From the NCBI GenBank assembly GCA_015501585.1, contig JADNRY010000169.1, positions 1 through 64,000 of the forward strand: 64,000 nt of DNA, in the 5' to 3' direction. Below the pieces are notes generated by a model. It was not told where the DNA came from, made no database searches, and was given only the letters and a program-made list of their open reading frames with translations. This document shows positions 1 to 64,000 of this stretch, one piece after another. The stretch is from Rhodocollybia butyracea (lineage: Eukaryota > Basidiomycota > Agaricomycetes > Agaricales > Omphalotaceae). The translations under genes and the position numbers were made by a program. Within the stretch, counting starts at the first letter, position 1. The number at the start of each line of letters is the position of its first letter.

Positions 1-1
1 A

Positions 2-217
2 GATCGAAGAGGAGGTAGCACCGTGAAAAGAAAAAGGAAAAGAATGAAAGAAAATCGACGTACCCTGGCGCCGCCGGAAATTTACTGGTACGGCGTTTAT
101 TGGCACCCGCGCTGGGTTTGGACAAACTCGGTCGTGTTCGGCGAGTCTCCGATAGAAGTCTATCGTCATCCCAATCTTGACGATCCAATCCCCACCTGCG
201 GTCCTCCCCTCGAATAG
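2..217 (+). CDS. 3' end of an unrecognised gene cut by the window edge
   Basis: An open frame runs from the first bases of the window to a TAG at 215-217, so any gene here begins outside. The visible end is about 71 residues, very basic at first (a KRKRKR run) and then rich in Trp, Tyr and Pro. No family is recognised and no splice signals test it. It could equally be chance. Confidence 0.25.
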   Translation, partial: DRRGGSTVKRKRKRMKENRRTLAPPEIYWYGVYWHPRWVWTNSVVFGESPIEVYRHPNLDDPIPTCGPPLE

Positions 218-1100
218 GATGTAGATGTACCCTCCGCCATCCGCGACAGAGACCACGCGAAGGCTACGGCGTCGAAAAAGCTCCTGCAAGACATGAAAAG
301 GACGTCGAGTCATTGATAGTAGGATGAGACTCGGAATTGGGGCTGCTTGGATCAGAGGTGGAACAGGGAGGGCGGGTTTCAATTGAATAAGAGAGTGGGT
401 ACGAGAGGCGGCGCTCTAAGTTGGTAAAGCTCTCGGGGTTGAGTTAGATATGAGTGAGGGAGGACAAACTACTCGTTTGGAGGGTAGGGAGGTATCGTTT
501 CAAGTCGAATAAGATAACGACGGAGCACTTGCGAGAACAAGACTAGATGGGCTGCTCGGATAGAACGGGATGTCGCAGATGCAAGGCAATATCTTTCGAG
601 AAGCAAGACTTGTGGCTATGATGAGAGAAGGTCGTCTTCGAGAAAGGATATATGGCTACATTCCGAGAACAAATCTGTACGAAGGGGAATCAAAAGTGAT
701 GCCTCCTCAGCAGCTTATACTGATCGCTCATAATTCGACTGCAAAGTAAATCTCAGTAACTATTCCCCCGGGAGATGTAAACATGTCCCTTTTCAAGCAG
801 GGGACCTCGTTTAAGATGTCTTGTATACATACTCACTTGCGCTTGGGACTTCCAAAAAAACTCCTCCTGAGAGTCACTAAATCAAGGACTGGGAGGGTGG
901 TGCCCAGCATCAAGGCGTAGAGTGTGCTCCTTCATCCGCGGCAGAGACAGGACGGCGGCGGCGACGAATGAGTCGATTTAGAATGGCAGTAGGGCGTCGG
1001 GCCATAATGCCCTCTGATAAGTGGAAAGATAGTATTCCAGCAGATTACCGGACACTGTCTGGTAACAGGCTTGGATCTTTGTGACTGGGCAGCACAATAG
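218..1100. other. No gene recognised
   Basis: Only short open frames without family resemblance and no clear repeat structure were seen in this stretch. Confidence 0.4.
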
Positions 1101-1147
1101 TGCTACCTGGGAGTAGGTCTGCTGCTGAATACCTTCTCTCCCATTTT

Positions 1148-1300
1148 AGACAGCAGTACTATGCCGCGAAGGGGAAGGAGAAGCCAGCACAATAACGCTG
1201 CTTCTCTTATATCCATGGCTACGAGCAGCCTCTCCACCTCCCCCCCCCACAGCATTACTATGCCACGAAGGGGAAAGAGAAGGCAGCACAATGATCTTGT
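1148..1300. repeat. Two-copy imperfect tandem repeat, period about 100 bp
   Basis: The phrase 'tactatgcc.cgaaggggaa' followed by 'gcagcacaat' or 'ccagcacaat' occurs near 1155-1195 and again near 1255-1291. A further 'gcagcacaat' lies at 1089. A short minus-strand open frame with two similar Leu-rich halves is a by-product of the repeat rather than evidence for a gene. Confidence 0.5.
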
Positions 1301-1360
1301 CTAGCCATCCCGCATGCGGCACCATGGAGGTGTCTGGGCCATGTATTTCTACCTGCTCTC

Positions 1361-1508
1361 GACGTCACGAAAGGTCACGATTCGACATCACGACATCACG
1401 CCAGTGACTGTCTTGATGTCGCGACGTCACGACGACGTGACGTCCTGACTGTGCGACGGCACCTCGTCGTGATGCACCGACGTCACGACGTCGTGACATC
1501 GCGACGTC
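1361..1508. repeat. Array of degenerate ACGTCACG / CGTGACGT motifs
   Basis: About 150 bp are built almost wholly from permutations of GACGTCACGA and its reverse complement, with several CRE-like TGACGT/ACGTCA cores in both orientations. Spacing is irregular, so it is not a clean tandem repeat. It could be a protein-binding cluster or transposon-terminal sequence. It ends abruptly at an AT-rich stretch near 1512. Confidence 0.6.
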
Positions 1509-1740
1509 CGCATAAATTTTCTCAGTGGGCTTTTTTTATAACTTCTCATATTTTTCGCACTGTGTATAAGTCAGGAATATTTAAAATTTCAGCGTTGAGT
1601 ATGAATTGAGGATTTTTAACAACATCTGCCGGGGATTATACAAAATTTTACAATTGCGATTGAACTGAGCAATTGCTAAAGATTCGCGCCTCTTTCGCGG
1701 TCTGATAATTTAATAAAAATGCAGTATTTTCTACCAGGGA

Positions 1741-1797
1741 AAAATGTGAGTGTATGCTGAGTAATTTGTACCTTTACTCAGCATAATCCTCGCATTT
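1741..1797. repeat. Imperfect inverted repeat (hairpin)
   Basis: Perfect 11-bp arms ATGCTGAGTAA (1754-1764) and TTACTCAGCAT (1774-1784) surround a 9-bp loop. The symmetry continues outward imperfectly, from AAAATG to CATTTT. It lies about 600 bp before the first recognisable hAT transposase exon and may belong to that element. Confidence 0.6.
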
Positions 1798-2389
1798 TCG
1801 GGCTGTGCAAATGGTCAATTCCTCGCAGTGCATCCCAATCTGGTACACTCATGCCATCACCTTCACCCACTGAAACTCCCCATCACCATATTTGTGCTCC
1901 CAATCAATGCTCCCATTCATGGCGCTGGAGATCTACTGTCTCCACTGTGCCACCACCATCTCAATCCGGACTTAGTGTCAGCATCCAGAGAATCCGGCGA
2001 TTTTCACAGGACACTTTCTCTTCTTCTTCGCTTATGGAAATTGCCAGCATACTACATCGTACGTTACCTATTAGATGACTGTATGTTTCTCTTTGTTATG
2101 TTTTCCCTTTTCCATCTTTCTCTTTTGTTTTTTTTTTGGGTAAGATGGACCTGTGGGGTCAATCTAGGGGGCATGTGTAACGCCTATGGCACGTTCATTG
2201 CCGTTAGCGCCGATATTACATAATTAGTCTACTCTTATCCTCGTACCACATACTCGTTTTGGTCTATTTCTCTAATAGAACGAGATCTTGCTCATGGTCT
2301 GAGGCATTAAGAGTCAGGGCTCTTACACAAGCCTTATTTAAGGTAATCATGAGGGCCGGGATCGAGGAGAAGGTATTTTGACACTGCCA

Positions 2390-4196
2390 CCGCTGCATAA
2401 CCCCTATAAACTTCATCTTGTTAAAGCTCGGGTTTGTTACTTGTGATAACGCCACTCCTAACCTCACCATGCTTGAGGAGAGAACTGGCATTCCTTGGGA
2501 TGCATTGAGAACTATGGTCCGGTAAGTGATTATCACTGTTATTGTTTGTTGCTCTGGATGATGTTCTGCACCTAGCTGTCTCGCGCACACTATCAATCTT
2601 GGTGCTCAAGCCATGATCAAGACACAGAGCCAGGCTGAACACTACTCAGTCTACAATACAGATGATACCATCGAGCTTGATTCAAAAGATGTAGTAGGAA
2701 AAATTTGTGCAACTGCAGTCAAAGTTTTGTTTACCTTTATTTTTTCTCTGATACAGTAATAACATTGTCTGTAGGTCAAATCGTCGAGCCAGCAGAAGGA
2801 ACTATTTGTTCGAATTCAAAATGCGCTTGACTCTACAAAGACACCCCTAATGATGATTCTTGATATGAAGGTTCCATGGTCATCAACCTTCAATATGATT
2901 TACCATGCCACACAGCTTCAGGAGGAAGTATAAGTATACGCTTCACTTAGAACTGTAGCTCACGACAATTTCAGGCCATTGAAATGTTTGTTTCAAAGTT
3001 GATCACTACCGAGCCAGCAGCAGCCAAGAAAGCAAAGCTTGAGAGACTGCAAATGGATAGTGAATGCTGGGCTAATTTGTCGGAGTTTGCCAGTCTCCTT
3101 GAGGTGCATGTACTGTCATATTTCTTCTATCAAGTAATCAATATTTGTTGTTAGTTCACCGATGATGCCCAACAATCATTTTCTTCAGACTGCTATCCAT
3201 CCTTGTACCTTGCCATTCCTGCACTGGAAGCGTTGCATACGGCTTGGTCTGACCGACGAGATGACACCATGTATTCCACGTATGAACCCGCACTCACTGC
3301 AGCAATCAATGTCATTGAAAAATACTACAATAAGACCAGTGATTCAGATGCATATGTGATATCTACAGGTTTGTCATTTCTTTTCGCTATACCTTTGTTT
3401 GATGACTTTATTTGCTTCATAGCACTCAACCCTACAGCAAAGCTTAAACACTTTGAGGACAACTGGGAAAGAGATCTGAGTGCAGAAGTTAATGTGTTTG
3501 TTGAAGATACGGTGAGTCATATCTGCAAGCACTTTTGTTTTGAGCTAACTGTTTTCAGTTTAAACGATACTATGCCACGATTCACGGTAGTATCAGTCAG
3601 ACACCTGAAGCATTGTCTGTAAAGATGAGTACAAAGACCAAGCGACTATTCACTGATAAGCATTGTCGGGGTGAATCGTCACCTTCAACCCCTTCTTCAA
3701 ATGTTGAAGCATGGCATGCGGAGTATAATAAGTTCATGGGTTGTGGTCCTGAAGCATTACCAGCTGACATGTCAATCATTACTTGGTGGGCACTAAGTGC
3801 CTGTCATCAAACTTTCTCTTTCATTGCACTCATGAAACATAGATTAACTTGCAACATCTTGGTCCAGTATGGACTGCTATTGCTTTGGATTATCTTGGTA
3901 TCATGGCTAGCTCTGTTTCAAGTGAGCAATGCTTCTCAGCTGGGGGTCTTGTTCTTACAAAGCTCCGCAATCGACTGCAAGGTGATATTATGGAAGTGAT
4001 ACAGGTAATTAAGTCGATGTTATGAGATACTGTAGAATTTCAGGAGCAAGGGCCTAGTCTTGCAACCAAGGATCAGATCGGCAAGGAGGAATTGGAAGAG
4101 GATGTAATTATGACAGAAGTTTCAGCTTCAGCTACTTCTGAGAGCCAGGATTGGGTCATAGAATTAGACAATGACTGTTTTGAAGAGAACAAATAG
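2390..4196 (+). pseudogene. hAT-superfamily transposase remnant, many introns
   Basis: Spliced by eye, successive exon-like blocks give hAT transposase landmarks in order: VTCDNATPN (about 2435-2460), CLAHTINLGAQ (about 2576 on), LDMKVPWSSTFNM (about 2860), then near the end LGIMASSVSSEQCFSAGG and KLRNRLQGDI (about 3890-4000), the signature of the C-terminal dimerisation region. The last exon ends at a TAG at 4194-4196. hAT enzymes cut and paste DNA and leave 8-bp target duplications. The N-terminal half with the zinc finger and first catalytic Asp was not found, and a stop lies just before the first block, so this is taken as a decayed copy. A Ser/Pro-rich open frame at 1851-2078 might be its degraded start. 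Confidence 0.8.
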
Positions 4197-4214
4197 ATTT
4201 CTTTTGTGTATTTC

Positions 4215-4346
4215 CTTTTTTGGACTTGACCCTGGGCCAGACCACTGGCCCAACCCAACCCGACCCTGACCCTTATAGGGGGGCCAGGGTCAGGATTTTG
4301 GCAGACCCTGACCCTCTTTGACCCGACCCGGCCCTCCCCAACACTA
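4215..4346. repeat. ACCCTGACCC-rich subterminal region, probable hAT 3' end
   Basis: Directly after the transposase stop comes a dense run of ACCC/GACCC motifs, including an inverted pair around 4256-4290. It ends in CCCCAACACTA (4336-4346), which read inward is TAGTGTTGGGG, a typical hAT terminus. No matching left end or 8-bp duplication was located, so the boundary is tentative. Confidence 0.5.
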
Positions 4347-4637
4347 CTGGCAGTGAAGGTAATACCAAATTAACCAAATTACCAGGAACTTGTACCACAC
4401 TCTTAGTGGCTCACTAACTTTTCAGCTAAGTTAAGGAACCCTCACTCTGGAGACAAATAATCCCTTACTAGAAACTGTCCCCTCTAAGAAAGCAACTAGA
4501 TTTAACTTGGTTATAATTACAAACTTAAAGTCCTAACCAGAAACTCAAGTGGGCACAAGGTTCAGTGGTGAAGTATCAGTCCCTATTAAAGTGGCTAGAT
4601 GTCACAAGTCAGCGGCACCAGCACTCTCTAACTTATC
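4347..4637. other. No gene recognised
   Basis: AT-rich spacer between the hAT 3' end and the foldback element. Nothing further was recognised. Confidence 0.4.
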
Positions 4638-5150
4638 ACACTATGGCGCGTTCTTTAAATGGTGCGCAAAAAAGTCAATGACATATGCAACGACAAATGT
4701 TAAGCAAAAATTAACGAATGTACTATGAAAAAGTATTGCGATAAAGTAAATGACATTTGTGACTATTATTTTAAACAATTGCGTGTGAAATCCTTTTCCT
4801 ATATCAGGCGCAAAAGGCTCTAGAAAATCAATTTCTTTGTCCCACGCCATTCATATTGTTTTTTGCGTGCAAAACACAATCGGGAGGCGGTGGCATTGTG
4901 TTTTGCGCACAAAAAACAATATGAATGGCGTGGGACAAAGAAATTGATTTTCTAGAGCCTTTTGCGCCCAATATAGGAAAAGGATTTCACACGCAATTGT
5001 TTAAAATAATAGTCACAAATGTCATTTACTTTATCCTCAGTTTATCGCAATACTTTTTCATAGGACATTCACTAATTTTTGCTTAACATTTGTCGTTGTA
5101 TATGTCATTGACTTTTTCGCGCGCGCCATTTAAAGAATGCGCTGTAGTGT
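4638..5150. mobile_element. 513-bp foldback (MITE-like) element
   Basis: Two arms of about 245-255 bp are near-perfect inverted copies around a short GC-rich centre near 4885-4897. The outer ends are ACACTA...TAGTGT, so the termini resemble CACTA elements. Matching pairs include AAAGTCAATGACATA/TATGTCATTGACTTT and TCCCACGCCATTCATATTG with its complement. No clean target duplication is visible. A minus-strand open frame inside is a product of the arm and is not annotated as a gene. Confidence 0.85.
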
Positions 5151-6066
5151 CCATCGGACAGTATCTCTGCTTTGTTCTGGACCATGGCTTCGGAATATCT
5201 TGATTCCCTTGTAGATCATAAGATCTGTAGTATTTGTGAACTAGCTGTTTCTAAAGTATGAGGTTTGCCTTCCCTCTTAAATATTTCCCTGGGTGGTGCA
5301 TCCACTAGCTCTTATCCCACTTTGAGACATCCCTTTTGTAGAGTGATAAGCTCCTGAGTAGAATCTAGGTTGACTAGCCTAGTGTTAACGTCTCTGGGCA
5401 CCTCAAGTATCCCTGCTAGCTTGGCTTCCGGCTACACTTGTAGGCATACCATAATGGCTAGCTAAGTATTATCTACACAGTGTATCAAAAAGTATAGTTA
5501 CATGCCTAGGTGCAAAAATCACATATTACCAGAGCCCTCCAGGCTCTGGGGAATGGCTCAGAATTTTGTGCAAGGCCAACTTCCCGAGGCTTTTGACCAA
5601 GGCCATAACTGGCACATATATAAGTACAACGGTAAGCACTGCATAGTAGAAGCATAGTAGAAAGGGCAGTTTGAAGGTCCTGATTGATATTATATGATGT
5701 TATAATGACTCACTACTATCAAGTGCCTCACATCCAGTCTCCTCTATCCAGAACAATGCTCATATCTCCTGTGGAAACTAGAGATTACTGGTAGGAAGTA
5801 AAAAGTTACCATCTAAAAAGACTACTCTGTGGCCTACCTCAGTAGCAGTAATGATGTGTCATGGTTTGGTTCAAAATTGGCTGTTGTGGGGTTGTTTCCG
5901 GCGCTCACTCTCTCTCTATAATCCATGATGTTGGAATACATTTTGTGTAACAAGATGTAAAGGTAGAACATGTCAATGCAAGGCACGAGTACATTGTACC
6001 CTATTGGAAGTATTCATCATGATCACTGAACACTCTTTGGATCTCAAGAACCACCAAATTCCTCAT
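5151..6066. other. No gene recognised
   Basis: Intergenic sequence with only short open frames and no repeat that could be recognised by eye. Confidence 0.4.
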
Positions 6067-6415
6067 ATCTAGGGCTCTGCACTGTACCATATACGGTTAC
6101 GGCCGTATATTTTACGGTGCCATACAGCTACAATTGCATCTGCAAAACCTGGGATGAGCTTTGGCTGCTCTGGAGCACTCTGGAGCCCTCCAAAGCTGTC
6201 AAAGCTGTCAAAGCAACCCAGAGCACTTCAGAGTGCTCTACCCTTGCTCTGAGATGCTTTGGACTGAATAGCAACTGAATACAACTGCTTTGATCAGAAC
6301 CCAGGTTTTGCAGATGTGGGCCGTGACCGTACCGTACAACTGTAGTTCCATGTGTCTGACGGTTACAGTACCGTAAAAGTATGGCCATAATACGGCAATA
6401 CGGCGTACCGCACTA
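6067..6415. mobile_element. Foldback element with ACGGTA-rich ends
   Basis: The ends carry imperfect inverted copies of a segment rich in TACGG and TTTTACGGT. Inside them a perfect 17-bp pair, CATCTGCAAAACCTGGG (about 6137) and CCCAGGTTTTGCAGATG (about 6299), encloses a region of smaller inverted GGAGCACTCTGGAG-type repeats. This is the structure of a non-autonomous inverted-repeat element. The flanks CTAGGGCT and CTAGAGAG are similar but not identical. Confidence 0.65.
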
Positions 6416-6732
6416 GAGAGAAAAAAATTGGGTGCCATGGGTCCTTAAAATGGTTACAATCAAGTTCATATCAGTGGAAGATAGCCTTAGATGTAGGTTT
6501 GATCAATTATTTTCTGCTTCCAAGACAGGATATGGCAAGAAAATGGGATTGATGAGGAGTTCTGGAGATGCCGATGGTCCGGGTTCATCTCAAAGTGGCT
6601 CCCACCACCTAATAAAAAATATATATACAGCTGAAAGATATGATAAACTAGTTCCCTAAGAGATAATTGGGTGTAAAAAAATGAAAGATGTTACTTTTAG
6701 TGATCAGGCTCTGTGTTTTCTCAGTTTATCTG

Positions 6733-6865
6733 GTATACCGTATTTACGGCTGTAACAGCCGTCAAAATACGGTGAATATGGCTATTTACCTTACCATAGG
6801 CCGTACCGTATCAAGATGCTTCAGAGGTCTCTATGGTACGGTTCCATAACCGTACTTGCAAGTGT
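6733..6865. repeat. Second cluster of ACGGTA/TACCGT motifs
   Basis: Repeated ATACGGT, GGTACGG and complements, with the pair ACGGCTGTAACAGCCGT forming a short palindrome. It is related in composition to the ends of the foldback element 300 bp upstream and is probably a decayed relative. Confidence 0.5.
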
Positions 6866-7167
6866 GGGCCACCGCGCCAAGCGCGTGGCAGGTACGAGTC
6901 CTGCAAGACACTAGTTATGAATTGTGCACTGCAACAACCGCCAACGAAATGTAAAAAACCGAGGAAGTAAGTGTGGGGGCTACAAAAATGGAAATAAAGT
7001 TTATTAAGATGGATAAATGCTGTGTGGCAAAAAGAATGTACAGCACTGATAATCCACGCATTAGAGGTGCAACCACAACGGCATTTGATGCAAGAAGTTT
7101 AAGAGTAAAAAGGTAGATGCGGCAAAGTTTTGGGTAACATGGGACATACAGTGGGTACATCAGAAAG

Positions 7168-8155
7168 TCACATGCCAAGCACTTTGACATTTCTAAATAT
7201 GGGGAAACGATTCTTCCAAATTTGGGCAAGATCAACCCTAATCGGGCAGAAATTCCCACGCAAAACCGGCCATAAGGACGAGCCTTCATTACATTCAGGA
7301 CTCGTAATAAACCGTCCGTATAAACTGTACATATGGTTCCGGTGCAGAGCCCTACTCATATCTGGAGGATTCACATCCACGCATATCTTGCTATCATGAA
7401 AAGCGATATCACCTTCATAGCACACTCTATCCCCAAATTCATAACCTCCTCCACAGTAAGAGGCTTGGATCGTGCAATGAGTTCCACGAGTGAAGGGATG
7501 AAATAGCTAGGAATTTGTTGTTGGCAAGCAATTTTGACCTTCCTTGGGGGATCATTGAATACAGCAATCCTATCAATAGCGCCTTTGCAAATGTTGGTCA
7601 TGTCATATTTTGTGACTAGCTCAAGCACAGAGACCCATTTGTTCAAATTGAAATCAGGGACTTGGTCGGCTGGGTCCTGGCTGAGGGTACTAAAATAGTG
7701 CAAGAGGAAGGAAAGAAGGAAAGTGGACAGTAACACAGATGAACTATTAGCGAGAGTTGATTAGTACAATCAGAACACTCACGGATGTCGATGAAACAAC
7801 AGCCTCAAAAGTCACTCCCAGTCCTTCTTTGCAAGCTGCTCAAGATGAGTTGGATTTTCGTTGATTGATCCTTCTGAAGCATTTCCCTCCCCGACAGGAA
7901 GCGAGAACATTGTTTCAAACACTTTGGATTCTTCAACGAAAGGTAATTTGCTCACACTCCTTTTGCATGAGGTATCTTGTATAAAATATCTTGTACCTGT
8001 AAAAAGTAATTCCAGTATCCAGCTAACTGAATGTATTTCATATGTACTTGGAAAACCACACAATCAAAATAAAAGCTGGGACTTCTTATTGCAGTTGGTT
8101 GCTGTGAGATGGTTTTTGCTTCGTCGATAACGTCTACGGCGTCTACCATAGGCAT
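7168..8155 (-). pseudogene. BTB/POZ-domain protein pseudogene
   Basis: The start (SFYFDCVVFQ, 8155 down) and later blocks (ESKVFETMFSLP, DFNLNKWVSVLEL, KVDVNPPDM-like end) match the BTB copy at 26.8-27.7 kb exon by exon, including intron positions. BTB proteins are dimerising adaptors, and this small single-domain type is abundant in mushroom genomes. Lesions: an insertion in the second exon after KIPHAK shifts the frame (about 8068), a TGT to TGA nonsense change follows the conserved DWE (7812-7814), and a deletion of roughly 50 bp after KVISL shifts the frame again (about 7395). These make a functional product very unlikely. Confidence 0.8.
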
Positions 8156-8159
8156 TCTA

Positions 8160-8835
8160 ATTCAAGGTGAATATGTTGAGAGTAAGCTGAGGCCACTGCA
8201 ATAGAATAGAAGATGCACAAAAAAGTCCTCGCTGGTTGTATGTAAGTAAAAAAAGATGAGGTCGCCGCATATGTGGCATTAAAGAGTCATCACATGACAT
8301 TCTTGTAACTCTTTTCGAAGCCAGTTGATGAAACAGCTCAAAATCCTTTCTCCTTTCCAGCCAACCATGGAAAAAACTACACTTTTCTTCTGGTGAACTA
8401 TTGACCGTCATTTCACCATTCTGTTGTCTCACTTTTCCGCAACAAATTCTTCTGAGCCTGTGGCTATAGCGGGGTCATCAATGGTGGTAAGCTTGGCAGT
8501 GTATTAGGAAATGCAAAGAATATAGATGGGATGGGACTCGGGCTGGCAATTTGGAGGCTTTCTTCTGTTTCTGATCATCTGCATCGCCAGATAGATTGAA
8601 AGAAATTTTGACAGTAGTGTTCACACAATCTTGCAATCAACTCGCAATATCGACCTTTCTTTTTTTGCCACATTGAGTTCTGAAAAACAAAATCATCACA
8701 ATGGAGAGTCCACCGGCACCACCCACTCATTGACCCAATTCTCGTCCTGTTCGCGCTGGTCACAAAATCTGAATCATGGGCTGGAAGGCCAGGCGATGAC
8801 TGAGATTTGAGAGATGCATTCTGAGAGGTTGGAGC
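8160..8835. other. No gene recognised
   Basis: Short open frames on the minus strand at 8157-8432 and 8575-8844 have no recognisable family or flanking splice signals. Confidence 0.4.
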
Positions 8836-9069
8836 GCTGAGCAATTGTCAAAGAATACTTGTATGTTCACTCTTTTTGCATGAGCCTTAATATTTTTTCA
8901 AACATTCAATGCGGTTTTCACTCAGGGTGTTTACTTATGCTGCAAGATCACATTTCTTGTATCCATTTCCATGTCCAAAGAAGTTTCACAAGCTTACACA
9001 AGGACTGGACATTGCTGAAGAATGTTAGTATTGAGCTTGCTTAGCTTATCTTCAGACTGCACCTATAAT
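8836..9069. repeat. Direct repeat, left copy (234 bp)
   Basis: Starts GCTGAGCAATTGTC and ends GCACCTATAAT. A copy with roughly 85% identity by eye occurs at 9331-9542 in the same orientation. The pair brackets a short Cys-rich coding-like fragment. Confidence 0.8.
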
Positions 9070-9330
9070 ACGATGTGAGAAGCGCAAGTCCGACTGCCAT
9101 AAGGTGAAAGCGGGTGCTGCCTGCGCAGAGTGCCGCGTGGCTAAGCTCCGGTGCAGCTGGGTTTCGGAGAAGGGGAGCCAAAAGCGGGCGAAGGTAGAGC
9201 AGGAGGAAGTCGTTGACACCAAACTGCGCTCACTACTAGTGTGTTATCCCTCGTTCGGGAGATTGCAGTGCAGAGATGCGGAGGGAGATGAATGCAGAAA
9301 GGTCTCGGGACCGAAACAAAGCGAGGTCGG
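9070..9330 (+). pseudogene. Cys-rich (putative zinc-binding) coding fragment
   Basis: One frame across 9073-9170 contains CEKRKSDC followed nine residues later by CAECRVAKLRC and then a basic/acidic segment. This spacing resembles the small CxxC...C...CxxCxxxKxxC motifs seen in fungal DNA-binding-type proteins, but one Cys of the first pair is Lys. The frame has no identified start, and it sits between two direct repeats, so it looks like a mobilised or decaying gene piece rather than an active gene. Confidence 0.35.
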
Positions 9331-9542
9331 GCTGAGCAATTGTCCAAGAATACTTGTATGTTCACTCTTTTGCATGAGATTTTTTCAAACATTTAATGTT
9401 GTTTTCGCTCAGGCTGTTTATGCTGCAAGATATTCTCGTGTCCGTTTCCATGTCCGAAGAAGCTTTACGAGCTTACACGGGGACTGGACATTGCTGAAGA
9501 ATGTTAGTATCGAGCTTGCTTATCTTCGAACCGCACCTATAA
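9331..9542. repeat. Direct repeat, right copy (212 bp)
   Basis: Second copy of the unit at 8836-9069, with small deletions (for example in the poly-T and TTACTTATGC parts). Both copies hold GGACTGGACATTGCTGAAGA. Confidence 0.8.
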
Positions 9543-9691
9543 TTTGAGTCGGTTTTATACGCTTTGTTCTCTGCTACAGCCTAACAAATGAATAGATCTC
9601 AAATGTGGTTTTTGCTCTGGGAAATGTTTTGCTCGATCTATTAGTATTTGTACCATGCTCCTCATGCACTCCTCCGAGCCCCGATAACCCT

Positions 9692-10470
9692 CTAATAGAC
9701 CGCCGTATACTTATCCAAATCGGTCATCATGCGATCCCACCTTCCATCATGCCACTTCATGATCCTCGTCCACTCCTCGCTCTCCTTCCCGTAGACAGTC
9801 TTTGTCATGATAAGCATAGCTGCTACCACAAAGTCCGCAAACGAAATCGCATCTCCCATGACCCATCTATCCTCCGGTTTCATAAGTGCCTTCACACCCC
9901 CCAACACCTCCTCCGCCTTCTCCCACTCCGCAACGCGTGTTTCCTTGGACATGCTCGCTGCATTTGACACTGCGGCCGCAAAAGCGCGTGTCAAGTACTC
10001 CGCACTCGGGGCATTCATCGTTTTTGTCACTGCGTCTGGCACCACAAGTGACACCAAGGGTGTAGCTCTCGAGTCGACTAACTCCCTGAAAGCAGTTTGG
10101 AGAGCATGCGTCCCTGCGGGGATGAGCTGAGTCGGGGTAGGATAGGTTTTGTCGAGGTATTCAGCGATGACTGCGGAGTCGGCGATGATTGCGCCGGTAG
10201 AGTCGTCGTGGATGGTGGGGAGGGTGTAGAAGGGGGTACCATCCTTTCTGCGACCGGTTGGAAGAGCTCCGAGCTTTTTCATCGTGGGCTCGATGTCAGG
10301 GAATTCGATCCATATGGTTTTGTATGTGATGTTTTTGAAGTTTAAACTGTATCTGGGCGCGGGATGAGTAAAAAGATGGTAGCGTGGTCGATGCGTGCAT
10401 ACCTTGCTTTCCAAGCAGACATATTCCAGGGACGTCCTGCTTTGCTGTCGAAATCGTAGAGAGTGATCAT
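9692..10470 (-). CDS. Glutathione S-transferase, fungal etherase-like type
   Basis: Two exons (10470-10403 and 10346-9692) with a 56-nt GT-AG intron give 240 residues, the usual length of a cytosolic GST. The N-terminal thioredoxin-fold half starts MITLYDFDSKAG and has the intron-spanning WNMSAWKAS. The glutathione-binding strand is visible as LPTIHDDSTGAIIADSAVIA, with the cis-Pro and acidic-Ser pair at about residues 72-86. The helical C-terminal half ends LDKYTAVY. Such enzymes conjugate or cleave with glutathione in detoxification and breakdown of lignin- or wood-derived aromatics. The subclass is inferred from resemblance to basidiomycete GSTs. The frame is intact with no lesions. Confidence 0.88.
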
Positions 10471-11492
10471 CTTGTTTGCGGTTCTCTGAGGAAAGGTGTT
10501 TATGTGTCTATGAGACTGTAAGTCCGTCGAAAATCCTGCTTCCATAAATACGTTTTTGCCTTGCAGGGTCGTGATACGTGTTGCAATAGGCTTTGGTTTC
10601 ACGGCTGGCATGAAGCTCGGAGACACGTTACCAAAAGAGTAAATGTATCGAACTTGCTCAGTAATCTTTCTCAGTTACTCATCCATCTTTCGGCTCAGTA
10701 ATCCTCTTGCTCAGTCATCTTCAATTCATCTCCATGCTGTTATCCTTTACATTTGTAACGAGCTTGTGTAACCGGCTATTCAGACACCCCGAACGACGTC
10801 CGAATCCTTGCAAGTAAGCGACCAAGCTGACGAGTACATTAAAGTAGGATATATATATATGTATTGTATTTTTGGGAAAGGAGATTAACAACGAGATTGA
10901 AGAGAAAGCCTCCACGTATCTAGTTGTGCATCTTGTAACGATACACAGAATTACTGTATCACACAACTTCCAGTACCAGCCACCCATCGGTGTGTAACCG
11001 ACGCCAATCCTGGGAAATTCAGGCTTTAATTACATTTCTTTATGCCGCTTCTTGCATGAGCTGGAGACCAGGGATTGAGTCTTCTAAGAACACAGATTTA
11101 GGTCGTGTCCGCGTAACGTGACCGTATAATTTCACTCTCCGTAATCCGAACTTGTCTGAATGGTCTCAAACTCACTCGTCGCTTTAATGTATTTCTATGG
11201 AAAACTTGAAGGCTGATAAACTGAAATCGTCCTTGCATCCAGTACTCCTTTATTCGCCCCCCGCGCGCACCTAAGTATTGCGACAAATCGTCAAGTTTGC
11301 TGAACAAAAAGCAGCCATCCAACCGATAACAAGCCAGCATGGTATTTGTGAACATTTGTCGATACTTATACACACCAGTATAGTATGACCATACTACATA
11401 GTAGTAGCAGTAGTACACGAGCTTCTTACATCCCAGGCGTGTCCGGAAGAGTTTTCGAGAGCCGCAATGATGATGCCAGTCCACCGCGGCGC
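10471..11492. other. Intergenic, no gene recognised
   Basis: Holds the upstream region of the GST gene and the 3' flank of the membrane-protein gene. A short TA microsatellite lies at about 10850-10862. Open frames here lack recognisable families. Confidence 0.4.
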
Positions 11493-13004
11493 TCATGTGG
11501 ATGCGGTTTGAGATCCCGGATCATAGTACGCTATGGTTCCAACTGTCCCAAGTTGTATCGTTTGGAGATGTGATTCCTCTCCAGGTAGACTATTGTGTGC
11601 AATATGTGCAATAGACATGGGGGCTGTTGAAGCGAATATACCTTTCTTCAGTGGGCTATCTCGGTTAACCAGGAGCAGGACAACTAGCGGATAGATTCCC
11701 TATGCATAATTACCCAACCGGGTGAGCGAAAGAGCTAATAAACAACCTGCACCACATACTGCTATCTGGAAGTTGACAGGGGTGTATATGTCACCTAATG
11801 TCCCATGTGGGAGACGTATTAGTGACGCAGAGAGCGCCATGATCTACAGTAGTATCTCTTGAATCAATCAAATTCTATGATGTCCAGCCATTCGCAAGTG
11901 TACTCACCCCAGAAAAAATGTACAATACGCCTGATTCAACCAGTATCACAAGCACTTTATCAGCTGTAGACCTCTTTGCTTGCAAGCATTCAAAATCCTT
12001 CTTTATATGTTGACGATATCTCCTTTGATGTTTAAGTGGATTGCCAGTGCAGTCAGGTAATGCCAGAGCAATTTGGATACACTTGAACATACCAAGCTTT
12101 AACACCAACGATAGACGTCGAGAATATATTTGTCAACAGCGAAAGGACCAAATTAGCGACTTGTGTAGTGTCAATTGCCCTGTTTAAGACTGTGTTAAGC
12201 CTAGTATCAATCCCAGCTGGAGATAAGAGAGTTATTCGTATTATTATTGTTGCCGCAACGCTCACTGTGGAAAGTAATTGATGAAAGTCAATAGAATGAG
12301 GTGGTCAGATGCTTGGGGATGGGAATGGGCCTACTGAATAAACAAAACAACATGCCCATTGGGATCTTGAGAACCCTTGCACTTGAGTCATTGCATAATG
12401 CCCATGCGCGCCAGACAACTACACCATCAGTGAGGATATACTATATAATACATTGTTCAGCAAAGAGGTCCACAGCACACCGAGAAGATTTTGTGATTGG
12501 CACATTACTTACATTGATAAGGATTAGAGCGCTGAACAGTGACACCGGAAGGTGAGGAGTCTTATCTGGATCTGAAGATAAAAATCCAAGCTGAATGGTC
12601 TGTATCACATTTATGACAGATAAAATCCAATGGACACTGGATATTGAATACATGAAGATCGTCATTCCCAGAAGAAATTTCCGTATTGAAGTTTGAAGAC
12701 CCGTCTTCCTGGATATATTAGTTGAGCATCACGGGGGAAAGGAAAGGGCCTGAGAGGTAAACACTTGCAGCATAACAAATGTAGAGATTGGCATCAAACA
12801 AGTGTAAATTCCTATATATCGGCATCAAGTAGCATTAGCATGATAAGGGTTGTAGGTAGTAAAACCGTCAATTCAGGGAGACGAACCGTAGACAAATGTC
12901 TGAGCAACAAGCCCTATTGAGTGATATAGTAGAACGACTGCATCAGTGTGCTCTAAGCTGTTATCATTAAAATTGGAGAACAGCTGTGCAATAACAGAAG
13001 GCAT
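11493..13004 (-). CDS. Seven-helix integral membrane protein, eight exons
   Basis: Exons 13004-12887, 12811-12763, 12708-12513, 12440-12335, 12264-12093, 12022-11908, 11843-11760 and 11699-11493 join in frame to 348 residues with GT-AG introns throughout. Hydrophobic segments alternate with short loops. Recognisable family landmarks are TDGVVVWRAWALC, NLVLSLLTNI, ADKVLVILVESGVLY, RLPHGTLGDIYTPVN and GIYPLVVLLLVNR, which recur in a large set of uncharacterised seven-helix proteins of Agaricomycetes. The biochemical role is unknown, and receptor-like function is only a guess from topology. The start ATG at 13004 is the first in frame. The 5' part is duplicated at 14.4-14.7 kb. Confidence 0.82.
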
Positions 13005-13331
13005 GAAGTAGAAAGGAAAAAGGAAGATGAAGGAGCCAGAGAACCCTGAGCGTATGATGATTGGTATATATATTGTCAAGGATCACAATCGGAACGACGG
13101 CAGTCGATGATCAATGGTGAGTGGCCCCGAACCGTCCGATGTGCTATAGTGCTATGAATAATTTGATTGATACTCCACTGCTAAACAGAACCCAAGAATA
13201 GGAAGGAAGGAAGGAAGACGCATGACCTCCCGTCGTAACTAGGACTGTGAATTATATTCAAATTATATTCTAACAGCCATTTATGCAAGCAAGCTCAGTC
13301 GGAGTATGATTGCCGACATTTGGAAAGGTGA

Positions 13332-14040
13332 CAGCTACGTAGTGCTGCCGCGAGTCGAGTTCAAGTCGAGTCGAGTTATGAATAAAAAATAACTCGACTT
13401 GATTGCTTGCATCAAGTCAAGTTGGAGCCGCTCGTCGAGTTAACTTGATATCAATTACCCAAAAAGGTGACCGTCCAGGGTCAACTCGCTCAACGCTCAA
13501 GTCCTCTCACTTCCAAGGACCAACTTCAAGTCATAAGTTGCAGATGAGCTTCTGTTGTATTTTATATACTTGCTAGTATGTAAATTGCAACAATGTCACG
13601 GTAATTACAGCAGGCATAAGACTTCAGTAACACATGAGCTCTGCGACCAATTATATTAGTGCTGCTGCACTGCAAGAGCTCGCTTAGAAACCAACTTGAA
13701 ACTGTTTTTCTAGTTTTGCTACTCAACTTTAAGAATCCACAAGATACTCAGTGACTCAGGCTGGACAGATACACACTCGTTCATGTACAATCAAATAAAA
13801 CTTAACAATGCCAATTACTGCAACGATAACTACAAATTACCCATCCACCAAGAGGCTTGAGGCGCAACAGAGGCCTACTGCCCTGGACTGCATATAGAAC
13901 TACAAAAGAGGAAGCGAGTTCAAGGCAAGCTTCCAAGCCCATCAAAACTCGGTAACTTGCCTTCCTGTTTTAGAACCGAGTCAAGGCAGTCGAGTTCAGG
14001 GCCCAAGCTAACTTGAACTTGCGGCAGCACTACAGCTACG
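13332..14040. mobile_element. 693-bp non-autonomous hAT-type element (13340-14032) with 8-bp target duplication
   Basis: Terminal inverted repeats TAGTGCTGCCGC (from 13340) and GCGGCAGCACTA (to 14032) are perfect over 12 bp and continue imperfectly through AGTTCAAGT. The element is flanked by identical 8-bp sequences CAGCTACG at 13332-13339 and 14033-14040, the hAT hallmark. Subterminal regions are rich in GAGTCGAGTT/AACTCGA motifs. No transposase frame is present inside, so it must have been moved by an enzyme made elsewhere. Confidence 0.92.
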
Positions 14041-14147
14041 CTTTTAATTTGATGAGCAGTGATACCTGTTGAGCTTCTTCCATCACTTAGTCAATGACAT
14101 TATGGAATCGGGAAGTGTTGGAAGGGGAACTTCCTGCCAAGGAGTTC

Positions 14148-14164
14148 CACCCCCCCCCCCCCCC
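14148..14164. repeat. Poly-C tract
   Basis: About 17 consecutive C residues, a likely site of length error in sequencing or assembly. Confidence 0.7.
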
Positions 14165-14418
14165 ATTTGCTTCTGATCGGAAGCGGATGGGATATGTTTC
14201 ATCGTAGGAAAGGTTTACCCTTCAAGGGACCGTATCTCTCCGTTCTTATTTTATTTATCCTCTCCTCTTCGTTTGTTTGAGTGCCTTGCGTCTACTTGGC
14301 AGTTTTTAGTAGTACCTACATATACAGGATGAGAGGAATTAAGAGGTGAAGGGGACAATCACGTAGACCGTAACACAAGTTAAGGCCAATTGAATGGTAT
14401 CGCACGGAGTGAGTGCGT

Positions 14419-14710
14419 CAGCATGCCATGCTCTGAGCTGTTATCATTAAAATTGGAGACTGGCAGTAGAAAAGGAGGATAGAAGCGTTCAAGAACCCTA
14501 GACAGTGGACATGAGGATTAGTATACTATATGTCTGGGATCACAAACGGCACTATCAGAACAACGGGGAGGCGAATTCATTACTGATGGCCATTCCTCAT
14601 TGCAATTTACTATCACACAGGACTCAGGAGACGGCTACATTGAATTGATTTAATTTATACTCCACCAGTGCCACTACTTAAATAACCAAGAGACGAAAGA
14701 TTATTTCCAG
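14419..14710 (-). pseudogene. Duplicated 5' end of the seven-helix membrane gene
   Basis: CTGTTATCATTAAAATTGGA at about 14441 is identical to the first coding exon of the membrane gene (about 12959). Similarity continues into the upstream region (GGATCACAA, TTGATT...ATACTCCAC, ACCAAGAGA), in the same order and orientation. Only the start and promoter portion is present, so this is a dead partial copy. Confidence 0.7.
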
Positions 14711-14957
14711 CCCACAGCCATTCTTGAACCAGAAACATTGACTAATGGATCACAAGATTAACAAATATTATTATACAAGTACTATCTGAAAAGTTTTGGA
14801 AAAGTTTAGAGGAAAACAATTTTACCTTCTCCCCACGGGCCACTGGTTAAGTAGTGGAACGGCGGTGAATTCCTTAGCATATATGGGTGAAGTGAGCGTG
14901 ATATGGGCGTGATATGGGCGTGATCGGGTAAGCGTAATTAAAATCTGCATCATATAG

Positions 14958-17151
14958 TTATGCAGTTGAGCGACGGTGCATTCCTATTTCTATAAGCTTG
15001 TCAATGGGAATGGTGTATGAAGTCAAATAAAGTCTGTAGGATTCCAAGATTTGAGTATCATATCCAGATTTCTGGAATAGTGGCTTCCACACAAGCTTTG
15101 GAAGGGCACAAGGCGGTAGATCCGACCCTTCCTGCTGATAGGTATCCAGGATCCAGTCCATGGCGTTCTCGGCAGAGAGTTCAATGCACCGCCCAGCGTG
15201 GATGAACTTGACTGGGCTGAGCCCATAAGCCAGTGCCGTAAAAGCAGAAGTGATATCGCAATTGCATGCCTTATAGCTTGGGGCCATTTGATAAAAGAGC
15301 TGCAACCATTGAAAATGCACATGATCGTCATACCAAGACTTTGAGTTGAGATGGATAGCTGCCCGAAATGCATTCTCCAACTCATCAAGATTGTGGGAGA
15401 CCTGTACACGATTGATGAGAACATCCAGGATGCCGCTACCGCCGAAAAGGACGCTTCTTGTATCAACTAATTTTTCGGACATCTTTGGCGTGAACGCCCC
15501 AAGCGAAAGAAAGAGAACATCCTTTGCAGATGGACTGGAGGTGGATTCCCCAAGCCATTTGAGAGCGTTCAATTCCAAATCCTCCAGACCCTCATTCGAG
15601 AACAAAGGTTGGCAAGCTGCATAACGTTCCGCTCCTTTCAACGTCTGCGGATAGTCTTCCTCCCTAAAATGTTCCCAATCTGGAGGGCTTAGGTGCAAGA
15701 CCTGTTTCTGGGTCCAATTGTTTGCAGACATAATCATAGGGTATAAATGTCTTTGGAATATCCCCCGAGATAATTGATATGGCAAGTAAATCATGTCGGT
15801 AAAGGCTGTTCTGTAAGAACACTGGATCGTGAAAAGCGGAAGGATGGTTGCCATAAAGTATAAAACCACCACAGAGAGGGAGAACGCCCCAATAACGCTT
15901 GCCATTGGGATGCTCAAGGGGACGAGGAAGATGACAAGCCCGGCAAGGAACAGTATTAGAGCAAGATGAACGAGGATGGGAAGCATTCCAATGAGTAACC
16001 GAACATGCCATTTCTCAAGCCCATCGAAGCGGAATTGGCGAATAAAAGCCCGTTCCCGGGGTGTGCCGGTGACGTTAGACATATACTGGCGAAGCCATTG
16101 CTTTGCAAGCACCGCGAAGAGAGCAACGGAGAGGGCAATGGTAAGGCTTGTAAACCATAAACCATTTACCCAGAAATCAACTGTTGTTGGAGCGGACCGG
16201 TTAGGATCCCGAGATAGTGATTTCGACGTTTCCACCGCAAATGTTGTGAGAACAGTAGAGAACAAGCCAGCCTGTAAAGGGTATATACATATATAACTCG
16301 AAAACAAGTGACCTGCGAGAAACGTACAAATACTAGTAGGATATCCAAGCTGGCACCCATCTCTTTGATGACATCATTGTCGAAAGCCGTTGCTTCGTCG
16401 ACGTAGACCCACCAGACACGGGCTTCTGCATCAAGCTCATGGTAGCGTTCATCTTCGGGGTACTTGAGCCTGTAATCGTAGTTTGCTAACATTTAATAGT
16501 TAACAAAAACTTCGAAAGTAAACCGAAAGTTGTACACGTACCTGCTCCTGCATCTACTCGCTTTCCTTGTGATTTTTTCAATCCAGTACGAGCTTTGAGA
16601 GGTTTCGTGCTATCGGGTCCAGTCTGTTGTATGCCCTCCTGCGAAACATCGACAGTATCCTTTAGATTTGATACTGCTTCGTGGAGAGAGTGAAGAGTCG
16701 ACGTAAGAGTACCAGCCTGTGGATTGAGTTCCCGAGCGGAAGCACTAACTGGTGAATTGGGTATCTGAGCAGGGTCAGTACCTGCCTCTTTAGATGCGAT
16801 TATGGTCTCAGGCGAGGAGGGCATGAATCGAGAGCTGGGATGGAAGGGAGCGGATGTAGGAGCAGAAATTTCACTCGCGTTCTGATTCGCCTCTGCAACA
16901 AGCTATTGAGAGTATCGCGACTACCAGATAGTTTGAAACGTACGAGATTCTCCCTTATTTGCGGTTGGATTGGCAACCACGGGTATAGTAGATGCTCGGT
17001 GGATAGAATCTGGACTAGATCGCATCATCGTAGCCTCGCGTTCTTCGCGCGCCTTCATCATTGCGTGCATACTACGCATGAGGGAGAGCATCTCATCTGA
17101 GTAGTTCATCCCTTGTCGAGTGTCGTCGGTTGCTTTTGAGGGTTGTTCCAT
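14958..17151 (-). CDS. DUF6535-domain membrane protein, four exons
   Basis: Exons 17151-16944, 16892-16542, 16485-16328 and 16271-14958 join in frame to 676 residues. After a disordered Ser/Pro/Thr-rich N-terminus of about 185 residues comes the DUF6535 signature: YDYRLKYPEDE, ARVWWVYVDEA, LDILLVFAGLFSTVLTTF, then LWFTSLTIALSVALFAVL, AKQWLRQYM and two more membrane segments. The remaining roughly 350 residues are soluble and helical. The family is widespread in Agaricomycetes and has no assigned function. An in-frame ATG at 17238 would add 29 residues, but the later ATG (MEQPS) is preferred because the extra segment is not obviously conserved. The frame is intact. Confidence 0.88.
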
Positions 17152-17239
17152 TGCTGGAGCGTCGTGTAGTAGATGGGCGAAAGAGTGAAGACGGGGTTGA
17201 AGAATGCAATTGAATGGAATGGAGCTTTTATGGGGCAAA

Positions 17240-18032
17240 TGATAAGAATCCGATGATCGAATGAAAGATTAACGGGGGTGAAAATAGTAAGGAAGGTCTA
17301 CAGCCTAGTTTAATCACTGAACACCGGAGCCCTCGGGAGGAGCCTACAACTACGGAGCTGGCTGACTTAATCAACTCTGACTAGAGTCAAACGCAATCTC
17401 GTTAAGTTGGAGCAAGCACTGAGTAGACTGGAGTTTAATAGAGCGAGTGAATAGGCCGAATTGATACTAAAGAATCGGAGATACAATTGAATCCCAAAGG
17501 CGTCAATTGACAGCACGTCCGATTTTGAAAAATCATACAAGCCCAATAGTAACAAGTAGTAAGGACTCAACAGCGCCAACTCCGTCTCTTCTTACTTTAG
17601 TGTGTTTCTGGCTTTCTTCTTCTTCCTTTGCGGACTGACGATATATTCTCCGAGACTCGTCTTTGGTTTATTCAGCTGACCTCGTGACCACTAATTAGAT
17701 ACCTTTTTCAAGTTTTTAGAGGGAAAGCGATTCTCTCAGTGGAGTATCACGGGAGAATTCGAAGCAGTGTAGTGGATTGCCCCACATCGTTAGTTTCAGC
17801 AAATAAGTATACCATTCGTCCATAGTTCTCGAATTAGTCTGCGCATATGAGTAGGTTAGAGGCCGTGGAGGAGGCATCGTTCATCTAAAGTCTAAAGTGA
17901 TTCAAAGCGGAAGATAGGTATGGTGCCGGCGTCTATGTTTGAGCTCCGTTGCTCCGTTGAAATCGTCGGCGCTGACAGCTAAGAACAAGATTTAGCTGAC
18001 ACGTTTGCTTGCGGAAGTTAGCGAAGAGAAGA
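17240..18032. other. No gene recognised
   Basis: Upstream flank of the DUF6535 gene. No conserved motif or repeat was seen. Confidence 0.4.
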
Positions 18033-18416
18033 ATGGCGATGTGGAATAGCCCCACAGGAGTCAAGGTGAGACGGAAGAGTAAAGATTTGGAGTTTAAGAG
18101 ACACCCTTAACTACGAAAACATCAGGGGTCGATTGTAAAAAGTTCGAGTTCTAATGTGCCAGCCACCGACTTCAAGTCATTGCATGACAGTGAATTGGAA
18201 GAGGAGCAAACGTCGTGGAGTACACCCAACGAAGTGGAGCCTAAGCTCCGTGGATACGCAAGAGGCCCCTCCCATAGCCTTTGCTCTGAGGATCTCCGTG
18301 GAGCGCGACACCCAATCCGACTGAACACGACCGAATCATCAGAACTGTCCAATAAGTCTTGGCTTACAGGACCTGGCGGACTTGGCCTGGAATCGAAGCG
18401 CGACGTACGACAATGA
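18033..18416 (+). CDS. Possible small hypothetical gene
   Basis: ATG at 18033 starts an 11-codon exon (MAMWNSPTGVK). A GTGAGA donor and a CATCAG acceptor then lead in frame to 18126-18416, giving about 107 polar, Ser/Glu-rich residues. Shortly after the stop another frame stays open with coding-like content (IEHSEVIDIERDQ), so the true gene may have a further exon or a frameshift. No family is recognised. Confidence 0.3.
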
Positions 18417-19913
18417 CCAGACTCAAAATCCATCCATTGAACACTCGGAAGTTATTGACATTGAGCGGGACCAGCGAAGCAGCCCATCATCTTTGCAATA
18501 TCCGCGTAGAGGATAGGACGACAAAGCCGGAACGAGGCAATGAAACTGATACCGTGCATCACGAGTACATACGTCGGCCCCTCGAAGTCTGGAAGCTACC
18601 ATATCAACGAAACGCGTGGACAATTTGACCGAGACAGGTAGTTGAGCATCATAAAGTGAGTGGAAAGATCGAGTCTCTCAGATTTCATAGAAGCAGCAAA
18701 GATGACGGGGACGAGTGCAACAGCGATCGTTAGGATAAAGAGGGAAGGGAGCTATGTGTATGATTCAATGAACCATATGAGCGTAGGGAGACGCGACACG
18801 GGACATAGTCTGGGATTTGAGATTCTTCTGTTCATTCAATGATTGACGAGAAAAGAACTGAGAACTGTCGATCCTTCGTCAACGTAGGTTCGAGAGCGCA
18901 ATGGGAAAAACCAAGGAGAATGCCACAAGCTCCAAAGTCGAATGTCGGTTGTTTGTGAAAGGCGGAATGAGCATGAAAAGCAGCTGGAGGCAGATGACTG
19001 AATCTAAGGAAAATTGACAAGGGAATTCACGAACACAAATAGTACACATACCTAGTCTCATATTCTACTCCGACGCCCGCTCAGTACTCAGTACTAGTCA
19101 GTCCCAAGGCCCAAGGCCCATACACTCGGTTCGTAAGCGTATGCCGACAGGCAAGGTGATACCGTTGATGGAGGTCAAGATGTCAAAGGATAGTCCCATG
19201 CCAAAATCACGTCGCATTCCACATGTTTTTGCTGTGAGTGGACCAAAGCTAAAGCTATAAGTGTACAAGCACAGGTACTTCTGATATTGCAGCAAGTGGC
19301 CTCAACAAACTCGAGATGACTGTTAGACTAAGAATACCAGTCAAATCAAGAAAAAATTCACCTATGGAAATCCACTTCGCCGATCCAAGTTCACCAGTAA
19401 AAACATAAACAGAATTGACAACTGTTACGCCCAAGCGAAGGAAGAGATGGTTGTGGAGAAAGCTACGTCATTTTTGGCGCCACACGTGAACGCTTACATA
19501 TATTGGTTCGGCGCTTGGCGCTTTTTTGTTTTGCTTTGCTATAAATCTAGAACCGTATCACAGGTATACTTCACCTGTATACAGACATCTATGGCGAAGC
19601 GAAACCAAAATGGGTTACTTGAGTGGTGCCTGATTTAGACGTTGCGATAAACAGCTTTGACCGGTCTCACAACCACAGCGGGTCAAATGGCTTTCGCCTC
19701 TGATCCTCTTTGCATTTGTCTCTCATTCTGTTTTTAGAATGGGCGGACAGGATATGGGTCTCAAGCTACATACATCGATTATTAGGCCTCAAGTCACATA
19801 TCTACTGAGGGCAACTCCTTGCACGACTTTCGAGGATATGTTCATGGCATATTTTGAATGCCATCCAACACTACAGAAGGCTAAGTCGTGAAATAGCCGA
19901 CATGACGATCCTG
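18417..19913. other. No secure gene
   Basis: Some open frames on the minus strand contain hydrophobic runs (for example ALVPVIFAAS near 18690), but no start, splice structure or family could be established. Confidence 0.4.
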
Positions 19914-21099
19914 TTACACCAGTCTCGGACCTAATTTAAGCATTTTTAGAGCCCCAGGAACAACAAGTGCAATATCGCTGAAGTTGGCGCCGTTCATCGT
20001 GACATACAACGTATCCTCGTCATCGCACAATCTCCCAAACTGTGCAGAAGTAACCGACATCAGTTCAGTGCTACTTGGGTTTCCAGCAATTATAGTAACT
20101 TTCTTCGTCGTAACATTGATTTTAGCGACTTCGTTGGAGCCGAGGACCGCTTGGAGAATGTTACCGTCCGAGTCGAAGGTAAAGTCGTCTACCTTTATTC
20201 CGGAGACAACGACCTCTGGTTCACCTGCAGGCGTACCATTCGCATTAATGGGAATTCTGGCAAGGAGACTTTGTGCGGTGTTGGAAAAATACAAGTAAAG
20301 CGTCCCGTTAGGTTCTTCAAAGACATGAACTCCGTTAACACCTGTTTAAACTCGATTAGCCGGTATTCGAATAGGCTCGGTAATGGTATTTCTGACCCGC
20401 CGAAGTGAAGTTAGGAGGTCCGGCTACTGTCAATGAATTGTTTATGGCAACATAGTGGTCTCCCGTGTTCACATTGAGGATGCTAAAAAAAGATAAGTGA
20501 ATATTCAAGATAGAAGGACTGCGAACTCTCTTGACCTAACGACTCCGGCGTATATATCTGCCACGTATACTAGCCCTTGTTCCCGACTCAAGACGCCCAG
20601 CCCATCCAAGAGTAGCGCATCAGGAAAGTCAGTGACCTTCGTAACCGTCGCAGCTCCATTTATATCGAACTCTGACATGTTTACATGAAAGGCAGACCAA
20701 GACCCTTGAACTGAAGAGAATGTAGCAAATGTTACGTTTCCCGCAACGACGTAAAATTGGTCTGGCTGCATCTCAACGATTCCCAAGACGGATGTATAAC
20801 CAGGGAAGGAGTGAACCAGTTTAGCAGAGGAGTTTTCGATGGGATCGAGTTGGTATATCTCTGGCGCGCTGAGCACTGTACAGAGGATTTCCCCAGAAGC
20901 ACGAATTGCCAGGTTTTCCAATGAAGTTCCGTTAGGGAAAGTGTGGACAACCTGCGGTGTAACTAAATCATCTAGGGAGGATACAATGTAAGCTCTAAGG
21001 CGGCCGTCTTGAGAGAATCAGCCTACGGGGTTCCGTATGTTTGCACAGAGCTCCCGTTAGGCTCGTAAGGATGGCAAAGAGATGGATAAGAACCCGCAT
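19914..21099 (-). CDS. Secreted SMP-30/gluconolactonase-like beta-propeller protein
   Basis: Exons 21099-21027, 20962-20536, 20482-20397 and 20341-19914 join to 337 residues. The start MRVLIHLFAILTSLTGALC is a clear signal peptide, so the protein is probably secreted. The body is a series of short strand-turn repeats typical of six-bladed propellers: SLENLAIRASGEIL, LGVLSREQGLVYVAD, GVHVFEEPNGTLY, DDFTFDSDGNIL and DDEDTLYVTMNGAN. Relatives are annotated as SMP-30/gluconolactonase/LRE-like or calcium-dependent phosphotriesterase-like, and the substrate is unknown. Frame and splice sites are intact. Confidence 0.82.
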
Positions 21100-22318
21100 C
21101 GCAGAGGACAAGGAAGAAGGAAGGTCAGAAGGAAGGTACGAGCAGCTTTTAATCGTATGTTATGACGTTCAATCACCGCAAAAGCTACCCGTGCCCGTCC
21201 GTAAGGATATATGTCGGCTGGCTAGGCACAATCGAGGCATGAGTTTTGTATTGTGCAAAATCCATACACTCAAATCTCTCAAGGTATGCATTTTGGTAGA
21301 TACTAGATTGGTTCGCAGGGAAAACAGCATAAATACGTCTCTGATTGAACATAGCTTTTTAAGGCAAAAGAAATACCTTTTGCTGCGACCATTAGCAGCA
21401 ACAAAAACGTCGCCGTCACTTGGTGCTTACTGCTGCAGACCTGGCTGAAGTCGAGGCAACTGAACTTGTTACCTCGATCCCGTAGCTCCGTATCTATGTA
21501 TATGAAAAAGCGGCAAGTTCAACTTTCTGTACATAAGCCTTGTATTGTCCAGGATAGAATCCATCAGCGGATTAGGAAGTATATGAGAGTACAAAGTTAT
21601 AAGTACATCTCATACTTCAAGTCACGGCTCCGCTTGTGTATCACTGTATGTGAATCGCGATTACATATTTGGCATGTTACGAGAGCAAGACATGACAAGA
21701 CAAGGTCATGTGGTCGCGTTGCCGATGGGTCTTCGTGGTATGCGGTTGACCAAGCGCACCCCTCAATTCAGATAATAGACACCTCGAGCTCTACCTATTT
21801 CTCTACTCGCCAGTAACCCTATGATAAATATAAGTATACTCATCAACATATAATGGAATACTCTATATGGTTTGAACCCGACCTGGGCTACTCAATTCTC
21901 AAAGACGTGCAAAGACGCTCGATCTTCGAACAGATGCCTTACCTTTCATGGTATATACGTCAAAGCTAGTATTGTTTATCTAGAGAACTCGCACCCCGAG
22001 AGTTATGGAAATCCTTGAACACTCCCACCTCAAAAATTTGGTCGGAGTATGCGATATCAAAATCAATTTTTGTTTTCATTTTAGTGTTTTATTAAGCTTT
22101 ACAATATGTACCATTTACTTTAGACCGGACAAGGATGCGCTACTGGCAAAAAATATTCATTACTACTTTATTATCAGCTTTCGAGAAGCAAATAGGACAC
22201 AGGGATCTCAAAACCTCGCAAAGTCATTCGAACCTAGCATTCTCCGCACTTGCATGTCTCCCTTCCGGGGCCCACCCTCCCTCTGAGCCTAATCCGAATC
22301 TCATAGTCATAGGTGTTG
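21100..22318. other. No gene recognised
   Basis: Upstream flank of the propeller gene and 3' flank of the DUF6534 gene. The open frames have no recognisable products. Confidence 0.4.
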
Positions 22319-23776
22319 TTACCTTAGTATCGCTGCTTTGAATCCGAGTTGTCTGTGCGAAGACTTTGAGTTGAATACCAGGGACTCGAGGTCATGATTG
22401 CATTGGCAAGTCTTGCAGTGTCCACCCTGTCCGACCCAAGCACTAGTACGCAGACGACCTCCGCTACCTCCAAGCCCACCATCGTCAAAAGTGGACGTAT
22501 ATACTCCTCGTCCTCCAAGTATCTTCATCCGTGCATTGAGCACCACAAGAACAGTGTTGGCGTAGAGTTTGGGCATGAGTAGGGCGGGTGTACCGTAATA
22601 TCCTTTTCCTGGGAAGGCGAAAAAGAGAATAACGTTAAGGAGAGCAATGAGGGCTAGGTTGGTGAAGATAGATGGGAAGTATAGTCAGATTATAATCATC
22701 GGTCTTCAGTGTGGGCGGTTCTCACCTGTTACCGAGCCGGTTTCTATGGTCAACCGGATGTACTTGGCCACTATTGAATGCGTGCTGCTATAGCCGGAGT
22801 CTCTATGAGATAGCTGTATAGCTATGAGTGTCTAGAATTCCATCATGCTCGCACGGACTCACATAATATGTCATACAGACCGCAATTGCGATATCCCCCA
22901 ATGCTGCTGCTCCGCACCAGATCTAAAATTGTTATCAAGTCTAAGTAGTCAGGATTCATGAATTAAATGAAGCCACGCACTCCAACAACAATAGACGTCT
23001 TGGAACTCTGAGCCAAAGTAATTACATTCCCAATCTGAAAACTATACACACCCGTCATAAAGGCCGCTACAGAACTGACGAGCGATACCTAGAAAACGAG
23101 TATAATTAAATCGACAGTACCACATCGTACGCGGCACAACGCACCAGTAATATAAGCGATGGTACCATTTTTGACCTGGACAAAATTCCAATACGATAAG
23201 CATAGAATGCTTGCCCGGCAAAAGCGACTATCCAGCAGCTCAGTCAATATACAGTCAGTAAAGAGAGATTATATTGCCTACCGACACCACTCATAACCGG
23301 TACTGTAAACCAATCCAAATGCACATTCGTCAAGCTATCAAAGTTCCCAAAACCATATCCAAATATTGAAAATGCATCGTGTGTGACAAGGATTGTTTGA
23401 ACGACTTCAATGATGAAGATACCGTAGACGATGCATTTAACTGTGCGGCGGTCATTCGGGAACGCGAGATAGTAGAGGTCTGTGAGCGCCAAGCTCGAGT
23501 TATTAGTGACCAACGAGGTATGATGAAAGAGTCCGAGGATACATACAGGTCTGGACGGAAAGAGTGCCAAAGAGACCCCAGTGCAGGAGGTAGGCAACGA
23601 TCTATAGTAATGGTCAGAACGATCGAGGAGCGGTTGGTTTGTGCTTATTTACTAGAGGTCCTGATCTACAAGAGCCGTCATGAGCATTTTGCAAATCCCT
23701 TCCATTTTACGATTTGCTTACAATTCCGAGATATTGACACCTGGAGGTATCCCCCTGTGCTTGGACCACTTGGCAT
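22319..23776 (-). CDS. DUF6534-domain membrane protein (intact copy)
   Basis: Nine coding segments joined at GT-AG sites give about 331 residues. The N-terminus is MPSGPSTGGIPPGVNISEL, then LLHWGLFGTLSVQTY and YLAFPNDRRTVKC, a well-known pattern of this family, followed by repeated membrane helices. The DUF6534 region is visible as IWCGAAALGDIAIAVCMTYY, RLTIETGSVTALIALLNV and LYANTVLVVLNARM. The C-terminal tail is Gly-rich with a GHCKTCQC cysteine cluster. The family is very large in mushroom fungi and functionally uncharacterised. A paralog with a stop codon lies at 43.1-44.7 kb. Confidence 0.85.
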
Positions 23777-24991
23777 TGCCTGTAGATTGCTACTAGGAAG
23801 AGTGACGGAAGAGCGGATGAGAAAAGGAAGTAGCTTACACCGAAGGCCTGAGGACTAACGCAGTTGATTTCCAACACCCATTAACACAGTGATAGGCAAT
23901 GTGGTTGCCGGAGGTGATACCATTCAATTTAAAAACTTACACTTCGATGACTTGAATATTATGTGCCCTCATGACTATGGTATACGCAAAGAAACTTGTT
24001 CTTCTGCTTTCCCACAAGCATATCTCATCGTCGAAATCGAATTGTCAATATATACGCAAGCTTAGTATTTGTAAGCGTTTTTCAGTCCTATAACCGTGTA
24101 GTGTTGATTACTCACGGAGAAAGAACGATATTGTCTTTCAACGATTGCTTAGCCCGACTATCTCAATCTGCATCTCCCAAACATCATCTAAAAGCATCAT
24201 CTGAAAGCAGAAAACCTTCCGGTTCATGAGTCTCGATTTACCGCAGAACAACACAGACATTAATTCACATGAGAGTTAGGTATTGAGTGTCGGAATAGTA
24301 CTAGTGCGATGATTTGAGCATGAGGTCTAGAGCTAGAGGGAGAAAGAGAGGTCGATGGAAAGAGATGTGCGAGCCTGGCTTTTCGGATTTGTCAGTCAAG
24401 CACACGATATAGCAATGGAGAAGAAGGAAACAGACAGTCCAAAGTTGCATTGCAAGTGCCAGCCTGAATTCCACGTAGATATTTCCGACGTACAGCGCCA
24501 AATTTTACGGCTAATGCCAATGGCACCGAATATGCAGTCAGATATGGTCACAGACTCGGAAGACGGTTGACCAGCAGTGAAAGGATGGTCGGTATACTGG
24601 GAATTATAAATCTTTCAAAAGGTCAGGGAGGATATACTTACTAACCATACTACCGCTTGGAACGGTTGTTCTGAATCATTCAAAAAATTTGCGACTCTTT
24701 CTATGTGTTTGGAAGACAAGTCGTGCGCTGATAGACGCGCGCAAAGTATGTCCACGTGAACTTGACTATGGGCGCTTCTAAAAACTTCAAATGCTCGTTC
24801 GGAAACTGTTCTTCAAATTGCCAAACATTCGATCCACGACCTACAGCCTATTACCTGTCTTTCTAAATCCTCGCTATGCATCTATTTCCACCACCTCACA
24901 ACATACTTTACCCGAAGAAATAGAACAATACCCAATGATTCCCAGAGTTCGTGGTTGACTGTCGCCCTTACGCTAGTACTAAAGAATAGAA
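23777..24991. other. No gene recognised
   Basis: Contains the upstream region of the DUF6534 gene, which is partly shared with the region upstream of its paralog (around 44.8 kb). Small frames near 24355-24570 on both strands are unconvincing. Confidence 0.4.
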
Positions 24992-25929
24992 TTGCAGCAC
25001 TCGAATGGGATGAACTTCATTAAAGCACAAAACATCTCCACACTTGATCCTTCTAGGCTCGTCGCGTCAGATTTCATTGATCTACAGAAATACACTCTGC
25101 CAGCTGGTCACTGGCGCATCTCAGTCCGCTACCGCCGCATTTCCGTCATTTCCTGCGATTACACAAAAAGAGAACCATTTCCACCGGAAACTCGCGGGTT
25201 CCTGTACCTCCACCAGCTACGCGGTGTACATCCGTGTGCTGCGACTTTACGGTTTAGAATCTGCGCTAGAGATTTATCACCTCAGGAATCTTTTGCTAGA
25301 GGGAAAGACCTGCTTTCACCCAGAGGCGCGCCTTGGGAATTGAACATATTAAGGCTGTTCATGTCAGGATTGGCAACGAATTTTCGGGAGGGTCTTCTCC
25401 TGGATAAGGTGTTGCCGCTGGAGGCGATAGGGCAGACGGATAATCTGGTAGATAATCGAGTGGAAGGGGGGATGAAGGGGAAGAGGTTAAAGTTGAATAT
25501 GGTGTTTTCGTTTGGGCAGCCGTTTAGGGTTCCGATGATTCGGTTGTCGACGTCTCTCAATTTTGTGGATTTGAAGGGAGTTAAGCTGGAGGTCGGGAGA
25601 ATTTATACCAAGATAGCAGGTAAGTTGTTCTTTGTTTCTCCAATTTCAAAATTTGGGCTGTTCCTCTAAGGCCTTTTTCAGAATGCAAAGACAAAACACT
25701 CTCATGCACCATGTGCCTAGAGTACGACCCAAAGGCCAAACATCGCATCGTATTACGGATTCTACAAATCCCCAAAGAGTTCCATGGCAAAACGCTTTAT
25801 GATGAAGGTGATATCATGCCTCTTAAAAGGGTAGCCAAGTTTCCGGTCGACGATGTTGTCGATGCCCTACTTCGACAGTCGTCTTCCCAGTGGAAAGATA
25901 GGCGGAAAGGTTTAGGGAGAAGACTATGA
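24992..25929 (+). CDS. Unrecognised two-exon gene
   Basis: Exons 24992-25619 and 25682-25929, with a 62-nt GTAAGT...TTTCAG intron, give 291 residues. The reading frame crosses the intron smoothly (KIA-ECKDKTLSCTMC). The second half has a mixed basic character (VVDALLRQSSSQWKDRRKG at the end) and a CKDKTLSCTMC cysteine pair. No signal peptide or membrane helix is evident. It lies 0.9 kb upstream of the BTB copy on the same strand. No family was recognised. Confidence 0.55.
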
Positions 25930-26798
25930 CGCGTGGTGTGACGGAAATGATGGAATGACCACTGTTTTGAGTCGGTGGCGGTTTTCTGAAATGGAAGTTT
26001 TCCAACGGTGGGGCCTCATGGAGGTAATGCAGGGTGATGTCGAGGGATATGAGTCCAGCCGCCATATACTTTGCTAAATGTAATACGATGGGTCTGGAGA
26101 GAGCGACTACAAAAACCCCATACTACAAACAGTATACTGGGGCCTTTTGTCCAAAACGCGGTCTTCCTCGGGTAGTAGCACTCCGCGGCACACCTCAGTA
26201 ACCATAACTGACTACAAAGCACATCCTATATCACTCTTCATTGCAGTTCATCTCGACGAGTCAACACCACCGATCCAGATATGGTATACCCCTCAGACCA
26301 TGACTCTTTCCAAACGGTGGCCCCAGAATGAAATACTCTTTCCTTATGTACAATAAACTGTCTGGTCCATTCGTCTGTTCCGCAGCTGAAATTCAACCGC
26401 TTCTGACGCAGTATTGCGCAGTCAACGCAGTTCCTGCAGAAAACGATATTAATTTCAAGATCATCTTGACATACAAGTGCCAAAGCTTCCTTTTGGTTCT
26501 CAGTTCATCCGAGTGATCACGTTGACTGCGGTGTTTGCTGCGTTAACTATATGTAGTACTGCGTCAGAGGCAGTTGACCGTGTTGGGCCTTGCTTCGGCA
26601 ATTAGATTAAGCTTTGCGCATCCAATCGTACGTGTCCACTCGACAGGAGATCCTCATTGCTACTGAATCTGCTGAAGATATACATTCTTTTATGCCTTTT
26701 TCATGTATCTCTTATCTAGTGACCTCAACTTACATAAACGCGAAGGCTCTAGATATATAACGTTGCTAGAAATTCCCTCATATCCAACTTAAATCGGA
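25930..26798. other. No secure gene
   Basis: Open frames on both strands (for example 26147-26356 plus, 26238-26483 minus) overlap each other and lack recognisable motifs. Confidence 0.4.
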
Positions 26799-27663
26799 AT
26801 GCCCATGATAAACGGTATGGACGAAGACTTGAAAACCATCTCAAAGCAACCCCTTGCAATACGAAGTCCCGGATTTTACTTTGATTGTGTGGTCTTTCAA
26901 GTACGTATGAATTTGAAACAGCATTTCGTCGACTGAAGATTGAAAATATCGATTGATTACAGGTAGAAGACGTATTATACAAAATACCTCGTGCAAAACT
27001 CGTAGATGAATCCAAAGTGTTCGAAACAATGTTCTCGCTTCCTCTTGGGAAGGCAATGCTTCGGAGGGATTAGCCGATGACAATCCAATCCTTCTTGAAC
27101 AGCTTGCGAAGGAGGATTGGGAATGTCTTTTGAGGCTGTTATTCCATCCGTGAGTACTTTAATATCTACTATTAAGCCCACGTCGAATGCTAATCTGCTT
27201 TCCTCCTCTCTACTTGCACTCTTCTAGTACCCTTAGCCAGAACCTAGTTCCCGATTTTACTTTAGACGAATGGGTCTCCGTGCTCGAGCTAGCCACAAAA
27301 TACGACATGACCAACATCCGCAAAGGCGCCATTGATAGGATTGCCATATTCGACGATCCCGCAAGGAAGGTGAAGATAGCTCGCCAACTACGGATTCCTA
27401 GTTATTTCATGCCTTCTCTCGTGGAACTCGTCGCGCGATCTGAGCCTCTCACTCCAGAGGACTTTACAAATTTGGGAATGGAGTGTGCGATGAAGGTGAT
27501 ATCGCTCAGAGAAAGGTGTTATGATCAATCTGGATACAGCAACATTTCGCGTATCTTCCGTGATCGTAAGATACGTGTGGATGTGAATCCTCCGGATATG
27601 TGGAATCTGGTGTTTTTGGAGATCCAAAGGGTGTTTAGTGATCACGACGAATATTACCATTAG
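26799..27663 (+). pseudogene. BTB/POZ-domain protein with a one-base frameshift
   Basis: Exons 26799-26900, 26963-27149 and 27228-27663 have good GT-AG borders and encode a single BTB domain with its helical extension, about 241 residues: PGFYFDCVVFQVEDVLYKIP, ESKVFETMFSLP, LLEQLAKEDWECLLRLL, LDEWVSVLELATKYDM and IPSYFMPSLVELVAR. Comparison with the 8-kb copy shows that one base is missing in exon 2 near 27050, after SLPLG. As written, the frame stops at a TAG about 30 nt later, while the downstream part is open in the shifted frame. It may be a young pseudogene or a sequencing error. Partners are unknown. Confidence 0.8.
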
Positions 27664-28599
27664 GGTACGATGCGCCCGAACTCATGCCTTGTAATTTCTT
27701 CATTGATGCTATACCTTTACTTCTTGTTACACGGAATATATATCCCAACGTCATGAAATGCACGGAACAGTCTGACATATGGGAGAGGCACAACAGCCAA
27801 ATCAGGTCATCACTAGCATCACTGCTGGTGAGGTAGCCGGACACAGAATAGTCTTTCAGAGGGTAACTTGTTCAAGAGAACGAGGGAGAATAACGAGATT
27901 GTGTTATAGTGGCGTGGACTATACTATGAGAAATCATCGCGAAAGTTCCTTTCGGCTGTTCCAGTCATTATGCGAAAATCCATCGCCAACAGCCCCAATA
28001 CCGATAGACGACGACATGGCAAAACGTGAAGCAACATTGAGCATCGGTACAAGTAGGCCTCATCTTTGGGCTAAAAAAGGAGAAGTGGTGGAGCGATGAA
28101 GGCGATGGAAAAGTGGCACAGATCTGTGGTCGACGAATGGAGACGGAAGGGTGGAATAAAGACGGCGAAATTGGCGGAGGACAGATGAAACGGACTTGTG
28201 ATAAGTACATTCCCTATAACTACTGGTTTTAGAAAGTTGTTTCCGTAATATTGGTCCAGGTCAGTAAAGGCAAGAACGAAAAGTACTGTTTTACTCACCA
28301 ACGCTCTTGTCCATCTCCCAACTCAACTGTCGTCCGATCTCAGTCTTTCGTTTTCCCAGATCGTCCATCTGAATCTTGGAATACCGTTTGCTATTGCCCA
28401 GAGACTGCTCTAGTTTCGACCGGAAAGATGAGCGTTATTCTGCGTAGAAGAACTGAGCGTGAGGCGGATCCAAGGACTTGTCGTTTTGGGGACTCTTCAT
28501 TTACGGTTTCGTTTACAGTTTCGTGTGTGAGGAAGGGCAAATGTGTTATTGAGAGCTCGGAACCCAGCATAGCGAGGATAACAAGTTGAACGTTGAGTA
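27664..28599. other. No secure gene
   Basis: Plus-strand frames at 27779-28099 and 28251-28589 are open for about 100 codons each, but no family, start context or joining intron could be supported. Confidence 0.35.
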
Positions 28600-30130
28600 C
28601 TTTGAGTTCTTGCGTTCTAGTAGCGTGAAGTCAAAATGTTACGAGCGCTTAAATAATTTGTAGCTACGTTCGGCCCGAGCCAACTTCGGGATGTTTGGCC
28701 GATCCAGGGTCCGCCTCTTTCCTTTCCATTCCATTACAACGGTCAGATTCTAAAGCTCATACTCTTGATACTGCCCCGATACAAGCTTTCTCGCAAGTTA
28801 TATAAAATGAACTTCAGCCCTCGAAGCTAGAAATTTGAAAGCTTGACTTCTCGAGTACTAAGACTTGTGCGCCCATCTTTCCTTTACTGCTTCTATGTGT
28901 CTCAGTTTGCTCAACTAGTCTTCTATCTGTTAGCAACGCGTAATTGAATTCGAATACCAGGAGGCGTTGCTTTTGATTTCTTTCTGCGCTCAAATCAATC
29001 CTGCATGCCCTAAATCTACTGTACGGACAGTCGTCGCATTCGATAAGCCTTCGAGATGGCACTGGAAATGATGTATGATGCCGATTTACAGCTCAATTGT
29101 TCTGGTACGTAGTTTATCTCTACAGTCATCTATGACCATTTGGGATGCCATGGTCATTTGGGACAAGTCAAATTATCACACGAAAGATGTACATATCAGC
29201 CTCGGAAATCTGGTCACTGTGAAGAAATAAACAATACCTTCAATCTGTATGAAACTTTCCAGGGATAAGTCGAGAGGTTTCATTGGAAGGAAGTCGAAAG
29301 TGGTATTTGGGACGCGTGACCAATTTAAATCAGACAATTACACTAGCTATGTATCTCAAGGTGTCACAGAAATTGGCTATATCAGAAACAATACTTGAAA
29401 CTATGGATTCTGAACCTTACTTGGAGTGCGTAGTCACTGATTCCTCGATAGTTTGAAGAACTGTGGAATCAGCGGAAGAGGCCGTCACATCGCAATCCCA
29501 AAAGGGGAAGTGATAACGGAGAGGCAATTCATCCTGATTGTTTCCGTACCTAAATATAGCTTATCTTCCAATCTTATCAGCGTGAGCTGTCACATCCCAA
29601 ATGCTCATTTTTTATTGATAACAAACTTTTCTGCTGATTTTACTCTGGCACAACTGTTATAGTTCCGATATCCATCAGAAGTGAGCAAACATCTTCTATC
29701 ATACCTACTCTACATGCCTAGTATCAAAAAAGCATGGATTCAGTACAGTAACATATTAATTTTCCATGAGAAAGATTTGAGTGTCCCAAATGGCCATAGA
29801 TGACTGTATTCTTCAAAAAATATTCATTCATTGCGGACGCAGGTTGTATTATGGTCCAAACGATTGCTACATTAGGTCCACTGTTGGGCGAACATATCCA
29901 CGTTCGCGTCTACCGCGTTCACATCTACCGCATGGTCCATAAAGAATTCTATCTTACTTCCCGCCCACTACGAATGTTCTGCCACTGTGATTACCTTAAC
30001 CCTCCAGTCGAAACCATGAGCATAACCTAGGTTCATGCAGTGGACAACGTGTGCTAGTCTCTCAAAAGACTCTTCCGATAACTGATTCAAGATGCCGAAG
30101 GAATACTAGGCTTTTCACAACGAGAGATGG
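28600..30130. repeat. Repeat R, copy 1 (left part)
   Basis: Blocks such as GCATTGCTTTTGATTTCTTT with its flanking 'agcaacgcgtaat', and the CATCTACCG...AAAGAATT segment near 29910-29950, are shared in the same order with the R copies at about 38.6, 46.6 and 53.5 kb. This copy is the most diverged. It lies beside the gasdermin-like gene. No intact gene was found in it. Confidence 0.6.
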
Positions 30131-30401
30131 CTGCTTCACATTCTTGCCGTTTCCCAAACTTATCTGCAAGGTATGACAACGTTCATTGCGCAGATAGTTA
30201 CGAGGTGTTGGCATCCTCTCCGCCGGCTTCAGTAAATCTTGAGCGTGGCCCCCCGAGACGTTTCAGAGAGAGTATCCATAGAATCTGGCCGGCTAGTGAT
30301 AGACGAAAGATTGGAGAGGATTCATTGGTACAGACACCGTTATATTTGAGATTTTCTTAAACACACTACCTGATATTGATGGTTCTCTGACGGTGCAATC
30401 C

Positions 30402-31442
30402 TCATTCATATACTTCGTCTCCGTCCTCCTCCTCCACGCCATCCTCATCCAGATAATTCCAAGGAACTTCTGTATCAGCCCATCTGGTTGGCCCGTGAGT
30501 TAGTAGAAAATCAGTCGCATAGCTGATATGACGCTCACAGATCATTGTCGTCCGGTTCATTAAAGCCAGGGCTCGCTCGTCTCAACAAACCCGGTTTGCG
30601 GATTCTTTTGGCACGGAAGAGTGGAGTGTAGAGGTTTTCAGGACGGTATGCTTTCTGAAACACACCCGATGCACCGTCGCTCCACCAACCGGCATTGATC
30701 TCGCCTCCCGTCTCGTTTGTGGGAGTGTTTGCATAAAGGACAAGGCGGACAGTCTCTTCGCCTGCACCATAATATGAGTATCATTTATTCGAGAGATAGG
30801 CGCATGGAGACTTGCTTTTGTTGGAAAGGTACATGACATATGCGGAACACTGGTGCACCTCCACTACTAGGTCCTTGTTTTTCATGAAAGGAATGGTACG
30901 GGAAGCCTCGAAGAAAGCGTCTGGGATGGTTATCGAGACGGGATTGTGCATAGTCAGCAGCGCGGCTCGCTTCTTGTCAAACTTCCACTGAGCTTTCAAG
31001 GCTGCATATTGAAGCCCTGCAACAGTGCTATATCTCGAGTCAGTCTAGGAAAATAGAATATATTGGGTCGAACTCACGCATCTGCATCAACACCAAATTC
31101 TGCCCGTCGCGCATGCACCGAATTCAAAGAGTACTCATCTCTGGCGGGATTTGTGATGGGTGAATACCGAGCTGCAAGTCTGGCGACGGCGGCGTCCTCA
31201 CAACTACCGTCGTAGATGTTTCCCGCTTTCTCGAGTTTGCCCGTCTCGCGATCTATCTTACCATAGTCTCCCACCTGTGTGAGCATTCAACGTTTCGACG
31301 TCAACTTGAATGTGCATGTCCAGATTGTGATAATCGATTAAATACCGGAGCTTACCTCGATGCGGTGAGGAGGATCCCAATTTGCGAACTTTGAAGAAGT
31401 TTGCTGGATCAGGTCTATGAATTTGCGAGAGGCTTGCTTCAT
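30402..31442 (-). CDS. Gasdermin-like pore-forming protein (candidate)
   Basis: Five exons (31442-31356, 31274-31078, 31027-30816, 30761-30539, 30483-30402) join in frame to 266 residues, close to the roughly 260-280 of fungal gasdermins such as RCD-1 and HET-Q1. The third intron is a GC-AG type with donor AAAA|GCAAGT. An N-terminal amphipathic helix (MKQASRKFIDLIQQ) is followed by strands (FANWDPPHRIEVGDYGKID, GKLEKAGNIYD), then KAQWKFDKKRAALLTMH and a strand-rich part ending YTPLFRAKRIRKP. About 50 C-terminal residues are acidic (EEEDGDEVYE) and separated from the body by a basic stretch. This fits the roughly 5-kDa inhibitory tail known for HET-Q1, but cleavage is inferred. It is divergent from a CHAT protease gene, the arrangement reported for fungal gasdermins. 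The family assignment rests on remembered motifs and context, not a search. Confidence 0.62.
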
Positions 31443-31878
31443 GGAGTAGAGGGGAAGGAAGCAACGAGGGATCTGTCATAGCACACCGCATGGGGAACAA
31501 AGCTGTCGCCGGGGAGCAAGGCTGTCGTCATGTATCACAGGATCAATTCAAACTGGACAAAGGGTAATATAAATAGAAGGTATCCAGTGCGGCTTACACG
31601 TCCTTTCTACCGAACCGGGTAGATAACAGCGTACCAACTTCACGACTCAGAGAACCTACAACGCGGAAAAACAGTGAGCGTTCAGGGTGTCACCTATCTC
31701 AGCAGGTAACAATCGACTGATTGGTTCTTGGTAGATAAATATCATCAAAGATTATTTGACGTGCAAGGATTGTTCCTAGACAACGTAAAGGAGAGTAGGT
31801 TGGTCTGTTTGTATTTGGTGCTGCGAAAGCACATAAGAGGTTATATCAGTCAAGTGTTTGGGAAGAAACTCAAGAAAA
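31443..31878. promoter_or_regulatory. Shared divergent promoter region of the gasdermin-like and TPR-CHAT genes
   Basis: 436 bp separate the two start codons, which face away from each other, so both promoters must lie here. Blocks such as TAGATAAACAGCGT-like and TCAGAATGGG-like sequence are conserved upstream of the other two CHAT genes (49.8-50.1 and 56.3-56.8 kb). No individual binding site can be named. Confidence 0.6.
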
Positions 31879-34800
31879 ATGGACGTTACCTCTGAGATTC
31901 AGAAAGTGAGTAGATTACTGCTACGAAAGGCTACGGAAAATTATATTCATGAGGGTTAAATGACGAATATTACTTTATGATAGGCAGCTGAGGACGAAAT
32001 TACACGTGCACGAGCTGCACCTCTCCTCTGTCCTGTGGGCCATCCCAACCGTGCTTCTTCACTCAACAATCTCGGTGTGGACCTCTGGAATCGCTTCCAG
32101 CAGACAGGACACCTTGAAGATCTCGACGAGTCTATTCAATTGGATCGGGAAGCACTTCTCCTCCATCCTGTGGGCCATCTCAACCGTGCCTCTTCACTCA
32201 TCAACCTCGGTATGGCCCTCCGGAATCGCTTTGAGCAGACAGGACACTTCAAAGATCTTGAGGAGTCCATTCAGTTGGATCGAGAAGCACTTCTACTCTG
32301 TCCTGTGGGCCATCCCAACCGTGCTTCCTTACTCAATGATCTCGGTTTGGGCCTCTGGGATCATTTTCACCAGACAGGCCAAATCAAAGATTTTGATGAG
32401 TCTATTCAGTTTAATCGAGATGCACTTCTACTCCGTCCTGTGGGCCATCCTGACCGTGCTTCTTCACTCATCAACCTCGGTGCGGTCCTCCAGAATCGCT
32501 TCAAGCAGATAAGACACCTCAAAGATCTTGAGGAGTCTATTCAGTTGGCTCGAGAAGCACTTCTACTCCATCCTGTGGGACATCCAGAACGTGCTTTGTC
32601 ACTCAACAACCTTGGTGTGGGCCTCTGGAGTCACTTTCAGCAGACAGGACGCCTTGAAGATCTTGACGAGTTTCTTCAGTTGAATCGAGGAGCACTTCTA
32701 CTCCATCCTGCAGGCCATCCTGACCGTGCTTCTTCAGTGCACAACCTCGGCTTGGGCCTCTGGAGTCGCTTTACGCAAACATCCCACCTCAAAGATCTTG
32801 ATGAGTCTATTCAGTTAAATCGAGAAGCACTTCTACTCCATCCTGTGGGCCATCCCAACCATGCTTCCTTACTCAATAGCCTCAGTTTGGGTCTCTGGAA
32901 TTGCTTCCAGAAAACAGGCCACCTCAGAGATCTTGATGAGTCTATTCAGTTAAATGAAGAAGCACTTCAAATCCACCCTGTAGGCCATCCTGACCGTGCT
33001 TGTTCACTCCGCGCCCTTGCTTTTGGCCTCCAGAATCGCTTTCAGCAAACAGGCCACCTCGGAGATCTTGATGAGTCTATTTGCTTGTATCAAGAAGCAC
33101 TTGGACTCCACCCTGCAGGCCATCCTGACCGTGCTTATTTACTTCAGAACCTCGGTTCGGGCCTCCGGAATCGCTTTCAGCAAACAGGCCGCCTCAGAGA
33201 TCTTGATGAGTCTATTCAGTTGAGTCAAGAAGCACTTCAACTCTGTCCTCTGGGCCATCCTGACTATGCTTCTTCACTCCACAACCTCGGTTTGGGCCTT
33301 CGGAATCGCTTTCAGCAAACAGGCCACCTCAAAGATCTTGATGAGTCTATTCGGTTGAATGAAGCAGCAGTTTTATTACATCCTGTAGGCCACTCAAAAC
33401 GAGCTTCTGTACTCCAGGACCTTGGTTTGGGCCTCTGGATTCGCTTCCAGCAGACCAGCCACCAAGAATATCTCAAAGAGTGCCTGTCAGCTTCCAAACA
33501 GGGTGCCGAGGATATACATTCTCTAGTATCAGACTGTTTGGTAGCAGTAAAGAACTGGGTGAGATTTACATGGCCACACCATGATCTTGCTCAATCCAAC
33601 CTTGATGCCTATATCACTGGTCTTTCTCTGATTTCTCGCTCTCTCTCCATGATACCTGTCATTTCTTTACAATACCAACATCTCTCATCCACAATCAATC
33701 TTCCAGAATTTGTCTCAGATGGGGCATCACAGGCAATTAAACTGGGCCAGAGAGCCTTGGCTGTTGAGATCATAGAACAAGGGCGGGGGTTGCTATGGTC
33801 TGAACTGCGGGGCTTAAGGACGCCTATGGACAGGCTTCAAGCTCTGGATCCATCTCTGGCTGATGAGTTAATGCAGATCAATCATCGCCTTGAGCTACTT
33901 TCAACTGCAGATTCTATTGACCCTGGTACCAACTTCCTCCTTCAGACTGACAGCCACCACCAGCAGATGGAGGTAAACAGGCATCCACTGGGCCTTAACT
34001 TGTTTGAGGAGCGCCGTCTTCTGGTAAGTTCTCAAGGTGACATTATTGAGAAGATACGGAAAATCCCTGGATTCGAGTCATTTTTGGGCAGAAAATCATT
34101 TGCTGAACTCAGCTCTGCTGCAAAACATGGTCCTGTTGTTGTGGTCAACTGTAGTAGGTATAGATCTGATATACTACTCATCATACCAGAGAAGAATTTG
34201 CCTGTATTGATCCCCATGGCAGAGGGTTTCTATGAAGAAGCAAAAACTCTTGAGCAGCGGCTCACGGAAGCAAGAGCTGATATCAAAATATCTCCAAAGC
34301 GATACAATCACGTCCTTCAGGCTACTCTTAAGGACCTATGGGATCTTGTAGTATCACCTGTTGTCGCCACGCTCCAAGAACTCCAGATTCCAGAAATGTC
34401 ACAAATATTTTGGTGTCCTACCTCTATTTTATCAACACTCCCACTGCATGCAGCAGGTCCCATTGCACCTGGTACAAAGAAGTTCCTTCCTGATTTGTAC
34501 ATTTCATCATACACTCCTACACTTACTGCTCTCATTACCTCCTTCACCACTCCGAGTCCTAAATTGTCTGCACAGCTACCTCGTCTTCTGGTAGCTGGCC
34601 AATATGACAATTCCCTTCGAAATACAAAGGAGGAAATTGATGAAGTCGTACAATATAAGAAGCACATCCCTGTGACACCTCTGGAGGAAGCTTCAACTAC
34701 CAAAGATGCTGTAGCAAAAGCTCTTGTTGACCATGACTGGCTTCATATTGCATCCCATGGAACACTTGTCCCTACAGAGCCCTTTAGCTCTTACTTTTCA

Positions 34801-35184
34801 CTGTCTGGGGGCTCACGTTTCACCCTCTTGGATATAATCCGCCTTAATCTGCCCAATGCCAGCTTTGCATTCCTCTCAGCATGCCACACGGCGGAACAGC
34901 CCCCGGGAAGTGTTCATGATGAAGTCATTCACCTTGCAGCTGCGATGCAGTTCTGTGGTTTTCGGAGTGTGGTTGGAACAATGTGGGAGATGGCTGATGT
35001 CGATGGGCCGGAAATGGTGAAGGATTTTTATGCATCGGTGTTCTCAAACTTGGAAGAGGATCCGTCTCGATGTAATGAAATTGGAGTGCAAGCGAGAGCA
35101 TTGGCTGCAGCAATCAAGAAGATGAGAGGAAGGAAAGGAGTAACGTTGGAGAGGTGGGTGAATTTTGTTCATATTGGGGCATAA
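31879..35184 (+). CDS. TPR-CHAT protease, intact copy 1
   Basis: A 9-codon first exon (31879-31905, MDVTSEIQK), an intron and a long exon (31984-35184) give 1075 residues. Residues about 29-510 are eleven TPR-like repeats of 45 residues (pattern HPxRASSLxNLGxGL...ESIQL). A helical linker follows. The C-terminal CHAT (caspase/separase-related) domain has the expected dyad: His934 in HIASHG (34756-34758) and Cys976 in LSACHT (34882-34884), then SVVGTMWEMADVDGP. CHAT enzymes are cysteine proteases activated through attached sensor repeats. In bacteria and fungi several act on gasdermins or other cell-death substrates. The divergent gasdermin-like gene is the obvious candidate substrate, by inference. 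No lesion was seen. Confidence 0.92.
32041..33525 (+). repeat. Eleven 135-bp coding repeats (TPR-like)
   Basis: Period 135 bp (45 codons), with very similar units at the DNA level, for example recurrent GATCTTGATGAGTCTATTCA and CATCCTGTGGGCCATCC. The last unit is the most diverged. Paralogs carry about seven (50.3-51.2 kb) and four to five (56.9-57.4 kb) units, so unit number is variable. Confidence 0.9.
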
Positions 35185-35384
35185 AGGTAGGGTTTGTTCC
35201 AGGCTCATGTATGTCACGGTCAATCTTACCTGTTTGCTTAGTTTTTGTGCCTTCTTCTAAGTTCAAATATTAAAGCCCTAAGCGGACTTATTTCTCACAT
35301 TTGTACATGTAATCTTTTTTTCATTCCCTCGACTAGTCTTTGAATAAAATTCAATTTGCCGCGTCAGACGCGTCCAGGTCTACT

Positions 35385-37080
35385 ATTTACTAGACTCGTT
35401 CAACGCGTTATTCGTTCATCGGTACATTCGGTACACCTGGCTCCATAATCATGATATCCATCCGAGGGTGCTGCACGCATACCGTGCCGTGTTCGCTCCC
35501 TACAGCTCATCCAATTGCTGAACGTCACGTCGTTGGTGGCTCATTCTCATTTATAGCTGGCCGATGTATGGTTACCATGGCTCGAGTCCAGGAGCTGCAA
35601 GCGTACCGTGTTCACTCTCCACAGTTCATTCGATTTCTGAACATCGTATCTTTACCGCGGTGGTCAGGCGTACTAGTTTTTGTAATTCTACCATAGACCG
35701 ACTCGGAAACCAATGGTCTGGTTAGACGAAATCCTTCCTTTGAAGCCCAAGACAGAAAGTAAGTGAGGCGGAGAAGCAATGGAAATTTCAAGAAGCAACG
35801 CGTTATACTCATATTGGACTGCCAGCTTCTTGTTCCAGGTAGCGACTCCACTTATGAACTGCAAAGCTGGCGTCGTTTGATAGTCTGTGCCCGAGGAGCC
35901 TCTCTCAGAGATCTCTTGAGTCTTGACTGCGCCAGCAGCCAAATACATAAGCAACAACTCCGAGCGGCAGTCGGATTCCAGAGTATAAGTATATCTGTAG
36001 TTGCAAATTTGATGAATAAAAACAGATAAAAACGAAACCAAGCGGGAGACAACTCCAAGTTCATAAATCCAGCCCAGTGGTGAGTCGTTCTCTCAAAGGC
36101 TTCTTTGTAATCCAAGGGTACTGGCTGTTGTAAGCTAGAACCAGATTACTGCGCCGCTGTGCCCTGGAAAAAGCTTGGGGAGAACGTATCTTTGATCGAA
36201 GAATTCCCTAAAACGGAAAGACGTTTGATTTGTAAGGCGTTCTCCGACTCCGATTCTGCCCGAGTCTGTTCTTTCTTTCAACGTCTCCATGCTTTCTGTG
36301 CTCGTTCTAGACCGTGGTGTTCTCACTGGTACGACCTGCCTCCGACATCTCTTTCTGCACTCAACGTCAACCGCATCTATTCCCTAAACTCTGCACAATA
36401 TCAGGCTACGATACGGACCGTCGTTGCATAAGCGTGAGGCTCAAATTCAAGCTCAAACGCTCTGGCCTGGTATGTCGTGCATATCTGGTCATTCTAGAAC
36501 TGTCATTGATTGTGAACATCTTGACCTTTGAAGGTAGACTGTCTTATGGACCTTCCTTGGCGTCAAACCTTGGTCATATCCCAATCGCTTCAGACAAGAT
36601 ACGTGGTGTACCATATATCAAGCTTCAAGACTCCCGCTTTCCAACAGAAATAACACTGTTACCGCGTCAATATCCCAATACATTCTTCGTCCGCCGATCT
36701 TCTAGGCGAGCTATGTACATTTCCTATCCAACGTCTCGAGTCTTTTACTTGCTTGATGTGCTGTTCGACTTGTTAGGTCCCTTGTGGCGTCTTTGTGAAT
36801 ACATAATACCTCAGCGAAAGGAACTGAAAGCAACCGGCAAGTTCATTGGATGTAGGGGAACCTGAGCAAAAATGGGTGATATAACGTGAACGTAGAGGCT
36901 GGGAGATCCTGGTAGAATAGTGAGTAATGCTTCACATTAATATATGTCCTTTTCTGACGAACCCTCTTTTTTTTCGGTACGCCTCTACCTGTGACTACGG
37001 CATTGTGATTTCCGATCCACCTAGAGCTTGTGACGCTCGAATCGATACAGCGAAGTTTATATAAACGTTTATGCATATGT
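35385..37080. repeat. Repeat R, copy 1 (right part)
   Basis: The segment 36240-36430 (CTGCTCGTTCT/TGGTGTTCTCACTGG...TCAACTGG-like) and 36470-36540 (GGTATGTCGTGCA, TTCTAGAACTGT) match 48050-48260 in copy 3, and in part 40860-40980 and 55985-56110. The left part of this copy lies on the other side of the gasdermin/CHAT pair. The open frame at 36314-36865 is disrupted in the other copies and is not called as a gene. Confidence 0.6.
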
Positions 37081-37153
37081 GTAAAAGTTTGTCAACGCTC
37101 GTGATATGAGACGAACATGTTCTGAATAATAAGTACGAAAAGATGATTGTTGT

Positions 37154-38133
37154 CTATGCCTTTTTATCATGACCGGGCTCCTTCCCCTCGTGATGACCAA
37201 GCTTTTCCCCCCCATGATGATCTAGCTCGTTCTTCCCTTTATTAAGCCCGGGCTCCTTCTCCTCATCGAGACCGATTTCCTTTTTCCATTCGGCCTCGGA
37301 CCACTGAGATTCCTTAGGATATTTCTCAAAAAACTCCTTTAGAGCTTTGGTAATGGCAGCCTTCTCGCCGCCCTTGTATGACATTTCGACCCCGTATGAC
37401 GTTTTGACCCCGCCCTTCTTCTGCTCCTCCTGCTTCTTCTCCTGCTCAATCAGATCGTGAGCGTCTTTGAGATCACCAATTGCCTTGACCTTCTGTTCGG
37501 GCAAGCGGTCCTCAGCCGAGAGGATTTTCATTTTAATGACTTCCTGGGGTTCGGCCCACGGAATGTCGGTATCTTTGAGCTCACTGAGGATGATCCCAGT
37601 AGGCATATATTTGGTCTACGTATCCAGTGTATTAGTACAAGCCACGATGAGCAATATAAGGGGTGCACTGACGACACTCTCGTCGATGAGGTCGATCGGG
37701 ATAACGGGACCCTTCTTGCGGTCAGCACGGAAGGTCACGCCGCAGACTACCTCCTCGTTCCTGGTAAATCGTTTATCGGCAGCGATGATATTCTGACAGA
37801 GTATCTTTCTGTTCAATCCTTTGTGTTCGATCATGACGTCGATATCCTAATGCCATAATATCAGCAATTGACCCAGCACCGTAGTATATGAGTGGTAAGT
37901 CTTACACGAGTCGACCGAATGTTGCGATGCTGCATGTACAGCCCTCCGCCCACGGAGACCTTGGTCGTGGCAGCATCCTTACCAAGCGCCTTTCTCATTG
38001 CCTTCCATAATTCCGGAAGAGCACTGGTAGAGATGGGTTTGGAGGGGAGATGCACGGGGCTTCCATGCACAGCGAAGATGAGTACGGATAAGAAGATGAG
38101 CGCGAGGCAATGGATACGCGGGGTGAGAAACAT
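37154..38133 (-). CDS. Secreted protein with Lys/Glu/His-rich tail, family unknown
   Basis: Exons 38133-37906, 37846-37673 and 37615-37154 join in frame to 287 residues. It begins with a signal peptide (MFLTPRIHCLALIFLSVLIF, cleavage likely after AVHGS). The middle (DIDVMIEHKGLNRKI, VVCGVTFRADRKKGPVIPID) looks folded. The C-terminal 100 residues are highly charged (EQEKKQEEQKK) and end in a repetitive HHGGEKLGHHEGKEPGHDKK segment. No family is recognised; it may be a cell-wall or effector-type secreted protein. It lies between R copies 1 and 2. Confidence 0.72.
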
Positions 38134-38639
38134 TGATAACGTCGAAGAGTCTTTGGGTGGAGTTTCGAACTGAGCCAGCAGTTAGGAAGAATCCGCGCAC
38201 CGATTGCTCCAGAATTTATGCAAAGTGTTGGGACCACGGGGCCCCATGCGGGCCGCTTCCTTGATTATCCTCTGATGTGCCCGATCGGTCAGCTATACCC
38301 CAGATTGCCATAGATTGCCCCGCACGCCGGAAACTGGCCCTGCCACTACTGTGCCTTATACAGTGCTTCGGGCCTGAAAATACCATTTGTGGTCGAACAG
38401 GGTTGAACGTGATCAGTGAATTTCAAATTTGGTACCATTGAAAATGTTGACCTGTCGGCGGAGCGGTTTGAGAGTTCGTATCTGGTCCCTGGTGATAGTC
38501 TGATGCTGTGAAATGGGGTAGTTACAGGAGGTTACCGGTTCCATGAAAACGCCTGTCGCTCCGCCCGCCGATGGATGAACGTCGTATAGATTATCTTCTC
38601 GGCGACTCGCCCTTAAGTTTTCCCTCGTGCTGGCCATAT

Positions 38640-40997
38640 CACTGTGTTAAAATCCCGCGAACGCCTATGAAACATGGCGTCCTTAGTTTACCCTAGACCG
38701 ATCTGAGCAAGGGTTTTTGAAAACTTCTTCTACTGCAGATCTAATATATCTATGGGCCAGGCTATCTGTTTTGTACATTACTATTGCTTACCCTCGTTGC
38801 TCAAGTCTGAATATTACTCAGTGTCCAGTCATATCGAGACGCCTGAGCACTTCGACTGCCCGCCTTATGGCGGCGCGCATAGTACGGTTCCTAGACGAGT
38901 ACGGTTCCTAGATGCTATGTCGGTCTACTTCCCCCACCCCCGTAATTTCTTCTCTGATCCCGCGTCGCCACTCCCTGAAACAGTCCATAGTCTCCTGGGG
39001 ATCATGTGGTGCCCACTGCCCAATTGTATGTCTTCCTCCAATGCCGACTGACTACCTCACGGCCGCGCGCATACGGTTCCTAGACGCTATGTCGGTCCAC
39101 ATCCTCTAGCCCCGGAATCGTCTTTTCGGATCCTGCGATTCTTCCTGAAACGGTCCATTTTCTGCTGGGTATCATGTGGTGCCCATTGACCAGTTTGTTC
39201 ACGAGATTCTTTGCGTTTTGAGGGGAGTTTTACTGGAGTTTTAAGGGGGTGCATTATGAGTTTTCTGATCGTGAGGGCAGTTAGACTCAAACTCAACTCA
39301 AACTAGTACCTGCTGCCTAATCGAGGTTAATCGTCAGCTGACGATAAGTATCTATCACTTCCTCGCTGACATCTTTGATTGAACTTCATCAAAGCGCAGA
39401 AAAGTACGGCTCGAGGATACGGGTAGTGAGACCTGATCAGAACGTATCTACTGCCTATGTCAATACAGGTACTAGCAATCTACTTCCTCGAGTCTGGGAG
39501 AACTTGCGGTCTACCTTCCCTGTGTAGGTTCAGCTTACTACTTATTTCCAAATTCCCCTTTTATCTGCATAATCAAATTCGGATCCTAGGCATTGCTTTT
39601 GGTTCCTTTCTGCGGTCAGTGTGCCTTAATATGTACCAATAACGCTTCGAGATGGTAGTAAGTAGTGATCCAGGTCACTATGCAACTTATGTTCTTGATT
39701 ACTAGTAAACATATTCGCATTCGCATCTACCGTTCCCTCTGGCACGATGCATAGTCTACAAAGAATTTTCCCTCGCTCCCGCTTCTGCTCTTCACATTGA
39801 CTATCTTCCTTCGGGTGTAGAAAGCGACTAGCATAACTATGCATGCTATTTGTATTCTCAGGCTATTCGCATTTGCTACACTGGCCTTCTAGGCGTAACT
39901 ATGGCGTAACTTAAGTATGGTCCAATGGACGAGTCAAATCTTCCCGATCGAGTAGTTGGGGCGCCTAGTAGGAAAAGGAGTGTGATCACCGATGGCAAGA
40001 GCGCGATGGGACAAAGGACAACCAAAGGGATGTCGACGGATTGTAGAATTAAGTTTAATTATAGCATTCACAGTCTGGAAAGAGAAGTACACCTCTTTCA
40101 AATAACGCTTGATTGTCTCACGGTACATCCTGGTCACTCCAAGGTTGCTCCAAGGGATCTCCAGAGATACCCCACCCGGCGTTGGGCACCTCGATGGGCC
40201 GGAAGACTGCCATTCTCATCGCCTTCAAACCCCCATCCTGTAATTCGACACAAAGCACCCCATGTAGCTCCATCAGGGTCTGCTTTACCGTGCAATGCGT
40301 ACCACGCATCTACCAGTTTGCTTACAAGTTCACAAGTTTGTTCCTGCCAACGAGCTATCATCTCCGGGGCTAATGGCGTTGAAACTCCCCACAGTGATCC
40401 CGCCATTGCACTGCTTGCGCAGGACATCGGCCAGTCTCACAGCTAGTGCTGGCACTTCGGAAAATGAAATCCCGACATGCTGCTTCTCCCAGTGGGTGTT
40501 CCGTTGATTCTTTATTTGTTCGGTCTGCTTCTCATCAACGATGAGACCTTATCTGAGATCTCTGTCTCTCGAGTTTAGTAGTTTACATCCAGAATGCCTC
40601 ATATTCTTATCCTTCTCATGGAGCGCTTGGTGCGCCAGCGCTGGGAACTCAAAGAAAAATAAGAAACTCGGAAGTGAGAAATGGGAAAAGCCACTTTTTC
40701 AGTCATAAATGTATAATCAAATGAGTTTAGTATGCCCGTTCTCTGTAGTCCAAATGTACCGGGGCGACATCTAGCTGATCATGGTACTGAAGATTTCCTA
40801 AAACGGTTGGAAGGCGCTCGGGCGCTTGATATGTAAGAATCTTGGTAAGGACTCCGATTCGGCCCGCGTCGTCTTTTCAATGTTTTTCTTTCCTGCTCGT
40901 TCTGGTGTTCTCACTGGCGCGGCTTGCCTCCGGAGTCCGACCTCTTCTTCTTTCTGTGGTCAACTGGTTCTATCAGGAATGGGATTCCATTCTCTTA
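38640..40997. repeat. Repeat R, copy 2
   Basis: Shares ordered blocks with copies 3 and 4: TTACCCTAGACCGA (38690), AGGGTTTTTG, CCTGAGC/CCTGATC, CTTCGAGATGG (39650), GGACATCGGCCAGTCTCACAGC (about 40420) and the GATTTCCTAAAACGG block (40790). It contains the remains of an unidentified minus-strand gene and is followed by a Harbinger-type insertion. Confidence 0.75.
40118..40450 (-). pseudogene. Unidentified gene fragment inside repeat R (copy 2)
   Basis: Minus-strand frames give ALAVRLADVLRKQCNGGI, then WYALHGKADPDGATWGAL and RRVGYLWRSLG, ending near SDQDVP in a shifted frame. The same protein segments occur in copies 3 and 4 with different lesions, so a real gene once existed in the repeat. 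The family is not recognised. Confidence 0.5.
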
Positions 40998-41497
40998 GGG
41001 CCTGTTCGGCAACACGAATCCAGATTTTGTGTGATTTTGCCAGAGGCGAGATTTTGAAGACTTATATAAAATGTTCGGATCAGCTGGCCGGTCGCCATGG
41101 CTCTGGAAATGACATAACTCCTGCCCTGACATGTCGGATGTTTGCAAGTCATCCCGACCACTCTCAACAATGCCACCCAGTGACCAACATGTTCTGGTCA
41201 TCATCTTTCAAGTTTAATGTAATTGTATATTATTGTTAAAGCGATTTTATTTCTCCATATTGTCTAAGCAAGTGAAACCTAAAGTAAAAACTATGTTTGA
41301 GAGCAGCGGGCATGTCTGAGCATTGAGCGGGATTCGTGAACATGGAAGAAACATCTGACAGCATGCGCGTTTACGCAGAGCGCTCAACTGGCTGATCCGA
41401 GTAATACTTACAAATGCTTGATGGCTTTTTTATATGGTGGCAATACCTGGCAAAATCCCAACAAAATCTGAGATTTGTGTTGCTGAACAGGCCCTTA
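40995..41497. mobile_element. 497-bp PIF/Harbinger-type MITE (40998-41494), TTA target duplication
   Basis: Terminal inverted repeats begin GGGCCTGTTCGGCAACAC on the left and end GTGTTGCTGAACAGGCCC on the right, about 32 bp with few mismatches. The flanks are TTA (40995-40997) and TTA (41495-41497). A related empty site occurs at about 53120-53160: GGATTCCATTCTGTTAAGGA matches the joined flanks with one TTA. No transposase frame lies inside. Confidence 0.92.
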
Positions 41498-42646
41498 ACG
41501 AAATCAAGTTTATTTATGATCATAATATTTTAAGTACATTATAAGAAGTACATAAAGATGACGATTTTGATAAAACTTCAAAGACCCAATATCTTAAGTG
41601 ATCTTCAAGAAGTGTACTCATTGTTAAGGTAATTTCGAAACTCATCATTCAGTATGGGAATGAAAAAGCTTGACAGAAAATCTTAGGGAACTCGTCAAGA
41701 ATGACTTCTTAAGAATATCATAAAGACTTACCTCGCCACTGAGACTTCATCAGGAAACAGTGATATGATGTGTATCCCCCACTGATGTCCTACCATAGCT
41801 ATTAAGCCAGCGGTCTCATGGGTTGCTCATGGGATTCAGTGACTTATGTGACCTTTCGTGACGGTCGCCGAATAAGGATCAAAAAGTAGGGGTTTCCCAA
41901 TAGTTTTATCTGGTAATCCAGAGTGAGAATTACCCTGCGTGGACGGAGCGGCATGATGTCGAGCTCAGTGTAGAGTGGAGTGGTGATTGAGCGTGTGGAC
42001 AGGCCCAGCATACGCCGAAGGCAGCGGATGCTCTCAACAAGGCCCAGTAATGCTAAGTTCTGAAATTTATTGTAACTGTAAGTATAATTGCCCAAATAAT
42101 GTAAAGAAACACTATTGATTTACTTCCAAAGAGAAACTATTTTTGATGGCAGCACGGGTGAGCAGCTGTAGGTCATTGTGCATGCGGAGCGCTCAATCGG
42201 CACATTGCACAATGATGGCTTTTTAAGTATACTAATCAGCAAAACGTGGGTGAGCAGGAGCCATTGTCAGGCACTATACAGCCATTTATAGCGGCTCCCA
42301 GCCGCCCCCAGCGCTGTACAGTGCCGGAAAGCGGCTTCCCGTGCATACATGTTTTGCTGATCCGGGCCTATCAGGACGTAAGTTGCCATCGATGGCGGGC
42401 TTCTAAAATGGCCGGTTATCTCACCGGAACACTGGCCGGAGAAATGCTCTATAGCCCGCACATTTTGACTGGGTTTCTTGTGAAACCCCGGAAACAGGTT
42501 TCAAAATCAAATAAGCCTAGAATTTGGGGGGTGCAGGGGTACTTGGACTGGAATTTATCCATAATCAGACATGGGGGAGCTCTCAGTCCGAAAATAATTT
42601 GTCTTTACTCTTTGGTAATTTTCAAAAATATCTAGGGCACCGACAC
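41498..42646. other. Intergenic; right flank related to 53.1-53.2 kb
   Basis: The first part (AAGTTTATTTATGATC...AAGTACATTATAAG) is similar to 53150-53190. No gene was recognised; 42240-42640 has some open frames without family resemblance. Confidence 0.45.
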
Positions 42647-42949
42647 ATTATTAGTAAGGATGGACACGAGTCCAGGTCCTAACAGGTGACCCGTGGGAGT
42701 ACCTGTCTGACCCGGATCCGCCGGATCCAGGTCAGTCACAGGTCATCCTTTGGGTACTTCCGGACCTTGTAAAGTACCATTTTAGTATCAATACCCACAG
42801 ATTGACCTGCATGACCTGGATCCGGCGGATCCAGGTACCCGTTTCCCACGGGTCCGGGTCAGTCACGGGTCAGGATTATTTTCCGCCAGTACTCGCGCGG
42901 TGGATCCGGTTGTCCGGGACCCGGACTCGTGTCCATCTCTAATTATTAG
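42647..42949. mobile_element. 287-bp hAT-type MITE (42655-42941) with 8-bp target duplication
   Basis: Ends TA(A/G)(G/A)GATGGACACGAGTCC are inverted at the two sides, and identical 8-bp flanks ATTATTAG lie at 42647-42654 and 42942-42949. The interior is rich in GGATCCGG, GACCTGGAT and GGGTCAGTCACGGGTCA repeats in both orientations. A solitary related end (AGATGGACACGAGTCCAG) is at 60044. Confidence 0.92.
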
Positions 42950-43115
42950 TAACATTATCTCTGTTAGTTACTTATATTGGTGATTTCAGGTAATGTCAAT
43001 GAATTCATGAATATTATCCAAGGACCAGTTTCCTGATGATATTGGAGTCTTTCCAATTTATACACAGCTACTGCCTCCAAAGCCGGACTGCTAAGCCTCA
43101 CAAAGTTGATCAACC

Positions 43116-44694
43116 CTAGCATTCTCGGCACCTGCCATGAGTCTGTGAATTCTTCCCTCCTTCCAAATATCCTAGATTTTCTTCTGGCCCCGGGTCCTCC
43201 AAGCTTAATCCCAACTTCATATTTCGAGCTGTAGGTGGAGCTACTTCATGATTAGTATCAATGGTTTGAACCTGAGTTGTTTGTGAAAAGACTTCAAGCC
43301 GAATAGTTGATTCCATTTCACGATGACATTGGCAAGTCTTGCAATGCCCGCCCTTTCCTTTCCAGCCACCCAGACGTCCCCCACTGCTTCCAAGCACGCT
43401 ATCATCAAAAGTAGATGTATACACCCCTCTCCCTTCAAGTATTTCCATCCGTGCATTGAGTACGACGAGAACATTGTTGGCATAGAGTTTGGTCATGAGT
43501 AATGCAGGTGTGCCATATTATCCTTTTCCGGGAAAAGCAAAAAAGAAAATGACGTTGAGAATAGCAACGAGGGCTGGGTGTAGGGAGGGAAAAAGAGACA
43601 TATACAGTGAGGAAAGTAGGTTATTATGATCAGATATTCTAATTATTCTTCAGTGTGACCAGGTCTCACCTGTTATTGAGCCAGTTTCTATTGTCAACCG
43701 GATATACTTTGTGATTATTGAATGAGTCCTGCTAAAGCCAGAGTCTCTATGAGATAGCTAAACACGTGTTAGTTCCTGAAATCACATAATTCTCAAACAT
43801 ACTCACGTAATATGTCATACAGACTGCAATCACAATATCCCCCAAGGCTGCCGTTCCACACCAAATCTAGAATAGCTATTAGTCAAAAGTGAAGGTGTTG
43901 ACTGAAACCACTCACACCAACAGCAATAGATGTCTTTGAACTCTGAGCCAAAATAATCACATTCCCAATTTGAAAACTATACACACCCGTCATAAAGGCC
44001 GCTACAGAACTGACAAGTGATACCTAGTAGAGTTCCATAACTCAATCAATGTATACTGAATCGTAGGAACACACCAATAGTATGAGCACCGGTACTGCCT
44101 TTGAATTGGACAAAATACTAATACGATAAGCATAGAATGTTTGCCCGGCAAATGCCACTGTACAGAAGATCACTACACGCTCAGTCAAGATGAATGATAT
44201 TGCCCACCAATGCCACTCATAACTGGTACTGTAAGCCAATCCAAATGCATATCCGTCAAACTGTTAAAGTTGCCAAAGCCATACCCATAAATTGCAAATG
44301 CATCACGTGTGACAAGGATCGACTGAACGACTTCAGTAGTAAAGATGCTGTAGACAATGCATTTGACTGTGCGGCGGTCATTGGGGAACGCGAGATAGTA
44401 GAGATCTGCCATGTGGTCCTGGTTGTTAACTAACAAAGTATCAGCAGAGTCCGACATACAGATTTGGACGGAAAGAGTTCCAAGGAGACCCCAGTGCAGG
44501 AGGTAGGCAAGGACCTGGATAGTTTGTAATAATGATCAAAACCCATTGCGCTAGTCTGTACATACCAGAGGACCTGATCTAACAGACATCGCATGAGCAT
44601 CTCGTAAATCTCTCTCTGACTTTTGAATTATTTACATCTCTGTGATGTTGACACCTGAAGGTATCCCACTCAGTGTGCTTAGACCACTTGGCAT
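43116..44694 (-). pseudogene. DUF6534-domain protein pseudogene
   Basis: Paralog of the gene at 22.3-23.8 kb with the same exon plan: start MPSGLSTLSGIPSGVNI (44694), DLYYLAFPNDRRTVKC, then helices and LYANNVLVVLNARM. In the last exon GGATATTAC has become GGATAATAT, so the conserved GYYGT motif now contains a stop codon (43518-43520). Downstream the frame stays open to 43116 with the GHCKTCQC cluster. Loss of the last membrane helix is expected. The open remainder suggests recent inactivation. Confidence 0.82.
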
Positions 44695-46559
44695 TGCCTA
44701 TGTAATATGGAGGGCATGGACAACTTGAGGAGGTGAGTTTACACCAGGGGAAGGGACTAATGCAGTTGAGCTCCTTCAGCTATTAAAAGGGAATGCAGGT
44801 GCCAGATGTGACACCATTCAATTCAAAGTTTGCACCTGGAAGATTTGAACATGTGCTCTCTTGACTATAGTTCATAAGTGTGCGCGAAGTAATCTGTTGC
44901 AAGGTACAAATGTCTTACTGCATCCCGCCAGCACTGACACCCTCAACGCCGATCCCGTAACAATCTAACTTCTGTGGCTACAAAGATTGACCTGTTGTGC
45001 AACGCGTCTCCCAACATAACGGAGGCGAACAGATGAGGAGGGCAGTGGACTATACACCCGATCATCAACCCAACTGAATGATTCTGGGCTAATTTTCATG
45101 TGCAAGCAAATATGCCAATTGGGTGGTGGAACTTGAATGGCCACTGACTCTAGATTTCATTCTTCTTGTGTACTTACTCGCTGCTTGCTTACTGCTTTCG
45201 TGTGCCTCAGTTTGTCCATCTGGCCTTTTTCTTGTCCTTGAAATTATTGAAGTAGACTATGACCCAGGCAGACTTTCTCCATGCTCGCTTGAAGTTGTAT
45301 GTCAGAGGCCTGGGCATGTTAAACCTTGCACAAACCTTGCATGACACGGCCTCCAGTATAGTAGACATCAGACTGAACCAAAAACACAGTGCATGATCAA
45401 CGTTTTCATAGATCTAATGATGTCACTGATTCAAGACCTTTACACTGCACTCCCCCTCATACTAGGCGGTGCTTCAAGTTGCTGTTATCGGGGTCTGGCA
45501 ACAAGTCTGATTTTCTATTTGCGGTGGATGATTATCAATGAAATCTATCTATTGTAAAATCTATTGGCACATTGAATAGGTATGAACTGCGTTAGTTAAC
45601 CAGAATACTTATCTGAGAGTTTCCAGTGCCTGCAGTTACTGGACCATTTTGAACAAATTTTGATCACTTCGTACAGGATGCGAGTAGCGACAATAGGACA
45701 AATTTCACGAACCTACTAATTTTTCATGTTGATTTTTCATGTTAGTAAATTACTATATGAAATACCCATCTCAGTTAATATATATGCAACGGTGTTCATA
45801 CGAGTACAAGAGTGGGTCAACACTTAACTAGGTACTGCCAGTGCCTAATCTTGCTTAGCGAATAAACGAACTGTACAGTAACGAGCTCACGGCTCAGTTG
45901 ATATAAGATCAACTGAGGTGGCTTGAACTTGAAGACGCCGTCAGGTTGATCTGGTATGATTCTACGAAGTGTGAACCAGTGCCATACAGTACATCCTAAG
46001 TATTGCACATACAAATCTACTCATAACAGGTAGATATCACCCCAAGTTTGTACGATGATATACTTATACGGAGTATTACTCTAACATTTCGTTCATAGCC
46101 TGGTTTCAGCGTGGGAAGCGCTGATTGAACGCTGGACAAAAATGGGCCAGGTATACACCCTGTGACCTGTGACATCCAGACGGCACATTGCACAATACTA
46201 TTATTGAACAACTTTCTGAGCAGTCTGTGTAACCTTCAAATGGAAAAAAGGGAAGATTTGCACTACCCAAGTTCTTCCACTAAGACTCGAGAGTACAAAT
46301 TGACATAGTTGTGACACATATACTGAAGCTCTAACTGTATTCTGATACGCAGATGTGAGCCATCTTGTGTATCTGTCTCCTGATTTAATAGCCTCACTGC
46401 CTCAGCACTGCACCAATGGAACATGACTCCAACCAACAAGTGAACTTGTTCTTCGATGATATCAAGTTTGTGGGGGATCAGCCTGAGGAATGGCTGGTCT
46501 CTACTCTTCTCAGGGATTTAATTCACATATTGTATTTGACTACATAAAGTTTCCCTTAT
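44695..46559. other. No gene recognised
   Basis: The first 300 bp resemble the region upstream of the other DUF6534 gene. Around 45160-45260 there is weak similarity to R copy 1 (28.88 kb). Nothing else was recognised. Confidence 0.4.
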
Positions 46560-48790
46560 GCTGGTATTAGTAGCGTTGCGTTCAAATCCCACCAACCCCT
46601 CTGAAATACAGTATCCTTACCCTAGACCGACAGTCACCGACTCTTTGATTATGTTTTGCAAGGGTTTTTGGGAACCACTCAACGTCTATGCACAGTGCAG
46701 GCCCATCTATCTGTCTTCTACACGCATAGGGCCTTGATCAACTTTGAATATTACTTAGTATCGAGGCTGTGGCAGTGATATCGAGATGCCTGATCTCAAT
46801 TAATGCGACTCTGACTACCTGCCTCCCGGTGGCACGTATACTCTTCCTAGATACTGTGTCGGTCCACTTCCCCCAGCCCTGAACTTCTTTGCTGATCCCG
46901 CGACGCTTCCTAAAACGGACCATAGTTTACCGACAATCATGTGGTCACTGGTGCTCACTGCCAAGTTTGTTTTTGCATTTTGGGGCCCCGAGTTTTAAGG
47001 GGGTGCATTACTGTTTTCTGATTACGAGGGTAGTGGAGACTCAAACCACCAAGTATACCTTCTGCCTAATCGTCAGCTGATGATATCTATCACTTCCTTG
47101 CTGACATCTTTGATTTCGCTTCATCAAAGCGAAAAGTGCGGCTCGAGGATGAGGGCAGTGATGCCTGACAATAACGTATCTACATGCTGTCGATGTCACT
47201 ACTGAGACTAGCTATCAACTCTCGTGGGGAACTTACAGCTACTTTCCTTCTGTACTAGATTGAGCACATTTCTCTCCCTTATAGGATCCGAAATTGACCT
47301 TAGAGCAACGCATAATCAAATTCGTATCCCATGCATTGCTTTTGATTTCTTTCTGCGGTCGATGTGCCTTAATATCTACTGATAACGCTTTGAGAAGATA
47401 GTAGTAAAGACCAGGTTACTATGCAATCTAACTCACGTTCTTGGTTGTTCTTGATTTAGTCTGGTTTGCCATGCAACTTGTGCGTCCCGCCCATTTACCA
47501 GTTTGTTCCTGCCGACGAGCTATCCTCCGGGGATAATGGCGTCGAAAATTGGTTGAAACTCTCCACAGTGATCCCGCCACTGCACTGCTTGCGCAGGACA
47601 TCGGCCAGTCTCACAGCTACCGCTGGCACTTCAAGAAACCGAAAATTGCTGAAATCCCGACATGCTGCTTCTTCCAGATGGCTGTTCCGTTGATTCTTGA
47701 TCTGTTTGGTCTCAGGCTGCTTCTCATCAACAACGAGTGCTTGAGTCCTTATGTGAGATCTCTGTCTCTCGAGTTTACATCGAGAATGCCTCATATTCCT
47801 ATCTTCTCCTTTGATTTACTTGGAGCGCTTGGTCCGCCGGTGCTGGGAACTCAAAGAAAAATAAGAAACTCGGAACTGGGAAATAGGAAAAGCAACTCTT
47901 TCAGTCACTAGACCAATCCGAGTTCAGTATGCTCGTTCTCTGTAGTCCAAATGTACCGGGGCGAGATCTAGCTGATCGTGGGACTGAAGATTCCCTAAAA
48001 CGGTAGACGCCCGGGCGCTTTGATTTGTAAGGACGATTCGTAACGTCTTCCTGCTCGTTCTGGTGTTCTCACAACTTGCCTCCGACCCCTTCTTCTTTCT
48101 GGGATCAACTGAATCTATGCCTAAACTCTGCGCAATATATACGGTTTGGACCGTTGTCTGTGTGATGGTTAAAATGCTTTGGTACGTCGTGCACGCGTGT
48201 ATCTTTGGTCCTCTAGAACTGTATCACTGACTCAGTGACTGTGAACGCAGACGGTCATATGGTCTACCGTCCAACTTGAAGTCGTCAAACATATTCCAAT
48301 CGCTTGAGGCAAGATACCTGGTTGTACCAAGACTCCTTCCCTATTTTACGTCCCAACAACAAGTCGATAACCAAAGAAAACGACACTGCTTATCAGTATA
48401 CGGTGCAAATACAAACCCCATCCGCTGATCTTCATGCGTTCATGCACATGGTGCAAATACACTTCCTATTCCAACGTTTCGAAAATCTCACTCGCTCGCG
48501 CCACTCGACTTTTTAGCTTCTCTATGGCATTTTCAGCCGTGACCTCAACGGCCAAAGGAACTGAAAGCAAGTGGTAAGATCTATGGCATTGTATGCATGA
48601 AAATCTGAGCGGAAATGGGTGATGAAGCCTGCGCTGAGCCTGGTAGACAAAGTGAGCGATACTTCATATCATATGTCCTTTTCTGATCAATCCTTCAGAG
48701 CGCTCCTATCTCTAGTCACGACATCATTGAATCATTCGCTCACTTCACCTTGGGCTTCTCCTCAGTTACCATACATCGACATCACTTAGT
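46560..48790. repeat. Repeat R, copy 3
   Basis: Contains TTACCCTAGACCGA, GCAAGGGTTTTTGGGA, the CAACGCATAATCAAATTCG block, GGACATCGGCCAGTCTCACAGC (about 47600) and the CCTAAAACGG block (47994), in the order seen in copies 2 and 4, and continues with 1-kb similarity to the right part of copy 1. It carries a partial frame of the unidentified R gene (minus, 47495-47680, VRLADVLRKQCSGGITVESF). Confidence 0.75.
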
Positions 48791-49106
48791 CTACAACGTG
48801 TACTACTCATATAGTCGAACAATGTCTGGTATTTTCTGAACACGGTGGCGAGAGCTCTTGCCAATATACTTCTTCCAAATCTGAGTGCGTTTGAGGGGGA
48901 AAGAGAGTCGGACGTGAATCAATTCCATGGCTATCAATTGTTTGCAAGTCTGAGTCTGGCACACCGACGTCTTTTCCTCACAGTCCAACCCAGTAAATCC
49001 ATCCGGTTCAACGACTACAAATTACCCAATTGTAGGCAATCACGGAGCCCATGCGGGCAGTGTCGTAACATGCATCGATATTCCAGGAAAAGCATTACAA
49101 TCCATA

Positions 49107-49740
49107 CAATGCTTTCTGGAATATGTCCGAGGCCCCGTCGCTCCGACCAACGTTCCGCGTTGCTTTTACGGAGGACAAGGTGGGGAATTGCTTCATCTGC
49201 ACTACAACGTGACTACTGTCACACTACAAGGGGCTAGGTCTTGCTTTGAGGAAGACTAAGCAAGGAAGACAACGGAAATAATTGAAGAACGAATCTGGGA
49301 TGGTGATCGAGAGTTTCTGTGCATAGTTCACATGTCACGCGCTCCCTCCTCTGGGTTTTCAAGGAGGCATCGTCAAGCCCTTCAAAGCCGTGTAGTTTCG
49401 AAAGGGTCAAGGGCTGTATGATATACTAAGATGCATAATGGATAGCGCTAGTGAGTGCTTGACTTAGGTGGTAGCTATAAATCAATATTTCCCGCCACCT
49501 CCTCGAGTTTGCCCGTCCTGCAATCGATCTGATAGATCTTTCAATCAGATAAGCCGAACACATGCGTGGGCGTATCATGATGATCGATACTATCGATATC
49601 TATCAAAGTTCGAAAAACCTTCTATACAAGTTTGCACTGATGTTGAGTTTGATAAGATGGAGGGGATCCCAACTTTGGAATTTTTGACTTGGAAGAGGCT
49701 TGCAGAATGAGGTCTATTACGAAAACTTGTTGTGAGCAGA
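49107..49740 (-). pseudogene. Decayed gasdermin-like gene remnant beside CHAT copy 2
   Basis: Patches match the intact gasdermin-like gene (30.4-31.4 kb) in order and orientation: CCCCGTCGCTCC (49133), AAGGACAAGGTGG-like (49173), TCTGGGATGGTGATCGAGA with GTGCATAGT (49292-49330), CTCGAGTTTGCCCGTC with ATCGATCT (about 49501), and GGGATCCCAA...GGTCTAT (about 49663-49713). The matches are interrupted by many indels and no open frame remains. It keeps the head-to-head position relative to CHAT copy 2, so the protease and pore-former gene pair was duplicated as a unit and one partner then decayed. Confidence 0.68.
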
Positions 49741-50128
49741 GGGCTCCGAATAGCAGAGAAGCATACCACTTGTGTTGTCTGTCATTGCCAAGAAGACGTA
49801 TCACAAGGTCAATTCAGAATGGGTAAAGGGTGCAGGTAGCGCGGCATACACGTTGTCTCATTGAACCGAGTAGATAAACAGCGTTGTATCGCCAAATCCA
49901 AAACGCAGAGACCTACGCGGATATAACAGTGAGTGCTCAGCGCTCGGGTTCACCTCAGTTAAAATCGACTGACCGTGTCTTTACAGGTAAAGATCATCAA
50001 GATTGTTTGAAAAGCGAATATTTTTGTTATACAACATAACGGAGCACAGGTAAGTTTACTGTGAAAACGTGTAAAACAGTCTTAGGGGATTATATCAGTC
50101 GTATTCTCAAAAGAAAGATTCAGGCAAA

Positions 50129-52864
50129 ATGGACCGTTCCTCTCATATTCTGAAAGTGAGTAGATCGTACTGAAAAAGCTACATACAATCATATTGTGAA
50201 ATGACGAATATTATGATAGGCAACTGAAGTCATTTCACATCGACGAGCTATACTTCGTCTACATCCTTTGGCCACCCAAAACATGTTTCTTCGCTCACCA
50301 AACTTGGGTCGGCCCTCCACAATCGTTTTCAACTGACAGGGAACCTCAAAGATATCGTGGAATCTATTCAATTGGATCGAGAAGCGCTTCGGCTTCGTCC
50401 TGTGGACGACCCGGACCCTGCTTATCCACTCAATAGCCTCAGTCAGGACCTCCGAAGTCGCTATCGGGTGACAGGCCACATTGAAGATCTTGAGGAATCG
50501 ATTCAATTGGATCAGAAAGCACTTTCACTCCGTCCTGAGGGCCACCCCAAGCGTTCCTCTTCACTCAAACACCTCAGTTCGGGTCTCAGAAATCGCTTTC
50601 GGCAGACAGGCCACCTTGAAGATCTTGACAGGTGTATTGAATTGGATCGAGAAGCACTTCTACTCCGTCCCATGGGCCATCGGGAACATGCCTCTTCGCT
50701 CCACCACCTCAGTTCAGGGCTCAACAGTCGTTTTCAGCTGAGAGACCGTCTCGAAGATCTTGAGAAGTCTATTCAATTGGCTCAAGAAGCACTTCTGCTT
50801 CGTCCTGTGGGACACTTGGAACATGCTAGTGCACTCAATGCCCTCAGTGTGGGCCTCCGAAAGCGCTTTTGGCGTACGGGCCACATTGAAGATTTTGACA
50901 AGTCTATTCAACTGAATGAGAAAGCTCTTCAAATCAGCCCCGTGGGCCACCTCTACCGTGCTTCTGCACTCAACAACCTCAGTGTGGGTCTTCGAAGTCG
51001 CTTTAAGCTGACAGGCCACCTCAAAGATCTTGAGAAGTGTATTCAATTGGATCGACAAGCACTTCTACTCTATCCAGAGGGCCACCCAAACCATGCTTCT
51101 TCGCTCAACCAACTCAGTAATCACCTCTGGGATCGCTTCCAGGAGACAAGCCACCAAGAGGATCTTACAGAGTGCCTGTTATCTACCAAAGAGGCGGCTC
51201 ATGATATATGTTCTCCAGTATCAGACTGTTTAAAAGCAGTAAAGAACTGGGTAAAATTTACACGGGTACACCAGCATTTTGCTCAATCCAACCTGGATGC
51301 ATATATCACTGGCCTTTCCCTCATTTCCCGCTCACTTTCCATGATGCCTATCATTTCTTTGCAGTACCAACACCTCTCATCCACAATCAATCTTCCAGAA
51401 TTTGTCTCAGATGGGGCATCAGCAGCATTATACCTTCGTCAGCTACCCTTGGCTGTTGAGTTTATTGAACAAGGGCGGGGGTTGCTCTGGTCTGAACTGC
51501 GGGGATTGAGGACACCTATGGACAGTCTTCATGCTCGGGATCCGTCACTTGCTGATGAGCTAAGAAAGATTAATCATCAGCTTGAGCAACTCTCAACAGA
51601 AGATTCTGTTGAAGCTGGGACAGACCTCCTCCTTCAGACTAACAGTGCCCAGCACCAGATGGAGACAAGCCAGGATCCATTTGGTCATGGCCTCTCTGAG
51701 AAGCGCCGTCTCTTGCATTCTCGAGATGATGTTGTTGAGAAGATACGTAAAATCCGTGGATTCGAGACATTTTTGGGCAGAAAATCATTCGATGAACTAA
51801 AATCTGCCGCAAAATATGGCCCTGTCATTGTGGTCAATTGCAGTTGGTATGGCTCTTATGTACTCATCATACTGGAGCAGAACCTGCCTGTATTGATCTC
51901 CCTGGGAGAAGGTTTCTATGAAGAAGCAGAAACCCTTGTGCAGCAGCTCATGGATGCTAGGGCTGATATCAAAACATCTCCAAAGCGATATAATCACGTC
52001 CTCCGGGCTACTCTGAAGGATCTATGGGATCTTGTGGTCTCACCTGTTGTCACCAAGCTCAGAGAGCTCCAGATTCCAAAAATGTCACGAATATTCTGGT
52101 GTCCCACATCTATTTTATCAACGCTCCCACTACATGCAGCAGGTCCCATTGAACCTGGTACAAAGAAATTCCTTCCTGACTTGTACATCTCATCATATAC
52201 TCCAACACTCACCGCTCTCCTCACTGCCTTCACCACTTCTAAGTCATCTTCTAAGCTACCACGTCTTCTGGTGGCTGGCCAGTATGATACTTCCCTTAGA
52301 AATACAAAGGAGGAAATGAAAGAAGTTACCCAGTATAGGAAGCACATCACTGTGACATCTCTGGAGGAAGCTTCAGGTACCAAAAATGCTGTAGCAAAGG
52401 CTCTTGTTGACCATGAATGGCTCCATATTGCGTCACACGGCACGCTTGTTCCCAAAGAACCCTTTAGCTCTTACTTCTCACTTGCTGGTGGCTCACGTTT
52501 CACCCTATTGGATATAATCCGGCTCAATCTTCCCAATGCCGCCTTTGCATTCCTCTCTGCATGCCACACGGCGGAGCAGTCTGTAGGCAGTGTTCACAAT
52601 GAAGTCATCCACCTTGCAGCTGCAATGCAATTCTGTGGATTTCGTAGTGTGGTTGGAACAATGTGGGAGATGGCTGATGTAGATGGGCCAGAAATGGTGA
52701 AGGACTTTTACTCCTCTGTGTTTTCCAACTTGGAAGGGGACCCGTCTCGGTGTAATGGGGTTGGAGTGCAAGCTAGAGCATTGGCTGAGGCAATAAAGAA
52801 GATGAGAGGAAGGAAGGGAGTAACCCTGGAGAGGTGGGTAAATTTTGTTCATATTGGCGCGTGA
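50129..52864 (+). CDS. TPR-CHAT protease, copy 2 (one-base frameshift near the start)
   Basis: The first exon (50129-50155, MDRSSHILK) and intron match copy 1, with exon 2 from 50220. In the first repeat one base is missing in CCTTTGGCCACCC (about 50268; copies 1 and 3 have CCTGTGGGCC), so the frame from the normal start ends within that repeat. From about 50280 the correct frame is open for more than 835 codons: about seven 45-residue repeats, the linker and a full CHAT domain with His in HIASHG (52436-52438) and Cys in LSACHT (52562-52564). The gene may be inactive, start internally, or carry an assembly error. Its catalytic half looks fully preserved. Confidence 0.88.
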
Positions 52865-52971
52865 TGGCCATGGGTTTCCCTCTTTCTGTTTTGTACACTA
52901 TTGAATACCTGTGTTGTTCAAGTTTGACTTGGTACTACTAAGAATAGTATGATTTCAATCTCCTATTTAGA

Positions 52972-53385
52972 TCCAAAAAGTCAGCAATCAGGGGCTGGGT
53001 GAATCAGCCTTAGAATTTATTTAGTAAGGTACGTCTTAAGTGTGTGTGACGGTGTGTCAACAAGTGCCGTCGAGCGCCAGTGTAGCTTATAGTAGGCTGA
53101 TGCTGTGGAATGGTTGCACAGGAATGGGATTCCATTCTGTTAAGGAAATGAACTTTATTTATGATCTTTGAACTTTATGTACATTGTAAGTACTTAAGAA
53201 TACAAGACTACTTAAAGACTACAAAATACTTAAGAGAAGAGTAAGTATTGCATGCAGATCCATCAAGTCTGCAATCAGGGGCTGGGTGAATAGGCCTTGG
53301 AATTCATCTAAGGGCTTAAGTGTGTGTCAACAAGTGACGTGGGCTACCAGCGTAGCTGATAGGCTGGTGCTGTGGAATGGGGTGG
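52972..53385. repeat. Tandem duplication of a roughly 130-bp block
   Basis: GCAATCAGGGGCTGGGTGAA occurs at about 52984 and 53272, each followed by AAGTGTGTGT, GTGTCAACAAGTG and GCTG(A/G)TGCTGTGGAATGG. Between the copies lies the empty site of the Harbinger-type element. Confidence 0.75.
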
Positions 53386-54865
53386 TTACAGGAGGTTACA
53401 AATGGTTACTGCTTTTGCATAATTCCGTGGTTATGCCGGTCGGCCACGTCTGGCTGATCTGGGACCCATAATATTGAACGTCCTATATTTTACATTCTAG
53501 GGGTCTCACACTTGAACTGACAAAAATTTCCCTTATGCCCCACCTTTTTGAAATATGGTGTGTTTACCCTAGCCCAATTTGACTAGGTTTTTGCAAGGCT
53601 TTTTGGGAACTACTCCTACTTGGTATTATACAGTGTTGATCAGGGTTGAATTAGTGTCGAGATGCTTGAGCATGTCTTCCTTCCCACTTCACTGTGACTT
53701 TAACTAGTACTCGCCTCACAGCGGCGCGAGTTACTACTAGTGTTATCTATGTACTACTTCCACTTCTCTGGGGGAATTTGCAGTCTACCTCCCTCTGTAG
53801 GTTAAGCTCACTGCTTGTTTCACTTATTATCTACGCTAGCAACGCATAATAAGATTTGAATCCCAGGCATTGCTTTTGATTTCTTTACTTAATTTCTACA
53901 TCGATCATCGTCAATGTGCCTTAATATCTACTGATAACGCTTCGAGAGGATAGTTGTAAAGATCCGGGTCACTATCCAACCTAACTTACGTTCTTGATTT
54001 CTGGTTACATGTCGGCCTAACATTGGGAAAAAATATCCACATCCACATCTACCACTCCCTCCACGATGCATAAGTAGTTTACACAGGATTTTCCCTCGCT
54101 CTTGCTTCCCGCCCTTCACGAAACTCATCTACTACCTTCCTTCGGGGGTGGAAAGCAATTAGCATGAATTGTATGTATGCTATTTCTATTCTATTTGAAT
54201 TTGCGTACACTGGCCTTGTAGGCATAGAACTACGAGCGTTAGCCAAGTCGGTGTGTGGACGAGTTAAATCTTCCAGATCGCAACAGCGATCGAGTAGTTC
54301 GGAGGGTTGGCCTTGGACGAGGAGTGTAACCTCCGATGGAAAGGATGTGATGGGGCAAAGGATAACAGAATTAAATAATGAAGGTAAACATAAACAATGA
54401 AAGGGATGTCGATTATAGTACTTTTCAAAAATAATGATTAGGGAAAAAAAAAAGTTTTTTGGATCAGGCGTTACATGCATCTGACACAGAGCTGAAATGG
54501 TGCTTGATTTTTTCCTTTTTTGGATATATCGAGCGCTGTCCAACGGAGAGTGGTGGTCATAGAACTTCCTCTTTTGAAAGTACCTGACTATCCGATGGAA
54601 TTGTGGTAGTCTGGATATTCCTTTTATGGAAATACCTGACTATCTGATACATTTATATCTTCCTTTTTTGGGAATACCTGGCCACTGTAGCATGACGTAT
54701 GACGCGTTGACGTCGTGCAGTTGTGCTGCAGGTGTATATGACCTGATGCAATAACTTATTTTTTTCCCAAAATCATTATTTTTGAAAAGCACAATAATTG
54801 TAGAACTAAATGTGATTATAGCTTCGCAGCCTGAAAAGGAAAAATACACCTCGTTCAAACAATGC

Positions 54866-55078
54866 TCAATCATCCCAAGGTACATCATGGTCACTCGGAC
54901 TCACTCCAAGGGATCTCCAGAGATATCCGCCCCGGCGTTGGGTACCTTGATGAAACTGGGGCAGATGACTTCCATTCCCATCGGCTTCAAACCTCCATCC
55001 TGTCATTCGACACAAAACACCCCATGTAGCTCCATCAGGGTCTGCTTTGCCGTGCAATGCATGTGTACCACACATCTA
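54866..55078 (-). pseudogene. Unidentified gene fragment inside repeat R (copy 4)
   Basis: The minus-strand frame with ALHGKADPDGATWGVL and RRGGYLWRSLG ends at DHDVPWDD. It corresponds to the fragment in copy 2 but with differences after the shared core. No start or upstream exon is intact. Confidence 0.45.
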
Positions 55079-55158
55079 TCAGTTTGCTTACAAGTTCATA
55101 AGTTTGTTCCTGCCGACGAGCTAAGATCTCCGGGGCTAATGACATTGAGGCTCTCCAC

Positions 55159-55531
55159 CATCAGGAAAAGCTGTTTTTGCCTAGGTGACCCTAGAGTGGC
55201 CTAAAGCAAACTAGGTGACCTATGAATCCTATGGGATCCTAGGAATTTGGGCTCGTCCCTTGCCAGTCAAGGCTCTTGAGGATTCCCTAGGCAAGCCTAG
55301 GTTTGCCCAGGCTTGCCCAGGTGCTCCTGGGGAACACCTGGGGAACACCTGGGCAAACCTGGGCAAACCTAGGTTTGCCCTGGGTTTGCCTAGGATACCC
55401 TAGGGAATCCTCAAGAGCCTTGACTGGCAAGGGACGAGCCCAAATTCCTAGGATCCCATAGGATTCATAGGTCACCTAGTTTGCTTTAGGCCACTCTGGG
55501 GTCACCTAGGCAAAAACGGCTTTTCCTGATG
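55159..55531. mobile_element. 373-bp palindromic element
   Basis: Arms are near-perfect inverted copies from CATCAGGAAAAGC to GCTTTTCCTGATG, meeting in a centre of repeated ACCTGGG/CCCAGG motifs near 55340. Comparison with R copies 2 and 3 shows that the uninterrupted target was CTCCAC|AGTGATCC, giving a 2-bp AC duplication. There is no coding capacity; identical short frames on the two strands are mirror images of the arms. Confidence 0.88.
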
Positions 55532-56133
55532 ACAGTGATCCTGCCACTGCACTGCTTGCGCAGGACGTCGGCCAGTCTCACAGCTAGCACTGGCACTTCA
55601 AGAAACTAAAGGTCGCCAAAATCCCGACATGCTGCTTATTCGTTCCGTTGATTATTGAGTTGCTTGTACATCCTGCTTATCTGAGAACTCTATCTCTCAG
55701 TGTCTCTCATATTCATATTCTCCTCCTTGGTTTACTTGGAGCGATTGGTGTTCCAAGTGGTGCTCTGGGTACGGCAGCTGCCGCCAGTGCTGGGAACTCA
55801 AGGAAAGATAACAAAGTGGGAAGTGGGAAATGGGAAAAAGGCCACTTTTCTAGATCCAGATCAGCCTGAGTTCAGTATGCTTGTTCTCTGGTACTGGGAT
55901 GACATAGGGTGACATAGCTGATCGTGGTATTGGAGATTTCCTAAAACGGTTGGAAAGACGCTAGGCGCTTGATTTGTAAGGACTCCGATCCGTCTTTTCA
56001 GTGTTTTCCTTTCCTGCTCTTGCTGGCGCGGCTTGCCTCCGACCTCTTCTTCTTTCTGCAGTCAACTGGATCTATGCCATAGGCCTAAACTCTGCCGGTC
56101 TGGACTATTGTTGCATATGGGCCTGATGTTAAA

Positions 56134-56323
56134 GTGTTCCCCAGGTGTTCCCCAGGAGCACCTGGGCAAGCCTGGGCAAACCTAGGCTTGCCTAGGGAAT
56201 CCTCAAGAGCCTTGACTGGCAAGGGACGAGCCCAAATTCCTAGGATGCCATAGGATTCATAGGTCACCTAGTTTGCTTTAGGCCACTCTGGGGTCACCTA
56301 GGCAAAAACAGCTTTTCCTGATG
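56134..56323. mobile_element. Truncated (half) copy of the palindromic element
   Basis: Matches one arm and part of the centre of the 55159-55531 element, ending GCTTTTCCTGATG at 56323. It lies exactly where similarity to repeat R stops and similarity to the CHAT upstream region (GATTCAGAATGGG) begins, so it marks a rearrangement junction. Confidence 0.85.
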
Positions 56324-56451
56324 ATTCAGAATGGGCAAAGGGTAGACAGGGCAGTATACATGTTGTCTCATTGAAACAAGTAGATAAACAGTGTTGTATC
56401 GCCAAACCCCAAACTCAGAGAGCCTACACGGATATAACAGCGAGTGCTCAG

Positions 56452-56581
56452 TGTTGTAGATTTAGTCTGTACTGGAATGTTCTAGTACTTTGTTAGTATT
56501 ACTCATTACTTACTCAGCCTACTTACCAGTACTATGTAGAATATTCTAGAAGGTATTGTAAGTAGTATAAATTCCACAACA
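56452..56581. mobile_element. 130-bp insertion in the CHAT copy 3 upstream region
   Basis: Absent from the matching positions upstream of CHAT copies 1 and 2. Ends are TGTTGTAGATTT and AAATTCCACAACA, roughly inverted. TG...CA ends suggest a small solo LTR or MITE; the flanks do not show a clean duplication. Confidence 0.5.
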
Positions 56582-56768
56582 CTGAACCCTCAGAGTTGGC
56601 AAAAATCGGCTGACCGGGTCTTTTACAGATAAAGATCATCAAAGATAGCTGGAAAAAGATTTTTATTGGACAACGTAAAAGAGAATAGGTTAGTTTGTCC
56701 TTTCATTTGGTATGAAAGTGCCTATGACGTGATTATATCAGTAGAGAGCTCAAAAGGAAAGACAAAAA

Positions 56769-59381
56769 ATGAACAATTCCTCTGAGAAGCTAAAAGTGAG
56801 TAGATTTTCGCTGCTGAAAAAGGGCTACAGAATACCATATCTGGAATTGTGAAATGATGGATATTATGATAGGCAATTGAACGCAGAATTGCACATGTAT
56901 GGGCTACACTTCTCCATCATCCTGTGGGCCGCCCAGAACATGCTTCTTCACTTAGCAAGCTGAGTTTGGGCCTCTGGGAATGCTTTCAGGTGACAGGTCA
57001 ACTCTACGATCTTGAGGCATCTATTCAATTGGATCAAGAATTACTTCTACTGCATCCTGTCGGCCACCGAAAATGTGATTCTTCACGCTTTAACCTGGCA
57101 GGCCACCTTGAAGAGATTGACGAGTCAATTCAATTGAACCGAGAAGCACTCCTGCTTCGTCCTGTGGGCCACCAGGAAACTGTTTCTTTACTCAGTAACC
57201 TCAGTGCGGGCCTCAGAAGCCGTTTTAGGCTGACAGGCAATCCGGAAGATCTTGAAGAATCAATAGAATTGAATCGAAAAGCACTCCTACTTTGTCCTGT
57301 GGGTCACCCGCAACGTGCTTTGGCGCTCAAAAACCTCAGTGTGGCCCTCAGAAGACGCTTTCAGCTGACAAGCAGCCAGGCAGACCTTACAGAGTGTCTG
57401 TCAGCTTCGAAAGAGGCTGCCATTGATCTGTGTTCTCCAGTATCAGACTGTTTGGATTCAGTAAAGCACTGGATAATATTCACACAGCCACACAATGATC
57501 TAGCTCAGTCCAACCTGGATGCATATATCATGGGGCTTTCCCTCATTTCCCGCTCACTCTGCATGATGCCCATCATTTCTTTGCAGTACCAGCACCTCTC
57601 AGCCACAATTAATCTTCCAGAATTTGTCTCAGATGGGGCATCACAGGCGATTCACCTGGGTCAGCCAGCCTTGGCTGTTGAGATCATAGAGCAAGGGCGT
57701 GGGTTGCTCTGGTCTGAACTGCGGGGCTTGAGGACACCTATGGACAGTCTACAGGCTCTGGACCAGTCACTAGCTGAGGAGTTGATCCAGATTAATCATA
57801 GACTTGAGATACTCTCAACAGAAAATTCTGTTGAAGCAGGTACTACAGACTTTGGTATTGAAAGTGACAGCCACCAGCACCAGGTGGACATACATAGCGA
57901 TCCGTTCGGTCGTAGCCTGTCTGAGAAGAGCCATCTCTTGCAAGCGCAAGCGGATGTTGTTGGGAAGATACATAAAATTCCTGGATTTGAGACATTTTTG
58001 GGGAGAAAATCATTTGGTGAACTGCAATCTGCTGCAATGCATGGCCCTGTCATTGTGGTCAATTGCAGTGGGCGTAGATCCGATGTACTCATCATACTGG
58101 AACAAAATTTGCCCATATTGATCCCCATGGTAGAGGGTTTCTATGAAGAAACAAAAACTTTGGTCCAGCGACTCAAAGAAGCACAGAGTGATATCAAAGT
58201 TGCTCCAAAGCGATATAATCATGTCCTTAGGGCTACTCTACAGGATCTATGGGATCTTGTAGTATCCCCTGTTGTTGCCAAGCTCAGAGAGCTCCAGATC
58301 CCAGAAATGTCCCAAATATTTTGGTGCCCTACTTCTATTTTAACGCTCCCACTACATGCAGCGGGTCCAGTTTCCCCTGGTACAAAGAAATTCCTTCCTG
58401 ACTTGTACGTTTCATCATACACTCCACAGGGAGAAAAGGAAGAAAAGTTGCATGCTCTTTCAAACTTACGTATCCTCTTGCATTTACAGAATTAAATTCA
58501 TTTAATATAGTATTAACACTATCTAAAATTGATTGATACCCTTGTTCTGTGCCGGGCGTTGTAGTTAAATTGCGTAGTGATTGTATATCTACAAACACAA
58601 GACCGTTTACTTTTTTGAATGGTAAACCTTGCAAAGACAGAGACAAAATAACGGGTTTCTTTTCTTCATCTTCATCTTCTGACCAGGCCTCTAATTCTTG
58701 CTCTTGCTCTTGACCTTGACCTAGATCTTGGGACCTCCTACACTCACCGCTCTCATTACTTCCTTCACCACCACCAAATCATCTTCAGGCCTACCGCGTC
58801 TCCTGGTGGCTGGCCAATATGATAGCTCCCTTAGAAATACAAAGGAGGAAATGAAAGAAGTTTTGCAGTATAACTTGAAGAGGCACATTACTGTGAACAA
58901 AGATGCTGTAGCAAAGGCCCTTGTTGACCACGAGTGGCTCCATATTGCGTCACACGGCACGCTTGTCCCTAAAGAACCCTTTGGCTCCTATTTCTCACTT
59001 GCTGGTGGCTCACGTTTCACTCTATTGGACATAATCCGTCTCAATCTGCCTAATGCTGCATTTGCATTCCTCTCGGCATGCCACACAGCGGAGCTGTCTG
59101 CAGGCAGTGTTCACAATGAGGTCATTCATCTTGCAGCTGCCATGCAGTTTTGTGGGTTTCGGAGTGTAGTTGGAACAATGTGGGAGATGGCTGATGTAGA
59201 TGGGCCAGAAATGGTGAAGGACTTTTACTCCTCTGTGTTTTCCAACTTGGAAGGGGACCCATCTCGGTGTAATGAGGTTGGAGTGCAAGCAAGAGCACTT
59301 GCTGAGGCAACAAAGAAAATGAGAGGAAGGAAGGGAGTCACCCTAGAGCAGTGGGTAAATTTTGTTCATATTGGCGCATGA
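56769..59381 (+). pseudogene. TPR-CHAT protease, copy 3, disrupted by an insertion
   Basis: First exon 56769-56795 (MNNSSEKLK) and second exon from 56873 run in frame through four to five 45-residue repeats (one shortened by a deletion) and the linker. After YVSSYTP a 313-bp foreign segment (58427-58739) interrupts the CHAT domain and shifts the frame; the upstream frame stops at 58495 after about 549 residues. The rest, with His in HIASHG (58953-58955) and Cys in LSACHT (59079-59081), is open in another frame to 59381. A nine-residue deletion relative to copy 2 also lies before NKDAVAKAL. A protein without its catalytic dyad is the only expected product. Confidence 0.88.
58427..58739. mobile_element. 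313-bp AT-rich foreign insertion in CHAT copy 3
   Basis: Boundaries follow from CHAT copies 1 and 2. The segment is much more AT-rich than its host exon and on the minus strand has an open frame of about 100 codons (INGLVFVDIQSLRNL-type sequence with an acidic EDEDEEKK stretch). There are no terminal repeats and no target duplication beyond CTCC microhomology, which suits capture of organellar or plasmid DNA during break repair. Origin not established. Confidence 0.6.
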
Positions 59382-59631
59382 TGCCATGACCCAAAACCAA
59401 CAAGGTAAGTCTTATCTTTTGACTTCATAGTTTGCTCAGCTCAAGTCAAGCCTGTTTGATTAGTTTTTTGGGCCCTACTTCTCCTTCAACTCTCAATCCT
59501 TGACATGGGCTTAATATAGACAATTGGCAGTGTATATTCAGTCTCAATAGAACTGATATCACTCTGTGAGACCATCCCAAGAACCTCTATTTGCATGTTT
59601 GTGGGGTATTTGACTGTATACTGTATTCAGA
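59382..59631. other. 3' flank of CHAT copy 3
   Basis: No gene or clear repeat recognised. Confidence 0.4.
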
Positions 59632-59865
59632 TGTAGGGAGGCAACGGTCATGTGACCTGTCACGGCGCAACACTAGCAACCAGGCCAATGTTAACCATGA
59701 CACACCCAAAATTTGGCAACCAGAACCTACCCAAGTGTGGCAGTAAGCTTTGGATTCTTATATGTCATGGTCCCAAGTTAGCAACAGACCAAAAATTGAC
59801 TGTGACATCACGGTAATCTGGCAACGCAACCAGGCCTCCGTGACCGTGACCGTTGCCTCCCTACA
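59632..59865. mobile_element. 234-bp terminal-inverted-repeat element
   Basis: TGTAGGGAGGCAACGGTCA at the left is perfectly inverted at the right (TGACCGTTGCCTCCCTACA). The interior repeats GTGAC and GGCAACC motifs. No certain target duplication and no coding frame. Confidence 0.8.
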
Positions 59866-60040
59866 CCTGAGTACAGTAATGTTTAGTACTGAGAGAATTA
59901 CTCACTAATTGGTCACTAATATGCACCATAATGAAGGTTCTTTTTGCGCTCTATGCCAATATAAATCACAGAGCCTCACTGAGCCGTGACTTGAGCCTCA
60001 GCCCAGCCCTGGCCGGCCTTGGCCCTGCAGTGGTAGGTAA

Positions 60041-60190
60041 AGATGGACACGAGTCCAGTTCTTATGCAGGTACTCACAAGTAAGAACCATGGGAATACTC
60101 CCAAGTATCTGACTCGCAAGTCAGCTTTTCAAAAATTTGCAACAACTCACAAGTACTTGTGACTTGTGAGCCAAACCAAATAAGTACCAA
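60041..60190. repeat. Solitary end of a hAT-type MITE
   Basis: AGATGGACACGAGTCCAG matches the terminal repeat of the element at 42655-42941. It is followed by repeated ACTCACAAGT/ACTTGTGAG motifs in both orientations. The opposite end was not found. Confidence 0.65.
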
Positions 60191-60713
60191 GTTGATATCA
60201 ACAATACAAAATTTGTAGTCACAAACTGCACTAAACTACCTAGCAATATTGTAAAAATTACACTAAGTCAGGAATCTCATCCAAATCAATGTTATCTTCA
60301 AGGAGAAAGGGACCTAATAGTAAGGTCAAGGTTAAGTATTGATAAAAGAAATAAATACATACCAACACCAAACATTTCCAAATGCAACATACACACTGCT
60401 AGCTGCCCCATTGAAGCTGGCCTTGTGCCCATTGATATTGTTCTGGAATATCTTTGTAGTCTGAAATCAAGGTGTAAGGGCAAAGATGCCACTGTGGACT
60501 CTGATGATTCAGATATTGAGATATTGTAAGCCTTTTGCTTTAGAATCCTTAACCACTACTATTATCATACATCAGCAAGTTGGAAGGCGTATGAGGTGTA
60601 TGGGCTGTATGGGATCAACAAAGTCCATACACCCATACCTTCCCATGCATGATTTTTTGCATTTCCCCATACACTGTGGAATTGTATGGGAGTGTTAATT
60701 CATCGTTGATTTT
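60191..60713. other. No gene recognised
   Basis: A short inverted pair, GTATGGGCTGTATGGGA and TCCATACACCCATACC (about 60599-60642), suggests another decayed transposon end. Confidence 0.4.
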
Positions 60714-61437
60714 CTATGTCAACTCGTTAGTAGCTGCCGTATAGAATACAATAGAACTAAGTAGGGTCCCCGTGCGCCTTCTAGGAAGACGTCCTTGTCG
60801 GCGACTTTGGATAATTCCCTCAATTTCATCCAAGCTTGCGCGGTTCGCAAAGGCCCCTGGTACACATAAAATTGACCCAACACTGTAGCACAACTCCCGA
60901 ATCCGTGCACTCTCGGCGATCATCCCATCTTTCTTCTCAAGTTCTATCTCCTTTGTCTTCAGCTGTTCCTTGTAGTCAGATACTTTGGCTTCTAGCCTTT
61001 GTACATTTGCCTTCAGAGCTTCGATGATTGCAATCTGAGATGATATAGAGTCGGCGCAAGCTTGTGGATCTGCAATAAAGCTCAATAAGGAAACTTTTGA
61101 ACATTACATTTATGACATACCTTGCTTTGGAGCCGATAGATCTGCTTCTGAAAAAGTCACGTCGAAGTTCTCCTTCCAGTTACTGCTCCTGCGGTAAATA
61201 TATTGTTCCAATGCTGCGAATAATTAAATACCTTGTCAGTGCCCTCTGCTGCTTTTGCTCAGGAACTGCCCTCAATACAAGCACAGAACGGCCATCCTCT
61301 AATTTCGGATGTTTTACACGTGAGGCCAAAGCCGAGTTTCCAGCCTTGACATTGAAGTTCGTGCTATGAAAAATTTCTTCTGAGTCGGATAGAATGATTG
61401 GAGAAGACTCTCGCCCGGAACTTTGTCGTCTCTTCAT
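60714..61437 (-). CDS. Small coiled-coil protein, possibly transposon-associated
   Basis: Exons 61437-61232, 61188-61121 and 61069-60714 join in frame to 209 residues. The N-terminus is polar (MKRRQSSGRESSPIILSDSE), followed by a strong heptad-type coiled coil (IEALKANVQRLEAKVSDYKE, then LKTKEIELEKKDG). The end is basic (RRQGRLPRRR). It lies 120 bp downstream of the Plavaka/KDZ-like gene on the same strand, which suggests that both belong to one element. No enzymatic motif is visible. Confidence 0.6.
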
Positions 61438-61555
61438 ACTATTCTGTATGAAATAAAAAAAACGATTACGCAGTTGTCCATGACCCATGGGAAGCAGTCG
61501 TACAGTTACAGCTTTGACCACTTCGTTTCGTTGCACTATGTATAACTTGTATTTG

Positions 61556-62468
61556 TCAAAAAAGTATCTCATTAGCATGATAGTCAGCTAATCTATTAAC
61601 ATAATAACTCTTGAATATATCTAATGTATTGTAATACTTTAAACCGGGAGGAATGGCATTTGAGCCGTATACCGGCATAAGGTGTATTCCTCGAAGAATA
61701 GAATCAAGATGTATAACAGCCAAATGCGGACATAGTTGGTGACCATCAAGATAGCTTGGGCGCACCACCCACAAACCAGTTCTGGAATCACGCGTCCGTG
61801 AAAAAGTGTTGAACCAATGTACAAGAGCACAAGGATACACTATGTCATCATAAATAAAGGAGAAGAAGAGACGAATGCGCGCAGCGCTCATTCCACGGAA
61901 GCCCGGTAAGCTCTCATCCATGACTACAGCAACAGTGTCACGGCGGGGATGCCCATACCATGAAGGCGTTGAACGGATACGCTCCCAATGCATTCCTTGG
62001 AGGCCTGAGTTGTCGCTGGGTGCAAAAAATGTTGCCACCGCCGAATGGTATATGTTGACTTTTGAAGTGATACCTGGACACTGGTCAATGTCTATGCCGT
62101 CAGCAGGAGTACCCAGGAGCTGTTCATAGAGGAATCGGCGGGTCAAATCAGGTAGATCTGGCTCATCCAGGTGTTCCGCCAGGTCCTCCAGATAACGTGG
62201 CACATTTGAGACTGGACAGACGGATTAGTGAAAATCTATAGGCGTAAATCAGGAGCCACTTACCTCGCTTCTTTGCCAGCTCAACTTTCGCAAGTAAATG
62301 TTCCCCATCTTGCACGCCCTCATCTTCCCTTTCTGCTTCAAACGGGTCTACTGGAGGTGCTGAATGCAATGGCGGCATTAAACCCTTATCTGCGAGATCG
62401 GAGTGCAGAGCCGTGAGCTTATCAAGCCGCTGGTTTGTCAGAAGCATCTGGCTGATGTCGAGCTTCAT
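61556..62468 (-). pseudogene. C-terminal part of a Plavaka/KDZ-like transposon protein, 5' interrupted by an LTR element
   Basis: Exons 62468-62264 and 62211-61556 join to 286 residues. The motifs PDLPDLTRRFLYEQL, YHSAVATFFAPSDNSG, GMHWERIRSTPSWYGHPRRD, PCALVHWFNTF, AVIHLDSILRGIHLMPVYG and FKSYYVNRLADYHANEI recur at the C-terminus of large transposon-encoded proteins of Agaricomycetes (Plavaka/KDZ group); the exact group is from memory. The first codons (MKLD) are supplied by the LTR at 62456-62693. Before that insertion the frame continued without a stop into sequence now at 63989-64000 (NALSQMLLTNQ), so the N-terminal part lies beyond the window. Whether the LTR-provided ATG is used is unknown. 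Confidence 0.68.
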
Positions 62469-62693
62469 GCGCGTCTACACACAAAACTTGTCATATTATC
62501 TAAGTATCTTTACAGTATATAATCTACGTACTCATACTGAGACAACAGAGATCTCTTTCTTCCCAACCACCACCACTACTTCAGTACCTCGGAGATACCT
62601 CCCAGAGATGAGTAGGGACTGACCAAATCACAGGCAGATCCCCCATCAAACTCGATACTTGATTCCGAGTATAGACTCAGTCAATGTATCTCA
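62456..62693. repeat. Left LTR (238 bp)
   Basis: TG...CA ends; near identical to the right LTR, so the insertion is recent. Its first bases provide the ATG (minus strand, 62466-62468) of the interrupted transposon gene. Confidence 0.9.
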
Positions 62694-63750
62694 TCTGGAG
62701 CCCACCGCCTGAGGGAGGATCCAAGGCAGATCATCAACACCCCTATTTCCGTTCCTCTTGGACTACTCCGACGCCGCTGTCGATTTCACTCACATTCATT
62801 TTATTCTCGTGTATTCAATCACGAATATACATTCAATGACTATGATCGGTTGCTGGCTAACCGTTGCTTTCTCGCATGCTTGAACGTGTCTCCGTTCAGC
62901 AAGCCCCTATCATTGGTCCTCCATCCCGCCGCCCTCGCTGTCATTTCGAGAAGGGAACGTGTTGCTGGGATGGGTGCTTGTCTTGATTCGGAGCTTGTCT
63001 TGATCCTGTCCAATGGATTTCTCGAGGTTTGGCATGACAGAGATCCAATGATCATATCATTCTCAATACAGGTATTTTCCTTCCGAAGAGTGATATCGAC
63101 ACAGATTCTCAAGGATCACCACTTCTGTTATCATGTTGGTCGTCATCTTGGCATTTTGCTTCGCATTCAGCGACACTAGGCCGCATCGATTCATCATTTC
63201 TTTCAATCAAACAGTCCCTCATATTCGTCTTGTATCTTGGCAACATTCTATCTATTCCATTGGTCTTTGGCTCGCATTGCACGATAGCCATTTCCAATCC
63301 GTCCTTACTGTCTTGGGTGTGTAGTATCTCTTAAAGAACAAGAGGTCACCGCGCCGTATTTTCCATTGATGTCCGGAAAGGTGCTACAAGTCAGGACCTT
63401 CCAATCCCGACCCCATACTTCATCACTTCCTTTCCTATCCGATAAGCTTTGTCGATAAGCTTCGGTTATCGCAGTCAGGACCTTTCGATCCCGATTCCCT
63501 CCCTGTCCAACAAGCTATGTCTATAAGCTCTGGTCCAGTCTACCAAGTCATTTCTACATGTCCATTATGCCTTCAGCATACATTCTTCACCGCCTCGATA
63601 CAAAGTCTGTTCGATTCATTAATCCATTCACATTCTTTACCTTTACCTTTATCCAAACTGATCACCCATATCTCTGTATTGGTGTTCACTTCTTTGTTTC
63701 TTCTTTCCCTTTCCCTTACCCTTTCTTCCTTTTTTAAAGTAGAGAGGGGA

Positions 63751-63988
63751 TGTCGAGCTTCATGCGCGTCTACACACAAAACTCATCATATTATCTAAGT
63801 ATCTTTACAGTATATAATCTACGTACTCATACTGAGACAACAGAGATCTCTTTCTTCCCAACCACCACCACTATTTCAGTACCTCGGAGATACCTCCCAG
63901 AGATGAGTAGGGACTGACCAAATCACAGGCAGATCCCCCATCGAACTCGATACTTGATTCCGAGTATAGACTCAGTCAATGTATCTCA
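63751..63988. repeat. Right LTR (238 bp)
   Basis: Same length and ends as the left LTR. The few differences include AACTCATC against AACTTGTC and CCCATCGAAC against CCCATCAAAC. Confidence 0.9.
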
Positions 63989-64000
63989 CTGAGAGCATTG

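What the first reader, a model, noticed from the sequence alone, without database searches (positions are those of the whole stretch)
30402..35184. Head-to-head gasdermin-like gene and TPR-CHAT protease: candidate cell-death/allorecognition module
The sequence shows an intact five-exon 266-residue gene divergent, by 436 bp, from an intact 1075-residue TPR-repeat protein with a CHAT His/Cys dyad. Established knowledge: fungal gasdermins (RCD-1, HET-Q1) kill cells in allorecognition, most fungal gasdermin genes sit next to protease genes including caspase-related ones, and HET-Q1 loses a roughly 5-kDa C-terminal piece when activated. Inference: the repeats sense a partner, CHAT cleaves the acidic C-terminal tail, and the remainder forms pores. 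A 45-residue-repeat sensor fused to CHAT in this arrangement appears little studied in mushrooms.
Basis: partly seen in the sequence, partly recalled or inferred. Interest (0 to 1): 0.92.

Follow-up and report, generated by a model that had tools for sequence, protein, structure and literature searches.

The report
Mushroom gasdermin paired with CHAT protease
A mushroom genome carries, back to back, a gene for a pore-forming self-destruct protein of the gasdermin kind and a gene for a sensor-protease that probably switches it on; such pairs are known from another fungus, but here the pair has been copied several times and the self-destruct half has mostly decayed while the sensors remain.

Summary
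In detail: an intact five-exon, 266-residue gene (30402-31442, minus) and an intact 1075-residue TPR-CHAT gene (31879-35184, plus), 436 bp apart. The AlphaFold2 model of an 85%-identical relative has a gasdermin fold (12 best Foldseek PDB matches all gasdermins), although no sequence library searched names the family. The TPR-CHAT model matches separase and Craspase TPR-CHAT. In two other species gasdermin and TPR-CHAT have consecutive locus tags. In this genome at least eight more TPR-CHAT loci carry decayed gasdermin remnants head-to-head, so the divergent pair is a unit that was copied; the gasdermin half rotted and the protease half stayed. Most likely function: CHAT cuts the flexible linker and frees the basic pore domain from a conserved acidic tail (W..PW..LDEDG). 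Cleavage, pores and trigger are inferred. [quoted passage not shown] A second, divergent gasdermin lies beside a caspase (C14) gene. Allorecognition was not tested.

The parts
30402..31442 (-). Gasdermin-like gene, 5 exons (31442-31356, 31274-31078, 31027-30816, 30761-30539, 30483-30402), 266 aa
   Evidence: open joined frame; exon-by-exon profile matches; gasdermin fold of an 85% identical relative
30762..30815 (-). Intron 3, GC-AG type, mis-spliced in the deposited model
   Evidence: donor GCAAGT here, GTAAGT in the C444 paralogue; flanking residues shared by relatives
30402..30483 (-). Last exon: acidic tail with the conserved PW..LDEDG motif (protein residues 247-255)
   Evidence: P and W in 91/93 and 93/93 rows; L-D-E-D-G in 93, 92, 89, 92 and 94 of 94 rows; pLDDT 88-90; tail pI 4.05, body pI 9.33
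31443..31878 (.). 436-bp shared upstream region between the two start codons, copied with the pair
   Evidence: colinear DNA matches upstream of other TPR-CHAT genes; scans bacterial consensus only and found nothing
31879..35184 (+). TPR-CHAT gene, exons 31879-31905 and 31984-35184, 1075 aa
   Evidence: identical to deposited P0100; Pfam TPR_10, TPR_12 and CHAT over cut-off
32029..33513 (+). Eleven 45-residue TPR-like repeats (protein residues 25-519)
   Evidence: exact 45-aa spacing; helices in the AlphaFold2 model
34318..35178 (+). CHAT domain with His934/Cys976
   Evidence: Pfam PF12770; residues in 35 of 35
49109..49717 (-). Decayed gasdermin remnant, head-to-head with the next TPR-CHAT gene
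   Evidence: colinear blastn pieces (best 9.8e-5) and minus-strand tblastn chain 74.0 bits, 0 of 100 shuffles reach it
49798..50226 (+). Copy of the shared upstream region and CHAT 5' end
   Evidence: 67% over window 31532-31990, E 2.3e-25, 9.4e-22 genome-wide
50228..52861 (+). Paralogous TPR-CHAT gene (P0102)
56598..56875 (+). Copy of the upstream region only, no gasdermin remnant found
   Evidence: E 3.7e-15; no gasdermin piece
56873..59378 (+). Paralogous TPR-CHAT gene (P0103) in two open pieces

Best explanation
This is a two-gene cell-death module of the fungal gasdermin / TPR-CHAT kind. The 266-residue protein is a basic, pore-forming gasdermin body held inactive by a short acidic C-terminal tail that packs on it. 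The neighbouring protein senses an unknown partner through its repeat solenoid; binding frees the His934/Cys976 CHAT protease, which cuts the disordered linker (about residues 218-237) and releases a 3-6 kDa tail, so that the body inserts and permeabilises the membrane. Shown here: gene structures, predicted folds, dyad, conservation of the tail, recurrence and copying of the divergent pair. Inferred: cleavage, its site, pore formation, trigger, and shared control of the two genes.
Confidence: 0.79

Rival explanations
1. The gasdermin is not cut by its neighbour. Like RCD-1 it is set off when two divergent allelic forms meet in a fused cell; the CHAT gene is a neighbour by chance, since CHAT genes are numerous here.
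For: 62 merged CHAT loci in the genome, five TPR-CHAT genes on C460. RCD-1 cell death is set off by two alleles meeting, per the review.
Against: The divergent pair recurs in two Hymenochaetales species and was copied as a unit here. A conserved tail behind a disordered linker fits proteolytic control.
Confidence: 0.07
2. The pair is a defence module against parasites (mycoviruses, mobile elements, bacteria, predators) and has no part in allorecognition. This concerns the trigger and does not exclude the best explanation.
For: PMC12881547: the vast majority of genes of these families are not involved in allorecognition. Repeat number varies 4-16 among 16 Rhodocollybia paralogues. Repeat column 17 is a variable column in 4 of 6 stretches and column 13 in 3 of 6, which looks like a sensing surface (inference).
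Against: No trigger of any sort was seen. Gasdermins are one of the three families from which allorecognition genes are most often drawn (PMC10197012).
Confidence: 0.55
3. The locus is a relic on its way to decay, as other gasdermin copies in this genome are.
For: Ten of the 11 other gasdermin-like places are broken, partial or without the tail, and the remnants beside other CHAT genes are decayed.
Against: The window copy has all five exons in phase, the tail, and standard splice sites apart from one GC donor. The CHAT gene is open over 1066 codons with its dyad.
Confidence: 0.06
4. TPR-CHAT is a protease for another substrate, and the gasdermin is activated by some other enzyme.
For: 62 CHAT loci against about a dozen gasdermin-like places; CHAT halves keep the dyad where the gasdermin half has decayed.
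Against: Recurrent divergent pairing and the precedent in P. anserina.
Confidence: 0.1

Closest known systems
P. [quoted passage not shown] 2022, PNAS; paper not held, known from reviews PMC12881547 and PMC10197012)
   Same: Two-gene cluster, short-tailed gasdermin, TPR fused to CHAT
   Different: Agaricomycete; 11 units of 45 residues; pair copied several times with decay of the gasdermin half; cleavage not shown here. Which of these hold in P. anserina was not examined
HET-Q1/HET-Q2 of P. anserina
   Same: Gasdermin whose C-terminal piece of about 5 kDa is removed by a protease
   Different: HET-Q2 is a subtilisin-like S8 protease and the two genes are alternatives at one locus; here the partner is CHAT and both genes sit side by side. 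The five S8 matches in this genome lie on no contig with a gasdermin-like place
RCD-1-1/RCD-1-2 of Neurospora crassa
   Different: RCD-1 acts by meeting of two alleles; allelic diversity not examined here
Bacterial gasdermins with clustered proteases
   Different: Prokaryotic; 9% identity
Craspase TPR-CHAT (Csx29) and eukaryotic separase
   Same: Fold and His/Cys dyad
   Different: No CRISPR partner. The position of separase's Arg-binding Asp2151 (Lys670 in Craspase; PMC9729208) is Pro1018 here if counted without gaps from the conserved Trp; that column is never Asp in 35 rows, though invariant Asp1016 is two residues away

Membership tests
Fungal gasdermins | Gasdermin pore-forming fold | tested here: met
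Fungal gasdermins | Recognisable gasdermin sequence signature | tested here: inconclusive
   No gasdermin family among the Pfam or PADLOC hits of 95 relatives (best stray hit PDC-M11B, 1 member, E 3e-4), none in PDB sequences
Fungal gasdermins | Short C-terminal inhibitory piece removable by proteolysis | tested here: inconclusive
   Disordered linker and packed acidic tail predicted; inhibition and cleavage not testable here
Fungal gasdermins | Gene clustered with a protease gene (about 80% of cases per reviews) | tested here: met
   436 bp from TPR-CHAT; consecutive tags in two more species; copied units in the same genome
Fungal gasdermins | Pore formation and cell killing | not testable with these tools
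   needs expression
CHAT proteases (PF12770) | Pfam CHAT match above cut-off | tested here: met
   99.9 bits against 24
CHAT proteases (PF12770) | His/Cys catalytic dyad | tested here: met
   His934, Cys976 in 35 of 35; 35 proteins chosen from 120 listed of 3142
CHAT proteases (PF12770) | Separase-like fold with TPR-like repeats | tested here: met
CHAT proteases (PF12770) | Proteolytic activity | not testable with these tools
   needs assay
Separase (Arg-P1 specificity) | Asp at the S1 position (Asp2151 in the separase structure) | tested here: inconclusive
   Counted without gaps from the conserved Trp the position is Pro1018, never Asp in 35 rows (numbers from PMC9729208, and the alignment); a shift of two residues would place invariant Asp1016 there
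HET-Q1/HET-Q2 system | Partner protease is a subtilisin-like S8 protease | tested here: not met
   Partner is CHAT; no S8 match on the contig
Heterokaryon/somatic incompatibility locus | Allelic polymorphism that causes rejection between strains | not tested
   No population data held

The most novel reading that the evidence does not exclude
The divergent gasdermin/TPR-CHAT pair was copied again and again, but only the sensor half is kept: one intact gasdermin of this pair type is served in trans by a set of catalytically complete TPR-CHAT sensors (five in tandem on C460 with 11, 7, 4, 9 and 9 detected repeats), and new recognition specificities arise by duplicating and re-repeating the sensor while surplus executioners are weeded out. 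This would be an immune or somatic-incompatibility locus of mushrooms with the acidic PW..LDEDG tail as its safety catch. Odds raised from 0.22 after the remnants were found.
Probability: 0.27. Interest if true: 0.82.

Novelty: new member of a known kind. Interest (0 to 1): 0.56.

Why it matters
Somatic incompatibility in basidiomycetes is described as poorly understood, with models borrowed from ascomycetes (PMC8229728, passages). An intact gasdermin with a catalytically complete sensor-protease beside it is a concrete, testable candidate. The structural assignment gives a likely role to a set of 99 proteins, none of whose shown names is a gasdermin. The conserved tail is a specific hypothesis for how they are held off. 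The pattern of kept sensors and lost executioners can be tested in any mushroom genome set.

Tried and rejected
Arg-Arg cut site: R226-R227 of the window protein (83/89 and 94/95 rows) lies in the disordered linker and suggested a separase-like cut after Arg. I do not rely on it, because the position that reads Arg in separase appears to be Pro1018 here (counting without gaps).

'A copy stays intact only beside a protease': the two copies without a detected break (window, C761) do lie within about 1 kb of a CHAT or C14 gene. I had first read this as a rule, but searches show decayed remnants directly beside at least eight CHAT genes, so adjacency does not keep a copy intact. Dropped.

'No gasdermin beside the other C460 TPR-CHAT genes': this was my reading of the profile scan until followed up a weak match (C460:80490) and one search found the remnants. 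Dropped.

Diversifying selection on the repeats: dN/dS between repeats within six stretches was 0.40-0.80, never above 1.

Kinship by sequence: PDB profile search, Pfam and PADLOC gave no gasdermin. Only the fold did.

More adjacencies by locus tag: of six gasdermin hits with serial-looking tags (QCA50_014746, M0805_001922, PC9H_007177, ACEPAH_9479, JOM56_010856, V8E53_006953; my reading of the names), two had a TPR-CHAT at the next tag. The other four are undecided, because only 120 of 3142 and 120 of 1762 CHAT hits were listed and many names carry no tag. The second search (query P0117) added none.

S8 protease as partner: five S8 matches in the genome, none on a contig with a gasdermin-like place.

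CHAT tree (35 proteins chosen by me from the 120 listed): the 16 Rhodocollybia CHATs form one clade and the two Hymenochaetales partners sit with other Hymenochaetales CHATs, so there is no single 'gasdermin-partner' CHAT clade.

The protein-level chain upstream of the 75-kb CHAT gene is weak (6 of 100 shuffles reach it); there the case rests on the DNA matches (1.9e-7 and 2.3e-6). Upstream of the 57-kb gene no gasdermin piece was found. Upstream of the C818 CHAT one 42-base piece (E 0.001) is undecided.

The bacterial promoter scan is not informative for a fungus.
Full report
WHAT IS THERE. The window is contig C460:1-64000 of a 95.6-Mb assembly. Its proteins match Rhodocollybia butyracea deposits on a contig of 141,346 bases, the length of C460. 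The gasdermin-like gene has five exons on the minus strand and gives 266 residues. The deposited protein (P0001, 255 aa) loses 11 residues at intron 3. The TPR-CHAT gene (31879-31905 + 31984-35184) gives 1075 residues, identical to P0100. The start codons are 436 bp apart and divergent.

THE TAIL. In P0002 numbering (window number = P0002 minus 13) residues 231-250 are poorly conserved (mean top-residue share 0.35; body 0.56) and modelled at 55-72. Residues 254-271 reach 0.66, and blocks 251-270 are modelled at 88-90. Trp254 is kept in 88 of 92 rows, Pro260 and Trp261 in 91 and 93 of 93, and Leu-Asp-Glu-Asp-Gly 264-268 in 93, 92, 89, 92 and 94 of 94. LDEDG(E) ties with NWDPP as the best conserved five-residue stretch (0.97). 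The body has pI 9.33 and the tail pI 4.05. I infer an electrostatic catch: the acidic tail covers the basic membrane-binding body until the linker is cut. Cutting after residue 218, 227 or 238 would free 5.6, 4.5 or 3.3 kDa, against about 5 kDa for HET-Q1 (PMC12881547, section 20 read).

RECURRENCE IN OTHER SPECIES. In Coniferiporia weirii the gasdermin relative is M0805_001922 (P0017) and the TPR-CHAT M0805_001923 (P0117), both listed with a contig of 30,256 bases. In Sanghuangporus vaninii they are ACEPAH_9479 (P0024) and ACEPAH_9480 (P0207), both listed with a contig of 1,755,778 bases. The same 45-residue unit is detected 17 and 9 times in these partners. Two of six gasdermin hits with serial-looking tags show this; the other four cannot be decided from the cut lists.

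RECURRENCE IN THE OWN GENOME. There are 69 CHAT matches, merging into 62 loci, and gasdermin-like matches at 12 places by my grouping. A comparison of window 30402-31990 with the stretches upstream of other CHAT genes found colinear pieces of gasdermin, spacer and CHAT start, in the divergent order, at C460 49109-50226 (E down to 2.3e-25), 73555-74668 (1.9e-7), 80493-81761 (4.7e-15) and, reversed, C444 117194-117979 (5.4e-8). Six control stretches of C460 gave no hit. At protein level the minus-strand chains upstream of the 50-kb and 82-kb genes were reached by 0 of 100 shuffles, that of the 75-kb gene by 6 of 100. A whole-genome search with the same DNA adds four more cases where a gasdermin piece and the spacer lie together on the 5' side of a CHAT domain in the same relative order: C1075 (11783-12306), C444 (75193-75716), C444 (95591-96095) and C212 (181982-182719). 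The C1075 and C444:75k cases match the same query positions with the same scores and may be copies of each other. That makes at least eight CHAT loci with a gasdermin remnant, besides the window pair. The search missed three of the cases, so this is a lower bound. C615 and C460:56.6k show the spacer without a gasdermin piece. The frames printed for the 82-kb remnant carry stops and frame changes. I conclude that the divergent pair was copied as a unit and that the gasdermin half was lost where the CHAT half stayed; in the C460 copies the dyad is kept (P0101, P0102, P0103, P0105). These four are the window gene's closest relatives in the tree (support 94/87) and hold 7, 4, 9 and 9 detected repeats along the contig, against 11 in the window gene.

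OTHER GASDERMIN COPIES. The C444:126.5k and C818:0.3k copies each carry a frame change and lie 12.2 and 10.7 kb from a CHAT domain. C710 has lost the tail and C966 has a stop in exon 1 and an interrupted exon 4. C32, C1083, C175, C627, C1327 and C444:18.8k are partial. Only a divergent copy on C761 (69641-70657, about 31% identical in its best piece) shows the tail motif and no break in the matched exons, though its start codon was not located. It lies about 1.1 kb from, and divergent to, a gene with a caspase (Peptidase_C14) domain, E 1.3e-11; the genome has 31 C14 matches, none on the contigs of the other gasdermin-like places.

WHAT IS KNOWN. Reviews state that about 80% or more of fungal gasdermin genes are clustered with protease genes, that about 17% of these proteases are cysteine proteases (PMC12881547) or that 19% of gasdermins lie near CHAT genes (PMC10197012), and that a TPR-bearing CHAT protease activates a gasdermin in P. 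anserina (PMC12881547). I read passages of both and section 20 of the first. The primary paper (Clave et al. 2022) was not held. The window pair is therefore a new member of a known kind. What I did not find, in searches of an open-licence library (listings and the passages cited), is a basidiomycete case, the PW..LDEDG tail, or copied pairs with decay of the gasdermin half. The Clave survey may include basidiomycetes in tables I could not see. Allorecognition remains one possible role: PMC12881547 says most genes of these families are not involved in it, while PMC8229728 calls basidiomycete incompatibility poorly understood (passages).

CHANGE OF ODDS.

Noticed in passing
own genome C761:67859-70657 (L033:4859-7657): A second, divergent gasdermin (about 31% identical in its best piece, tail motif present) lies about 1.1 kb from, and divergent to, a gene with a Peptidase_C14 caspase domain; a further C14 gene follows at C761:77-78 kb. 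A caspase-gasdermin neighbourhood in a mushroom deserves its own look.
   Followed up: partly
C460 49109-49717, 73555-74194, 80493-81284; C444 117645-117979, 75641-75716, 96041-96095; C1075 12231-12306; C212 182673-182719: Decayed gasdermin remnants head-to-head with TPR-CHAT genes: sensor kept, executioner lost.
   Followed up: partly
own genome C444:126503-127529 and C818:270-1281: Gasdermin paralogues whose deposited proteins (P0003, P0004) hide a frame change by skipping residues; probably broken copies or assembly errors.
   Followed up: yes
window 30762-30815: GC-AG intron that the public annotation mis-splices, removing 11 residues from the deposited protein.
   Followed up: yes
own genome, 62 merged CHAT loci: Strong expansion of CHAT genes, several on C460 and C444, against about a dozen gasdermin-like places; substrates of the rest unknown.
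   Followed up: no
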